Assembly (NCBI GenBank): GCA_945890485.1
Contig: CAMDCN010000028.1
Location: 1 to 47,466, forward strand
DNA: 47,466 nucleotides
Reading direction: 5' to 3'
Source: Candidatus Sulfopaludibacter sp. SbA3
Lineage (GTDB): Bacteria; Acidobacteriota; Terriglobia; Bryobacterales; Bryobacteraceae
Shown here: positions 1-47,466 of the stretch, piece after piece
Position numbering within the stretch: position 1 is the stretch's first letter
How the letters are laid out: each line of letters begins with the position of its first letter
The notes under the pieces: model-generated
Seen by the model: the letters and a program-made list of their open reading frames with translations, nothing else
Told to the model about the DNA's origin: nothing
The model's database searches: none
Position numbers and translations under genes: made by a program

Positions 1-362
1 TCGACGGTTTGGAACTGATCTTCGAGCAGGACAAGGCGGATGCAGCGGAGGCGGCGGATCTCCCATTGGCCGGCGGCGACGCGATGGACGATTTCAAGTT
101 CGACTTCGTCGCGGGGGGCGAGTTTGGCGGCGAGGGCTTCGACGGAGCGGACGTATTCGGCCATGGGTTCGCCGGGGAGGAGAACGGTATTGACGGCTCC
201 GGAATAGTCAGTGAGCTGGGCGCGGCGGCCGTGTCTGATGGAGTTGTGACGGGCGCGGGCTTTGCCTTCGGGGGTGCGCGGGCCGGTGCTTTTCTGGGCG
301 TTAGCGCGATTGGTGGCGGCGCGTTTGGCCTTTTTCTCTTCGGGGGTCAGTTGGTTGGGCAT
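1..362 (-). CDS. Hypothetical protein of the 'KSTGPRTPEGKAR' family (3' end outside window)
   Basis: The frame opens at an ATG on the minus strand at 362, with an AGGAG ribosome site five bases upstream, and stays open to the window edge for 120 codons. The translation starts MPNQLTPEEKKAKRAA, followed by the very characteristic basic motif KSTGPRTPEGKARARHN and then IRHG. I recognise this from a family of small proteins of unknown function found, often in many copies, in Acidobacteria and Planctomycetes. After the motif comes a helical charged part (EYVRSVEALAAKL, then EIVHRVAAGQWEIRRLR). No catalytic motif is visible. The C-terminus is missing because the window ends. The family call is from memory of the motif; function unknown. 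Confidence 0.8.
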   Translation of the reverse strand, partial: MPNQLTPEEKKAKRAATNRANAQKSTGPRTPEGKARARHNSIRHGRRAQLTDYSGAVNTVLLPGEPMAEYVRSVEALAAKLAPRDEVELEIVHRVAAGQWEIRRLRCIRLVLLEDQFQTV

Positions 363-799
363 GGTTCTCCTCGGCAAAAATGAGGGCGTAAAAAGACGAA
401 CGCCCCGCCGGGAAGACGGAGCGTTCGAGAGAGCGCCAAACTCACTTTGATTTGAACGTAGCAGACGAGGAGGCGAAAACGGATCGGCGGGGGGAGGCGA
501 AATGGCCGGAAGTGATTGATGGGATAGGGGATTAGCTTTATTTTCTTGGGCCGTCAACGACTTGGGCGGGGTGGGCAGTTTTGGCGGGAGCGTGAGGCAC
601 GTCGTTGAAAGCAGGTGAGTTCTGGGCCCACGAAGGGCTCAATGCCCCGAGTGGGCGGCGGAGGGAACTATTTCGTAGCCGGAGTGACGGGCCAAGAGAG
701 GTCGCCTTACCTATGGCGACAACTGCCGGTTAAGCCGACAACTTGTTCCCTATTCAGCCAACGTCAGATCCCGCCGTGACGCCGACGGGTACACGCACG
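363..799. other. Stretch without a recognisable gene
   Basis: Apart from the hairpin at 398-426 I see no gene here. A seven-base inverted repeat (CAACGAC at 555-561, GTCGTTG at 601-607) encloses 39 bases; its role is unknown and it may be chance. Confidence 0.5.
398..426 (-). promoter_or_regulatory. Leader hairpin with T-run upstream of the 362 gene
   Basis: Arms 398-407 and 417-426 pair over ten bases with one mismatch around a nine-base loop. On the minus strand the right-hand arm is followed by GTCTTTTT, about 30 bases before the start codon at 362. The layout resembles an intrinsic terminator or attenuator in a 5' leader, but it could also be the terminator of a transcript arriving from further upstream on the minus strand. 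Confidence 0.4.
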
Positions 800-928
800 T
801 TAATCTGGTTCCGCCCCGTGATTCCGGCGAGTGAAATGAACCTGGATCGCCGCAGTGTGCCCGCAGCATGACTGCTCCGCGAGGCGATCGTGGCAGTCCG
901 GACAAGAGTTAGCGGAGCACTTGTTCAT
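800..928 (-). CDS. Possible 42-residue Cys/His-rich small protein
   Basis: An ATG at 928 overlaps the TGA of the upstream permease gene as ATGA, which would allow translational coupling. The 42 residues contain five cysteines and four histidines (MNKCSANSCPDCH at the start, then SCCGH), a pattern that could bind a metal. I do not recognise a family. The overlap and the Cys pattern support it; the short length and lack of a known homologue count against it. Confidence 0.3.
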   Translation of the reverse strand: MNKCSANSCPDCHDRLAEQSCCGHTAAIQVHFTRRNHGAEPD

Positions 929-2184
929 CGAAAACCGAAGATGAACTGGCAGAGGAGAGATCCCGCCAGGGCCATAGCCCACCCTGCCGCCATCAGCCTG
1001 CGGAAAAGTGCGGCTCGATCCTCTCCCGGTGGAGCGTAGGCCAGGCACATTGCTCCCAGCGGAGAGAGAGGCGAGATGTCCACCAGGTGTGCCCCTACGT
1101 TGATCGAGAAGGCAACCATGAGCGGATTACCTCCCCCGAGGGAAGCCAAGAGCGAGGGAACGGAGGGCAACAGAGCCGGTAAGACCACACCGATGGAACT
1201 CGCGGGAACCGACATGAGCCCCGCGACCAGAGCCGCTAGCCCTGGCAAGTAGGCCGGGCCGGCAAACCCGGCCAGAAACTGAGCGAACAGGTCCATCCCC
1301 CCAGCAGTCTCGATCACCGAGACCAGCGTCGCGACACCGCAAACCATCAGGATGACACCCCATGGCAAGCCTCTTATCGCGGCCAATGCCTCAGCCGCCC
1401 CAGCCAAGATAAGCAAGGCTGCTCCGGCAAGCGCGACGACGCCAGCGTCAAGGCGAAATCCTACGGTCGCCACCCAAAACGCCAGGACCGCGGCGATGGT
1501 GAACAGTTGAGAGCGGCTCAAGGCGGCCTTCGCACCGGACAGTTCCTCGAATGCATGATCGACAGCAACGGCTTTCAGCCGGAAGAGTCTTGGGCCTCCC
1601 AGCAGCAGGTAGCCAGTCAGAGCCACCATCGTATGCGCGGCGAGTGAGTTGAGGTATACGGCCCAGTCGTTTCCCTCGAGGCCGATGCGGCCCATCAACT
1701 CGCTGGCCACAATACCGGTTGGCGCGAGCGGGGAGAATGCCCCCGCGTTCGCTCCATTTACGAGCATGAACGCCATTAAAAATGGACTAACGCGCGACCG
1801 GGCCGCCACACCCATGGCGACGGGCGCGAGCATGGCAACTGCGGCGAAATTGCCCGCGCCGCTGCTGGCGAGAGCAACAGCGAGTCCAAAGACAATTGGG
1901 GTGACGAGCCGGGGATCGGCTCGGACGAGGCGCACAGCCCGCCAAGCTACCTGATTCAGGGTCCCATTCACCGCGGCCAAGGAGAACAGTAGAGTGATGC
2001 CCGTCAGATGAAGAAACAGCCGCCCTGGGAAGCGGGCCGCAACTTCCGCTGTGGGCAACCCGCAGAAGAGATGGCCAAGAGCAAAGGCCATCAAGAACGA
2101 CAGCACGCCGACGTTAAGGCGGGAGAGGCAACTGACTCCAACCACGAGACCAAACGCCACCAACGATGCGACGGCGGCATTCAT
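925..2184 (-). CDS. MatC-like / SLC13-type carboxylate permease
   Basis: A 419-residue polytopic inner-membrane protein made almost wholly of hydrophobic segments. The N-terminal half (NVGVLSFLMAFALGHLFCG, then SSGAGNFAAVAMLAPVAMG and NGANAGAFSPLAPTGIVA) matches what I know of the MatC_N family of dicarboxylate/malonate carriers and related DASS permeases. The repeated half near the C-terminus (SVPASSIGVVLPALLPS, NVGAHLVDISPLSPLGA) gives the usual internal two-fold similarity with Ser/Pro-rich re-entrant loops. The substrate is probably a small organic acid, but this is not certain. It starts 28 bases after the ATP-grasp gene and is likely co-transcribed with it. Confidence 0.8.
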   Translation of the reverse strand: MNAAVASLVAFGLVVGVSCLSRLNVGVLSFLMAFALGHLFCGLPTAEVAARFPGRLFLHLTGITLLFSLAAVNGTLNQVAWRAVRLVRADPRLVTPIVFGLAVALASSGAGNFAAVAMLAPVAMGVAARSRVSPFLMAFMLVNGANAGAFSPLAPTGIVASELMGRIGLEGNDWAVYLNSLAAHTMVALTGYLLLGGPRLFRLKAVAVDHAFEELSGAKAALSRSQLFTIAAVLAFWVATVGFRLDAGVVALAGAALLILAGAAEALAAIRGLPWGVILMVCGVATLVSVIETAGGMDLFAQFLAGFAGPAYLPGLAALVAGLMSVPASSIGVVLPALLPSVPSLLASLGGGNPLMVAFSINVGAHLVDISPLSPLGAMCLAYAPPGEDRAALFRRLMAAGWAMALAGSLLCQFIFGFR

Positions 2185-2212
2185 CAGAGTTCTGGCGCGG
2201 CGCCGGCCCCAG

Positions 2213-3367
2213 TCAATTCGGGTTCCATAGCCGCTTCGCGATGAAAATCAACTCAGCAATCACGGGCATCGGGTCCCGCCAGTCAAGATCGCTGACGGTA
2301 CTCCCGGAAGGTCCGAAGAACGCCTTGGCGGCTTGCCACTTTGCCGTACCGCGCAGGATAGACAGCACCCCGAATGGGATCGGATAGCGGTATCGCTGCC
2401 CGAGGAAATAGTCAGAAACCGGGTCGACGTCCCCCTCTAGAGCCATCCGGCTGGCAAGCAGCGGGAAGTTCACACCGGCCTGAACGGCGGCTCCAACCGT
2501 ACCCCAGAAACGGCCGTTGACCTCGATCAGGCAGACGCGCCCGGAATCCCTGTCCACCTTGAACTCAGCTTGGGCCGGCCCGTGCCAGCGAAGAGCGCTG
2601 AAGAATCGGCACGCCAGCTCCGCCAGATGCGGATCCCTCGTGGACTCGACGAATGTGCCGACACCCCCTTCCATCGGATACGTCCACAGCCGCTTCTGAG
2701 TGAGAACCGCCCGCGGTTCACCACGGCGGAACAGAACGCAGGCATCGTGTGTAAGACCAGCAACGAATTCCTGAACCAACAGATGATCGTGATCGAATAC
2801 CAGATCGGATTGCCGCCTGCGCCGCCGCCACGCGGCGACCAGTTCTTCCCGGTTTTTAACGACGCGGCAACCAACGCCTCCCGCGCCGCGGCGCAGTTTT
2901 AGAACACATGGGTAGCCGACGGAATCGCCCGCGTCCACTAGTTCGTCCTCATCGGCCGGCGCGATGCTCTTTGGAACATCCAGCCCAAGCTCGCGCGCGG
3001 CGGTCAGGGTCCGCTGCTTGTCGCGGGTGATATCGAGCGCGTCGTAATCGGGCAGCACGGTAGCAACACCTCCGGCAAGCGCATCGCGCCGGAGGCACAA
3101 GCCCACCGTTGCGTAGTCGTTCAAAGGTAGGACGACGTCGTAGTGATAACGCTCAATGTGCCGATTCAAATCAGAGATGAAACCGTCTAGACTGACCGCA
3201 GGGTGGGCGCAGTGATGGCGCCCGCTCAAGTAGCGCGAATAGAAGGCTTCGCCCAGGTGACGATCGCCGGCGATTCCGACTGTGGCGCCGGCGCGCGCAA
3301 GTTCCCGGGAGAAGCAAACCGGCTTGCGATCATCGGGAGTACAAGTGGTTACCAGGAGTACTTTCAT
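2213..3367 (-). CDS. ATP-grasp domain carboxylate-amine/thiol ligase-like enzyme
   Basis: 384 residues with the ATP-grasp layout: an N-terminal Rossmann-like part (MKVLLVTTCTPDDRKPVCFS, then DVVLPLNDYATVGLC), a central ATP-binding lobe (YPCVLKLRRGAGGVGCRVV and VQEFVAGLTHDACVL), and the Mg-binding end of the fold (AQAEFKVD, then LIEVNGRFWGT). Such enzymes activate a carboxylate as acyl-phosphate and join it to a nucleophile; this one resembles the carbamoyl-phosphate-synthase-like stand-alone group whose substrates vary. An AGGGGG-type ribosome site precedes the ATG at 3367. Pairing with a carboxylate permease suggests it acts on, or makes, a small acid or peptide, but that is inference. Confidence 0.8.
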   Translation of the reverse strand: MKVLLVTTCTPDDRKPVCFSRELARAGATVGIAGDRHLGEAFYSRYLSGRHHCAHPAVSLDGFISDLNRHIERYHYDVVLPLNDYATVGLCLRRDALAGGVATVLPDYDALDITRDKQRTLTAARELGLDVPKSIAPADEDELVDAGDSVGYPCVLKLRRGAGGVGCRVVKNREELVAAWRRRRRQSDLVFDHDHLLVQEFVAGLTHDACVLFRRGEPRAVLTQKRLWTYPMEGGVGTFVESTRDPHLAELACRFFSALRWHGPAQAEFKVDRDSGRVCLIEVNGRFWGTVGAAVQAGVNFPLLASRMALEGDVDPVSDYFLGQRYRYPIPFGVLSILRGTAKWQAAKAFFGPSGSTVSDLDWRDPMPVIAELIFIAKRLWNPN

Positions 3368-3382
3368 GACCGCGTCCCCCTC

Positions 3383-4198
3383 TCATTTAAGTCCCTCATG
3401 ATTTCGCCACCCAGGAGACTGTAACAGGATCCGTGTAGGCGGCCAGCGCTCCACACGGTCCTTTTGCCTCCGCACCAGCCTCTCCAGCCACGCGGGCGTA
3501 AACGGCTGCACTGCCCCAGGAGCCGGATCGGCGCCGAGGATCGCCCCGACCAGGCTCGCAGGGCACTTGCCTTCGAACGCCTTTCTCTCATGAAGCACCG
3601 CCCCGAACGCCCAAATGTCACTGCGGGCGTCAGCGTCCTTGCCTTCGAACTGCTCCGGCGCCAAGTAATGCGGCGTGCCCATCACTGTGCCTTCAGTGGT
3701 GAGGACATTGGTGAGCGTTGCTTCCGTAGGTGCTGGCCTCGACGCAGACTTCGCCAATCCGAAATCCAGCACTTTGACGCCAGCCCGAGTTTCTATGCTG
3801 TTCTGCGGCTTCACATCGCGATGCGTGGCACCGGCGCACTGCGCCCGGTCCAGCGCATCGGCGATTTGGCTAGCGAATCGCAGGGCTTGGTCGAGCGGGA
3901 AGGGGTCCTGCTCGATGCAGGCGGCCAGCGTCTCGCCCTCGATCAGTTCCATCACCATGTGGCCTGGTCCAGTGTCTTGCAGCGTACGGATGTTCGGATG
4001 ATTCAGCGGGGCTTCGGGCTCGAAGCGGGCTCCCGGCTTCTTGCGTTGGGCAATATGCTCCGGCAGAACCTTAATGGCGAACGTACGGTCCAGCCGCGCG
4101 TCGCGATCCGTGTGGACTTCGCCCATGCCGCCAGCACCAATCGCGGCGATCACGTCAGACGGTCCTGGCTTTTCGCCAGCGGAATGCGGCATCTGCAC
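3383..4198 (-). CDS. Degenerate PknB-type Ser/Thr protein kinase, kinase domain only
   Basis: 271 residues covering one bacterial kinase domain. Visible are the glycine loop (GAGGMGEVH), the lysine (FAIKVLPEH), the catalytic loop THRDVKPQN, the DFG motif (VLDFGLAK) and the APE region (GTPHYLAPEQ, SDIWAFG). Compared with usual acidobacterial kinases it appears to lack about five residues around helix C (RFEPEAPLNHPNI) and about five in helix F (AVLHERKAFEGK, where MLTGR-like residues normally follow LHE). The protein ends right after the C-lobe, without the membrane anchor or sensor domain most relatives carry. The catalytic residues remain, so activity cannot be excluded, but the pattern suggests erosion in progress. 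It ends 15 bases before the ATP-grasp start. Confidence 0.6.
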   Translation of the reverse strand: MQMPHSAGEKPGPSDVIAAIGAGGMGEVHTDRDARLDRTFAIKVLPEHIAQRKKPGARFEPEAPLNHPNIRTLQDTGPGHMVMELIEGETLAACIEQDPFPLDQALRFASQIADALDRAQCAGATHRDVKPQNSIETRAGVKVLDFGLAKSASRPAPTEATLTNVLTTEGTVMGTPHYLAPEQFEGKDADARSDIWAFGAVLHERKAFEGKCPASLVGAILGADPAPGAVQPFTPAWLERLVRRQKDRVERWPPTRILLQSPGWRNHEGLK

Positions 4199-4589
4199 AG
4201 TCTATCCGACTCGGGGTTGATCCAGTCCTGGATCACGCGCCACTCGTCAATTGACGAATCGCCGACGATCCAGACACCAGGAGATCCGCCAAATCAGGCA
4301 CTGCTGCCCAGTTCGAATCCATGATGGGAAACCGGCTTTGAAGCTGGCATTTCGTAATCGCAATCTATTGACTTTATTGCTGTTAGCGCGGTTCGAGTGC
4401 CTTACGAGCTCGAACGGTTCGAACACGTCGGTCCGTGACTCTCCGTCTCTCTATGCCTCAACGGACGAATGTTCCTACCAATGCACGCCGCTCGACGACT
4501 CGCCATTCAGAGCCAAAGGAACGATTCGCTTGATAATGGGCGATTGGCGGCAGGTTCCTTATTCGGCGCGGAGAAGCGGTTTGACGAGG
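4199..4589. other. Stretch without a recognisable gene
   Basis: About 390 bases between the kinase start and the end of the PepSY-type pair. I see no convincing ORF, RNA or strong inverted repeat; it probably contains the promoter of the kinase-side genes on the minus strand. Confidence 0.45.
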
Positions 4590-5171
4590 CTACTGCTCCA
4601 GCCGCGTCAGATAGAGCGCGACGAGCCCGAAGGCGAGACTGCAGGTGAGCAGGACTGTGCCGATCCGGCGCTCGTTATAGTGCTTGAACCATAGGTAGAC
4701 GCCGGATGCGCCCAAAAGAATCAGGCCTGCGGAAGTGCAGAAGGCCAGCACGGACCAGAGGTTGGCCGGCATGTATTCGTGCCAGACACCGTGGTTGGTG
4801 TGGAGCGCCATTAGAGTGTTTAGCGCAGTCTGGCGGCGGATGGCGATCTTCGCCTCGCCGGTGGCCGCCGGATAGGTGACATCAGCAACTTCGCCGGGCC
4901 TCACGATGCGGAACATGACGGTGCCGCCCTTTTCCTTGATCTCGCGGAGATCGCCACGGAGGCCGTGCGAAGTCATGAGTTCCATCGCGGCGGCTCGCGG
5001 CGTAGCCAGGGCGGCGGAGGGGAGTTGGACGACCGTTTCCGTGACCTCCGGTTTCGGCTGGCCGAGACGCCCCCGGAAGATTACCGTCAGCGAACTGACC
5101 GCGAAGATCAGGGCCATCAGGAAAAACGCCAGCCCGAGGCCAAGGTGGATATTGCGCATCAAACGGAACAT
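4590..5171 (-). CDS. PepSY-associated TM-type membrane protein (second of a pair)
   Basis: 193 residues. An N-terminal membrane segment follows a conserved-looking NIHLGLGLAFFLMALIFAVS, then a periplasmic part of about 80 residues containing a PepSY-like fold (ELMTSHGLRGDLREIKEKGG), then LMALHTNHGVWHEY and two membrane segments (WSVLAFCTSAGLILLGASG, then TVLLTCSLAFGLVALY). The histidines near the membrane (IHLG, HTNHG) are typical of the PepSY-TM group, often linked to iron or flavin reduction at the inner membrane. It starts four bases after the paired gene, so both are surely one transcript. The precise role is unknown. Confidence 0.7.
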   Translation of the reverse strand: MFRLMRNIHLGLGLAFFLMALIFAVSSLTVIFRGRLGQPKPEVTETVVQLPSAALATPRAAAMELMTSHGLRGDLREIKEKGGTVMFRIVRPGEVADVTYPAATGEAKIAIRRQTALNTLMALHTNHGVWHEYMPANLWSVLAFCTSAGLILLGASGVYLWFKHYNERRIGTVLLTCSLAFGLVALYLTRLEQ

Positions 5172-5175
5172 AGTT

Positions 5176-5784
5176 TCACCGGATTGCGAACCAGAGGGCC
5201 GCTGTGACGACGACGGTGGCTGCCAGCGTCAGTTGAGCCCAGCGCAGGCCGGGACGTGTGGCGATCCACAGGTACAGGCCGGAAAAGGTCATGAAGAGAA
5301 ATGCCCACGTGGAGAACTCGTTGAAGTAGCCCCAGAGGGACGACATCACCGTCAACTGGTGGCGGCCGGAATGGGCCGTGTGCATAGAGGACAGGTAGCT
5401 GAGGGTAGAGTTGCGGCGGTGATCGATACGGACGACGCCTTTTTCTTCCAATAACGTCACTTCGCGGCCGCCGTTGATGGTGAAGACGTTGAATGCCAGA
5501 TGCGATTGCTCGTCGCGGTGGACATTGTAACGGCCGGCCGCGAGCGGGATCTTTACGGCGGCGTAGATGGCTCGGGAGAGTTTGTCGTCATCGAGATTGC
5601 CCGGCGCCTGGTAGGCGACCTCCTGGGTGGCGGTTACCGGCGGCGGCCGGAATTCGCCGGCGGCTGGGAGGAACATCGCTTCAACACCGGTAATGCCCCA
5701 TACCAGGAACGCGGAAAACGTCAGCAGTCCGGAGTACATGTGGAGCTTTTTGGTGTACTCGAAAATCCTCTTATCCCAACCCAT
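5176..5784 (-). CDS. PepSY-associated TM-type membrane protein (first of a pair)
   Basis: 202 residues with the same plan as its downstream neighbour: a cytoplasmic start (KRIFEYTKKLHMYSGLL), a first membrane segment ending near GITGVEAMFLPAAG, a periplasmic domain of about 100 residues, the motif MHTAHSGRH, then two membrane helices (FSTWAFLFMTFSGLYLW and LTLAATVVVTAALWFA). The LHxYSGL and HTAH histidines parallel those of PepSY-TM proteins. Two half-size proteins in tandem suggest they form a heterodimer equal to one larger PepSY-TM protein, an inference from the shared layout. The start codon at 5784 has no strong ribosome site. Confidence 0.7.
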   Translation of the reverse strand: MGWDKRIFEYTKKLHMYSGLLTFSAFLVWGITGVEAMFLPAAGEFRPPPVTATQEVAYQAPGNLDDDKLSRAIYAAVKIPLAAGRYNVHRDEQSHLAFNVFTINGGREVTLLEEKGVVRIDHRRNSTLSYLSSMHTAHSGRHQLTVMSSLWGYFNEFSTWAFLFMTFSGLYLWIATRPGLRWAQLTLAATVVVTAALWFAIR

Positions 5785-6122
5785 AGATATCGGGGCAGTT
5801 TACAACAACAGGCGGGTTGTTGGCGCGGGACCCCAACAGCGCAGGGACAGGCAGACGTTTACTCGATTGAGCCATTCTCGACTCCTACATCGCAAGCAGG
5901 TGCGCTGCTTGCCGATCGTATGCAATATTCAGAGCGATTCGGCGGCAGTTCTGAAGTTGGCCCCAAACGGCGTTCTGGCAAGTCGAATTAGCAGCTTCTT
6001 CCGTTTGGATGATGGAAAATCGGCACAGGGTGTCCGCCCCGCCCGGGGCGTGAGTGGGGTACACCGTTGTGTTCCATCGCTCAGGCCCGATGCGGAACAT
6101 GTCATATTGGACATAAGGAATC
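5785..6122. other. Divergent intergenic region
   Basis: Lies between the PepSY pair (minus) and the toxin-antitoxin pair (plus). It holds a perfect seven-base hairpin, CAACAAC at 5803-5809 against GTTGTTG at 5816-5822 with loop AGGCGG, just upstream of the 5784 start, and the palindrome at 6099-6114 described separately. No gene is seen. Confidence 0.5.
6099..6114. promoter_or_regulatory. Candidate operator of the HigBA-type pair
   Basis: The inverted repeat ATGTC-atattg-GACAT lies 9 bases upstream of the toxin start codon, overlapping the likely promoter. Antitoxins of this family repress their own operon by binding such short palindromes; the assignment is by position only. Confidence 0.4.
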
Positions 6123-6479
6123 GTGCGGCAAGAACCGGATAAACCGATCGTTTGGTTGAAGAGCGAGGTGAAGACCCCGCCCTTTAGCCAATCCGCTCGT
6201 TTGGAAGCGGGCTCGCTTCTCCGCCGCCTTCAGCACGGAGAGGTTTTGGGGCTGCCGCAGTCGAGGCCAATGCCTGCAATCGGCCGGAACTGCCATGAGT
6301 TGCGGGTTCCAGATCGGGAGAACTCGTGGCGAATCGTGTACCACGTTGCAGAAGATGCCATCGTAATCTTGGCGGTCTTCAGTAAAAAGACCTCGTCAAC
6401 TCCATCGTCAGCCATCGAACTGTGCAAAAAGCGGTTAGCGGCCTATCGGAGAGCCGCCGCCGACCAAGAGCCCTTATGA
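6123..6479 (+). CDS. higB: HigB/Gp49-type (RelE superfamily) toxin
   Basis: 118 residues starting with GTG at 6123 behind an AAGGA site. The motifs IVWLKSEVKTPPFS, ARLEAGSLLRRLQHGE, SRPMPAIGRNCHELRVPD and WRIVYHVAEDAIVILAVF are those of the phage-derived Gp49-like/HigB toxins, ribosome-dependent mRNA endonucleases of the RelE fold. The length is normal for the family and no frame damage is seen. It precedes the antitoxin gene, the typical toxin-first order of HigBA systems, and overlaps it by four bases. Whether the toxin is active cannot be read from the sequence. Confidence 0.85.
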   Translation: MRQEPDKPIVWLKSEVKTPPFSQSARLEAGSLLRRLQHGEVLGLPQSRPMPAIGRNCHELRVPDRENSWRIVYHVAEDAIVILAVFSKKTSSTPSSAIELCKKRLAAYRRAAADQEPL

Positions 6480-6808
6480 ATACCGAAAAACAGAAACGCT
6501 TAGAACGACTCGGATGGACGGTCGGCGGTGCCGCCGAATTCCTGCAACTGACTCCCGAGGAAGCGGCATTTATCGAACTAAAGCTAGCTCTCGCCGCCGC
6601 CGTGAAGGAACTCAGGGAGAAGCAAGGACTGACCCAGACCGCGCTAGCCGTCCGCCTCGGATCGAGTCAATCACGAGTAGCCAAGATGGAAGCCGGCGCC
6701 CCCTCCGTCTCTCTGGATCTCCTCATCAAGTCCCTCTTGGCCATCGGAGCCCGCTCCGCGGACATCGCAAAGTGGATCAAACGCGCCGAAACCACCCGTG
6801 CCGCATAG
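6476..6808 (+). CDS. higA: HigA/Xre-type antitoxin
   Basis: 110 residues. The ATG at 6476 overlaps the toxin stop as ATGA, so translation is probably coupled; a longer frame from 6422 exists but would lie inside the toxin gene. A helix-turn-helix of the XRE type is visible at about residues 50-90 (LTQTALAVRLGSSQSRVAKM, then LDLLIKSLLAIG). The N-terminal 40 residues would wrap the toxin. Antitoxins of this kind neutralise the toxin and repress the operon, here presumably through the palindrome just upstream of the toxin gene. The gene looks intact. Confidence 0.85.
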   Translation: MNTEKQKRLERLGWTVGGAAEFLQLTPEEAAFIELKLALAAAVKELREKQGLTQTALAVRLGSSQSRVAKMEAGAPSVSLDLLIKSLLAIGARSADIAKWIKRAETTRAA

Positions 6809-6829
6809 AAACCAGCCATCGCTATCTAG

Positions 6830-7786
6830 CCGTTAGCGCAAAACCCGGCGATCGTAGCCCAACTGGTGCGGACGTGATTGGGCGAGCAGCTCCCCAAAGG
6901 TATCGTCGTGAAGCGGCTGCTGGCATCTTTGGCCGACCTGTTAGAGGACGAGTACCGGGATAACGGATCGCTGGTTGGAACGGCGGAAGACGAGCTTGAA
7001 CAGTCGCTGGCCACGTTCCCTAACAATCCCGGCGTGCTAAACCTGCTTACGAAGCCGCTTTTTCCCGACGTCACCGCGGTGAAGAGCAGTTACCTGGGCG
7101 CGCTTAGGAACAGATGAAGCTCATGCCGCTGCCCGCCGGGTTTGGCTGGGCGATGGCGGGCAAGCGCTATTTCAAACAAGTACGGCGGGCGGTAGAAGAA
7201 GGCCCCGAGCTACGGGAACGGCAAAACGCAGTGACGCTGCAGCAGGTGCTGGAGGCGATTGATCGTTCCGCCCCGCCGGACGATGGTTTCCAGAACGATC
7301 TCTACCGCACGCGCATCCGCGAGCGCTACGGCTACTCGAAGTTCGATTCCTTCCAAGTCACCGGCGCCGACGTGCGGCGGATCGCGCTGCGGCAAGTGTT
7401 TGCGGCGCCCGATGCCAAGGAAGAGCTGTTGCGCATGGCCGAAGTGGGCGAGATGGATGCCCGGGAGTTGCAAGCTGCGCGACCACGAGGAATACTGGCG
7501 GAGGTATCAGGAGTCGCCGACGCGTGGGGTGAAAGAGTTGTTGTGGGAGGCGCGGCGCGCCGTCATGACTGGCGGCCCGGGGTCAGGTAAGTCCTCGCTC
7601 TTGCAGGACATTCTCCTCGACTGGGCGGAACAGCCTGACGCGAAGCCCTTTCCGTTGATGGTGAAATTGCGCCAGTGCGCAATGCAGAAGCCCGACTGGC
7701 GAGGGGATTTCTGCGAGTACTTCGCCGTGGCGACCGATTCGCTCTTCCAGCTAAAAACAGACGAGGTTCACAGCTTCACCGCGTGA
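6830..7786 (+). pseudogene. Relic of a NACHT/STAND NTPase
   Basis: Coding sequence in three pieces. The first (NPAIVAQLVRT, an in-frame TGA at 6875, then LGEQLPKGIVVKRLL) ends at 7117, overlapping by ATGA a second frame from 7114. The second carries YRTRIRERYGYSKFDSFQVT and DARELQAAR and then loses frame near 7480, where one missing C in GCGCG(C)GACCAC explains the shift to the third frame. That frame reads DHEEYWRRYQESPTRGVKE and the P-loop MTGGPGSGKSSLLQD, stopping at 7786. Walker B and all downstream sensor repeats are absent. Intact relatives are STAND NTPases that often act in phage defence. Nonsense, frameshift and truncation together make this a pseudogene. The link of the first piece to the NACHT protein is less certain. 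Confidence 0.65.
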
Positions 7787-7878
7787 TGAACGCTCCATCA
7801 ATTCAGTAGCATTGGGGGACAGGAACTCTAGCGAAGAGGAAGCGGCCGCCGCAACGACCTACCAAGCTTCTGTTGCCT

Positions 7879-9402
7879 CTACCTTACTTCAATCGCCTCG
7901 ATCACGTCGAAATTCGTCCCCTTGTCAGCACCGCCCAGGACCAGCAGGTGGCGATCGGATCCAGCCAGGCGATGTGCCAGGCGCGGAATGGAGACCCCGG
8001 CCTTGGACCATTCCCCCGTCGATTCGTCAAGACGCAACAACGTTCCATCGGAGACACTCACGAAGAGCTGGTCGCGATAAGCCGTGGCCGCGGGCGCGAA
8101 TCCGAGTCCCTTCCCAGCCGGGAGCTTCGCCGCTTCAGTCCAAGCACGCGCCGCCGGATCGTACACGCTCACGCTGCGGAGAATCGCGTTCTTGTCGTCG
8201 AAGCCGCCAATGACATACATCTTGCCATGGTGGGCGACCGCCATCAGCGCCCGCCGAAGGAACGGTTGCGGCGCAGAGACCCAAGCGGGCTGAGCGGCGT
8301 TGAGATCGAGCGTGAGGATGGTGTCGGCCCACTCCGAAGGCGCCTTGCCGCGAAGGTTCCAGCCACCCGTGACGATGAGCTGATTGCCGATAACGACAAC
8401 ATCGTGCGACGAGCGCGGTTGGGGTAGGGCGGGCAGCGCCTCCCAACGGCCGGTGGCCGGATCGAAGCGCGCGCAGTCGGCTACCGAATGCGTATCGGCG
8501 GGCGCGGTGGGTTCGTTTCGCGGCGCCATCCCCCCGATTCGATAGATCTTGCCCGCGTGGGCAGCAAGATTCATTCCTTGCAGGGGCGGGCCGGAGGGCA
8601 GCTTCTCCCAAACGGGAATACCGGCGAGCCGGAGCCGATGGAACTGCCCCGAGACCGCTTCCTTCGAATAGGAATGTGTCCGGGCAATGTGACCGCCGTA
8701 GACGTAGAGCCAGCCGTCGCTGACCACAGCACCGAAGCTGGAGGTCGCCTCCGGCATGGGCGGATACGGCGCATCAAATACCAGCGTGGCGTAGTGCCGC
8801 AACTGCTCGTACGGTTTGCCGTCGCGGACGCCTTCCGAGGGCTCCCAGTAGCGGGCCCATGCGCCATAGCGGCCGGGCGTGGCGAGCGGGTCCGACGTAC
8901 CGGTCCCGTCGGTCTTCACCTTTTTGGCGGTACCGTCAGGCAGCACCAGGTTGATCTCCGCATTCGGTAGCGGCTTGCCGTGGGCGAGCACCTGGAGAGT
9001 GACGGCGCCGGGCTTGCCCCGCGGAACGATTTCGACGGGCGTGGCGCCGACAGTGACCTCAAACGGGCGGCCCAGGATGGACTTGGGGTGATAGTAGAGC
9101 AGATAGTTGCCGCCACGGGTAAAGCCAAGGTCGAGCAGCCCATGGATCAGGCGCTGGCCTTGGCCGGCCAGAGCGACTTCGTAACCTTCTCCAATCTTTT
9201 CCACGAGCAGTGCCTGGTCCCGGCCCTGATTGCGAAGCTGGAGCCGAGCCGGAGCGACCATCGCAGCGGGGACCCCCTTCTCCGGCTTGAGGTCTTCGCT
9301 GAGAAAGAGTGAGGCGCGGGCGCCATCGGCCGCGGGCACGACGAAGAGGAAGTGAGCGTGGGCCGCCACAACGGCCGTGAAATACAGTAAAAGTGATTTC
9401 AT
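7879..9402 (-). CDS. Exported DUF4198-like domain fused to Kelch repeats
   Basis: 507 residues. A signal peptide (MKSLLLYFTAVVAAHA) is followed by an N-terminus HFLFVVPA and a two-part beta domain of about 190 residues with GRPFEVTVG and VLAHGKPLPNAEINLVLPDG, which resembles the periplasmic DUF4198 family found with metal-uptake systems. From about residue 215 come Kelch blades, recognised by GWLYVYGGH, GKIYRIGGM, NQLIVTGGW, GKMYVIGGF and HLLVLGGAD with the intervening Trp residues (GRWEALPALPQPRSSHD). It begins 18 bases after the TonB receptor gene with an AGGAA site, so it is the last gene of that operon. A role in binding or handing over the receptor's substrate is inference. Confidence 0.7.
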   Translation of the reverse strand: MKSLLLYFTAVVAAHAHFLFVVPAADGARASLFLSEDLKPEKGVPAAMVAPARLQLRNQGRDQALLVEKIGEGYEVALAGQGQRLIHGLLDLGFTRGGNYLLYYHPKSILGRPFEVTVGATPVEIVPRGKPGAVTLQVLAHGKPLPNAEINLVLPDGTAKKVKTDGTGTSDPLATPGRYGAWARYWEPSEGVRDGKPYEQLRHYATLVFDAPYPPMPEATSSFGAVVSDGWLYVYGGHIARTHSYSKEAVSGQFHRLRLAGIPVWEKLPSGPPLQGMNLAAHAGKIYRIGGMAPRNEPTAPADTHSVADCARFDPATGRWEALPALPQPRSSHDVVVIGNQLIVTGGWNLRGKAPSEWADTILTLDLNAAQPAWVSAPQPFLRRALMAVAHHGKMYVIGGFDDKNAILRSVSVYDPAARAWTEAAKLPAGKGLGFAPAATAYRDQLFVSVSDGTLLRLDESTGEWSKAGVSIPRLAHRLAGSDRHLLVLGGADKGTNFDVIEAIEVR

Positions 9403-9420
9403 AGTCAGAAGTTCCTTGAG

Positions 9421-11634
9421 TTATTCAGTTTTGCCGAAGCGGTAACGGAGGCCGGCGCGGACAGTCCGGCCATAGTCGGGGCGGTCGAAGCTCGGGCTGG
9501 GGAGCTGTAGTTTGGCATCGCGGCTATTGTTGAGGTTGTCGACGGCGAAGAAGGTTTCCACGCGCCGGGGCCAGGCCTTGGAGACATACGCGTCCCAGAT
9601 TTGGAACGGAAGACCGCGTGTGCCTGTTGCGGCATTGAGCAGCCAATGGCTGTAGAACGCACCGCGAACATTTGCGTGTAGGCCGAGCTTGGGAATTGTG
9701 TAGTCGGCGCGGAGGATTCCGGTGTGGCGGTGCCTCTGCGCCAAGGCGAGGTTGGTGACGGTGTCCTTTGCCTGTAGGTAGGTGTACGCGCCGGAGACGC
9801 GGAGCGACCGGGTGAAGGCGTATTCGCCATCGAGCTCGACGCCTTGGGTGAAGATCCGGGACTGATTGGCGTAGATGAAGGTCTGCCGCCCGAGAAGAGG
9901 ATCAAAGAACGGCGGGATGCCATAAGTGACCAGTAACTGGTTGAGCTCGGCGCTCGTGCGGGGGGTGCCGATGAGGCGGCTATCGATCAGGTCCCGGATA
10001 TTATTGCGAAAGAGCGTTACGCCCAGCCGGTAGCGGGCACGGCGCAGGGCCATTCCGGCCTGCCAGCTCTGGCTGTGCTCCGGGTTCAGCGTAGGGTTGC
10101 CGATGACTTGGTAAAAACTTGCCGGGTTGGCGAAGCGGAAGTAGAGCTGGCCAAGGTCCGGCGCGCGGAACCCCATGCCGAAGGAGGCGCGGAGGAGTAC
10201 GGAATCGGAGAGGCGATAGACGATACCCGCCCGGGGAACAGCCGCGCCGCCGAACAAGCTGTGGTTCGTGACGCGGCCGCCGATGGTCAGCGTCAAGCGC
10301 GGGAGGACCAGCCATTTGTCCTGCACCCAGAAGTCGCGTGCCGTCACCTGTTGGCCGACGTTGTCGCCGACTAGCCGATTGGCTCCACGATAGAGTGTTT
10401 GGGACCATTCGGCGCCGCCTTGGAGCATGTGGCCAGCGCCGAGCTGGCGGGAAAGCGTCGCGTCGAGACGGTTCAGCCGCTCATTCAGGTTGGCCGGCGC
10501 GGGGTCGCCGGGGCGGCCGATGGGCGTGCTGAGGCTGTTCTCGTCGTAGCGCGCGGCGTAGGCACGGGCTTGGAGCACGGTGGAAGGATTGAGAGCCCAA
10601 TCGGCAACGACGGCGTACGATTGCGTGGAGTCCGTGGCAGTGCCGGCGACGAGCCCGGTTTCGCTGGCATTGCGGCCCTCCTCACGATTGCGATAGGCGT
10701 TCGCAGTGAAGCCGAGCGCCAATGAGGGTAGCAGTTGGACACGAGTTTTGAAGAGAATGTCGTTACGGCGGACCTGTGGACCGACCGTGGTGGGTGCGTT
10801 GGGCAGGAGGGAGTAGGAGTCCATTCGGTTGGCGCCTCCGTTTAGATAGAAGGAGACGCGCTCGCGCTGCGCGCCGAAATCCACGCGGCCATCGAGTGTG
10901 CCGAGGCTGCCGCCGGAAAGCAGCAGTCCGCCTTCCCAGGGCGACTGCGGCTCCTGCGTGATCAGGTTGATCACGCCGCCGATCGCATCACTGCCATAGA
11001 GGGACGACGCGGTGCCCTTCGCCACCTCGATCCGTCCGAGCCGTCCCGATGACTGCCGGTTCAGGTTGACCGCTCCCGACTTGATGCCACGCGCGCCAAG
11101 CACGGGCAAGCCGTCTTGCAGCACCAACACCTGACGCGAATCGATGCCCTGAATCTGTTCGCCGCCGACCGTGGAGGTGTTTCCACGGCGAACGAGCACC
11201 CCGGGGAGCTCTTGCAGCACATCGGACACCCGTTCGTATCCGGTAGACTCGATCTGGCCGCGAGTGATGGCTTCTACTTTGGTGGGGGATTCATCCTGCA
11301 ACTCCTCAATCCGAGAGCCGCTGATGACGGTGACGGCCGTGCGGATCAGCACAGGTTCCAGTTGGACGGTGACGTTCGCGTCCGGGGGGAGCGGCAAGGT
11401 AGCGGCGAGATCGGGTCCGGCGGCAAATATCCGATAGTCCCCACTTTTGCGGGGCGTCAGAGCGCAGCGTCCACTTGCATCTGCCTTGCAAGATTGCTCT
11501 TCGCCGGTGGCGGCGTGGCGAAGGCGGACGACCGCGCCGGCCACGGGAAGACCAGCGGGATCGATGGTTCGGAATTGGACCGGCGACTGGCTCCACAGGG
11601 CGGTCGCGAGCAGCGCAAGAGATACTAGGCGCAT
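9421..11634 (-). CDS. TonB-dependent outer-membrane receptor with carboxypeptidase-regulatory domain
   Basis: 737 residues. Order: signal peptide 1-15; an N-terminal beta domain of about 75 residues (TIDPAGLPVAGAVVRLRH) of the carboxypeptidase-regulatory type; the plug (VSDVLQELPGVLVRRG, GIDSRQVLVLQDGLPV, KGTASSLYGSDAIGGVINL); and a 22-strand-type barrel ending LRYRFGKTE. The ASSLYGSDAIGGVINLIT block is diagnostic of TonB receptors, which import siderophores, cobalamin, metals or sugars. The ribosome site GGGAGG sits five bases before the ATG. It overlaps the small CxxC gene by ten bases and precedes the DUF4198-Kelch gene. The neighbours hint at a metal or metal complex as substrate, which is inference. 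Confidence 0.9.
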   Translation of the reverse strand: MRLVSLALLATALWSQSPVQFRTIDPAGLPVAGAVVRLRHAATGEEQSCKADASGRCALTPRKSGDYRIFAAGPDLAATLPLPPDANVTVQLEPVLIRTAVTVISGSRIEELQDESPTKVEAITRGQIESTGYERVSDVLQELPGVLVRRGNTSTVGGEQIQGIDSRQVLVLQDGLPVLGARGIKSGAVNLNRQSSGRLGRIEVAKGTASSLYGSDAIGGVINLITQEPQSPWEGGLLLSGGSLGTLDGRVDFGAQRERVSFYLNGGANRMDSYSLLPNAPTTVGPQVRRNDILFKTRVQLLPSLALGFTANAYRNREEGRNASETGLVAGTATDSTQSYAVVADWALNPSTVLQARAYAARYDENSLSTPIGRPGDPAPANLNERLNRLDATLSRQLGAGHMLQGGAEWSQTLYRGANRLVGDNVGQQVTARDFWVQDKWLVLPRLTLTIGGRVTNHSLFGGAAVPRAGIVYRLSDSVLLRASFGMGFRAPDLGQLYFRFANPASFYQVIGNPTLNPEHSQSWQAGMALRRARYRLGVTLFRNNIRDLIDSRLIGTPRTSAELNQLLVTYGIPPFFDPLLGRQTFIYANQSRIFTQGVELDGEYAFTRSLRVSGAYTYLQAKDTVTNLALAQRHRHTGILRADYTIPKLGLHANVRGAFYSHWLLNAATGTRGLPFQIWDAYVSKAWPRRVETFFAVDNLNNSRDAKLQLPSPSFDRPDYGRTVRAGLRYRFGKTE

Positions 11635-11846
11635 CGATCCTCCCGGTGGGCTTCCAGCATCAATTCGAAGTTCGCCGCGGCGCGGGAGACGAGGTCGACG
11701 ACTTCAAGAAACGTTTGGGGGGAAACCTGCAGGTTGGTTGAGCCGAGGACCATATGGATCAAGTCACAGTCCGGGCAGCGAAAGATGCAGCCAATTCTAG
11801 GGTTATGGGCGAGCGGCCAAGCCGCGCCATCGGGATATTGGGGCAT
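11625..11846 (-). CDS. Small CxxC-containing protein, first gene of the TonB operon
   Basis: 73 residues from the ATG at 11846, chosen because AAGGAG lies five bases upstream; an in-frame start at 11912 would sit inside the leader hairpin. The core reads NPRIGCIFRCPDCDLIHMVL followed by GSTNLQVSPQTFLEVVDLV, so there are three Cys and a His in a CxxxCxxC...H arrangement that could hold zinc or another metal. It reminds me of small DUF6686-type proteins of Bacteroidetes, but I am not certain. The tail overlaps the start of the receptor gene, implying coupled translation and probably a shared function such as sensing or handling the imported substrate. Confidence 0.65.
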   Translation of the reverse strand: MPQYPDGAAWPLAHNPRIGCIFRCPDCDLIHMVLGSTNLQVSPQTFLEVVDLVSRAAANFELMLEAHREDRCA

Positions 11847-11864
11847 AGGGTCTCCTTGGGAGAA

Positions 11865-11910
11865 GCCCGGGCAACCCGCTAAGATAGAGGGGTTGCTCCG
11901 GACTCCGGGC
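11865..11910 (-). promoter_or_regulatory. Leader stem-loop of the TonB operon
   Basis: GCCCGG (11865-11870) and GCAACCC (11871-11877) pair with CCGGGC (11905-11910) and GGGTTGC (11890-11896), giving 13 base pairs interrupted only by an eight-base bulge at 11897-11904. It ends 18 bases before the start codon at 11846, immediately ahead of the ribosome site, so it could control translation or transcript stability. Confidence 0.5.
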
Positions 11911-11917
11911 AATCACC

Positions 11918-11963
11918 AAGGCTGACGGGAGCACTCTCGCAAAGAACCCCGTCAGCCTTTTTT
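11918..11963 (+). terminator. Strong stem-loop with T-run (plus-strand terminator signature)
   Basis: A perfect 12-bp stem (11918-11929 with 11948-11959) around an 18-base loop, followed on the plus strand by TTTT (TTTTTT counting the last stem bases). It has the look of an intrinsic terminator for plus-strand transcription, although no plus-strand gene ends here. On the minus strand the same stem lies in the 5' leader of the TonB operon next to the 11865-11910 stem, so it may instead belong to a regulatory RNA or stop antisense transcription. Confidence 0.5.
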
Positions 11964-11976
11964 AGTGGCGCCTTCC

Positions 11977-11997
11977 ATCTGCAAATCATTTGCAGAT
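11977..11997. promoter_or_regulatory. Perfect 21-bp palindrome, candidate operator
   Basis: Ten-base arms ATCTGCAAAT and ATTTGCAGAT around a single central C. The half-site TTTGCAGAT recurs at 12128-12136. Position about 130 bases upstream of the first gene of the TonB operon suggests a binding site for a dimeric regulator; no regulator gene is adjacent. Confidence 0.45.
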
Positions 11998-12204
11998 ATG
12001 AGCACTTTGCCAATATACGTCCAAATTAGTCCTGATTGCAAGAACAGATTTCGGAAAAGGACAGGTCCCGCCTCCGGTTGCCATCTGCGTCCCGGCCAGA
12101 TCGGGGCGGCCGTTCGCGGGATTGCTGTTTGCAGATCATACGCGGACCCAAACGGACGACTGTTTTGCCTCAACTGAAGCCGGAGCAATTAAGCCGTGTC
12201 AAGA

Positions 12205-12470
12205 ATGAAGCAGCTCACCGATAGGCAGCATAGCGGGCCGCGGCGTCTCGCCTAGCGGCTACGGCGTTCTCCGAGATACCAGCAATTCGGGAGATCCCAT
12301 CCGGGGCACTGATTAGCGGGTTCGACCGGCCGAAGAGGCAAAGCGTGACCCTTCGTCTGGACGCTGACGCGATTACCAGGCTGAAAGCGTTTGGAGACGG
12401 ATTTCAAACCGTGGTAATTCGCCACTTGCGAGAACTCTTGGCGAGATGGCGCGCTTGCTGGTTGGCGTGA
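12205..12470 (+). pseudogene. Frameshifted BrnA-type antitoxin relic
   Basis: A start MKQLTDRQ at 12205 runs into a stop at 12253-12255, while another frame continues with FSEIPAIREIPSGAL, GFDRPK, RQSVTLRLDADAITRLKA and GDGFQTVVIRHLRELL, ending with TGA at 12468. The second part is what I expect of the C-terminal ribbon-helix-helix domain of BrnA antitoxins (VTLRLDADV...W.KA.G.GYQTRIN.LLR), and the first eight residues fit their usual start. The shift between the two frames therefore looks like a frameshift in a former antitoxin gene. No BrnT toxin is visible upstream. The last residues (ARWRACWLA) are unlike the family. Confidence 0.6.
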
Positions 12471-12743
12471 TTCAAATCCGCCACACGGCGGATTGAGAGA
12501 GCTCATCAGGACGGAAGGTACCGGTAGGTACTAAGCGCACGTGCGATACGGCTGGCCGGGGCGATCCACATTCACTAGCTCGCGGGCCTTTGGCACGCTG
12601 AACAAAACCGGGGCGCGATTTTTCGAAGGCGGATTCAACACGGACACGGACGTGCAGGGGTGCCAGAAGGTCGTGACTGGCAACTCCAGTCTCGATACAT
12701 CTGGCACTCCGTACTTCGTGGTGGTGACGGGGAAGGTTGTAGC

Positions 12744-13595
12744 TTAGGAGTGGGTCGCGCAGACCGACCGGAGCTTCTTAAAGAGGGCCGGGGTGGCGGT
12801 GATGGCCGGGGCCTTCTCTTCGTACTCCAGGGCAAGGTATCCACGGTAGTTGTTGGCGACCAACATGCCGGCGACACGGTCCCAATCGGAAGGGGCGGGG
12901 CCATTTTCGTCGCGGACCATCGCCTTCACCTGCACGTTGACGGCGTGCGGGGCGATCATTTCGATCTGCTCGTAGACGCGGGTCTTGAAGTTCGCCGTAT
13001 CGAGGTTGATGCCAACCCAGGGGCTGTTCACCTGCTTCACGATCTGGATGATGTTCTCGGCCTTGTCCGTGATACCACCATGGTTTTCGAGGCCCAGAAT
13101 GACGCCGTGCTGGCCGGCGTACTCGGCCGCGGGCGAGAGGATTTCCGCCACCCACTTGGCGGCGTCAGCTTCGGTGGCACCCTTCGGCACGGCGCCGCCG
13201 AAGACGCGGATGTGACCGGCACCGAGCTTGGCGGCGACGTCGATCCACTTCTTCAGATTGGCCGTCTGTTCAGCACGGGCGGGACCGGCGGGCTTGGTCA
13301 ACTCGCTGCGGATGGAGATGGAATAGATCTCGATGCCAGCCTTGTAGGCGGCGCGCTTCAGCGGGATCAGGAAGCTGTTCTCGGTGTTCGGGAACCAGTA
13401 GACCGTCATATCGACGCCGTCGAGGTCGTTCTCGGCGGAGATGCGGATGAGGTCTTCGTACTTCAAAGTCCCCTTCTGGAGGTCTTCGCGGAAGGAGTAG
13501 GCGCACAAAGCGGGTCGCAGTCGCGGCTTCATGGCGGCGGACAAGGTGAATGGCGCGGCGGCGACGGTCGAGAGGAGGGAGCGGCGGGTAATCAT
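12744..13595 (-). CDS. Exported sugar phosphate isomerase/epimerase-like TIM barrel
   Basis: 283 residues. A twin-arginine-type leader (MITRRSLLSTVAAAPFTLSA) precedes a xylose-isomerase-like/AP-endonuclease-2 barrel: LDGVDMTVYWFPN, LGAGHIRVFGGAVPKG, HGVILGLENHGGITD, WVGINLDTANFKT, VNVQVKAMV and YRGYLALEYEEKA. The Glu, Asp, His and second Glu at strand ends match the metal site of the family (LENHG, LDTANF, ALEYE). The substrate is unknown; such exported forms are common in Acidobacteria and Planctomycetes and act on sugars or cyclitols. Its start overlaps the end of the TolC gene by four bases, tying it to the export operon although no exporter needs it. Confidence 0.8.
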   Translation of the reverse strand: MITRRSLLSTVAAAPFTLSAAMKPRLRPALCAYSFREDLQKGTLKYEDLIRISAENDLDGVDMTVYWFPNTENSFLIPLKRAAYKAGIEIYSISIRSELTKPAGPARAEQTANLKKWIDVAAKLGAGHIRVFGGAVPKGATEADAAKWVAEILSPAAEYAGQHGVILGLENHGGITDKAENIIQIVKQVNSPWVGINLDTANFKTRVYEQIEMIAPHAVNVQVKAMVRDENGPAPSDWDRVAGMLVANNYRGYLALEYEEKAPAITATPALFKKLRSVCATHS

Positions 13596-14974
13596 GGTCT
13601 GGTCAAAGCATATCGCGAGAAGATGCGCGTCGTCGACCCGTCATATTCGGCGAGGGCTTTGAAGTAGTCGCTTTGCGCTTTGATTTCGCGGAACTGGGCG
13701 TCGGCGGTCGCTAACTCGCGGAGGTTGACCAAGAATTGCGTCGAGTCGCCGAGATCGAACTTGGCGCGCTCGGCCTCTTCGAGCTGCCTAGCCGTCAGCA
13801 CTTCGTTGCGGACGACAGCCAACGATTCAAAGGCGGCCTTCACGGCACTGACGGCATCCTGGACGTCGGCGACCACGCGGTCCCGGGAGAAGCGGAGTTC
13901 GGCCTCCAATTGCGACAGCTTGGCGGTCTGCTGAAGGTTTTTGCCGATCGCTTTGCGGCGCTGAGCAGGCAGTTCGAAAATGAAGCCCGATTCAACGTTG
14001 TTACCGACCTTCGTGATAGAGCCGGTTCCGGTGTCGCGGGAGTATTGGAGGAAGAAATCGAGCTGCGGGGCGATTTGATTTTCGGCGAGGCGGACTTCGA
14101 CCTGCTGCTGGTCGCGCTTGACGAGAAGAGCCCGTACTTCGGGCCGTTGTTGAATGGCAAAGGCGAGATCCTCGCGGACGCGGGCTTCGTCGAGGTCACC
14201 GGGTGGCTCGGGGATCGGCGGCAGGCGATCGGGACCAGGTTGTACAGGGGAACCATCGGCGGCACGGAGGAAGAGAGAGAGTTCGATGGCGCGATTCTGC
14301 AGGTTCCGCTCCGCACCAACCACGGCGCCTCGGCGGCGGAGAATGGTCTGGCGGTTGTCGGTGAGCTCGATCGGGGCGATGCTGCCGAGTTTGACCGATT
14401 CGTCGATTTGAATGTTTCTCTCTTCGGCAAGCCGGAGGAGGGCTTGGGCGACGCGGAGCTGTTGACCGGCGGCAACCCATTCCCAGTACTGTTTCAGGGC
14501 CTCCTTAAAGAAAGTCAGCCGGGATTTGTCGACGGTGGTTTCGGCCACGTCGCGCTGCAGAGCGTTCGTTTGGAGGCCGGCGCGGCGAGAATCGATGGCG
14601 CGATTCCGCAACAGGTTGGTGCGGAAGCCGGCGCGGTATTCGCCGGCGGACAAGGTGAGCGACTTGTCTTGGGCCGGATTGAAGCGGCCGCGGCCAACCT
14701 TGTAACCGCTATACACATCGGTACCCCAGGCCTGGAGCGGCTGCTCCACGAAGGCGTCGAAGGTCTCATTCCGGTAGTATCCGAACTGTTCGACATCCCC
14801 CTTGGCTTTAAGCTTGGTATCGAACTCGCCACGGGCGGCGATCTGGCCGCCCTCGGCGATGCGCCGTTCTTCGAGTGCGGCGGCGAGCAAGGGAAAATGC
14901 TGATTGACCGAACGCAATACATCTTCCGGAGTCAGAGGATCCAGCGCGAGAAGAGCGAACAGAGCAAAGATCAT
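13592..14974 (-). CDS. TolC-family outer-membrane efflux channel
   Basis: 460 residues with a short signal peptide (MIFALFALLALDPLTP) and the two long helical hairpin repeats of the outer-membrane efflux protein family: LPLLAAALEERRIAEGG-like start, YRAGFRTNLLRNRAI, the long helices around EALKQYWEWVAAGQQLRVAQ, and in the second half DEARVREDLAFAIQQRPEVR, ENQIAPQLDFFLQYSRD and ARQLEEAERAKFDLGDST. It forms the exit duct joining the periplasmic adaptor to the outer membrane. Its ATG overlaps the stop of the HlyD gene by one base (TAATG), so the two are surely co-translated. Confidence 0.88.
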   Translation of the reverse strand: MIFALFALLALDPLTPEDVLRSVNQHFPLLAAALEERRIAEGGQIAARGEFDTKLKAKGDVEQFGYYRNETFDAFVEQPLQAWGTDVYSGYKVGRGRFNPAQDKSLTLSAGEYRAGFRTNLLRNRAIDSRRAGLQTNALQRDVAETTVDKSRLTFFKEALKQYWEWVAAGQQLRVAQALLRLAEERNIQIDESVKLGSIAPIELTDNRQTILRRRGAVVGAERNLQNRAIELSLFLRAADGSPVQPGPDRLPPIPEPPGDLDEARVREDLAFAIQQRPEVRALLVKRDQQQVEVRLAENQIAPQLDFFLQYSRDTGTGSITKVGNNVESGFIFELPAQRRKAIGKNLQQTAKLSQLEAELRFSRDRVVADVQDAVSAVKAAFESLAVVRNEVLTARQLEEAERAKFDLGDSTQFLVNLRELATADAQFREIKAQSDYFKALAEYDGSTTRIFSRYALTRP

Positions 14975-16293
14975 TATTTTTCTTTAGACGCAGCTTTGCC
15001 TTTGGCGGGTTCGGTGGTTGCGATGACCGGAGGGAAGCCATTGAACTGGCGCCACAGTTCGAAGCCAAGGGGAACTTGGTTCAAGAGTACCCATCCGTTG
15101 GCGCGGACGCCTTGGCGGAGATAGTTCTTGGTCGGCCAGGGTTCGTCATTGGCGTCGTGCTGGACAAGGACCCGGAACTGGCCGGCGCCGTTGTCGGTGG
15201 AGTCAACAAGCTGCACATGGCCGCCGAAGGTACCGACCGCGATGGACGGCCAGCCGGCGAACTGCAGGGCGGGCCAACCTTCAAACTGCAGGCGCACGGG
15301 ACTGCCCTCGCTGATGAGGGGCACGTCGTTACCGTTGATCCATAGTTCGACTACGTCTTTGGTGGTGGAAGGCACGAGGATCGCGATTTGGGCGCCGGCC
15401 TTGAGCAGTTCTCCATTTTGGCGCGCGACGACGCGGAAAATTTTTCCATCGACAGGGGCCATGACGCGTTGGGTGTTCTGGCGGGCGAGACGCACCTCTA
15501 CTTTGGTGACTTCGGCGCGGGCTTTGGCGACGTCGGACTCGGCGGAGGCGTGGGCGCCCCAAGCCTCTTCGATGCGGGAGCCGGCTTCAGCGTCGGTGCG
15601 GAGGAGTTCGCTGTCGAGCGAGAGTTTCTCGCTTTTTGCGGCGTTGAGGGAGGCGGTGGCACGCTCGACATCGGCGACCTTCTGGGTGTAGTCGAGTTCG
15701 GCGAGTTCGACGTTGCGCGTGGAGGTCAATCCCTTCTTGGCGAGACCCGCCTGCCTTTCTTGCTGCATCCTGGCGGTAACGAGGCCGGCTTTCGCGGCCT
15801 CGAGTGATTGCTGGGCGGCGGCGATCCGGTCGATGGACATTTGAACGCGTGCCTTGGCGGCGGAGACGCCGGTTTTCTGGCTGAGTTCAAGGGCGCGGAT
15901 GCGGTCTTCAATGGTCTTGACGCGGCGGACGGCGGCCTCTTCGGTGCGCAGCATCTGATCGCGCTCCTGGGTCAGGCGGTCAATGAGGGAGGGATCGTTA
16001 TCGGTGAGGTCGACGATGGGATCTCCTTTCTTGACATCGGACCCTTCGACGACGTACCAGCGGGCGATCCGGCCGTCGATGGGCGCTTCAATATTCTGTT
16101 GCCGCTCTTCGGGAGAAAATGCTACCACCCGGCCGGAGCCGGCGATATTTTGCTGCCAGGGCGTAATGGTGAGAGCCAAGGCCATCACAATCATCAGGAC
16201 GACAAGGACACGAGAAAGGACGCGGGTCGACCGGGGCGCTTGAATGGCGTGCAGGGCAACATACGCGGGCAGGGTATGGGACGGGGAACTCAT
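14974..16293 (-). CDS. HlyD-family periplasmic adaptor
   Basis: 439 residues. One N-terminal membrane anchor (VLVVLMIVMALALTITPW) is followed by the first half of a lipoyl-like domain (IEAPIDGRIARWYVVEGSDV), a long coiled coil of about 170 residues (ERDQMLRTEEAAVRRVKTIE through ARAEVTKVEVRLARQ), the second lipoyl half (VMAPVDGKIFRVVARQNGEL) and a C-terminal beta-barrel part. This is the standard plan of membrane-fusion proteins that bridge an inner-membrane ABC protein and TolC. It overlaps the ABC gene by four bases. The order ABC, adaptor, channel on one transcript marks a type I secretion or large-molecule efflux system; the cargo is not encoded nearby. Confidence 0.88.
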   Translation of the reverse strand: MSSPSHTLPAYVALHAIQAPRSTRVLSRVLVVLMIVMALALTITPWQQNIAGSGRVVAFSPEERQQNIEAPIDGRIARWYVVEGSDVKKGDPIVDLTDNDPSLIDRLTQERDQMLRTEEAAVRRVKTIEDRIRALELSQKTGVSAAKARVQMSIDRIAAAQQSLEAAKAGLVTARMQQERQAGLAKKGLTSTRNVELAELDYTQKVADVERATASLNAAKSEKLSLDSELLRTDAEAGSRIEEAWGAHASAESDVAKARAEVTKVEVRLARQNTQRVMAPVDGKIFRVVARQNGELLKAGAQIAILVPSTTKDVVELWINGNDVPLISEGSPVRLQFEGWPALQFAGWPSIAVGTFGGHVQLVDSTDNGAGQFRVLVQHDANDEPWPTKNYLRQGVRANGWVLLNQVPLGFELWRQFNGFPPVIATTEPAKGKAASKEK

Positions 16294-18260
16294 GCATGAA
16301 CCTCCAGCAGGTTGGAATCTCGAAGGTCGCCATCTTCCAGGACAGCGAGGCGGTTACAGCGGGAGAGGAGATCGGGGCGTTCGGTAACGCAGATCAGGGT
16401 CCAACTGGCGGAGGGGTCAAACAGGACGCTGCAGATCTCTTCGCGCTCCTGGATGCGGTCGATTTGGTCGAGCGCGTCGTCGAGGATGAGCAGGCGGGGC
16501 TGGTTGGCGATGGCGCGGGCGATCATCAGGCGACTGGCTTGGACGCGGGAGAGGGGGCGGCCGCTGGGATGGAGTTCGGTATTCATCCCGTCGGGCAGGA
16601 GCTGCACTTCGTCCAGCAAACCGACGCGATCGAGCAGTTGCCGGGCTTCGTCGTGGCTGAGGGTTTGGCCCATGCGGAGATTGTCGAGCAACGTACCCGG
16701 GAAGATTTCGATATCCCGGACGAGGGAGACATGATTGCGGAGTTCGGCCAGCGGCAGGTCGCGGATATCGACATCGTTCAGGGTGATCACTCCCGCCTCG
16801 GGCTCACGCAACCCATAGAGCAGGTCAGCCAACGTAGACTTTCCACTGCCGTTGTGTCCCATCAGGCCGAGATGCTGCCCCGGGCCTAGCTGGAAATTGC
16901 TGATCGACAACTTGTTGAACTGCATCCGCCGGAACTGAATCTTCAACGGCCCGTCGCCCGTCAGATGCGCTTCCCCGCCCTCTCTTTCGAGCGGCAGGTC
17001 GATCACATTTCCCAGTTTGTCGAGACCAGCGAGGAGATCGTAGTAGGTTTCGAGGTGCTTCCCGAATTTGGTGAAACCGCTCACCATCAGGGTTACGACC
17101 AGTTCGGCCGCAACGAGCTGGCCCAGCGTCAACTGACGGTCGATGACGAGATAGCCGCCGATGCCCAGGAGGATCGCGCTGGCGATTGCTTGCAAGGTGA
17201 AGGACCCGATGATTTGCCGGAGCAGAATGGTAAAGTGCTTTTCCCGGTACTCCAGATAGTGTTCGAGCAAATGCCGGGAGTGCTCGGCGGCATACATGGA
17301 TCCCGCGGGCGATTTGAAGGCGATGAGGTGGGCGGCGATCTGTTCGAGCCACGCTTCCATGGCAAACTTGGCCTTCGATTCCTTAATCGCGGTGGGGATG
17401 GCGCCGCGGCCCAGGGCGAAGACGATGAAGAGCATGGCCACGATGAGGAGCAGGTCAAAGACAAGCAGGTAGGGGTGGTAAAGCGCGACGAGGACCATGC
17501 CGATGAGCGTCTGCATGGAGATCGTCAAGCCATCGATCAACAGTGACGATGCTGCTTTCTGAACTGTCACCACGTCGAAGAAGCGATTGACCAACTCCGG
17601 ACCGTGATGCTTGTCGAACGCTTTGGCTTCGACGCGCAGGAGGCGGTGGGTGAAGTCCTGCGAGACACGGGCGAAGACGCTTCGCTGGAGAAGTTCAATG
17701 ACATAGAAGCGCAGGGCGTTGAGCGCCGTGGCGAAGCCGAGCGCGAGGAAGACGAAGATGGTGAGAACGACGATGGGTTGGAGTACCGAGCCGAAAGCGA
17801 CGGTATTCACAAGCGACTGCACGGCGATGGGAACGACGAGAGACAGCAGCCCGATGACGATGGAGTAGATGATGGCAACCCAAAGCGTCGTGCGTTCCCC
17901 TGCCAGTAGGGCCCGGAGGCGGAGGTAAGGAGTTTCCTTGAAGCGGAGAGACTCGAGGGGGGCAGCGGGGACCGGAATCAACCAGTCAACCTCTGAGCTG
18001 GCATTGGGAATACCTAGGGCTTCCACCAGGGCAGCCAATGGAATCCACTTCTCCCGGTTCCCGGGAGCGCCAAAACGGACTCTCACCTTGCCGCGGCCGG
18101 ACTCGAAAACGGTTACGGGCTCATGATCGCCGTGGCAATGCGCGATCCACGGGGTGGAAGGGTCCACTTCTCGAAGGACGGCTCGGAGAGCGCGCCGGAC
18201 TGGTTGCATGGATTGTTCAGAAGTGAAGTTGGCCTGCATACGGAGAACAGATGCAAACAT
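16290..18260 (-). CDS. Type I export ABC protein (permease-ATPase fusion) with divergent ATPase motifs
   Basis: 656 residues from 18260; the starts at 18239 and 18209 are equally possible, and 18260 lies inside a candidate operator. An N-terminal domain of about 120 residues is followed by a six-helix exporter domain (WVAIIYSIVIGLLSLVVPIA, ending YYDLLAGLDKLGNVIDLP) and an ATPase with Walker A GHNGSGKST (about 468-476). The rest of the ATPase is unusual: the signature reads LSRVQ instead of LSGGQ, Walker B reads LLILDDALD with Asp in place of the catalytic Glu, and the switch His is Glu (VTERPDL). I recall a subfamily of adaptor-linked exporters with similar changes, so this may be a family trait rather than decay. 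It heads the four-gene operon. Confidence 0.85.
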   Translation of the reverse strand: MFASVLRMQANFTSEQSMQPVRRALRAVLREVDPSTPWIAHCHGDHEPVTVFESGRGKVRVRFGAPGNREKWIPLAALVEALGIPNASSEVDWLIPVPAAPLESLRFKETPYLRLRALLAGERTTLWVAIIYSIVIGLLSLVVPIAVQSLVNTVAFGSVLQPIVVLTIFVFLALGFATALNALRFYVIELLQRSVFARVSQDFTHRLLRVEAKAFDKHHGPELVNRFFDVVTVQKAASSLLIDGLTISMQTLIGMVLVALYHPYLLVFDLLLIVAMLFIVFALGRGAIPTAIKESKAKFAMEAWLEQIAAHLIAFKSPAGSMYAAEHSRHLLEHYLEYREKHFTILLRQIIGSFTLQAIASAILLGIGGYLVIDRQLTLGQLVAAELVVTLMVSGFTKFGKHLETYYDLLAGLDKLGNVIDLPLEREGGEAHLTGDGPLKIQFRRMQFNKLSISNFQLGPGQHLGLMGHNGSGKSTLADLLYGLREPEAGVITLNDVDIRDLPLAELRNHVSLVRDIEIFPGTLLDNLRMGQTLSHDEARQLLDRVGLLDEVQLLPDGMNTELHPSGRPLSRVQASRLMIARAIANQPRLLILDDALDQIDRIQEREEICSVLFDPSASWTLICVTERPDLLSRCNRLAVLEDGDLRDSNLLEVHA

Positions 18261-18274
18261 GCGAATGTCTGCAT
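18251..18274. promoter_or_regulatory. Candidate operator O1 of the export operon
   Basis: Inverted repeat ATGCAAACAT (18251-18260), centre GCGA, ATGTCTGCAT (18265-18274); nine of ten arm positions are complementary. It covers the expected transcription start of the minus-strand promoter at 18281-18308. It shares its ATGCA/TGCAT-like ends with the site at 18336-18357, next to the regulator gene. Confidence 0.5.
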
Positions 18275-18280
18275 ATTTCT

Positions 18281-18308
18281 AGGGTATCAGGAACGAACTA
18301 CGAGTCAA
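18281..18308 (-). promoter_or_regulatory. Candidate sigma-70 promoter of the export operon
   Basis: On the minus strand, TTGACT (18308-18303) and TACCCT (18286-18281) are separated by 16 bases. Transcription would start near 18274, inside the inverted repeat O1, so a bound regulator would block it. Confidence 0.4.
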
Positions 18309-18314
18309 GGGGGA

Positions 18315-18320
18315 TTGACA
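18315..18320 (+). promoter_or_regulatory. Candidate -35 box of the ArsR-like gene
   Basis: A perfect TTGACA on the plus strand. With a 17-base spacer the -10 would be GCATAT at 18338-18343, placing the start of the RNA close to the ATG at 18356, which has no ribosome site; the message may be leaderless. Confidence 0.35.
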
Positions 18321-18335
18321 AAAAGATTCAAATAT

Positions 18336-18357
18336 ATGCATATATGAATATACGCAT
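18336..18357. promoter_or_regulatory. Candidate operator O2 at the ArsR-like gene
   Basis: Inverted repeat ATGCATATAT, centre GA, ATATACGCAT, with nine of ten arm positions complementary. This arm-2-arm geometry is the one known for ArsR/SmtB repressors. It overlaps the promoter and start of the regulator gene, suggesting autoregulation. Confidence 0.5.
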
Positions 18358-18742
18358 GCCGTTTCGTGACATAGCCTCGAAAGAATTGGCCAAACTCTTC
18401 GCCGTGTTTGCACACCCCGACCGCGTGAGAATCATTGAGGAGTTGGGAACCGGGGAGAAAGACGTGAACTCGATCCAGGCCGTGTTGGGAGTGAGCCATT
18501 CGCGGACGTCACAGAATCTGGCGGTACTGCGGACGAATCGGATCGTGATTGAGCGGCGTGACGGGCGGCACGTGTACTATCGGCTGGCGCAGCCGCATCT
18601 GGCGGGCTGGTTGTTGGAAGGATTGCGGTTTATTGAAGGGGAGGTCCAGGCCTCCGGGGCGCGCTTGAGCGCGCTCGAAGAGGCCCGGCAGACGTGGAGC
18701 AATGATCAGGCTCCCGAGTTACTTCTTACCAATCGCGATTAG
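18356..18742 (+). CDS. ArsR-family winged-helix regulator
   Basis: 128 residues from the ATG at 18356; ATG 18344 is an alternative, but it lies within the palindrome. The winged helix is clear: LFAVFAHPDRVRIIEELG, VNSIQAVLGVSHSRTSQNLA, then VLRTNRIVIERRDGRHVYYR for recognition helix and wing. A C-terminal helix (LRFIEGEVQASGARLSALEE) probably makes the dimer. The protein has no cysteine, so it is not a classical thiol-based arsenic or cadmium sensor. It is divergent from the export operon and flanked by two inverted repeats, so it most likely represses that operon and itself. It converges with the PQQ gene on the other strand, overlapping it by 24 bases. Confidence 0.85.
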   Translation: MPFRDIASKELAKLFAVFAHPDRVRIIEELGTGEKDVNSIQAVLGVSHSRTSQNLAVLRTNRIVIERRDGRHVYYRLAQPHLAGWLLEGLRFIEGEVQASGARLSALEEARQTWSNDQAPELLLTNRD

Positions 18743-20122
18743 CTGATTCCGGTTGACGACGTAAATGGAGCCATTGGCCGGTGTCGGAGTCGAGTAGATG
18801 GAGCTGCCCATGTTGGTTTCAAACAGCACCTTCTTGGTCCGGCCGGCCGCGAGAACAACCAGGTCGCCGTCCTCGTCGCCGATGTAAACTTTGCCGTCGA
18901 TGACGATGGGTGATCCCCAGACGGCGGCGAGCAGGTCGTGCACCCAGACCTGTTGGCCGGTCTTGGCGTCGACACAGTGGACGAAGCCGCTGAAGTCTGA
19001 GTAGTAAATCAATCCATCATGAAAGGCGCCCGTCGAGATGGATCGGCGGATCTTGTCGTAATGCCAGAGGAGGCCGGTTTTGGTGATGTCACCGCGTTTG
19101 GTGCCATCCACCGCGTAGAGATGGCCGACGCCTTCGCCATGCTCCGGGTCCTGGCCATTGGCGATGTAGATGATCCCGTTGACAATAATGGGCGTGGAGA
19201 TGACTTCGTTGCGGGTCTTGGGCCATACGGAGTCTTTGGGGTTCATGTCGAACTCCCAGAGCTTTTTGCCCGAGGTGGCGTCGTAGCCGCGGAGCCAACC
19301 GTCTCCCTGGCCGATTACGGCCTGGGTAACGCCGCCGATCTCGCCGACCGCGGCACTGGACCATTGGCCGTGCAGGATGCGATCGCCAACGGAGTTGTCT
19401 TCCCAGACGAGTTTGCCCGTCTTCTTGTTGACGGCGATGATGGCCGGGGCCTTTGGCGAAGGGACGTTGACGTGGCTCTCGTCCTGTCCGTTGGAAGTGG
19501 AGATGATGATGAGATCGCCGACAATAACCGGCGAGGAGTTCGACATGTTGTGCGGACCGTTGCCGAGTTCCTCCATCATGTCGTAGCGCCAGAGGATGTC
19601 GCCGTCCTTGGGCCCGGTGAACTTTTCGTCCTTCACGCCGTCGTTGCCGTTGGCCATTCCCTTGATGTCGGCGGCGATGAGTTCGCTGCGATTGGAGACG
19701 TAGTAGACGATGCCGTTTTCGACCAGCGGAGAGGAGCAGACGCCCTGGTAGGGCCAGTCATTCACGCGGCCGGCGGCCAGCTTTTCGTGGGTGATCTGCC
19801 AGAGGAATTCGCCATCCGTTTCGCGGAATGCCATCAGGACGCCGCGGTCGCCCGGTTGTTTCGGGTCACGCAAGGCCTCGTTGTTGGTCCCGACCAGCAC
19901 GATGCCGTCGGCCACCACCGGATTCCCGTAGCTCTGCGAACCGAGCGAGGCGATCCAGCGAATGTTCTCCTTCTTTGCGTAGTCCCAGGTGTCGGGAACG
20001 CCTTTCATCGGGGAGACCATGTTGCGGTGCGGCGCGCCGCCCCACATAGCCCACTCTTTGTCATCAGCGAACAGAGAAAATGCACCTACGACCGCGAGAA
20101 TAATTAATGTTTTTGTCCGCAT
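18719..20122 (-). CDS. Exported PQQ-type beta-propeller protein
   Basis: 467 residues from the ATG at 20122, two bases after the stop of the gene before it; the longer frame to 20242 would lie inside that gene. A signal peptide (MRTKTLIILAVVGAFSLFA) precedes WAMWGGAPHRN and a series of propeller blades with the usual aromatic/Gly pattern: GNPVVADGIVLVGT, SSPLVENGIVYYVSNR, KKTGKLVWEDNS, DATSGKKLWEFD, STPIIVNGIIYIANGQ, DAKTGQQVWVHD and SPIVIDGKVYIGDEDGD. These are PQQ-binding-like/quinoprotein-alcohol-dehydrogenase-type repeats. The catalytic residues of true PQQ dehydrogenases are not evident, so it may be a binding or scaffold protein outside the inner membrane. Confidence 0.82.
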   Translation of the reverse strand: MRTKTLIILAVVGAFSLFADDKEWAMWGGAPHRNMVSPMKGVPDTWDYAKKENIRWIASLGSQSYGNPVVADGIVLVGTNNEALRDPKQPGDRGVLMAFRETDGEFLWQITHEKLAAGRVNDWPYQGVCSSPLVENGIVYYVSNRSELIAADIKGMANGNDGVKDEKFTGPKDGDILWRYDMMEELGNGPHNMSNSSPVIVGDLIIISTSNGQDESHVNVPSPKAPAIIAVNKKTGKLVWEDNSVGDRILHGQWSSAAVGEIGGVTQAVIGQGDGWLRGYDATSGKKLWEFDMNPKDSVWPKTRNEVISTPIIVNGIIYIANGQDPEHGEGVGHLYAVDGTKRGDITKTGLLWHYDKIRRSISTGAFHDGLIYYSDFSGFVHCVDAKTGQQVWVHDLLAAVWGSPIVIDGKVYIGDEDGDLVVLAAGRTKKVLFETNMGSSIYSTPTPANGSIYVVNRNQLIAIGKK

Positions 20123-20124
20123 AG

Positions 20125-22308
20125 TTAGTTCTTGGTTACCTTGATGTTGTCGAGCGCCACTTCGACGGGCGCATCCGCATAGAGACCCGCGGCGCCGTGG
20201 TGATTCGCCAGAGCTGGAGGATCGACGCGTTCCACGGTCCACTCGGCCGGTTCGGGTTCACCCTTCGGCCACGCTTTGCCCTGCACTTTGACGCTCTTGT
20301 CGGGCAGCGTCTCCACACGGAGTTTCATGCTGTACCATGTGTCCCACTTCCAAGCGAACTTCTTGCTAACGGTCCTCTCGGTTTCGGGTTGCCAGCTTTG
20401 GAGTTCGATCTTTTCGGCGTTTCCGAAGAGGATCAAGTTGTAGCGCTGAGCGACCAGGCCGACGTCACCCATCTGCCGGCGCTTTTGCGTCGAACGAACG
20501 TCGCCTTCGACCGTGTAGTTCGCCATGTTGACCGGGCCAAAGAAGACGCGAGCGCGCTTGGTGGCCGGGTTGTCCGCGAACTTGATCAGCGCGCGGTTGC
20601 CTTCTTCCTGGCGAACCTCAAACTTCGTATTGCAGTTGATCCATTCCATGGGCACTTTGCCGGCGTCGATTTTTTCGAAGTCCCAGGCCCAGTTGAGCGG
20701 CGGGACGACGCGGGCACGGGCGGTACCGGTGACCCCTCCGACGGTTGCTTTGAGAAGACCGGCTTGCGCCACCGCGTCGGCGGCGGCCACGTATTTCCCG
20801 GCTTCGGAGATCATTCCTTTCAAGCCTTCGAGCGCCCAAGCCGCTTTCTCTTCGCGGATGAAATTGCCGCTGGCGTCGAAGCTGCGGACGCGGAAATTGG
20901 CGGTTTCGCCGGGCTTCAAAGTGACTTCGGCGGGGACGACCTGGACGAATGCCACGGCGGCGCCGGCGGGGGCGTTGCGCGGACCGGGCAGGGGGATGCT
21001 GGCGCCGGGCTGCTTTTTGCCGATGGCATAGGTGCCTTTCGTCGTCACCAGGAAGACGCGGCCTTCGCTAACGGCGACCGAGCCGAGGATCTTTTCGCCG
21101 TCGTCATCGCCGGTGGCGCTGGTGGCTTGCGGGAAGGTGACTTCGCTGAGCGTCTCCATGCGGTCGTTGTGCGGCTTGAGGATGAAGAACTTTCCATTTT
21201 CCGTGCCAACGTAGAGCTTGCCGTCAGCGAGGACGGGCGAAGCACGCTGGATGGTGCCGATCTGGTGCTTCCAGATTTGGCGGCCGGTGACGACGTCGAA
21301 GGCGAAGATGTTGGCGGAGTTGTCGATTTGGATGAGGCGGTCGCCGTCGATGATGGGCGAGGAGAAGCCGAGTTGGAGGCCGGGGAAGTAGAACTTGGCC
21401 TGATCCTTCTTGATGGCGCCTTTCATGGTGGCGTCGACCGCGCTGAAGAGGCCCATTTCACTGGTGTCGAGGTTCTCTTCGCTGTGGGTGATGTAGGCGG
21501 TGGTGCCGTTGACGACTACACCGGTGTTGATACCGCGCTTCGAGACTTCGTAGCGCCAGGCGGGAACGCCGGTTTGCGGTTGGATGGCGTGGGCGTTGCC
21601 GTCTCCGCCGCCGGCGATGAGGAGGCGGACTCCCTTGACGTCGACGATGTTGGTGGGAGAGTAGGTGGTGTCGTAGGGACGGCCGCCGGGAGCGCTGATA
21701 TAGACGAGGTCGCCGTTCTTCCGATCGAAGGCAAAAAAACGGTGACCGGCGCGGGAGTATTGGCCCCATCCGGTGGAGACGCCGGAGATGATGACGAGGT
21801 CGCCATCAATGGCGGGCGATACGGTGCGACCGCCGTGGGTGGTGACGAAACCGAACTCCTCGGCTAACGGCCGTTCCCAAACGAGCTTGCCCATCCGGGA
21901 GAAGGCCGCCAGGGTGCCGTGCACACTGAGGACGTAGACGTTGCCAGAGACGGGGTCCACCGACGGCGAGGACCAAGCGGCCCGGTGGGGCGGCACGTCG
22001 CTCGAATACAACTTGATGGGCTGCTGCCAAACGGGCTTGCCGGTATCGGCGTTGAGACAGACCAGCAGTTCCTGCAGGGTCTTGCCCTTTCCCAAGGTCG
22101 TCAACAGATACAAGTGGTCGCCATGGACGACCGGGCCGGAGCGCCCCCCGACCGGCGCCTTCCATGCCAGATTCTGTCCTGCGGGCGTCCACGTTGCTGG
22201 TAGGTTTTTTTCCGGGCTGGTACCGTCGCGAAGCGGCCCCCGCCAATCCAGCCAATCACCGGCGAAGAGGGTCGCCGCCAGGCCCATCCCAAGGAGTACT
22301 CGCTGCAT
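20125..22308 (-). CDS. Exported PQQ-type beta-propeller with C-terminal beta-sandwich
   Basis: 727 residues. A signal peptide (MQRVLLGMGLAATLFAGD) is followed by DWRGPLRDGTSPEKNLPATW, the opening seen in many planctomycete and acidobacterial PQQ-like proteins, then blades such as LNADTGKPVWQQ, AAWSSPSVDPVSGNVYVLS, RASPVLADGKLYVGTENGK and GSVAVSEGRVFLVTTKG up to about residue 430. From about 455 there is an Ig-like stretch (VVPAEVTLKPGETANFRVRS) and from about 540 a lamin-G/DUF1080-like sandwich (NWAWDFEKIDAGKVPMEW ... AAGLYADAPVEVALDNIKV). Substrate and partner are unknown. It forms a two-gene operon with the smaller propeller protein, whose start lies two bases beyond its stop. Confidence 0.82.
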   Translation of the reverse strand: MQRVLLGMGLAATLFAGDWLDWRGPLRDGTSPEKNLPATWTPAGQNLAWKAPVGGRSGPVVHGDHLYLLTTLGKGKTLQELLVCLNADTGKPVWQQPIKLYSSDVPPHRAAWSSPSVDPVSGNVYVLSVHGTLAAFSRMGKLVWERPLAEEFGFVTTHGGRTVSPAIDGDLVIISGVSTGWGQYSRAGHRFFAFDRKNGDLVYISAPGGRPYDTTYSPTNIVDVKGVRLLIAGGGDGNAHAIQPQTGVPAWRYEVSKRGINTGVVVNGTTAYITHSEENLDTSEMGLFSAVDATMKGAIKKDQAKFYFPGLQLGFSSPIIDGDRLIQIDNSANIFAFDVVTGRQIWKHQIGTIQRASPVLADGKLYVGTENGKFFILKPHNDRMETLSEVTFPQATSATGDDDGEKILGSVAVSEGRVFLVTTKGTYAIGKKQPGASIPLPGPRNAPAGAAVAFVQVVPAEVTLKPGETANFRVRSFDASGNFIREEKAAWALEGLKGMISEAGKYVAAADAVAQAGLLKATVGGVTGTARARVVPPLNWAWDFEKIDAGKVPMEWINCNTKFEVRQEEGNRALIKFADNPATKRARVFFGPVNMANYTVEGDVRSTQKRRQMGDVGLVAQRYNLILFGNAEKIELQSWQPETERTVSKKFAWKWDTWYSMKLRVETLPDKSVKVQGKAWPKGEPEPAEWTVERVDPPALANHHGAAGLYADAPVEVALDNIKVTKN

Positions 22309-22327
22309 AGTCGCCTTTATTCTATCG

Positions 22328-22849
22328 CTATCGGATGACTTCCCAAGCGAGATGCTCCAATTCTGGAGCGATCAGCTTGTTCCACGCCAGTTGAACCGCG
22401 TTCGGCGATCCGGGCGTGGAGATTACGAGTTTGCCGCGATAGACACCGGCCGTGGCGCGGGAGAGCATGGCGGCCGGTCCGACCACTTCGTAGCTCAACA
22501 TGCGGAAGATTTCGCCGAAGCCGGGCAGGGTCTTTTCGAGGTGCTTGCTGAGGACATCGTAGGTGGTGTCGCGTGGGGCGATGCCGGTGCCGCCGTTCCA
22601 GAGGAGAATGCGGGCTTCCGAGGCGGCCAGTTCGTCCAAGACAGCGGCAACTTGAACCGGCTCATCCTTGATGAGGCGGTAGGCTACCGTCTCATGGCCG
22701 GCAGCAGCGATCTGTTCGCGCAGCCACTTCGCGTTAATGTCGGTCTCTTCGGTGCGGGTGTCACTCACCGTGATGAGGGCGAGCTTGACGGGGCCCTGGG
22801 CGTGGGCGATTTCGCGATGTTCGTTGGTACTTGCCGATCCGGTGGTCAT
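22328..22849 (-). CDS. moaB: MoaB/MogA-type molybdopterin adenylyltransferase family protein
   Basis: 173 residues from the ATG at 22849; a longer frame exists upstream but it is antisense to the SDR gene. Family motifs are present: [35 protein letters not shown] (the GGTG loop and RDxT), [20 protein letters not shown] and [18 protein letters not shown]. Such proteins bind molybdopterin, and the MogA type adenylates it for metal insertion; bacterial MoaB paralogs may have lost this. I cannot separate MoaB from MogA by eye. It is divergent from the SDR gene with 28 bases between the start codons, which therefore share a tiny promoter region. Confidence 0.8.
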
Positions 22850-22877
22850 AGGTTCAGGATAGCTGGGGAGCGTATCG

Positions 22878-23636
22878 ATGGAACTGTTTCGATTGGATGG
22901 GCGGCGGGCGCTGATTACGGGTGGGTCCCGTGGGTTGGGGGCTGAGATCGCGGAAGGACTGGCCGAGGCGGGAGCGAGCGTACGGTTGCTGGCCCGGCGA
23001 GAGCAGTGGTTGACACCAACGATCGAATCGTTTCGCGCTCGGGGATTCGATTGCGAAGGAGCGCTGTGCGATATTGCCGACCCGGCGCAAGTGCAGGCCG
23101 CGGTCGAACGCTTTGGCCCCGTGGATATTCTGGTCAACAACGCCGGAGTCTCGTGGGGCCAACCGGCGGAGGAGATGGCGCTCGACAAGTGGCGTCAGGT
23201 CCTTGACACCAACTTGACGGGAGCGTTCTTGTTTGCCCAGGCCGCGGGACGGCAGATGATTGCACGGCGCAGCGGCGTGATCCTGAATATTGCCTCCATT
23301 GCTGGCATGCGCGGGTCAATGCCGCGGGGAATCCATGCGGCGGCGTACACCGCGAGCAAAGGCGGGTTGATTGCGCTGACGAAGGAGCTGGCGGCGAAAT
23401 GGGCAATGTATGGCATCCGCGTGAACGCCATTGCTCCTGGCTTCTTCCCTTCCCGGATGACGGAGCGAATCTTGCCGGGGATGCAAGAAGACATTCAGCG
23501 GCATGTCCCTCTTGGCCGGGCCGGACACACCGGAGAGCTGAAGGGAGCGGCAATATTTCTTTGCTCGGACGCCGCCAGCTACATCACCGGGCAGACGCTG
23601 GCGGTCGACGGCGGCGCGACGGCCGTGGGACTTTAG
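22878..23636 (+). CDS. Short-chain dehydrogenase/reductase
   Basis: 252 residues, the normal length for classical SDR enzymes. The dinucleotide-binding motif TGGSRGLG is at about 14-21, the structural NNAG motif follows ILV, and the catalytic triad is in IASIAG (Ser) and AAYTASKG (Tyr, Lys). The C-terminal MTERILPGM and [13 protein letters not shown] are typical of gluconate 5-dehydrogenase and 3-oxoacyl reductase relatives. The Arg after the glycine-rich motif (LLARREQW) suggests NADP preference, an inference. The substrate is not determined. Its stop overlaps the end of the acetyltransferase gene on the opposite strand by four bases. Confidence 0.9.
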
Positions 23637-24136
23637 TCCGTGAGTTGTGGCGCACCCATCGCCAGCCGGTGTAACGCGTCGCCATTCAAATCGAAGTAGA
23701 GACGGCCGGATTCGCGCGTTGCTCCCAGGCGGTCATAGAACTGGATGGCGGGTGAATTCCAGTCGAGTACGCTCCAATGCAAAGCGCCGTAATGATGTTG
23801 CTTGGCGTAACCAGCGGCAAAGGCCATCATGAGCTTCCCCAGGCCCTGGCCCCGGCTGCGGGCCCGAACAAAGACATCCTCGACATAGATTACCGGCGTT
23901 CCGCTGTAGCTCGAAAACCGATGCTGGAGCATAAGATAGGCGACGGGTTCGCCCTCCCAGAAGCCCAGAAAGACCTCGGCAATTGCATCCGCGCCAAACA
24001 CAAAACGCTCGAGCGCCGTGGGGGTAATCGTGACCGCATCGGCCCGACGCTCCGCGGTCGCCATCTCGCGAATCATCTGGAGCACGAGGTCCATATCCGA
24101 AGTGGTGGCCCGCCGTACAGTGAAGAGTTCTGCCAT
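23633..24136 (-). CDS. GNAT-family N-acetyltransferase
   Basis: 167 residues. The acetyl-CoA binding motif is VFVRARSRGQGLGKLMMAFA (RGQGLG loop), preceded by the beta strand YVEDVFV; VLDWNSPAIQFYDRLGATRE is the usual C-terminal motif. The start FTVRRATTSDMDLVLQMIRE fits GNATs of the diamine/spermidine acetyltransferase-like type (EMATAERRAD, AVTITPTALERFVF). The acceptor substrate is unknown. It stands alone, convergent with the SDR gene. Confidence 0.88.
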   Translation of the reverse strand: MAELFTVRRATTSDMDLVLQMIREMATAERRADAVTITPTALERFVFGADAIAEVFLGFWEGEPVAYLMLQHRFSSYSGTPVIYVEDVFVRARSRGQGLGKLMMAFAAGYAKQHHYGALHWSVLDWNSPAIQFYDRLGATRESGRLYFDLNGDALHRLAMGAPQLTD

Positions 24137-24259
24137 AGAGATCCCTCCAGAGTACTATGCTCACGCATTACTTTCGGACATACGACCCTGGTACGGAAAC
24201 CTTAGGAATCCATTGCGAGGAACCCGAAGCGACGGATACTATAATCCAGATCCCCCTCC

Positions 24260-26389
24260 ATGGTAAACCCACGCAATTTGGCCGTTAACGTAGCGATCCT
24301 GGTGGCCGCGTCCGCGACAGCCTCCGTCGCAGCTCCGCCTGCTCACATTACTGCGGCGCCGGCGTCCCCGTTCCTGACCGGTACGCTGCTTGTGCTCGCC
24401 CTCGTGGCTGGAGCATTTGGCTGGCTACTGTGGGACGCCCGCCGCCGTCTGCGTTTCGCCGTGCAGCAACCGCCGCTCCCGCCGCAGGATGCTCTGAGTG
24501 CCGCCATTGTTCGCGATAGTTCGGATGCGATCTTCACGATTGATGCGGCTGGCCTGGTGCAGAGCATGAACCCCGCGGCAAGCAAACAGTTCGGCTACGG
24601 CATTGAGGAAATTCGCGGCAAGAACATCTCGGCGCTCATTCCGCCGCCCTCTCGAGGTCGGCAGCGTTCGAACTATATGACGAATCCCGGCGCCCGCGAA
24701 CTGTTCGGTGTTCGGCGCGATGGAACCCGGTTTCCGGTAGACGTGAAGCTGGACGAGTTGTCTTTCGCGAATTGGAACCTGATGGGACTTTCCGTGAGGG
24801 ACATCTCGACGCGGCATGCGAGCGAAAAGGACCTGGAGCAGCGGCTGGCCTCCGCCGAAGCGATTGTGAACCAGACCGGCGCCCTCGTATTTGTGCTTTC
24901 CCCGGATGGCGTGATTGAACGAATGAACCGGGCGTGCGAGGCGCTGCTGGACTTTTCCGGGGGTGAAGTCCGGGGGCAGGCCATTTGGGAGATTGTCGCG
25001 ATGCCGGCCCGCATGGAGGAGCTGCGCGAACAGATAGGCGAGTTCCTGCGCGGACCTTTTCCTGCTCGGGCAGAACTGGTGTTTGCGGCGCGCGACGGCC
25101 ATGAGTACACGATGAGCTGCGTGTTTACCGCGACGCTCGACGAACTGAGCACCATCGAGTCGATCATTCTCACCGCCCATGACATCAGTGCCCGGAAGGC
25201 ATTTGAACGCACGCATCTGCGCACGGAGCGGATGGCTGCCGTGAGCCGTTTAGCGGGCGGCGTGGCGCATGACTTCAACAATCTTTTGACCGCGATTACT
25301 GGCTACAGCGGCTTGGCCTTGCAGAACCTGGAGACCGAAAATCCACTGCGGAAGGACCTCGAAGAGATCAAACGCGCCGGAGACCGGGGCGCTGCGATTA
25401 CGCGTCAGCTACTGGCAATGAGCGGGCGCCATCCGCGGCGTCCTCGCTTGGTGAATCTGAACGAAAGCCTGAAAGGCGCTGAACGGATGTTGCGGGTGCT
25501 TACCGGTGAGCCGGTGCATCTGGAATTGCACTCCGATCCCAAACTTCCCCCGGTTGAAGCCGACGTGGCGCAGGTGGAGGAGGTGATCCTGCATCTCGCC
25601 GCGTTCCTGCGGGAACAGATGCCACAGGGCGGGCGGTTAACGATCCGCACGGCGACGGAACAGGTGGACCAGGGTAATCCAGACACCGAGCCGCCGTTGG
25701 GCGCGGGCCCGTATGTAGTTTTGACGTTGACGGATACCAGCCGGGGCCTGAGTCCGGAGGCGGTGGCGCACCTGTTCGAGCCGTTCTTCCCGGCCCAGGA
25801 GACCTCTCGTTCGAATGGCCTCGGCCTCGCGATGGTCGCCGGACTCATTAAGCAGAACGGCGGCGCGATCCTCGTGACAGCAACAGTGGGCGGAGGAAAC
25901 ACGGTTCGCGTTTACTGGCCCAAGGCCGCCCAGCCGGAGTTCGTGACTCCGGACCGGCCAACGCCTCTCTACATGGTTCCCAAGCCCGTGGCGACCGATG
26001 GCACCGAAACCGTTCTTCTCGCGATGGACAAAGACGAGGAGCGAGCTCGCGTGAAATCCATGTTGGAACCAGCCGGCTATACGGTGCTCGAGGCCCGCAG
26101 CGGACTGCAGGCGATGGAGATTTCGCACAAACACAGCGAAACAATTCACATGGTCATAACCGACGTCGCGCTGCCGAGAATGTCCGGCGCGGACCTGATT
26201 CTCGGAATCCGGGTGGCTCGCCCTGCTATCCGTTCGCTCTATGTCACCAGCCGTTCGACAGGAGAGGTTATGACCCACGGGTTGGCTCCGTCGAGCGTCG
26301 TGACGCTGAACGCCGAACTGGAGGCCAAAGACCTCCTGGTCCGACTCCGATTCTTACTCGACAATAAGACGATGTCGGTGGGTCAATAG
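24260..26389 (+). CDS. Hybrid sensor histidine kinase, two PAS domains, degenerate catalytic core
   Basis: 709 residues. An N-terminal hydrophobic region and one membrane helix (FLTGTLLVLALVAGAFGWLL, about 38-60) lead to PAS domains at roughly 80-190 (DAIFTIDAAGLVQSMNPAA) and 200-315 (ALVFVLSPDGVIERMNRACE), then the dimerisation helix with His337 in GGVAHDFNNLL, an ATPase domain and a receiver with Asp635 (VITDVALPRMSG). The ATPase departs from consensus: the N-box reads EEVILHLAAFLREQMPQGG without the Mg-binding Asn, and G1 reads DTSRGLS rather than DTGxGM, although G2 (SNGLGLAMV) is good. The receiver has NAEL where Lys is expected. It may be a weak kinase, a phosphatase or a docking protein. 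It ends four bases before the PLP-enzyme stop on the other strand. Confidence 0.85.
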   Translation: MVNPRNLAVNVAILVAASATASVAAPPAHITAAPASPFLTGTLLVLALVAGAFGWLLWDARRRLRFAVQQPPLPPQDALSAAIVRDSSDAIFTIDAAGLVQSMNPAASKQFGYGIEEIRGKNISALIPPPSRGRQRSNYMTNPGARELFGVRRDGTRFPVDVKLDELSFANWNLMGLSVRDISTRHASEKDLEQRLASAEAIVNQTGALVFVLSPDGVIERMNRACEALLDFSGGEVRGQAIWEIVAMPARMEELREQIGEFLRGPFPARAELVFAARDGHEYTMSCVFTATLDELSTIESIILTAHDISARKAFERTHLRTERMAAVSRLAGGVAHDFNNLLTAITGYSGLALQNLETENPLRKDLEEIKRAGDRGAAITRQLLAMSGRHPRRPRLVNLNESLKGAERMLRVLTGEPVHLELHSDPKLPPVEADVAQVEEVILHLAAFLREQMPQGGRLTIRTATEQVDQGNPDTEPPLGAGPYVVLTLTDTSRGLSPEAVAHLFEPFFPAQETSRSNGLGLAMVAGLIKQNGGAILVTATVGGGNTVRVYWPKAAQPEFVTPDRPTPLYMVPKPVATDGTETVLLAMDKDEERARVKSMLEPAGYTVLEARSGLQAMEISHKHSETIHMVITDVALPRMSGADLILGIRVARPAIRSLYVTSRSTGEVMTHGLAPSSVVTLNAELEAKDLLVRLRFLLDNKTMSVGQ

Positions 26390-26392
26390 CTC

Positions 26393-27604
26393 TTAACCCT
26401 TCCGGCTATCGCGTAGCAAAGTAAAGAAGCGATCCACATCTTCGGGGCGGGTGTGGATGTGGGTAGCAATCCGCATCAGGTCGGACCCGTAAAGCCACAT
26501 CTTCTCCGCCGACGCCTTCTTGGCGAATCGTTCGAAGTGCGGTCGTGACATGCGGAACGCCACCAGGCCACCATAGAGGCGGTCATCGTCGGGCGTCATC
26601 ATCTCCAATTCGGGAATCGCGGCAGCATACTGGCGGGCGCGCTGGGCCAATTGGTGTATGCGACGAAAGATTCGATCCGGACCGATTGCTTCGGCGAAGC
26701 GAATTCCCGCCACCATGCCCTCAAGCACAGCCCGGCTGTTGGTGCCGACTTGCATGAAACGGGCGGCCTTTAGATTCCGGGAAGTCCAAGCCTCCGTTGT
26801 TACAGTCGGCCAGAGGCGGTCGAGCATCTCTTCCCGGATGTAGAGCAGCCCGCATCCCGGGGGCGCAAAAAGCCATTTGTGCGGGCTGCCCGCCAGGAAG
26901 TCGCATTCCAACTGATCGATACGGAACGGAATCTGGCCGTGCATGTGGGCTCCGTCCACAACGGTGATTACGCCCTTGGCCCGGGCGGCAAGACAGATCT
27001 CCCGCACTGGCATCACCAGACCTGTGGTCGTTAAGATGCCGCTGAAGCTCAACACGCGGGTCCGAGGGCCAATGGCACTGATGATTCGATCCACCAGTTG
27101 CGCGCTATCCTTCGGCGGTAGCGGAATCGGTACCGTGCGGATCCGAATCCCATGGCGCGCCTCGCGCAGCAACCACGCGCCCTTCCCTCCGGTGTGCTCC
27201 TGATCCGTCATCAAGACTTCGTCGCCGGAAGCGAGGTCGAGACCTTGCGCCACAAAACTCATGGCCTCAGTAGCGTTATGGGTGATGGCGAGGTTCTCCA
27301 TTGCGCAACCCAAGAACGTCGCCGCGGCTCGCCGATGTTCCTCCATCAGCTCGTAGCCCCATCGAGGATACTCGTTGCCGATCATTCCGGCGCCACGTTC
27401 GAGGTACTCCTCAACCGCCGACACGACTGGCTTCGGCGCCACCCCCAACGAGCCATTGTTCATGTAGGCGCGCCAATCGGGAAGCAGAAACTGCTCCTGA
27501 CGCAGCCGTTTCCAATAGGCCTCCGGAGCGTTATCGAGCAGCTTCAAGTCTGGCAGCGGCAACACGGCGCTTGCGAGCGCAGGGAACAATGAACGGCGTT
27601 TCAT
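26393..27604 (-). CDS. Exported class V aminotransferase (cysteine-desulfurase/isopenicillin-N-epimerase-like)
   Basis: 403 residues from the ATG at 27604, chosen because it gives a Tat-like leader (MKRRSLFPALASAVLPL); an in-frame ATG nine codons upstream overlaps the preceding gene. The fold-type I PLP enzyme is clear: YMNNGSLGVAPKPVVSAV, ITHNATEAMSFVAQGL, TDQEHTGGKGAWLL, VLSFSGILTTTGLVMPV, VDGAHMHGQIPF and the Schiff-base lysine in AGSPHKWLFAPPGCGLLY. The His-rich end (RIATHIHTRPEDVDRFF) is as in isopenicillin-N-epimerase-like members. The reaction is not known. It starts ten bases after the hypothetical lipoprotein-sorting-like gene and is probably in an operon with it. Confidence 0.82.
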   Translation of the reverse strand: MKRRSLFPALASAVLPLPDLKLLDNAPEAYWKRLRQEQFLLPDWRAYMNNGSLGVAPKPVVSAVEEYLERGAGMIGNEYPRWGYELMEEHRRAAATFLGCAMENLAITHNATEAMSFVAQGLDLASGDEVLMTDQEHTGGKGAWLLREARHGIRIRTVPIPLPPKDSAQLVDRIISAIGPRTRVLSFSGILTTTGLVMPVREICLAARAKGVITVVDGAHMHGQIPFRIDQLECDFLAGSPHKWLFAPPGCGLLYIREEMLDRLWPTVTTEAWTSRNLKAARFMQVGTNSRAVLEGMVAGIRFAEAIGPDRIFRRIHQLAQRARQYAAAIPELEMMTPDDDRLYGGLVAFRMSRPHFERFAKKASAEKMWLYGSDLMRIATHIHTRPEDVDRFFTLLRDSRKG

Positions 27605-27614
27605 CCTCTCCAGC

Positions 27615-28406
27615 TTATCGCTTCGTTTCAACCATGGTCTTCAGTTTAAAGTTGAAATATTGCGTGCTGATCTCGTTGATGAGCGTTTTGAAAATGAGCA
27701 CCTTGGCCGTGAAGTTCACCTGCGAACTTTCGGTGAAGTAGTGACCCTCGCTGACCCGCGCCCGGTTCAGGATGAAGCGGGTTCCCTTCTCCACGCGGCC
27801 AAGCAGCCCAAATCCGACACTGATGGTATCGAACACCTCAGCGTCAACGCGTACGAGGTCCTTTTCGGCTTGGTCCACCCAGACTTTTCCACGGACCTTT
27901 TCAAAGAATCTGGCGCGCATGCTCGGCGGCTTGTAGCCCGCACGAGGTTGGCAGGCTAGCACCCACGTCTTCCGGCCATCTTTCATCTCCTCGCCGATCA
28001 GCCGGTACTCCAGCGCCTCCGGGAACTCCTGAATCAATTCGTCGTTCTCGCGGCCCAAAATGCTGGCCGGTCGCGCACTTTCGGCTTTCCCGTCAGCAAT
28101 CCGGCGGCGTATCGCTTCTTCCTGACGCCGCTTCGCCAAGTCGGTCAAGGGCTTTCCGTCGACGGTGACGATCCGGGAGATCCAGACGCCCTCCACTCTT
28201 TCGGGCCGCATCAAGGTGACGGTTTGGAGCTTCAACCGGCCATCTGGTTCGAACTCCTTCTTGATCACTCGCCGATCGAAAGCATAATCCGCCATGCGCG
28301 AATCGCTGGCAACCATGCGGTCGAGCGAGGCCCGCATGATGGGCCGCCAATCCACGGGTTGACCCCACAGATTGCCGGCAACGGCCAATAAGACAAGAAC
28401 GCGCAT
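27615..28406 (-). CDS. Exported hypothetical protein, possibly LolA-like fold
   Basis: 263 residues with a signal peptide (MRVLVLLAVAGNLWGQ). The remainder alternates beta strands and charged loops: DYAFDRRVIKKEFEPDGR, RVEGVWISRIVTVDGKPL, LEYRLIGEEMKDGRKTWVLA, FEKVRGKVWVDQAEKDLVRV and SEGHYFTESSQVNF. The strands that track a charged ligand-like groove (KVWVDQAEKDLVRVDAEVF) resemble outer-membrane lipoprotein-sorting (LolA/DUF4292-like) proteins. Many acidobacterial relatives exist as hypothetical proteins, as far as I remember. No catalytic motif is seen. It is the first gene of a probable pair with the PLP enzyme and is divergent from the EamA transporter. Confidence 0.65.
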   Translation of the reverse strand: MRVLVLLAVAGNLWGQPVDWRPIMRASLDRMVASDSRMADYAFDRRVIKKEFEPDGRLKLQTVTLMRPERVEGVWISRIVTVDGKPLTDLAKRRQEEAIRRRIADGKAESARPASILGRENDELIQEFPEALEYRLIGEEMKDGRKTWVLACQPRAGYKPPSMRARFFEKVRGKVWVDQAEKDLVRVDAEVFDTISVGFGLLGRVEKGTRFILNRARVSEGHYFTESSQVNFTAKVLIFKTLINEISTQYFNFKLKTMVETKR

Positions 28407-28508
28407 ATGGTACTCTTCATCATAGCCGTGCTGCTACCCTGACCTCGCCTTCCGGCCTTCTCCCGTCCAGCCAAGGGCCGGGGCTCCCAAAAGGAGTGAC
28501 CCGATAAA

Positions 28509-29447
28509 ATGCCTGCTCCCCTCTGGCGCATTGGCCTAGCCTTCACCGCCATTTATCTCATTTGGGGCTCTACGTTTCTGGCCACGCGGTTTGCCGTTCA
28601 GGCTCTGCCTCCGTTTTTTGTGGCTGGATTCCGTTTTTTTCTCGGTGGCTTGGTGCTGTTCGCGATTGGCCGCAGCCGCTCTCGGGAGCCACTCACCCGC
28701 ACGCACTGGATCAATGCAGCCAAGTTGGGGCTGCTCTTTTTCTTCATTTGCCATGGCGCTGTCAGTTGGGCAGCGCAACACGTTCCGTCTGGAGTCGCCG
28801 CGCTTCTTATGGCGTCCATTGCACTTTGGACCGCAGTCGTTGAGCGTTTTCTCCAAACGAACACGAAGCCGGGGAGGCGGGTGCTGCTGAGTCTCGCCGG
28901 AGGCTTCATCGGTCTCGCGGTGCTGGTGTTGAAACCGGAATCGCTCGCCGGGTCCACGCAGGGTCGCACCGCTTCGCTTGCTGTTCTGTGTGGCGCGCTG
29001 ACATGGGCCATTGCGACGGTATTGTCGTCGCGCTCCCTCCGGCCCCAGAGCAATTTTACGAGTGCTGGCATGCAAATGCTGTGCGGCGGGGGAACGCTGA
29101 TTCTTTTGAGTGCCGTGCTTCAGCCACCGTCCCTCGACCGTGTCACGCCGGTGACTGTTTGGGCGCTCGCCTACCTCACCATCGTTGGAGCGTTGATCGG
29201 CTTCCTGAGCTATACCTATCTGTTGCAGCACGTTCCGCCCACGAAGGTGGCCACCTACGCCTACGTCAATCCGGTGGTCGCACTTCTGTTAGGATGGGCT
29301 CTGGCGGCGGAAACGATCTCTGCCCGCTCCCTGATCGCCAGTCTCTTCGTATTGGCAGCTGTGGCTAATATTGTCCTGTCCCGGTCGGCGCCTGTACCTC
29401 CCCGCCGGCCCAATCCTCTACCCGTTCCCGCTGAGCAAGGAGCTTGA
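28509..29447 (+). CDS. EamA/DMT-family transporter
   Basis: 312 residues with ten predicted membrane helices in two EamA repeats: AFTAIYLIWGSTFLATRFAV at the start (the classical WGSTF motif), FFICHGAVSWAAQHVPSG, ALLMASIALWTAVVERF, then in the second half AVLCGALTWAIATVLSSRSL, TPVTVWALAYLTIVGALIGF and VATYAYVNPVVALLLGWALA. The YxNPV motif is typical of this family of drug/metabolite and amino-acid exporters (YedA/RhtA-like). The ATG has an AAGGAG-type site 12 bases upstream. It is followed directly by the aldo/keto reductase gene, whose AAGGAG lies inside its last codons. Confidence 0.88.
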   Translation: MPAPLWRIGLAFTAIYLIWGSTFLATRFAVQALPPFFVAGFRFFLGGLVLFAIGRSRSREPLTRTHWINAAKLGLLFFFICHGAVSWAAQHVPSGVAALLMASIALWTAVVERFLQTNTKPGRRVLLSLAGGFIGLAVLVLKPESLAGSTQGRTASLAVLCGALTWAIATVLSSRSLRPQSNFTSAGMQMLCGGGTLILLSAVLQPPSLDRVTPVTVWALAYLTIVGALIGFLSYTYLLQHVPPTKVATYAYVNPVVALLLGWALAAETISARSLIASLFVLAAVANIVLSRSAPVPPRRPNPLPVPAEQGA

Positions 29448-29452
29448 TTGCT

Positions 29453-30433
29453 ATGACTATCTCCCGTCGTCACTTCCTCGAAACTTCCGCGATGGCCGCG
29501 CTCGCCGCTGCCACGGGCCACGCCGCTGAAGCCGGTAAGATTCCCACTCGCGTACTCGGCGCGACCGGAGTGCGCATTCCGATCATCGGGATGGGCGGGG
29601 GCAGCCGCTTCCTGTCGTACAAGGCGGAAGACGACGCTCTGGCCGCGATGAATAAGGCCATCGACGCTGGCGTCACCTATATTGACACCGCCTACAACTA
29701 TGGCAGTGGATTGAGCGAAACCCGCGTAGGCAAGATCATGGCGACGCGCCGGAAAGAGGTTTTTCTGGCAACCAAGATCGGCCAACGGAAGGGTGACGAG
29801 GCGATGCGGATTCTCGAGGGCAGCTTGAAGCGTCTGCAGACGTCGCAGATTGACACGGTCCATATTCACCAACTGATGGGAGAAGAGGACTTGGCGGCCA
29901 TCGAAGCGAAAGACGGGGTGCTGAACACGCTCTATAAGGCTCGCGATCAAAAGATGATCCGCTTTGTTGGCATAACCTGCCACACGGATCCGACGGTGTT
30001 AAAGCTTGCCCTCGAACGCCACGATTTCAACGTCACCCAGATGGCCCTGAACGCCGCCCTCGTCGGGATGAAACCAGGACAGGGCGGGATGGTCATTAAT
30101 CCCGATATGCGTCCGAGTTTTGAGACAGTCGCACTGCCGGTAGCCCTCAAGAAGAAAATGGGCGTCACGGCGATGAAGATATTCGGCGCCGACGGCCTCG
30201 TCGGACAGGTTCCCTCCGAAAAATTGTTGTATTACTCTTTGTCGCTGCCTGTCGCCGGAGCCGTTCTCGGCATGCCGAAAATCGAGCACATCCTCGAAAA
30301 CTCGAAGATGGCTCGCACCTTTAAGGCGATGGCCAAACCCGAGATGCAGGATCTCTCACAGGCACTGTCGTCGAAAAACAAGGTGGCTCTGGACCGTTAT
30401 CTGGCCGATCACGTGGACACCTACACGGTCTAG
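29453..30433 (+). CDS. Tat-exported aldo/keto reductase
   Basis: 326 residues from the ATG at 29453; AAGGAG at 29437-29442 fits this start and not the TTG nine bases earlier. The N-terminus MTISRRHFLETSAMAALAA is a twin-arginine signal. The barrel then shows VLGATGVRIPIIGMGGGSR, the catalytic Asp and Tyr in YIDTAYNYGSG, the Lys in EVFLATKIGQRKG and the His in DTVHIHQLM. The C-terminal part (AVLGMPKIEHILENSKMA) holds the cofactor-binding residues. NADPH-dependent carbonyl reduction outside the cytoplasm implies that the cofactor is carried through the Tat route with the folded protein, an inference from the signal. The substrate is unknown. It is followed by surE after four bases. Confidence 0.88.
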   Translation: MTISRRHFLETSAMAALAAATGHAAEAGKIPTRVLGATGVRIPIIGMGGGSRFLSYKAEDDALAAMNKAIDAGVTYIDTAYNYGSGLSETRVGKIMATRRKEVFLATKIGQRKGDEAMRILEGSLKRLQTSQIDTVHIHQLMGEEDLAAIEAKDGVLNTLYKARDQKMIRFVGITCHTDPTVLKLALERHDFNVTQMALNAALVGMKPGQGGMVINPDMRPSFETVALPVALKKKMGVTAMKIFGADGLVGQVPSEKLLYYSLSLPVAGAVLGMPKIEHILENSKMARTFKAMAKPEMQDLSQALSSKNKVALDRYLADHVDTYTV

Positions 30434-30437
30434 CCGA

Positions 30438-31118
30438 TTGCGCATATTGCTGACGAACGACGATGGCTTCGACGCGCCGGGCTTAGCAGCTTTGCGCGAG
30501 GTGGCGGGCGGGTTGGGGGAGGTGTTCACCCTGGCCCCCGCCACACAGCAATCCTATGTGGGCCATCGAGTCTCCACCGCCACTCCCCTTCTCTTAACCA
30601 CGTTTGGCCCGAACCAGTTCAAGTTGGCCGGTACGCCGGCTGATTGCGTTCGTGTTGCCTTGCGCGGTCTAGGCGAGAGTTTTGACTGGGTGTTTTCCGG
30701 TATCAATCACGGTGGCAATTTAGGTGCCGACGTCTATACCTCCGGAACCGTTGCCGCTGCCCGTGAAGCCGCCCTCCTCGGGGTGCCGGCCATCGCCCTC
30801 TCGCAGTTCCATCGGCGCCCGCATCCGGATGACTGGGATAGTTCGGTATCGCTCGCCCGCCGGGCTATCGAGAAGATTCTACTCGACCCGGCGCCAGCCA
30901 TCTCCTATTGGAATGTCAACTTACCGCATCCCATAGCCGATCCAGCGCAAGTTCCATTGACTGAATGCTCGTTGGATCCGGGCCCTCTGGACGTCGCATT
31001 TGCACGTCAGGGGGACGAGTTTCTCTATGCCGGCCGGTATATGGATCGTAGTTGCGCCGCGGGTTCCGACGTCTCTGCCTGCTTCGGCGGCGCGATTACC
31101 ATCACCCGCCTCGGATAG
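30438..31118 (+). CDS. surE: 5'/3'-nucleotidase SurE
   Basis: 226 residues starting with TTG at 30438, four bases after the reductase stop. The family signature is complete: the metal-binding NDDGFDAPGLAALRE at the N-terminus, the Ser/Asn loop QQSYVGHRVS, the motif SGINHGGNLGADVYTSGTVA and AAREAALLGVPAIALSQ. SurE hydrolyses nucleoside monophosphates with a broad pH and substrate range. The protein is slightly shorter at the C-terminus than the usual 250 residues, ending with ACFGGAITITRLG, which is nevertheless the expected last strand. The close spacing suggests co-transcription with the EamA and reductase genes. Confidence 0.93.
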   Translation: MRILLTNDDGFDAPGLAALREVAGGLGEVFTLAPATQQSYVGHRVSTATPLLLTTFGPNQFKLAGTPADCVRVALRGLGESFDWVFSGINHGGNLGADVYTSGTVAAAREAALLGVPAIALSQFHRRPHPDDWDSSVSLARRAIEKILLDPAPAISYWNVNLPHPIADPAQVPLTECSLDPGPLDVAFARQGDEFLYAGRYMDRSCAAGSDVSACFGGAITITRLG

Positions 31119-31122
31119 GGTA

Positions 31123-31180
31123 ATCGGCCTACATTAAGGCCGCCTCATATGCCCTAAAGGAACTAGGGATAGAGGCCGAT
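31123..31180. repeat. Long inverted repeat after surE
   Basis: ATCGGCCT (31123-31130) pairs perfectly with AGGCCGAT (31173-31180), and a second hairpin, CCCTA (31152-31156) with TAGGG (31164-31168), lies inside. It begins five bases after the surE stop and could end its transcript, though there is no T-run, or it may be a structured RNA leader for the next gene. Confidence 0.35.
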
Positions 31181-31231
31181 AGTACCTAAAAAAGGGTATC
31201 TAAACTGAATTCCTTGGAGGGGTTAAGGTCC

Positions 31232-31259
31232 TTGCTGTATCAACGATAGTCCAGATAAT
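31232..31259 (+). promoter_or_regulatory. Candidate promoter of the PEP-CTERM/Wzz module
   Basis: TTGCTG at 31232-31237 and GATAAT at 31254-31259 are 16 bases apart, upstream of the PEP-CTERM gene by about 70 bases. The -10 matches consensus in five of six positions and the -35 in three. Confidence 0.35.
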
Positions 31260-31328
31260 TCCGATCTAGAACATGAAGGCAGGGTATCGCCCGCCTGATC
31301 GACCCGTTATAAGGACCTACAACATTCT

Positions 31329-32087
31329 ATGCGCCTCTTCTCGACTCTCATCCTCGCCGCCGTATCGCTGGCGCCGAATGCATTTACGGCCGAATTCTCG
31401 TTCTTCAGCATTTTGCGGGCTGGCCTACCGGGTAATGGTGACTGGGAGATCGGCACGGGCCTGAATGGCAACACCATTCCGGACAGCTCTCAATACCGGT
31501 ATAACCAGAACACGCCTGGGTGGTCCAACAACCTGGACCAGCAGTTTCGAATCGGCTACACACAGGCCACGAACACCGTCTATGCGACAGTTTGGGGCGC
31601 GACCGGAATTGAGTACACCTCGGAGTACAATCCCGATGGTGGCTCGACCGCGTCACCCAACGGCCAGTGGACAATCCAGACCAACGCGATGTACGTTTCC
31701 GCGACTCCGCGGCTAAACAACAACGGGCAGTCGGCTCCCAGTTCTATTCGCGTCGAGAATCTCGAGTTCAGCTCCGCGGTAAACGTGTTGCAGCCACTGA
31801 CGCAAACGAGTCTGTATGCCTCTCAGCCCACCGGCACTCAGCTTAGGGCGAACACAACGCCAATCGTGTTTTCCGCGGCCGCTAATGGCGGAGACTGGTA
31901 CCTGGACGGGACCATTCGATTTAGCGGACTGGCCGGAAGCGGCGGAGGTGTAGGGGCACAACGGTCCAGCCTGCAATTCGGACTGACGGCAAACTACGTG
32001 GATAGTCCCGAACCTGCGGCGGTACTGCTGGTTTCCGGTGGGCTCGTGGCAATGGCTTATTGGCGACGCAGGAGGTCAATGGCCTGA
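31329..32087 (+). CDS. PEP-CTERM sorting-signal protein
   Basis: 252 residues. A signal peptide (MRLFSTLILAAVSLAPNAFT) precedes a beta-rich body with Asn/Gln/Ser/Thr-rich segments (NNTIPDSSQYRYNQN-type, SATPRLNNNGQSAPSS). The C-terminus is the classical tripartite signal: SPEPAAVLLVSGG, a hydrophobic helix LLVSGGLVAMAY, and the basic end WRRRRSMA. PEP-CTERM proteins are processed by an exosortase and released to the extracellular or polysaccharide matrix. No exosortase gene is in the window. The stop overlaps the start of the Wzz-TPR gene as TGATG, so the two are translated together, which supports a shared role in surface polysaccharide assembly. Confidence 0.85.
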   Translation: MRLFSTLILAAVSLAPNAFTAEFSFFSILRAGLPGNGDWEIGTGLNGNTIPDSSQYRYNQNTPGWSNNLDQQFRIGYTQATNTVYATVWGATGIEYTSEYNPDGGSTASPNGQWTIQTNAMYVSATPRLNNNGQSAPSSIRVENLEFSSAVNVLQPLTQTSLYASQPTGTQLRANTTPIVFSAAANGGDWYLDGTIRFSGLAGSGGGVGAQRSSLQFGLTANYVDSPEPAAVLLVSGGLVAMAYWRRRRSMA

Positions 32088-35000
32088 TGGAAACCTATTG
32101 GCCGCCACGGCAACCCACTTTGGCTGACATCTTCAGCCTCTCTAGCGCCAACGATCTTCGGGCTCTCGCTAAGCGCTTCTGGTGGGCGCCACTTCTTGGG
32201 GGGATTCTGGCCGTTGTCGTCGGGATGGCCATTTCTCATTGGTTTCCCAGCCGCTTTCAGTCACGGGCGCAGGTCCGATTCATTCCTCCCCAGGTTGCCG
32301 AACGTTATGTCACTCCCAACCTCTCGATGCAAGTGGAGCAGCGTGTTTATGCGTTGGCACAGCTACTACGCAGCCGCATCACGGCCACGAGAATCGTAGA
32401 CGGCTTCCACCTGTATCCAGAACGTCGCCGTTTCTACACGACCGCGGATCTATTGCCAACCTTTCACGAAGACCTTCGGATTCTGACTGTCGGTTCGACA
32501 TCCGGTGATCGTGGCCAAGCCATCCCGACGGTGGAACTCTCGTTCTCGTACCCGGATCCGGCGGTAGCCCAGAAAGTGGTACAGCGGCTCGTAGAGGTGA
32601 TTTTTGAAGAAAACCGGAGATATCGCACCGACCAGGCACTGGGAACCACAGAATTCCTGAACGAACAGGTCAAACTGATGGAGGCCGAAGTAGACGAGTT
32701 GGAAGCGCGGATTGGCGAGCTACAGACCAACACCAACACATCGTCGAATCCCAACCAGTTGGGAAGCTCAACGCAGCGCCTCTATGCAATCGACACGCGA
32801 ATCCGGGACATTACGCATGACCTGCGAGAACGCGAAAAAGAGAGAGACCGGGCAACGCAGCTCGTTGTCGGAGCGCAACGAAGACTAGCCGCGATCGACA
32901 AAGAAAATCCCCAGTCCTCCATTCTGCGTTTTGGCATCGACTCCGCCACTGATCTCACCCGCCGCCGGATGATTAGCGCTCGCGCTCTGGTATTGGAGCT
33001 GCGACAGAAGTATCTCCAAACCCATCCGGACCGGGCCCGGGCCGAACTCGAACTCAAGGAGGCCGAACAGGAGTATTCGCACGCGGTGGCAAACGAAGTT
33101 GATCAGGATCGGCATCTCCGCAAGGTGGTAATCTCCGCCGAAATCGAGACGCTCGATGCGGAGCGCCGGGCCGCCGAGAAAGCGATCATCGACCTACGCC
33201 GGCAAGAAGATGAGTTCCGTGCCGAGGCGCAAAGAGTCCGCGCCGAAATGGTCGTGGATCCGGCAACGAACACGGAATTGTTGGCTCTAACCAGGCAATA
33301 CGACGATCTCAAGGAACAATACGGGGCCTTAATGAAAAAGCAACAAGAATCCCAGATCGCCTCGGAGATGGAGAGACGCGGTCAGGGAGAGACGGTTGAG
33401 ATGATCGAGCCGCCATCCCTCCCAAGCTCGCCGCAAGGAATGCGCCGGCCGTGGCTTGTCAGTGCATACGGTGCTGCGGGAGTCGTTTTCGGACTCCTGC
33501 TGGCGTGTCTATTGTACGTACGGCGCCTCCGCGTCAGTTCGAGCAAGGCGCTCCAGACGTGGTCCCAAGTCCCAGTCCTGGCTGTGTTCTCCGGTGGAGG
33601 CCTGGTTGGTCCGGCCAAGCCATCGCAACATTTGGTCGAGAAGTGGATCCAGCGTTCCGTCCTATCAATTCTCCCATTTATCCTCGTGATGTCCGGCTGC
33701 GGAGCGTTTTCCGAATCACCAGTGACCCTCGTCGAGCGCGGTCTGGCGCTTGAAGCGAAAGGGAACAAAACCGCCGCCAGCATTCTCTATCGGCGGGCTA
33801 TTAAGATTGACGGCCGTTGTGGTCCGGCCTATAAAGCCCTGGCGGCCCTCGCACTTCGCGAAGGCGAAGTCATTTCGGCGCGCGAGGCCTATATCCGCGC
33901 CGTTGAATTGCACCCGGCCGATGGCGCCTTGAAGGCCAAATTGGCTGACGTCACCTATCGTCTCTACTTCTCGGATCCGGGCCGCCCTGGCGGCCTTCTG
34001 CGCGAAATTGAAGTGTTGGCCGCGGAGCTGGTCCAGCGCTGGCCCAAACTGGCCGACGGACACCGGATCCAGGCTCAAGCCATGCTGGAACGCCATCAAC
34101 TACCCGCTGCCATCGAGGCGCTTGAGCGAGCGTTAAAGGTCCTGCCCGCCGAGCCGACGCTCAGCAGTCAATTGGCGGCCGCTTACTATCAGCGGGGAGA
34201 CCGCGACCGGGCGGCAGAGATCCTCAGCGAACTCCTGGACAATGCATCGGATTTCGCGAACGCGTACGATCTTTTCTACCTGCAATCCATGCAATCGGGC
34301 AAACTCGAACTTGCCGCCGAGATCCTCATCCGCAAGTGGCAGCAATTTCAAACTGTCGACTCGGGTCTCCAAGTCGCAGCCCACTATGCGGCAACGAAGG
34401 ACCAGAAGAAGGCCGCGGCTTTCCTGGACGCTCTGGTCGAGGCCATGCCGAACGTTACGCTAGTCCAGGCCAAGGTTGGGGATTTCTGGTTGCATCGGGG
34501 CGACTTGGTCCGCGCGCGTTCCCACTATGAACGAGGCCAATCGCTCGAGCCGAAGCTTCGCAGCGAATACACCGGCAGACTCGTCGAACTACTCTTGGCC
34601 TCTGGAAAAGCAGGCGACGCCCAGATGTTGATCGAAACCGAGAAAGCTCACTCGCCGAACGATCTGAACCTCCAGGCAATTCACGCCGCCGTCCGACTCT
34701 CGGCCACCAAGCCCGACGACCGCCGCGAAGCGCGCGTGCGCCTGGAACATTTGCTCTCGCAAATGCCCACGTCGCCCTTCGTTCGATACCATCTGGGCCG
34801 CGCCTATCTCTTTGAAGGAAACGCCCCTAAGGCGGCCGAGCACTTGGAGCGTTCCGTGGCGCTGGACCCCAATTATGCCCCCGGCTGGCTCGCGCTAGCG
34901 GAAGCAGAATTGATCAGCGGTGATACGGCGCGGGGCGAGCAGCGCGCCCGGAACCTGCTTCGACGCCTGCCGGGCCATCCGATCGCTCTGCAACTGACGG

Positions 35001-35899
35001 CTCGCGCGCGTATGGCACAGCAACGGCCGGGCGAAGCCGAAGACCTGCTGAATCAAGCTGTCCGCAGCCGGCCAGAAAATCTCGTTACCCTCTACGACCT
35101 GTTCCAAGTCCAGATGGCACAACGCCATTGGGAGCAAGCTGCCGACACGATCAACCTGCTGCGAAAGAGCTCACCCAAAGGCGATTGGAAAGTAGATCTG
35201 GCCGAAGCCCAACTGGCGGGCCGGCGTGGAGACCCTGCACGATCCCTGGCCATTTTGGAAGCCACGTTGAAACAGCAATCCCACGTCATCGCGGTGCGCG
35301 GTGCCTATGCAGCGCTACTCTTGCATACCGGTCAAGCGGCCCGTGCGCTCAGCCAGTATCAGGCGCTCGCAAGCTCCCAGCCAGACAACTTTGAGTACAA
35401 GCTCGGCCTGGCCAACTCTTTGGCCCTAGACGGAAAGGCGCCCGAGGCACTAGTTCGTTATGAGGAATTGCAGCGGTCCCACCCTGCGGACCCGAGGGTA
35501 TGGGTCCAGTACGCGGCGTTGGCGCAAAGAGCGGGACGGTCCTCCGATGCGATCCGCGCCTACCGCGCCGCTGTTGCAAGGGACGACACCAATCCATTGG
35601 TTCTCAACAATCTTGCCTGGATTCTGGCTCAATCGGGCCAGGACCTGCCGGAAGCGATTACGTTGGCACAACGGGCGCAGAAACTGATGCCCGGCAGCGC
35701 CGAAATTGACGACACGCTGGCGACCGCCTATCGCAAGATGGGCCTGGATCGAAATGCACTGGCCGTTTATCGACAAATGTTGAAGTACGTCCCCGCCGAA
35801 GCGCGTCCCCGGATTGAGGCAATGATTAAAGAGGTCCACAAGACCACTGCGCTCGCCCCATCCATCATTCAGGAGCGTCCTAATGAACCACGGAGCTAA
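32087..35899 (+). CDS. Fusion of Wzz/GumC-type chain-length protein with a TPR (PEP-TPR lipoprotein-like) domain
   Basis: 1270 residues from the ATG at 32087, with AGGAGG 11 bases upstream. Residues 1-475 form a polysaccharide chain-length determinant: membrane helix 1 at about 31-52, a periplasmic part with a long coiled coil (VKLMEAEVDELEARIGELQ, then EIETLDAERRAAEKAI), a Pro-rich segment (EPPSLPSSP) and helix 2 at about 452-475. A linker leads to a third hydrophobic segment, VLSILPFILVMSGCGAF, at about 524-540; its SGC looks like a lipobox inside the chain. From 545 to the end are many TPR repeats (AYKALAALALREGEVISARE and so on), resembling PEP-CTERM-system TPR lipoproteins, normally a separate gene. 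The third helix would place the TPR part in the periplasm. Confidence 0.8.
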   Translation: METYWPPRQPTLADIFSLSSANDLRALAKRFWWAPLLGGILAVVVGMAISHWFPSRFQSRAQVRFIPPQVAERYVTPNLSMQVEQRVYALAQLLRSRITATRIVDGFHLYPERRRFYTTADLLPTFHEDLRILTVGSTSGDRGQAIPTVELSFSYPDPAVAQKVVQRLVEVIFEENRRYRTDQALGTTEFLNEQVKLMEAEVDELEARIGELQTNTNTSSNPNQLGSSTQRLYAIDTRIRDITHDLREREKERDRATQLVVGAQRRLAAIDKENPQSSILRFGIDSATDLTRRRMISARALVLELRQKYLQTHPDRARAELELKEAEQEYSHAVANEVDQDRHLRKVVISAEIETLDAERRAAEKAIIDLRRQEDEFRAEAQRVRAEMVVDPATNTELLALTRQYDDLKEQYGALMKKQQESQIASEMERRGQGETVEMIEPPSLPSSPQGMRRPWLVSAYGAAGVVFGLLLACLLYVRRLRVSSSKALQTWSQVPVLAVFSGGGLVGPAKPSQHLVEKWIQRSVLSILPFILVMSGCGAFSESPVTLVERGLALEAKGNKTAASILYRRAIKIDGRCGPAYKALAALALREGEVISAREAYIRAVELHPADGALKAKLADVTYRLYFSDPGRPGGLLREIEVLAAELVQRWPKLADGHRIQAQAMLERHQLPAAIEALERALKVLPAEPTLSSQLAAAYYQRGDRDRAAEILSELLDNASDFANAYDLFYLQSMQSGKLELAAEILIRKWQQFQTVDSGLQVAAHYAATKDQKKAAAFLDALVEAMPNVTLVQAKVGDFWLHRGDLVRARSHYERGQSLEPKLRSEYTGRLVELLLASGKAGDAQMLIETEKAHSPNDLNLQAIHAAVRLSATKPDDRREARVRLEHLLSQMPTSPFVRYHLGRAYLFEGNAPKAAEHLERSVALDPNYAPGWLALAEAELISGDTARGEQRARNLLRRLPGHPIALQLTARARMAQQRPGEAEDLLNQAVRSRPENLVTLYDLFQVQMAQRHWEQAADTINLLRKSSPKGDWKVDLAEAQLAGRRGDPARSLAILEATLKQQSHVIAVRGAYAALLLHTGQAARALSQYQALASSQPDNFEYKLGLANSLALDGKAPEALVRYEELQRSHPADPRVWVQYAALAQRAGRSSDAIRAYRAAVARDDTNPLVLNNLAWILAQSGQDLPEAITLAQRAQKLMPGSAEIDDTLATAYRKMGLDRNALAVYRQMLKYVPAEARPRIEAMIKEVHKTTALAPSIIQERPNEPRS

Positions 35900-36716
35900 G
35901 ACTGCGCGAAGCCCGGAGGCAGTTTCCGACCAGGAGACGATAAACTCCCTTCGGGCGCTGAGCGGCCTTCAATCGAACCTGGAGTCGCCGCCCCCGTTCA
36001 CGCCACACCCGTCCGTTGAACAGGAGCAGAAGGACTCTTCAGCGGCTTGGTCAATTCACTTCTCCTCTGTGCGGGAACACCCGGTCGAATTCCTCCGCCG
36101 CCTGCCGCTCGCCCACATCCCCTCCGCTGACTGGCAAGAACTGCGTCGGCTGCGAGACAGCCTTTGGGACGCCCAGGACCACAATACAGACGACTCCGCA
36201 CCGTTCAGTTTGATTGGATTGGCGGGACTCAGCAGCTCAAGCGAAAGATGGGCCGTGGCGTCCGGACTGTGGGCGTCACACTGGGAATGGACCGGCTGCC
36301 GGGTACTGCTCATCGACGCCGATCCGATCAACGCACCCTCTCTGCAAGCTCCCGAACTGGCTCCCAACCCAGGATTCATCGACGTAGCCGCTCGAACCGC
36401 GACCCTTTCGAGCGCTCTGCAACGGATTCATGGCACTCAACTCTATCTGATGGGTCCGGGCAGTTTCGAAGACGCCAGCCTGGACCCGATCGACTTCCGG
36501 TCGATTCGTCCTCTTTTCGCTGAACTTCGCCGCCACTTTGATTTCGTGTTCCTCCACCTCCCAAGCCATGAAGGCGCCAGCGACCTTGCGGCCTGGGCGC
36601 GGAATACCGACGGCACCGTCCTGACCTGCCGCCGCAACCACGATCGCTATCAGGATGTGGAAACTTTGCTCGCCCATTTTCCGCCCCAGAAAGCCGTTGG
36701 CTGGATAGTGCTGTAG
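35883..36716 (+). CDS. BY-kinase/ParA-like protein without a P-loop
   Basis: 277 residues. The C-terminal 170 residues have the MinD/BY-kinase fold: Walker A' is well kept (CRVLLIDADPINAPSL, about 139-154), and the Walker B strand reads FDFVFLHLPSHEG where FDYVIIDTPP is usual. The position of Walker A, however, reads LAGLSSSSERWAVASG (about 113-128), so the GKT/S lysine is gone, and the tail has no Tyr cluster. The N-terminal 100 residues are disordered-looking, Ser/Pro/Glu-rich. Normal partners are the tyrosine autokinases that act with Wzz proteins in capsule export. This one probably cannot bind ATP in the usual way and may only be a structural partner. It overlaps the Wzz gene by 17 bases. 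Confidence 0.75.
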   Translation: MNHGAKTARSPEAVSDQETINSLRALSGLQSNLESPPPFTPHPSVEQEQKDSSAAWSIHFSSVREHPVEFLRRLPLAHIPSADWQELRRLRDSLWDAQDHNTDDSAPFSLIGLAGLSSSSERWAVASGLWASHWEWTGCRVLLIDADPINAPSLQAPELAPNPGFIDVAARTATLSSALQRIHGTQLYLMGPGSFEDASLDPIDFRSIRPLFAELRRHFDFVFLHLPSHEGASDLAAWARNTDGTVLTCRRNHDRYQDVETLLAHFPPQKAVGWIVL

Positions 36717-36790
36717 CGGCCAATCGAGTGGTCAATGTTGTCCGTGTTGCCGGTGTTGTCAGAGAGGTATCGGCTTGGCTAACGTAGAGT

Positions 36791-39109
36791 ATGCGTCGTG
36801 CCGTCCTCCTTGCCTCACTCGCCATACTCGCTTCACTTGCCTTCGGACAGAGTCGAAAGAGCCCGCTCGACAAATTCCGTCAACTCGAAGAGATCCTTCC
36901 AACTCCGAACGAGTACCGCACCGCCTCCGGTGCCCCTGGCCACAAGTACTGGCAACAGCGAGCCGACTATCAAATAGCCGTCGAACTCGACGACGTCAAT
37001 CAGCGGATCCTCGGCTCAGCGACTATTGACTATCACAATAATTCGCCAGACACCTTGCAGTATCTCTGGCTGCAGCTCGACCAGAATATTTGGCAAAAAC
37101 ATTCGGACACGCCGCTCACGGAAACTGCGCCCGACCTGAAGCGTTTCCCCTTGCCGATCGCGCGCCGCCTCATGGATGACCCCTTCGACGGCGGATACAC
37201 GATCGGTGCTGTCCGCGATGCCAACGGCCGGGAACTTCACAAACAAATAAACCGCACGATGATGCGGGTCGATCTCCCCTCCCCGCTCCCTTCCGGGCAA
37301 TCCTTTCGATTCTCCCTAAGCTGGGACTATAAGATCAACAACTCCAAGCGCACCTCAGGCCGTACCGGCGCGGAGTTCTTCAAGAAGGACGGCAATTGGA
37401 TTTACGAAATTGCCCAGTGGTTCCCCCGTATGGCGGCCTACAACGATGTCACAGGCTGGCAACATAAGCAGTTCCTTGGCACCGGCGAATTCACCCTTGA
37501 ATTCGGCGACTATCAGGTGAAGATCACCGTCCCGAACGATCATATCGTCGCCTCGACCGGAGTCCTGCAGAACCCGCAGGAGGTCCTCTCCCCGGCTCAA
37601 CACCAACGTCTCGAACAGGCCCGCACGGCAACGAAGCCGATTCTGATCGTCACACCCGCGGAAGCCAAGGCCGCTGAGAAGGCCAAACCAAGCGGGAAGA
37701 AAACCTGGATCTTCCATGCCAAAAATGTGCGCGACTTCGCCTTCGCTTCCTCGCGAAAGTTCATTTGGGACGCGCAAGGGCACAATGTGGGCGGGAACCC
37801 CGTCATGGCCATGAGCTTCTACCCCAACGAAGGCAATCCACTTTGGGAGCGCTACTCTACCCAGGCCATCATCCACACCTTAAACATCTACTCCCGCTAC
37901 ACCTTCCAGTATCCGTATCCCATCGCCATCTCCGTCAACGGACCCGTCGGCGGCATGGAATATCCAATGATCTGCTTTAACGGTCCCAGGCCGCTCGAAG
38001 ATGGGACCTACTCGCAGCGCACCAAGTACGCCCTCATCGGCGTAGTCATTCATGAGGTCGGGCATAACTACTTCCCCATGATCGTCAACTCCGACGAGCG
38101 CCAGTGGACCTGGCTCGACGAAGGCATCAATTCCTTCCTCCAGTTTCTCGCCGAACAGGAATGGGAGCCGAACTACCCTTCCCGCCGCGGCGAACCAAGC
38201 ACCATCGTCGAATACATGCTCAGTCCTGGGCATGACCCGATCATGACCAATTCGGAGAGCGTAGTCGCCCTTGGACCGAATGCCTATGGCAAGCCGGCCA
38301 CGGCACTCAACATCCTACGGGAGACCATCCTGGGCCGTGAGTTGTTCGATTTCGCTTTCAAAGAGTACTCCCGGCGCTGGATGTTCAAACGCCCCATGCC
38401 CGCCGATTTCTTCCGCTCGATGGAAGACGCCTCCGGCACCGACCTCGATTGGTTCTGGCGCGGCTGGTTCTACACCAACGAACACGTCGACATCTCCCTC
38501 GATATGCTGACGCAGTACAACATCGATACCCGCAACCCCGAGATCGAAAAGCCTCTTTCAAAAAAGGCGAAAGAAGAGGAGCCGGTCACCCTCTCCGCGC
38601 AGCGGAACAAGCCCCTGCGCAAGCGGACGGACGATCACCCGGAATTGCTCGATTTCTACAACAAATGGGATGAATTCGCTCCGCTCCCCTCGGAAAAGAA
38701 GGCCTTTGAGACCTATCTCAAGGAACTTGAGGAAGACGAGCGCAAGTTACTCGATCCAACCATGAACTTCTATGCGCTCGACTTGAAGAACATCGGCGGC
38801 GTAGTGATGCCCGTAATTCTCGACGTCGAGTTCAACGACGGGACCAGGGAAGAGCTGCGCATTCCGGCCGAAATCTGGCGGCGGCAAAGCAACTCAGTCA
38901 CCAAGCTCATCCCCACCCGCAAGGAGATTCGATCCATCACGCTCGACCCCCACCTGGAGACAGCCGACGCCGACCGAAGCAACAATCATTGGCCGCGCAA
39001 GCCCGTAAAAAGTAAGTTTCAGTTGTTCAAGGACGAACGCGACGGCAAGCGGAATCCCATGAACGAGGGCAAATCCGATGGGACGCCTCCTCCTTCCAGC
39101 AATAACTAG
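36791..39109 (+). CDS. M1-family (gluzincin) metallopeptidase
   Basis: 772 residues. A signal peptide (MRRAVLLASLAILASLAFG) precedes an N-terminal beta domain (ATIDYHNNSPDTLQYLWLQL) typical of M1 aminopeptidases, then the substrate loop GPVGGMEYPM and the zinc site HEVGH at 421-425 with the third ligand Glu444 (WLDEGINSF), the HExxH-18-E spacing of the family. The C-terminal third has a charged helical region (KAKEEEPVTLSAQ, then SEKKAFETYLKELEEDERK) and a beta sandwich (NFYALDLKNIGGVVMPVILD). The protein is probably periplasmic or outer-membrane attached. Acidobacterial relatives are usually next to a DUF6702 gene, as here, where the two overlap by 32 bases. Confidence 0.9.
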   Translation: MRRAVLLASLAILASLAFGQSRKSPLDKFRQLEEILPTPNEYRTASGAPGHKYWQQRADYQIAVELDDVNQRILGSATIDYHNNSPDTLQYLWLQLDQNIWQKHSDTPLTETAPDLKRFPLPIARRLMDDPFDGGYTIGAVRDANGRELHKQINRTMMRVDLPSPLPSGQSFRFSLSWDYKINNSKRTSGRTGAEFFKKDGNWIYEIAQWFPRMAAYNDVTGWQHKQFLGTGEFTLEFGDYQVKITVPNDHIVASTGVLQNPQEVLSPAQHQRLEQARTATKPILIVTPAEAKAAEKAKPSGKKTWIFHAKNVRDFAFASSRKFIWDAQGHNVGGNPVMAMSFYPNEGNPLWERYSTQAIIHTLNIYSRYTFQYPYPIAISVNGPVGGMEYPMICFNGPRPLEDGTYSQRTKYALIGVVIHEVGHNYFPMIVNSDERQWTWLDEGINSFLQFLAEQEWEPNYPSRRGEPSTIVEYMLSPGHDPIMTNSESVVALGPNAYGKPATALNILRETILGRELFDFAFKEYSRRWMFKRPMPADFFRSMEDASGTDLDWFWRGWFYTNEHVDISLDMLTQYNIDTRNPEIEKPLSKKAKEEEPVTLSAQRNKPLRKRTDDHPELLDFYNKWDEFAPLPSEKKAFETYLKELEEDERKLLDPTMNFYALDLKNIGGVVMPVILDVEFNDGTREELRIPAEIWRRQSNSVTKLIPTRKEIRSITLDPHLETADADRSNNHWPRKPVKSKFQLFKDERDGKRNPMNEGKSDGTPPPSSNN

Positions 39110-39545
39110 CATCGGGCTCGCCATGGCGCACCAGTTCCACTTCGGGCATATCGACGCGAATTGGAACTCTGCCGCCAAGACCCTCGAACTCTCTGTCCGG
39201 CTCCACGCCGACGACCTGGAGCAACTTCTCCGCCAGCGTCACGGCCGGCCACTGGAAATCGACCGCGACCCTCTGGCCGAGAAACTAGCCTGCTCGTATG
39301 CCCTCGAAACCGTGGGCTTCGATCAAGCCCGGCTTCGCTGTCTCGGCATGGAGGTTACAACCCACCAAGTTACGCTCTATCTTGAGGCGCCTGCGGCTGA
39401 GCCTCCGCAGCGAGGTCGCTTCCGATCGTTCTCGGCTGAATTCCCCGACCAGATCAACACCGTGCAACTCCTGACGGACGACCGCCGAACTGGCCCGGCC
39501 ATTGCGTTCCTCCAAGCGGACCAATGGAAACGGCTCCGCCCTTAG
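39078..39545 (+). CDS. DUF6702-family exported protein, M1 peptidase partner
   Basis: 155 residues with an N-terminal signal (MGRLLLPAITSIGLAMA) followed by HQFHFGHIDANWNSAAKTLE, TLELSVRLHADDLEQLLRQR and, near the end, FSAEFPDQINTVQLLTDDRR. This AHQFHFGxID...TLELSVRxxxDDLE pattern is how I know DUF6702 proteins, small secreted proteins that regularly follow M1 peptidases in Bacteroidetes and Acidobacteria. No function is known. The start lies inside the peptidase reading frame (32-base overlap), so translation is coupled. The gene converges with the DUF2007 gene. Confidence 0.75.
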   Translation: MGRLLLPAITSIGLAMAHQFHFGHIDANWNSAAKTLELSVRLHADDLEQLLRQRHGRPLEIDRDPLAEKLACSYALETVGFDQARLRCLGMEVTTHQVTLYLEAPAAEPPQRGRFRSFSAEFPDQINTVQLLTDDRRTGPAIAFLQADQWKRLRP

Positions 39546-39643
39546 TCGCGCACCCCTATGGCGCCAGCCGTTCGGCTCCCGCGGGCACCAACGGCACAAC
39601 GCGGACCCGGAACCCCATCTGTTCCGAGCCCGCGCACGAATCA

Positions 39644-39946
39644 TTAGTCGACGTCCACGCCGTCCCCGCTCACCTCGAGTTCGGCCTCGGCCTGTTCGGC
39701 CGCCGCCGGACCAGCCGCCAACGCTTCGGCAAGCACCTTCTGCGCCGCCTCCAGTTTATTGCGCGCTACGCTCACTTCAAACGGAACGCTCGAAAAACCC
39801 ACGGCACCCTCAACCACCGACTCGATACCGGCCGCGCGCAACACACTTTCCACGGCTCGCGCCTCCATCTCGGCCTGTGGCCCATGATAGTTTCCCAGGA
39901 TTACGAAATCGAGTCCGGAGGTCTCATTCAGTTCTGCATCATTCAT
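39644..39946 (-). CDS. DUF2007-type putative signal-transducing protein
   Basis: 100 residues from the ATG at 39946; the longer frame to 40138 is antisense to the serine hydrolase. The body reads FVILGNYHGPQAEMEARAVE, SVLRAAGIESVVEGAVGFSS and PFEVSVARNKLEAAQKVLAE, which fits the small alpha/beta DUF2007 fold (PII-like arrangement): a first strand, helix with A/E pattern, and a strand ending in the sugar-like loop FEVSVA. An acidic Ala/Glu tail (AAEQAEAELEVSGDGVDVD) follows. Function is unknown. It is divergent from the serine hydrolase gene with 84 bases between starts and has no clear ribosome site. Confidence 0.7.
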   Translation of the reverse strand: MNDAELNETSGLDFVILGNYHGPQAEMEARAVESVLRAAGIESVVEGAVGFSSVPFEVSVARNKLEAAQKVLAEALAAGPAAAEQAEAELEVSGDGVDVD

Positions 39947-40030
39947 AACGCCCAACGTATCACTGTCGGGGCGCCCCCGGCAGCCTGCCCGGGTTTTCAG
40001 CCTCCCCCTTTTCTCGATCAGTTTTTCTGT

Positions 40031-41245
40031 ATGATGACCCTCGTGCGTTTCCCCACCCTTCTTGCCCTCTCCACCCTCACCGTCTTTGGAGCCGACTACT
40101 TCCCTCCCCCCGACGCCAAGGGCGGTTGGCGCACCCAATCGGACGCCTCACTGAACGCCAAATTAGACAAGGTGTTCGAGTACGTCCAAAGCACGACGCA
40201 ACACGGCGGCCTACTCGTAGTCCACAAGGGGCATCTGGTGTATGAGCGCTACTTCGGCCGCGGGCATCGCGAAGCGCTGCCGGAGCTCGCCTCCACCGGC
40301 AAGGCGTTTACCTCCCTCGCTACCGCAATTGTCATGAAACAGAACCCCGCACTCTTTCCGCAGGGCCTCGAGACGAAAATATTCTCGCCCAAACTCCTCC
40401 CCGCCGAAGCATTCCCCCTCAACGATCCTCGCAAGGAGCAAATCTCCATCGGGCAGGTCCTCTCGATGTCAGCGGGGCTGCGTGGCACGAATCCTGTCTA
40501 TGTGAAAGGCCAGCGACAAACCTGGCCAAATCCCACCGAAGATAACGGCCCCTACTCCACCACCGACGGCTTCGCCCTCAAACAAACACTTTGGTGCAAT
40601 CCCGGCGATTGCTACTCCTATTCCACCGCCTCCAGCCACATCCCGGCCATCATCGTCCGCCATGTCTCCGGAATGGAGATGGAGGATTACATGCGCAAGA
40701 ACCTCACCGGCCCTCTCGGGTTCGGCACCTGGGGCTACGCGATGTATCGGCCAAAGCTGAAGGGTGGCATCGACGCCAACGGACGCATGCTGCACACCCC
40801 CGGCGGAGGGTCGATCGCCGTCCGCGCCACGGATATGCTCCGGTTTGGCTATCTGATGCTCCATCAGGGCCGTTGGGGGAAACGCCAAGTTATCCCGGCC
40901 GAATTCGCCACGCTCTGTGGCCAGTCCGTCTCCTACAATCCCCACTACACCCATAGCTTTAACTTCAACACCAACGACGACAGCCACATCGCCGGTCTGC
41001 CCAAAGATGCCTTCTGGAAAGGCGGCGCCGGAGGCCACGGTATCTACATCGTGCCTTCGCTCGACCTCGTGGTATTCAAGTTGGGTGGCAATGAGGGCCA
41101 GTACGACCCGGCCCTCACCAAGCTTCCGGTCAAGTACTCCTACGATGGCTCACGCAGCAATTGGACCGCCCCGGATCCAAAGCTGGTCGGCGACTCGTCT
41201 CCGAAGACACTGCAGCTCGTCGTGGAAGCGCTGGCAAGTCGATAG
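40031..41245 (+). CDS. Exported serine hydrolase, class C beta-lactamase family
   Basis: 404 residues starting at ATG 40031, followed immediately by another ATG. A signal peptide (MMTLVRFPTLLALSTLTVFG) precedes GGLLVVHKGHLVYERYFGRG, the active-site SxxK in ELASTGKAFTSLATAI, the second motif with YSYSTASSHI (Tyr-x-Asn region), and the third, HxG-type motif in GGAGGHGIYIVPSLDLVVF. This is the beta-lactamase/DD-peptidase/esterase-like family, whose members hydrolyse peptides, esters or lactams. Residues after the family core (YDGSRSNWTAPDPKLVGD) look like a short extension. The length is normal. It stands upstream of the large copper-oxidase fusion gene, with 257 non-coding bases between. Confidence 0.88.
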   Translation: MMTLVRFPTLLALSTLTVFGADYFPPPDAKGGWRTQSDASLNAKLDKVFEYVQSTTQHGGLLVVHKGHLVYERYFGRGHREALPELASTGKAFTSLATAIVMKQNPALFPQGLETKIFSPKLLPAEAFPLNDPRKEQISIGQVLSMSAGLRGTNPVYVKGQRQTWPNPTEDNGPYSTTDGFALKQTLWCNPGDCYSYSTASSHIPAIIVRHVSGMEMEDYMRKNLTGPLGFGTWGYAMYRPKLKGGIDANGRMLHTPGGGSIAVRATDMLRFGYLMLHQGRWGKRQVIPAEFATLCGQSVSYNPHYTHSFNFNTNDDSHIAGLPKDAFWKGGAGGHGIYIVPSLDLVVFKLGGNEGQYDPALTKLPVKYSYDGSRSNWTAPDPKLVGDSSPKTLQLVVEALASR

Positions 41246-41323
41246 GCCTATTACGCTCACGGGAGTACTTCTCCCCCTTAGGTTCGTCCGAGTTACCCGC
41301 CGTAGCCCATAGGGAGTAGTACG

Positions 41324-41363
41324 GCCACTCGAAATTTCGCAAAAACTGTGCGAGATTAGTGGC
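41324..41363 (+). promoter_or_regulatory. Long hairpin upstream of the oxidase-peroxidase gene
   Basis: GCCACT (41324-41329) pairs with AGTGGC (41358-41363), and after a three-base bulge AATTTCGC (41333-41340) pairs with GCGAGATT (41350-41357), leaving a nine-base loop: 14 pairs including one G-U. It lies about 140 bases upstream of the ATG at 41503. A second, weaker stem is at 41389-41421. It could be part of the 5' leader; there is no T-run. Confidence 0.4.
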
Positions 41364-41502
41364 TCCTCAATCCCTACGGACAGCCACTGGGTTCTGGAAC
41401 GGCAAACACCGTCCTGGACCCGTGGGACTGTATCAACAAACACGGCCAAGCTTCACACTGGCGGGCGGAGGACTGCAATCTCCTCCTCCCCCTACTACGC
41501 CT

Positions 41503-44500
41503 ATGTCTATTCGGCTCGCTATCTTGCTGCTCGTCTCCGCCTTCCTGGGCTATTCGCAACCTAGTCAGGTGGGCCAATGGACGGGGTTGCTGAATTGGCC
41601 GTTCATCCCGGTAAGCGTGGCCCATCTTTCCGATGGCCGGCTCGTCGCGTGGGCCTCCACTCGTCCCACCACATTTCCCGCCGGGGACACGTTCAGCTAT
41701 GCGGCCATCTACGATCCGGCCACCGGACAGATTAGCGCGCTCAACAATACCGCCCATGACATGTTCTGCGCCGGACTGGCCAGCACCGGAGACGGCCGGA
41801 TTGTCGCCTCCGGAGGCGGAAGCGACGTCCGCACCACCTCATCGTTTCCCATGACCACCCGCCAGCCCCAAACATGGTCCCGCCAGTGGGATATGTTGGC
41901 GCGCCGCTGGTACAACTCCTCCATCACTTTGCCCACCGGCAATGTACTGACTATGTGGGGACGAACGGCCGGTACGCTCACGGAACTGTTCAACCAGAAC
42001 ACGAATACCTGGAGCGCCCTGTCGGGCATCTCGCTGCTCAGTTCCGCCGAACCCAATGATGGTGTCGACGACGACAACCAATGGTTCCCCCATCTGCACC
42101 TGATGCCGAACGGCAAGATCCTGATGGCCGGGCCGTTGCGCACCATGCAATGGCTGGACCCCACGGGAGTGGGGAGCGCCCAAGCCATCGGCAACCGGAC
42201 CGCGGACGCAGAACGCCACCGCAAGCTTGGCGCCTCCGTGCAATTCCTACCCGGCAAGATCCTCTTCACCGGTGGCCGCGACGACCGCTATTCACCCCGC
42301 GTGTGGAATACCGCGGTTGTGATTGACGCCACGAGCGGCTCCCCGGTCACGTCAGCCACAGGGAGCATGCAGTACGCCCGGGCCTTCCACAATGTTGTGA
42401 TGTTGCCGAACGGCGAGGTTCTCGCGGTTGGTGGCAACACTAGCGGCACTAAATTCAGTGACGTCGGCGGCGTTACCGTCCCCGAGATCTGGAATCCCAC
42501 CACGGGCCAGTGGCGCTCCGTAGCCACGACGGCCGTTCCCCGGGGCTACCATATGGTCGCGATCCTCCTGCGGGATGGACGGGTTTTTCTTGGCGGCGGT
42601 GGGCTATGCGGCTGCCAAGCCGACCATCAGGATTCGCAGATCTTCTCGCCGCCCTACCTGTTTAATGGAGATGGAACACCGGCTACCCGTCCCGTCATCG
42701 ACCTTGCGGCAGCGGACCTTAAGCCAGGACAAACCTTCGGACTCAAGGGCTCGGACAACATCACGGGCTTCCGTCTCATTCGCCTGCAAGCAACCACGCA
42801 CGGAATTAACTCGGACCAACGCTACATCCCCGTTCCCCATAACAAAGTCTCCACCGGCAACTACAACCTGACCCTCGACTCCAACCAAAGTGTGTTACCG
42901 CCCGGAATGTATTGGCTATTTGCCCTCACTACCTCCGGAACCCCGTCGATCGGCTATCCCGTCCAGATTCATACTCCCACCACCTGGCCCGGCGGCGTGG
43001 CCGGAGAGACCAACCTGGCCAAGGGCAAGCCAGCCACCCAATCGAGCACCGAAGGTTCTGCCGCCGCCTCCCGCGCGGTTGACGACAACACGAATGGAGA
43101 CTTCCAGCAGAACTCCGTCAGCGCTACCGCCGTCCAACCCCAACCGTACTGGCAGGTGGACCTGGGAGCCTCCGCGTTTCTCTCCTCCGTCCGGCTGTGG
43201 AATCGTACCGACTGCTGCGCCAACCAATTGGGCAACTTCCACGTCTTCGTTTCGGATCAGCCGTTCACCGGTACCACGGTCGCACAGTCTCAGGCCCAGT
43301 CCGGCGTGCTCGATCTGGCCTCCCCGGGCATCGCCGGGGTAACCACCACCCTGCCCGTCAACCGGACCGGCCGCTATGTCCGCGTTCAACTGGAAGGCTC
43401 GACGAATCTGCGATTGGCGGAGGTCGAAGTCTTCGGCTCCGTCATCACCAATTTCCCCCCCGAAGTGTCATTCCTGGCTCCCGCCAACGGCGCCAACTTC
43501 ACCGGCCCTCTCTCACTGAATCTGAGCGCTTCGGCCTTCGACCCGGAAGGCAACCTCGCACGGGTCGAGTTCTACGCGGGAACGACCAAACTCGGCGAAG
43601 ACACGACCTCGCCCTATTCGTTCGCCTGGAACAATGCCCCTGTTGGCTCCCACACGCTTACCGCCCGCGCTTTCGATGCCGCGGGTCTTTCGACGACCTC
43701 CTCCCCGGTCAGCATCACCATTGCCCCCCCGCCAGTCACCAACAATCCCCCAACCGTCTCCTTCACCGCACCTGTCAACGGCGCCACCTTCGCCGCACCC
43801 GCCGGCGTCTCGTTCTCCGTTGCTGCCGCCGATCCGGACAACAATCTCGCCCGCGTCGAGTTCTACAACGGCGCCACGAAGATCGACGAAAAAACCAGCG
43901 CTCCGTTTACCTTTAGCGCCGACAATCTAGGTGCCGGCAGTTACACCTTCAAGGCCCGCGCGATTGATGCCGCCGGCCTGTTCGTCGAAACCGACCTTAC
44001 CGTCCGGGTCCTCACCCGTCAACTGCAATCGCTCAAGAACGTGCCCGTTCCGGAGCCCTCGCAACTCGCCGCGTTTGTGAAGAACCGCTCTGCCGCCATC
44101 GCCCTCGGCAAAGCGCTGTTCTGGGATACCCAGGTTTCGAGCGACGGCTCCATCGCCTGCGCCTCCTGCCACTTCCACGCCGGCGCGGACACTCGGATTA
44201 AGAACCAGGCCAACCCGGGCACCTTCCGTTCCGGATCGCCGGTCATGACCTTTGAAGTGTCGCGGACAGGCTCCCCGCACGGACCGAACTATACGTTGAA
44301 ACGCGGCGATTTTCCGCTCCACAGCCTCTCCAACCCGAACGATTCCAACTCCACCATCCTCTACCAGTCCAAGGACGTGATCGGCTCCCATGGCGTATTC
44401 CTCCGCCAGTTCTCCTCGGCCGGAACACCGCCGGAGGAGGATGCGTGTGTCAGCTCGGGCGACCCGGTCTTCGGGGCGTTTCGCCGCGCCACCGGCCGCA

Positions 44501-47466
44501 ATTCCCCCCCCACCATCAACGCCATTTTTAACGTGCGCAATTTTTGGGATGGGAGAGCGAATTCCATCTTCAATGGCGTCGATAGCTTCGGCCCCAGAAA
44601 TGCCGCGGCCGTCGTTTATCGTGGCACCCCACCGGTCGCCGTATCCATTGCGCTCGACAACGCTAGCCTCGCCTCTCAAGCCCTGACGCCTGGCGTGTTG
44701 GCGGGAGAAATGTCCTGTAATGGCAGAACCTGGCCGGAAGTCGGCCGCCGACTCTCGTCAGCTACGCCACTCGCCCGGCAGGCGGTGCTTGCCTCCGATT
44801 CCTCCCTTGGCGCCTATGTCGCGCCGGGCGGCCTCGGCCTCAATCTCACCTACGCTCAGATGATCCAGGCCGCGTTCCAGAACGACCTGCACGCATCCGC
44901 ATCGTCCATCACCGTGAATGGACGGTCCTACTCCCAACTCCAGGCCAATTTCTCTCTCTTCTTCGGCCTTGCCGTCCAACTCTATCAGTCCACTCTCGTT
45001 TCGGATCAAGCGCCGATCGATAACTATTTCGCGCCGTATCCCTCCACTGCGGTGGCCAACGCGAACGCCCTTGACCCAACTGCAGTTACAGGAATGAATG
45101 TGTTCAACGGCAAGGGGCGCTGCGTCACTTGCCACCACGGACCGCAGTTGACCAACGCCGCCACGCCCGCACGCGAAGCCTCGGCCATCGGCGCCCTCGT
45201 CTCCTACATGTTCAACCGGAACGGAGAACCAGCCGCCTACGACCTCGGTTATTACAATATCGGTGTCCGCCCCACCAGCGAAGACCTGGGTCTCGGCGGA
45301 ATCGACCCCTTCGGCAATCCGATCTCCCTCAGCCGCCAAGTCAAATCCGGCATCCGCAAGGACACCTTCACCACCGATCCCTGCACGTTTGAAGCGAGCC
45401 CCTGCATTCCGCTCACCGCCAGCAGCCGCGATGCGGTGGACGGCGCCTTCAAAACTCCTTCCCTCCGCAACATCTCCCTCACGGGGCCCTATTTCCACAA
45501 TGGCTCGGCGGCGACGCTCGAAGAGGTGGTGGAATTCTACAATCGCGGCGGAAACGCCACGGGTACGCCGGCCGCCGACTCCTCGGGCTTCGGCGTCAAC
45601 GCTTCGAATCTACACACCGACATCCGTCCGCTGGGCTTGGCTGAGTTTGAGAAGGCCGCCCTGGTTACCTTTCTCAAATCTGCACTTACCGACGATCGAG
45701 TCCTCTTCGAACGAGCGCCGTTCGATCATCCGTCGCTCCCCTTGGTACATGGGCAGAACGGCTCACAGACGGAACTCCTGCTCCTGCCCGCGGTCGGCAG
45801 CCCGGGACGCGCCCAACCGCTCCCGAGCTTCGAGGAGATCCTCCTCGCTGGCGATCTAGGCTACAGCCCCGCGCCCTCCATCTCGCTTTCTGTACCCGCC
45901 GGGCCAATTGGCGCTCCCGCCAGCGTGGAGTTGACCGCCACCACTACCGGAACCGTTGCCCAAGTCGAGTTCTACAACGGCGCTACCCTTCTCTTTACGG
46001 ATACGACGGCGCCCTACTCCTACACTTGGCCCAATGTCCCCGCCGGCTCCTACGCTGTCACCGCCAGAGCGGTTACTTCGAGCGGTTTCTCCGTGACCAC
46101 CCCCTCCGCCACCGTTACCGTTGGCGCTGCACCAATCATCACCCTCTCCGCTCCCACGACGCCACTCGCCGCACCCGCCAGCGTCGCCCTCTCCGCGGCC
46201 ACCACCGGTACTCTCACCCAGGTCGAGTTCTACAACGGAGCTACCCTCCTCTCCACCGACACGACCGCACCTTACGACTTCACGTGGACCAATGTCCCCG
46301 CCGGTACCTACACCCTCACCGCCAAAGCTATCGCCACCAACGGCCTCACCGCCACCTCCGCCCCGGCCACCGTAACCGTCGGCGCAGCGCCCACCATTGC
46401 CCTCACAGCGCCCACTACGCCACTCGCCGCACCAGCCAGCGTCAGCCTGTCGGCGACCACCACCGGTACCATCTCCCAGGTCGAGTTCTACAATGGAGCC
46501 ACCCTCCTATCCACGAACACGACCGCCCCGTACGCCTACACCTGGACTAACGTCCCCGCCGGTTCCTACACCGTCACCGCGAAAGCGATTGCCACCAACG
46601 GACTCACCGTCACCTCGGCTCCTGCCACCGTAACCGTCGGCGCAGCACCCACCATCGCCCTCACGGCTCCCACGACGCCGCTCGCGGCACCCGCAACAGT
46701 CGCATTGTCGGCTACCGCCACCGGCACGCTCTCCCAGGTCGAGTTCTACAGTGGAACCACCCTCCTCTCCACCGACACGACCGCACCCTACGCCTACACC
46801 TGGACCAACGTCCCCGCCGGCTCCTACATCGTAACCGCGAAAGCGATCGCCACCAACGGCCTCGCGGCCACTTCCGCCCCGGCCACCGTCACCGTCGGCG
46901 CAGCGCCCACCATTGCCCTCACGGCCCCCACGACGCCACTCGCCGCACCGGCCAGCATCAGCCTGTCCGCAACGACCTCCGGCACGCTCTCCCAGGTCGA
47001 GTTCTACAACGGAGCCACCCTCCTCGCTTCCGACACGACCGCACCCTACGCCTACACCTGGACCAACGTCTCCGCCGGCTCCTACACCATCACCGCCAAA
47101 GCGATCGCCACCAACGGACTCACCGCCACCTCCACCCCGGCCACCGTCACCGTCAGTGCCGCTCCGACCGCCCCCACAATCAATCTCACCGTGCCCTCCA
47201 GCCCTCTTGCCGCTCCGGCGACCATCGAACTCTCTGCAGCAACGATAGGTACTCTCTCCCAGGTCGAGTTCTACAACGGAGCTGCCCTCCTCTCGACCGA
47301 CACAACCGCACCCTACGCCTACACCTGGACCAACGTCCCCGCCGGTTCCTACCCGCTCACCGCCAAAGCCATCGCTACCAATGGCTTAACGACGACCTCC
47401 GCACCGGTCACCTTAACCGTCAATCCCCCCGCCACCAGCGGCCCCACCCCCTCCGCCCATTGGCCC
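41503..47466 (+). CDS. Giant exported fusion: copper radical oxidase, discoidin, Ig-like, di-heme cytochrome c peroxidase, tandem Ig repeats (3' end outside window)
   Basis: One frame of 1988 codons from ATG 41503 to the window edge, no stop. A signal peptide (IRLAILLLVSAFLGYS) is followed by a Kelch/galactose-oxidase region (20-385) and the DUF1929-type end (to about 487). The oxidase active site aligns with galactose oxidase: Cys89 (HDMFCAG) for Cys228, Tyr137 (RRWYNSS) for Tyr272, Tyr349-His350 (RGYHMV) for Tyr495-His496, His433 (ATTHGINSDQR) for His581; Trp290 corresponds to Thr155. Next are a discoidin domain (about 503-647), two Ig-like domains (652-835), and a di-heme peroxidase with CASCH (886-890) and CVTCH (1207-1211) plus FKTPSLRNISLTGPYFHNGS. 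Six Ig-like repeats follow. The oxidase would make H2O2 and the peroxidase use it. The residue matches are by eye from memory of the reference protein. Confidence 0.9.
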   Translation, partial: MSIRLAILLLVSAFLGYSQPSQVGQWTGLLNWPFIPVSVAHLSDGRLVAWASTRPTTFPAGDTFSYAAIYDPATGQISALNNTAHDMFCAGLASTGDGRIVASGGGSDVRTTSSFPMTTRQPQTWSRQWDMLARRWYNSSITLPTGNVLTMWGRTAGTLTELFNQNTNTWSALSGISLLSSAEPNDGVDDDNQWFPHLHLMPNGKILMAGPLRTMQWLDPTGVGSAQAIGNRTADAERHRKLGASVQFLPGKILFTGGRDDRYSPRVWNTAVVIDATSGSPVTSATGSMQYARAFHNVVMLPNGEVLAVGGNTSGTKFSDVGGVTVPEIWNPTTGQWRSVATTAVPRGYHMVAILLRDGRVFLGGGGLCGCQADHQDSQIFSPPYLFNGDGTPATRPVIDLAAADLKPGQTFGLKGSDNITGFRLIRLQATTHGINSDQRYIPVPHNKVSTGNYNLTLDSNQSVLPPGMYWLFALTTSGTPSIGYPVQIHTPTTWPGGVAGETNLAKGKPATQSSTEGSAAASRAVDDNTNGDFQQNSVSATAVQPQPYWQVDLGASAFLSSVRLWNRTDCCANQLGNFHVFVSDQPFTGTTVAQSQAQSGVLDLASPGIAGVTTTLPVNRTGRYVRVQLEGSTNLRLAEVEVFGSVITNFPPEVSFLAPANGANFTGPLSLNLSASAFDPEGNLARVEFYAGTTKLGEDTTSPYSFAWNNAPVGSHTLTARAFDAAGLSTTSSPVSITIAPPPVTNNPPTVSFTAPVNGATFAAPAGVSFSVAAADPDNNLARVEFYNGATKIDEKTSAPFTFSADNLGAGSYTFKARAIDAAGLFVETDLTVRVLTRQLQSLKNVPVPEPSQLAAFVKNRSAAIALGKALFWDTQVSSDGSIACASCHFHAGADTRIKNQANPGTFRSGSPVMTFEVSRTGSPHGPNYTLKRGDFPLHSLSNPNDSNSTILYQSKDVIGSHGVFLRQFSSAGTPPEEDACVSSGDPVFGAFRRATGRNSPPTINAIFNVRNFWDGRANSIFNGVDSFGPRNAAAVVYRGTPPVAVSIALDNASLASQALTPGVLAGEMSCNGRTWPEVGRRLSSATPLARQAVLASDSSLGAYVAPGGLGLNLTYAQMIQAAFQNDLHASASSITVNGRSYSQLQANFSLFFGLAVQLYQSTLVSDQAPIDNYFAPYPSTAVANANALDPTAVTGMNVFNGKGRCVTCHHGPQLTNAATPAREASAIGALVSYMFNRNGEPAAYDLGYYNIGVRPTSEDLGLGGIDPFGNPISLSRQVKSGIRKDTFTTDPCTFEASPCIPLTASSRDAVDGAFKTPSLRNISLTGPYFHNGSAATLEEVVEFYNRGGNATGTPAADSSGFGVNASNLHTDIRPLGLAEFEKAALVTFLKSALTDDRVLFERAPFDHPSLPLVHGQNGSQTELLLLPAVGSPGRAQPLPSFEEILLAGDLGYSPAPSISLSVPAGPIGAPASVELTATTTGTVAQVEFYNGATLLFTDTTAPYSYTWPNVPAGSYAVTARAVTSSGFSVTTPSATVTVGAAPIITLSAPTTPLAAPASVALSAATTGTLTQVEFYNGATLLSTDTTAPYDFTWTNVPAGTYTLTAKAIATNGLTATSAPATVTVGAAPTIALTAPTTPLAAPASVSLSATTTGTISQVEFYNGATLLSTNTTAPYAYTWTNVPAGSYTVTAKAIATNGLTVTSAPATVTVGAAPTIALTAPTTPLAAPATVALSATATGTLSQVEFYSGTTLLSTDTTAPYAYTWTNVPAGSYIVTAKAIATNGLAATSAPATVTVGAAPTIALTAPTTPLAAPASISLSATTSGTLSQVEFYNGATLLASDTTAPYAYTWTNVSAGSYTITAKAIATNGLTATSTPATVTVSAAPTAPTINLTVPSSPLAAPATIELSAATIGTLSQVEFYNGAALLSTDTTAPYAYTWTNVPAGSYPLTAKAIATNGLTTTSAPVTLTVNPPATSGPTPSAHWP
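45961..47466 (+). repeat. Tandem 258-bp Ig-like repeats in the fusion gene
   Basis: The codon for Gln in QVEFYNGATLL recurs at 45961, 46219, 46477, 46735, 46993 and 47260. Spacing is 258 bases four times and 267 once (three extra codons, APT, in the last spacer). Each unit encodes 86 residues with shared blocks TTAPYAYTWTNVPAGSY and AKAIATNGLT. The DNA is nearly identical between units, implying recent duplication. Two older, diverged copies of the domain precede the peroxidase (RVEFY at 43564-region and 43855-region). The array continues past the window. Confidence 0.9.

Follow-up and report, generated by a model that had tools for sequence, protein, structure and literature searches.

A bacterial copper radical oxidase joined in one chain to a MauG-like di-haem domain, and a second architecture of the same pairing

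Why would a bacterium make a copper radical oxidase (CRO) and a di-haem enzyme as one polypeptide? The question arises at the end of the window, by which we mean the whole stretch of 47466 bases analysed here: an open frame runs without a stop from an ATG at position 41503 to the contig end at 47466 (1988 codons), and since the frame runs off the contig, at an array of Big_7 domains, the C-terminus of the protein is missing. How bacterial CROs outside Streptomyces are activated and protect themselves from peroxide is, to our knowledge, an open question, and so are the targets of most MauG-like enzymes; one chain with both enzymes makes the two questions addressable in a single purified protein. 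According to the available part of PMC9770985, CROs require one-electron oxidation to their tyrosyl-radical form, which in Colletotrichum is carried out by a co-secreted peroxidase. A sequence-only reading of this locus had proposed that it joins a galactose/glyoxal-oxidase domain to a di-haem cytochrome c peroxidase, in a covalent form new to that reader; peroxide would then be channelled inside a single exported protein, either for protection of the cell or to drive the oxidation of a surface polymer.

The joining of the two enzymes in one continuous frame (Table 1) was borne out: the galactose-oxidase-type, F5/8-C and CCP_MauG families named in that reading all score above their curated Pfam cut-offs (Glyoxal_oxid_N, 50.6 bits against 37.5; GO-like_E_set, 63.6 against 25; F5_F8_type_C_2, 52.0 against 27.8; CCP_MauG, PF03150, 67.7 against 25.6), and two CxxCH haem motifs are found, at residues 886 and 1207, which places the haem part in the CCP_MauG superfamily. 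Big_7 is recognised in eight stretches (325.7 bits against a cut-off of 24.1), and about 190 residues of Ig domains separate the CRO from the di-haem domain. Export with glycan- or surface-type accessory domains, which had also been expected, agrees with the signal-peptide-like start (assigned by eye), the F5/8-C domain and the Ig domains.

Table 1. Features of the fused gene in the window, and loci elsewhere that bear on it (residue numbers refer to the window protein; GalOx, galactose oxidase; CCP, cytochrome c peroxidase)
Feature	Coordinates	Strand	Basis or remark
Fused gene, CRO - F5/8-C - Big_7 x2 - MauG-like di-haem - Big_7 array	41503..47466	+	3' end cut by contig end
Signal-peptide-like N-terminus	41503..41556	+	by eye from sequence
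Copper radical oxidase (CRO) domain, residues 18-492	41554..42978	+	Pfam and galactose oxidase alignment
Cys89 (GalOx Cys228, cofactor Cys)	41767..41769	+	alignment
Tyr137 (GalOx Tyr272, cofactor Tyr)	41911..41913	+	alignment
Tyr349-His350 (GalOx Tyr495-His496)	42547..42552	+	alignment
His433 (GalOx His581)	42799..42801	+	alignment
F5/8 type C (discoidin) domain, residues 511-633	43033..43401	+	Pfam
Two Big_7 Ig domains between oxidase and haem parts, residues 653-about 836	43459..44010	+	Pfam; second boundary by eye
MauG/MbnH-like di-haem domain, residues 840-1450	44020..45852	+	Pfam, NCBIfam, alignments, predicted fold
Haem motif 1, CASCH, residues 886-890	44158..44172	+	
Glu1069 of invariant EM motif	44707..44709	+	alignment
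Haem motif 2, CVTCH, residues 1207-1211	45121..45135	+	
Tyr1346 (position 294 of MauG; CCP 1iqc has Met)	45538..45540	+	alignments
258-bp repeat array (5.8 copies) encoding Big_7 domains	45912..47421	+	reaches near contig end
Second-form loci	L117:782-6274, L159:4490-9763, L164:7215-14138, L216-L221, L231:6797-12010		
MbnP-MbnH fusion genes	L216:3971-5860, L217:3802-5616, L218:4788-6551, L219:10664-12484, L220:11206-13056		directly upstream of CRO/di-haem fusions

Residues 18-489, which cover the whole CRO length, align with galactose oxidase 9g8h (E 2.7e-86), and galactose oxidase 1gof aligns as well (E 1.5e-64). The copper and cofactor residues picked out by the sequence-only reading are exact to the residue, the positions in the 9g8h alignment being those we take to be the GalOx residues of Table 1. 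These ligands are conserved in 11/11 rows of the window's form of the join, in 9/9 rows of a second form described below and in 66 to 68 of the 68 rows not seen joined. Judged by its sequence, the oxidase domain is an intact CRO (AA5), with its propeller, its E-set and all five copper and cofactor ligands. One GalOx feature is missing: at the position of Trp290 the 11 rows of the window's form have Ser (8), Thr (2) or Asp (1). However, Trp is rare there in other bacterial rows too (1/9 of the second form, 3/68 of the unjoined), so Trp290 is no defining mark of the bacterial CROs sampled; three residues towards the N-terminus, 11/11 rows of the window's form do have a Trp (TMWGR/TWWGR). The Trp290/Arg330 pair is named a key indicator of galactose activity in the part of PMC11267884 available, and because the window CRO has no Trp at this position, galactose is an unlikely substrate. 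The domain scores 111.8 bits with the GlxA equivalog NF052501, below the cut-off of 800, and it is the sole PF09118 protein found in the window's genome.

Might the join be an accident of assembly? We searched 257 genomes of the window's order for PF09118, together with 14 control genomes, and found such a protein in 33 of the former and none of the latter. The join was seen in 13 of these 33, with the window's form in 12 and the second form in one (G138). The window's form occurs in 11 of the 19 genomes searched in the genus (its own included) and in G137, from another genus of the family; each of the 11 PF09118 genes found in the genus, like that of G137, has this di-haem domain after the CRO. 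In 10 of the 12 genomes a single open frame spans the two haem motifs; in G097 the contig ends after the first motif, and the G084 record changes frame there. The dN/dS ratios are low in both enzymes: 0.055 (CRO) and 0.058 (di-haem) for the window against G096, where dS is near saturation (1.7-1.8), and 0.027 and 0.043 for the less saturated pair G099 and G100. These values indicate that both joined enzymes, whose active sites are complete in sequence, are under purifying selection. As 12 genomes carry the same order and selection acts on both enzymes, the join is no assembly accident, and a chimera, a frameshift or a sequencing error (the last considered by the earlier reading itself) can be rejected.

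The records are nevertheless incomplete in places. Two fused genes (L178:1-5068 and L174:3144-8015) are broken in the di-haem part, by a frame change (G084) and a stop codon (G088), which may reflect either assembly error or decay. The G089 contig starts within the CRO, and the frames of L163, L170, L171 and L176 also leave their contig ends, those of L163 and L171 within Ig-type repeats. Two relatives have an in-contig stop, namely G093 (1924 aa) and G137 (2182 aa, with C-terminal ricin-B lectin domains). Since genomes were sampled, only some of the apparently unjoined CROs were viewed in wide context and some of their frames run off their contigs, all counts of the join are lower bounds.

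Assigning the di-haem domain (about 610 residues, with insertions) to a type is a more delicate matter. A profile search gave CCP 1iqc (3.6e-33), MbnH 6e1c (1e-30) and MauG (7.3e-19), and a single-sequence search gave MbnH (1.8e-18), 1iqc (4.5e-18) and MauG (5.1e-9). Among NCBIfam families the domain comes closest to MbnH and MauG, with scores far under either equivalog cut-off (TIGR04039, the best NCBIfam profile of the haem part, 110.0 bits against 362.85; TIGR03791, 84.3 against 443.85). In a fold search with an AlphaFold model of the domain (pLDDT 61.2, pTM 0.73), MbnH and MauG lead by E-value, the Y294H MauG structure being among the matches, whereas by target-length TM-score the CCPs (up to 0.56) exceed MauG (0.45-0.51) and MbnH (0.37-0.40); the fold match thus demonstrates the superfamily only. 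A RoxA-like rubber oxygenase was considered and rejected (PF21419, 22.2 bits, below the cut-off of 26.7). The window's genome also encodes a stand-alone di-haem paralogue (L005, G000:C24:53335-54186; a frame of 563 aa) and four shorter CCP_MauG proteins.

While whole-domain comparisons do not decide, one residue disfavours a classical CCP. We aligned 20 di-haem domains, that is, the window's and 19 relatives (seven more of the window's form, the same-genome paralogue and stand-alone proteins in Pseudomonas, Pantoea, Nitrospira, Chloroflexi, methanotroph and other records). All 20 have Tyr where the CCP 1iqc has Met. Domain residues 472-512 align with MauG 259-299, which sets Tyr1346 on residue 294, presumably the axial ligand in MauG, and we infer that Tyr1346 would ligate the C-terminal haem of the window domain as its distal ligand. 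Thus the classical CCP feature, Met in this role, is absent and the MauG/MbnH feature, Tyr, is present. The Glu of the EM motif, which we take to be the catalytic acid that cleaves peroxide in this family, is invariant in 20/20 domains, and the Trp of the FWDGR motif, which we assume to lie between the two haems, is conserved in at least 90% of them (it is Val in G137). Because overall sequence and fold similarity fail to separate MauG from CCPs, it is on the Tyr that the label MauG-like rests. Of the "di-haem cytochrome c peroxidase" proposed earlier, the two-haem CCP_MauG membership stands, but the naming as cytochrome c peroxidase has become doubtful.

With Tyr in place of Met, it is likelier that peroxide is used to oxidise a protein site than that it is reduced with donor electrons. 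This speaks against plain detoxification, in which a peroxidase fed by a small cytochrome would shield the cell or the CRO from peroxide, a role suggested by the sequence-only reading and one that we regard as improbable. The superfamily score, the conserved Glu and CCP E-values and TM-scores at least equal to those of MauG would all suit such a role; however, the Tyr is found in every domain aligned, and an exported protein of this kind would seem to have no obvious electron donor.

The sequence-only reading regarded the covalent form as new, and our searches of open-licence PMC papers turned up none that describes a CRO and a di-haem enzyme in one chain; it is, however, no lone oddity, as the join exists in two forms, which carry different haem domains. 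In the second form the CRO is followed by a PKD domain, a YncE-like propeller and a shorter di-haem domain, with further lectin or Ig domains; its propeller and di-haem parts weakly match a hydrazine synthase beta-gamma profile (60-76 bits, against a cut-off of 1250), and the axial position is His in 9/9 motifs (L221 not among them). It was found in ten records from three phyla: in G138 and G545, which share the window's phylum; in G650 (Aquabacterium) and G671, two of the 17 PF09118 genomes among 349 searched in that order; in all five PF09118 proteins of Verrucomicrobiota (5/240 genomes); and, on a plasmid of Comamonadaceae OTU4NAUVB1, in the protein UST56369.1, whose record names it a "discoidin domain-containing protein".

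A quick CRO tree of 88 rows (built after removal of duplicates, of rows shorter than about 380 residues and of loci L006 and L010; L182, whose contig is cut at both ends, was labelled unjoined and excluded from the AU tests) places the window's form in a single clade (SH-aLRT 99). The second form requires four changes on this tree, of which starred branches force three. A single clade of all 20 joined rows is rejected (p-AU 3.7e-13), and so is one of the second form alone (p-AU 1.7e-5). As the joined CROs are not one clade, the join was either made several times, or made and then lost. The occurrence of this pairing of chemistries in two architectures and several CRO lineages argues against the view that the two enzymes act apart and share a chain merely for export and anchoring. 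We consider this highly improbable, even though the Ig linkers and the many carbohydrate-binding domains suggest free shuffling.

Copper-related genes adjoin the second form in eight of its ten records, these eight (all but L117 and L164) being those whose neighbours were examined by profile or by similarity. An SCO gene adjoins it or lies near it at L159, L221 and L231, and in 5/5 Verrucomicrobiota an MbnP-MbnH fusion gene lies upstream, identified by profile at L218 (MbnP 84.2 bits, cut-off 27; CCP_MauG 177.7) and by similarity in the other four. About 1.4 kb downstream of the second-form gene, Aquabacterium encodes a further, separate protein that is related to the window's haem domain and carries lectin domains; G375 has a CRO gene and, directly upstream of it, a di-haem gene, the two being unjoined. 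A Comamonadaceae plasmid (L235:3350-8995, CP099603.1) has the order multicopper oxidase, hypothetical, SCO and di-haem "cytochrome-c peroxidase", the last being a stand-alone relative of the window's haem domain; at two other plasmid relatives no named copper gene adjoins. Among 68 loci of stand-alone relatives (L051-L118), a CRO frame was seen within the stretch examined at L117 only, and at the methanotroph loci L114 and L116 no CorA/MopE-like neighbour was recognised by eye from frame starts.

The neighbours of the window gene are of another kind: upstream lie genes for a serine hydrolase (also upstream at L040 and L050), a DUF6702 protein and an M1 peptidase, none of them copper genes. At L042:4250-8802 and L045:4254-8677 a PSCyt1-PSCyt2-PSD1 gene and a DUF1501 gene lie directly upstream of the fused gene, and upstream genes of matching size are found at L043 and L048. 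This variation bears on the view that the CRO is a peroxide source only, whose H2O2 the di-haem domain would spend on a residue of a partner protein (forming kynurenine from Trp, or a crosslink, in MbnH or MauG style) or on a surface polymer bound by the lectin-like domains. MauG and MbnH do act on other proteins, MbnH is the best NCBIfam profile of the haem part (albeit under its cut-off), and the MbnP-MbnH gene adjoins every Verrucomicrobiota join; CorB/SACCP, too, is proposed to form kynurenine in CorA/MopE, as far as the available part of PMC3912023 goes. However, no constant partner gene was seen beside the window's form, where either the serine hydrolase or the PSD1 and DUF1501 genes lie upstream, and we hold this view to be rather unlikely. 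Yet another possibility is that the haem domain serves as an electron outlet from reduced Cu(I) in place of O2, making the CRO a cytochrome-wired dehydrogenase. The axial His of the second form, the PSCyt1-domain genes upstream at L042 and L045 and the fact that c-type haems are common electron relays could be cited in its favour; still, the Glu that cleaves peroxide is conserved, one would expect a low potential of a ferric haem with a Tyr ligand, and we find this even less probable than detoxification.

What, then, may the two enzymes do together? Similar joins elsewhere in bacteria suggest that here a copper enzyme carries its own peroxide-driven helper. Our leading, and tentative, reading is that of a secreted CRO with its own peroxide-using partner, which would activate or mature the copper-radical site and remove peroxide; the use of CRO-made peroxide elsewhere ranks next, ahead of detoxification, an electron outlet and independent action. 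In such a protein the CRO would oxidise an alcohol or aldehyde, perhaps on a glycan gripped by the F5/8-C and other lectin-like domains, and release H2O2, which would react at the N-terminal haem; the oxidising power would be stored across the two haems in MauG fashion, and then spent on one-electron oxidation of the neighbouring CRO, from resting Cu(II) to the active Cu(II)-tyrosyl radical, and/or the di-haem domain would aid the oxidation of Cu(I) to Cu(II) and the maturation of the Tyr-Cys cross-link, peroxide being consumed in the course of activation. A MauG-like di-haem enzyme turns H2O2 into a long-lived oxidant that withdraws electrons from distant residues, and hence would suit radical formation or Cu(I) oxidation, with the H2O2 provided by the CRO. 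The narrower version, in which peroxide from the protein's own CRO primes the Tyr-Cys radical of the same chain (building or restoring it) through this long-range oxidant, is unlikely on present evidence. If true, peroxide would drive activation in a closed loop, one arrived at with two different di-haem modules, and a MauG-like enzyme would have a tyrosyl-cysteine cofactor as its natural target.

On one hand, the activation reading is favoured by the conserved CRO ligands, Tyr and Glu, by joined CROs that do not form one clade, by the different haem domains of the two forms, by the adjoining genes of G375, by the copper-related neighbours of the second form, by the gene order on plasmid L235 and by the CorPerox-CorAlcOx and DtpA-GlxA precedents. 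On the other hand, the CRO activators known to us (horseradish peroxidase and a class II peroxidase) are all single-haem, the enzymes are separated by the Ig residues, and MauG and CCPs are not separated overall. The AlphaFold model of the joined region (of the relative G137, without F5/8-C, 1199 residues, stopping short of the haem domain's end) does not usably position the oxidase and haem sites with respect to each other, at pTM 0.45, mean pLDDT 58.5 and less than 50 for most of the haem part. The join is seen in only 13 of the 33 PF09118 genomes of the order, the window's neighbours are not copper genes, and L117 alone among L051-L118 has a CRO frame. Finally, the role put forward for DtpA in PMC4736821 is to oxidise Cu(I) and to clear peroxide, not to form the radical, and added copper rescues the mutant. 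Coupling of the CRO to the di-haem domain, which we infer, would give the latter an activator role that the sequence-only reading had not considered. It would also offer a lead towards self-activating oxidases in place of the horseradish peroxidase now added to CROs in the laboratory (PMC9770985, PMC11267884, both as available in part).

Neither the parts nor the notion of a CRO that works with a peroxidase is new; what appears to be new is their covalent union, with a MauG-like partner and in two architectures. Galactose oxidase (1gof, 9g8h; AA5) shares with the window protein the CRO fold, the five ligands and an F5/8-C domain, which precedes the oxidase in galactose oxidase but follows it here. 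MbnH and MauG (6e1c, 3l4m) likewise have two c-type haems, Tyr at the axial position and the catalytic Glu, but their PDB chains have 388 and 373 residues, whereas the window domain is far longer and fused to a CRO. The CorB/SACCP di-haem proteins of methanotrophs (PMC3912023, PMC3621798) belong to the same superfamily, sit at the surface or in the periplasm and are linked to copper; their partner is CorA/MopE, not a CRO, and the likeness to the window domain is one of descriptions, not of sequences. The parallel with Streptomyces drawn by the sequence-only reading finds support in PMC4736821: GlxA, likewise a CRO from a bacterium, relies there on a haem peroxidase as well as on the Sco copper chaperone, and DtpA is required for GlxA maturation and consumes GlxA-made peroxide, but DtpA is a separate, Tat-exported enzyme of DyP type, while the window's haem enzyme is fused to its CRO. 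In the fungal tandem Perox-AlcOx of Colletotrichum and Magnaporthe (PMC9770985, available part), a CRO is again accompanied by a haem enzyme that converts its resting Cu(II) state to the radical form, with EPR evidence for activation of CorAlcOx by CorPerox; there, however, the two are separate proteins from head-to-head genes and the peroxidase is of class II, whereas the window has one bacterial chain with a MauG-like di-haem domain. By analogy, a single fused chain would fill the role that separate peroxidases have for fungal AlcOx and Streptomyces GlxA.
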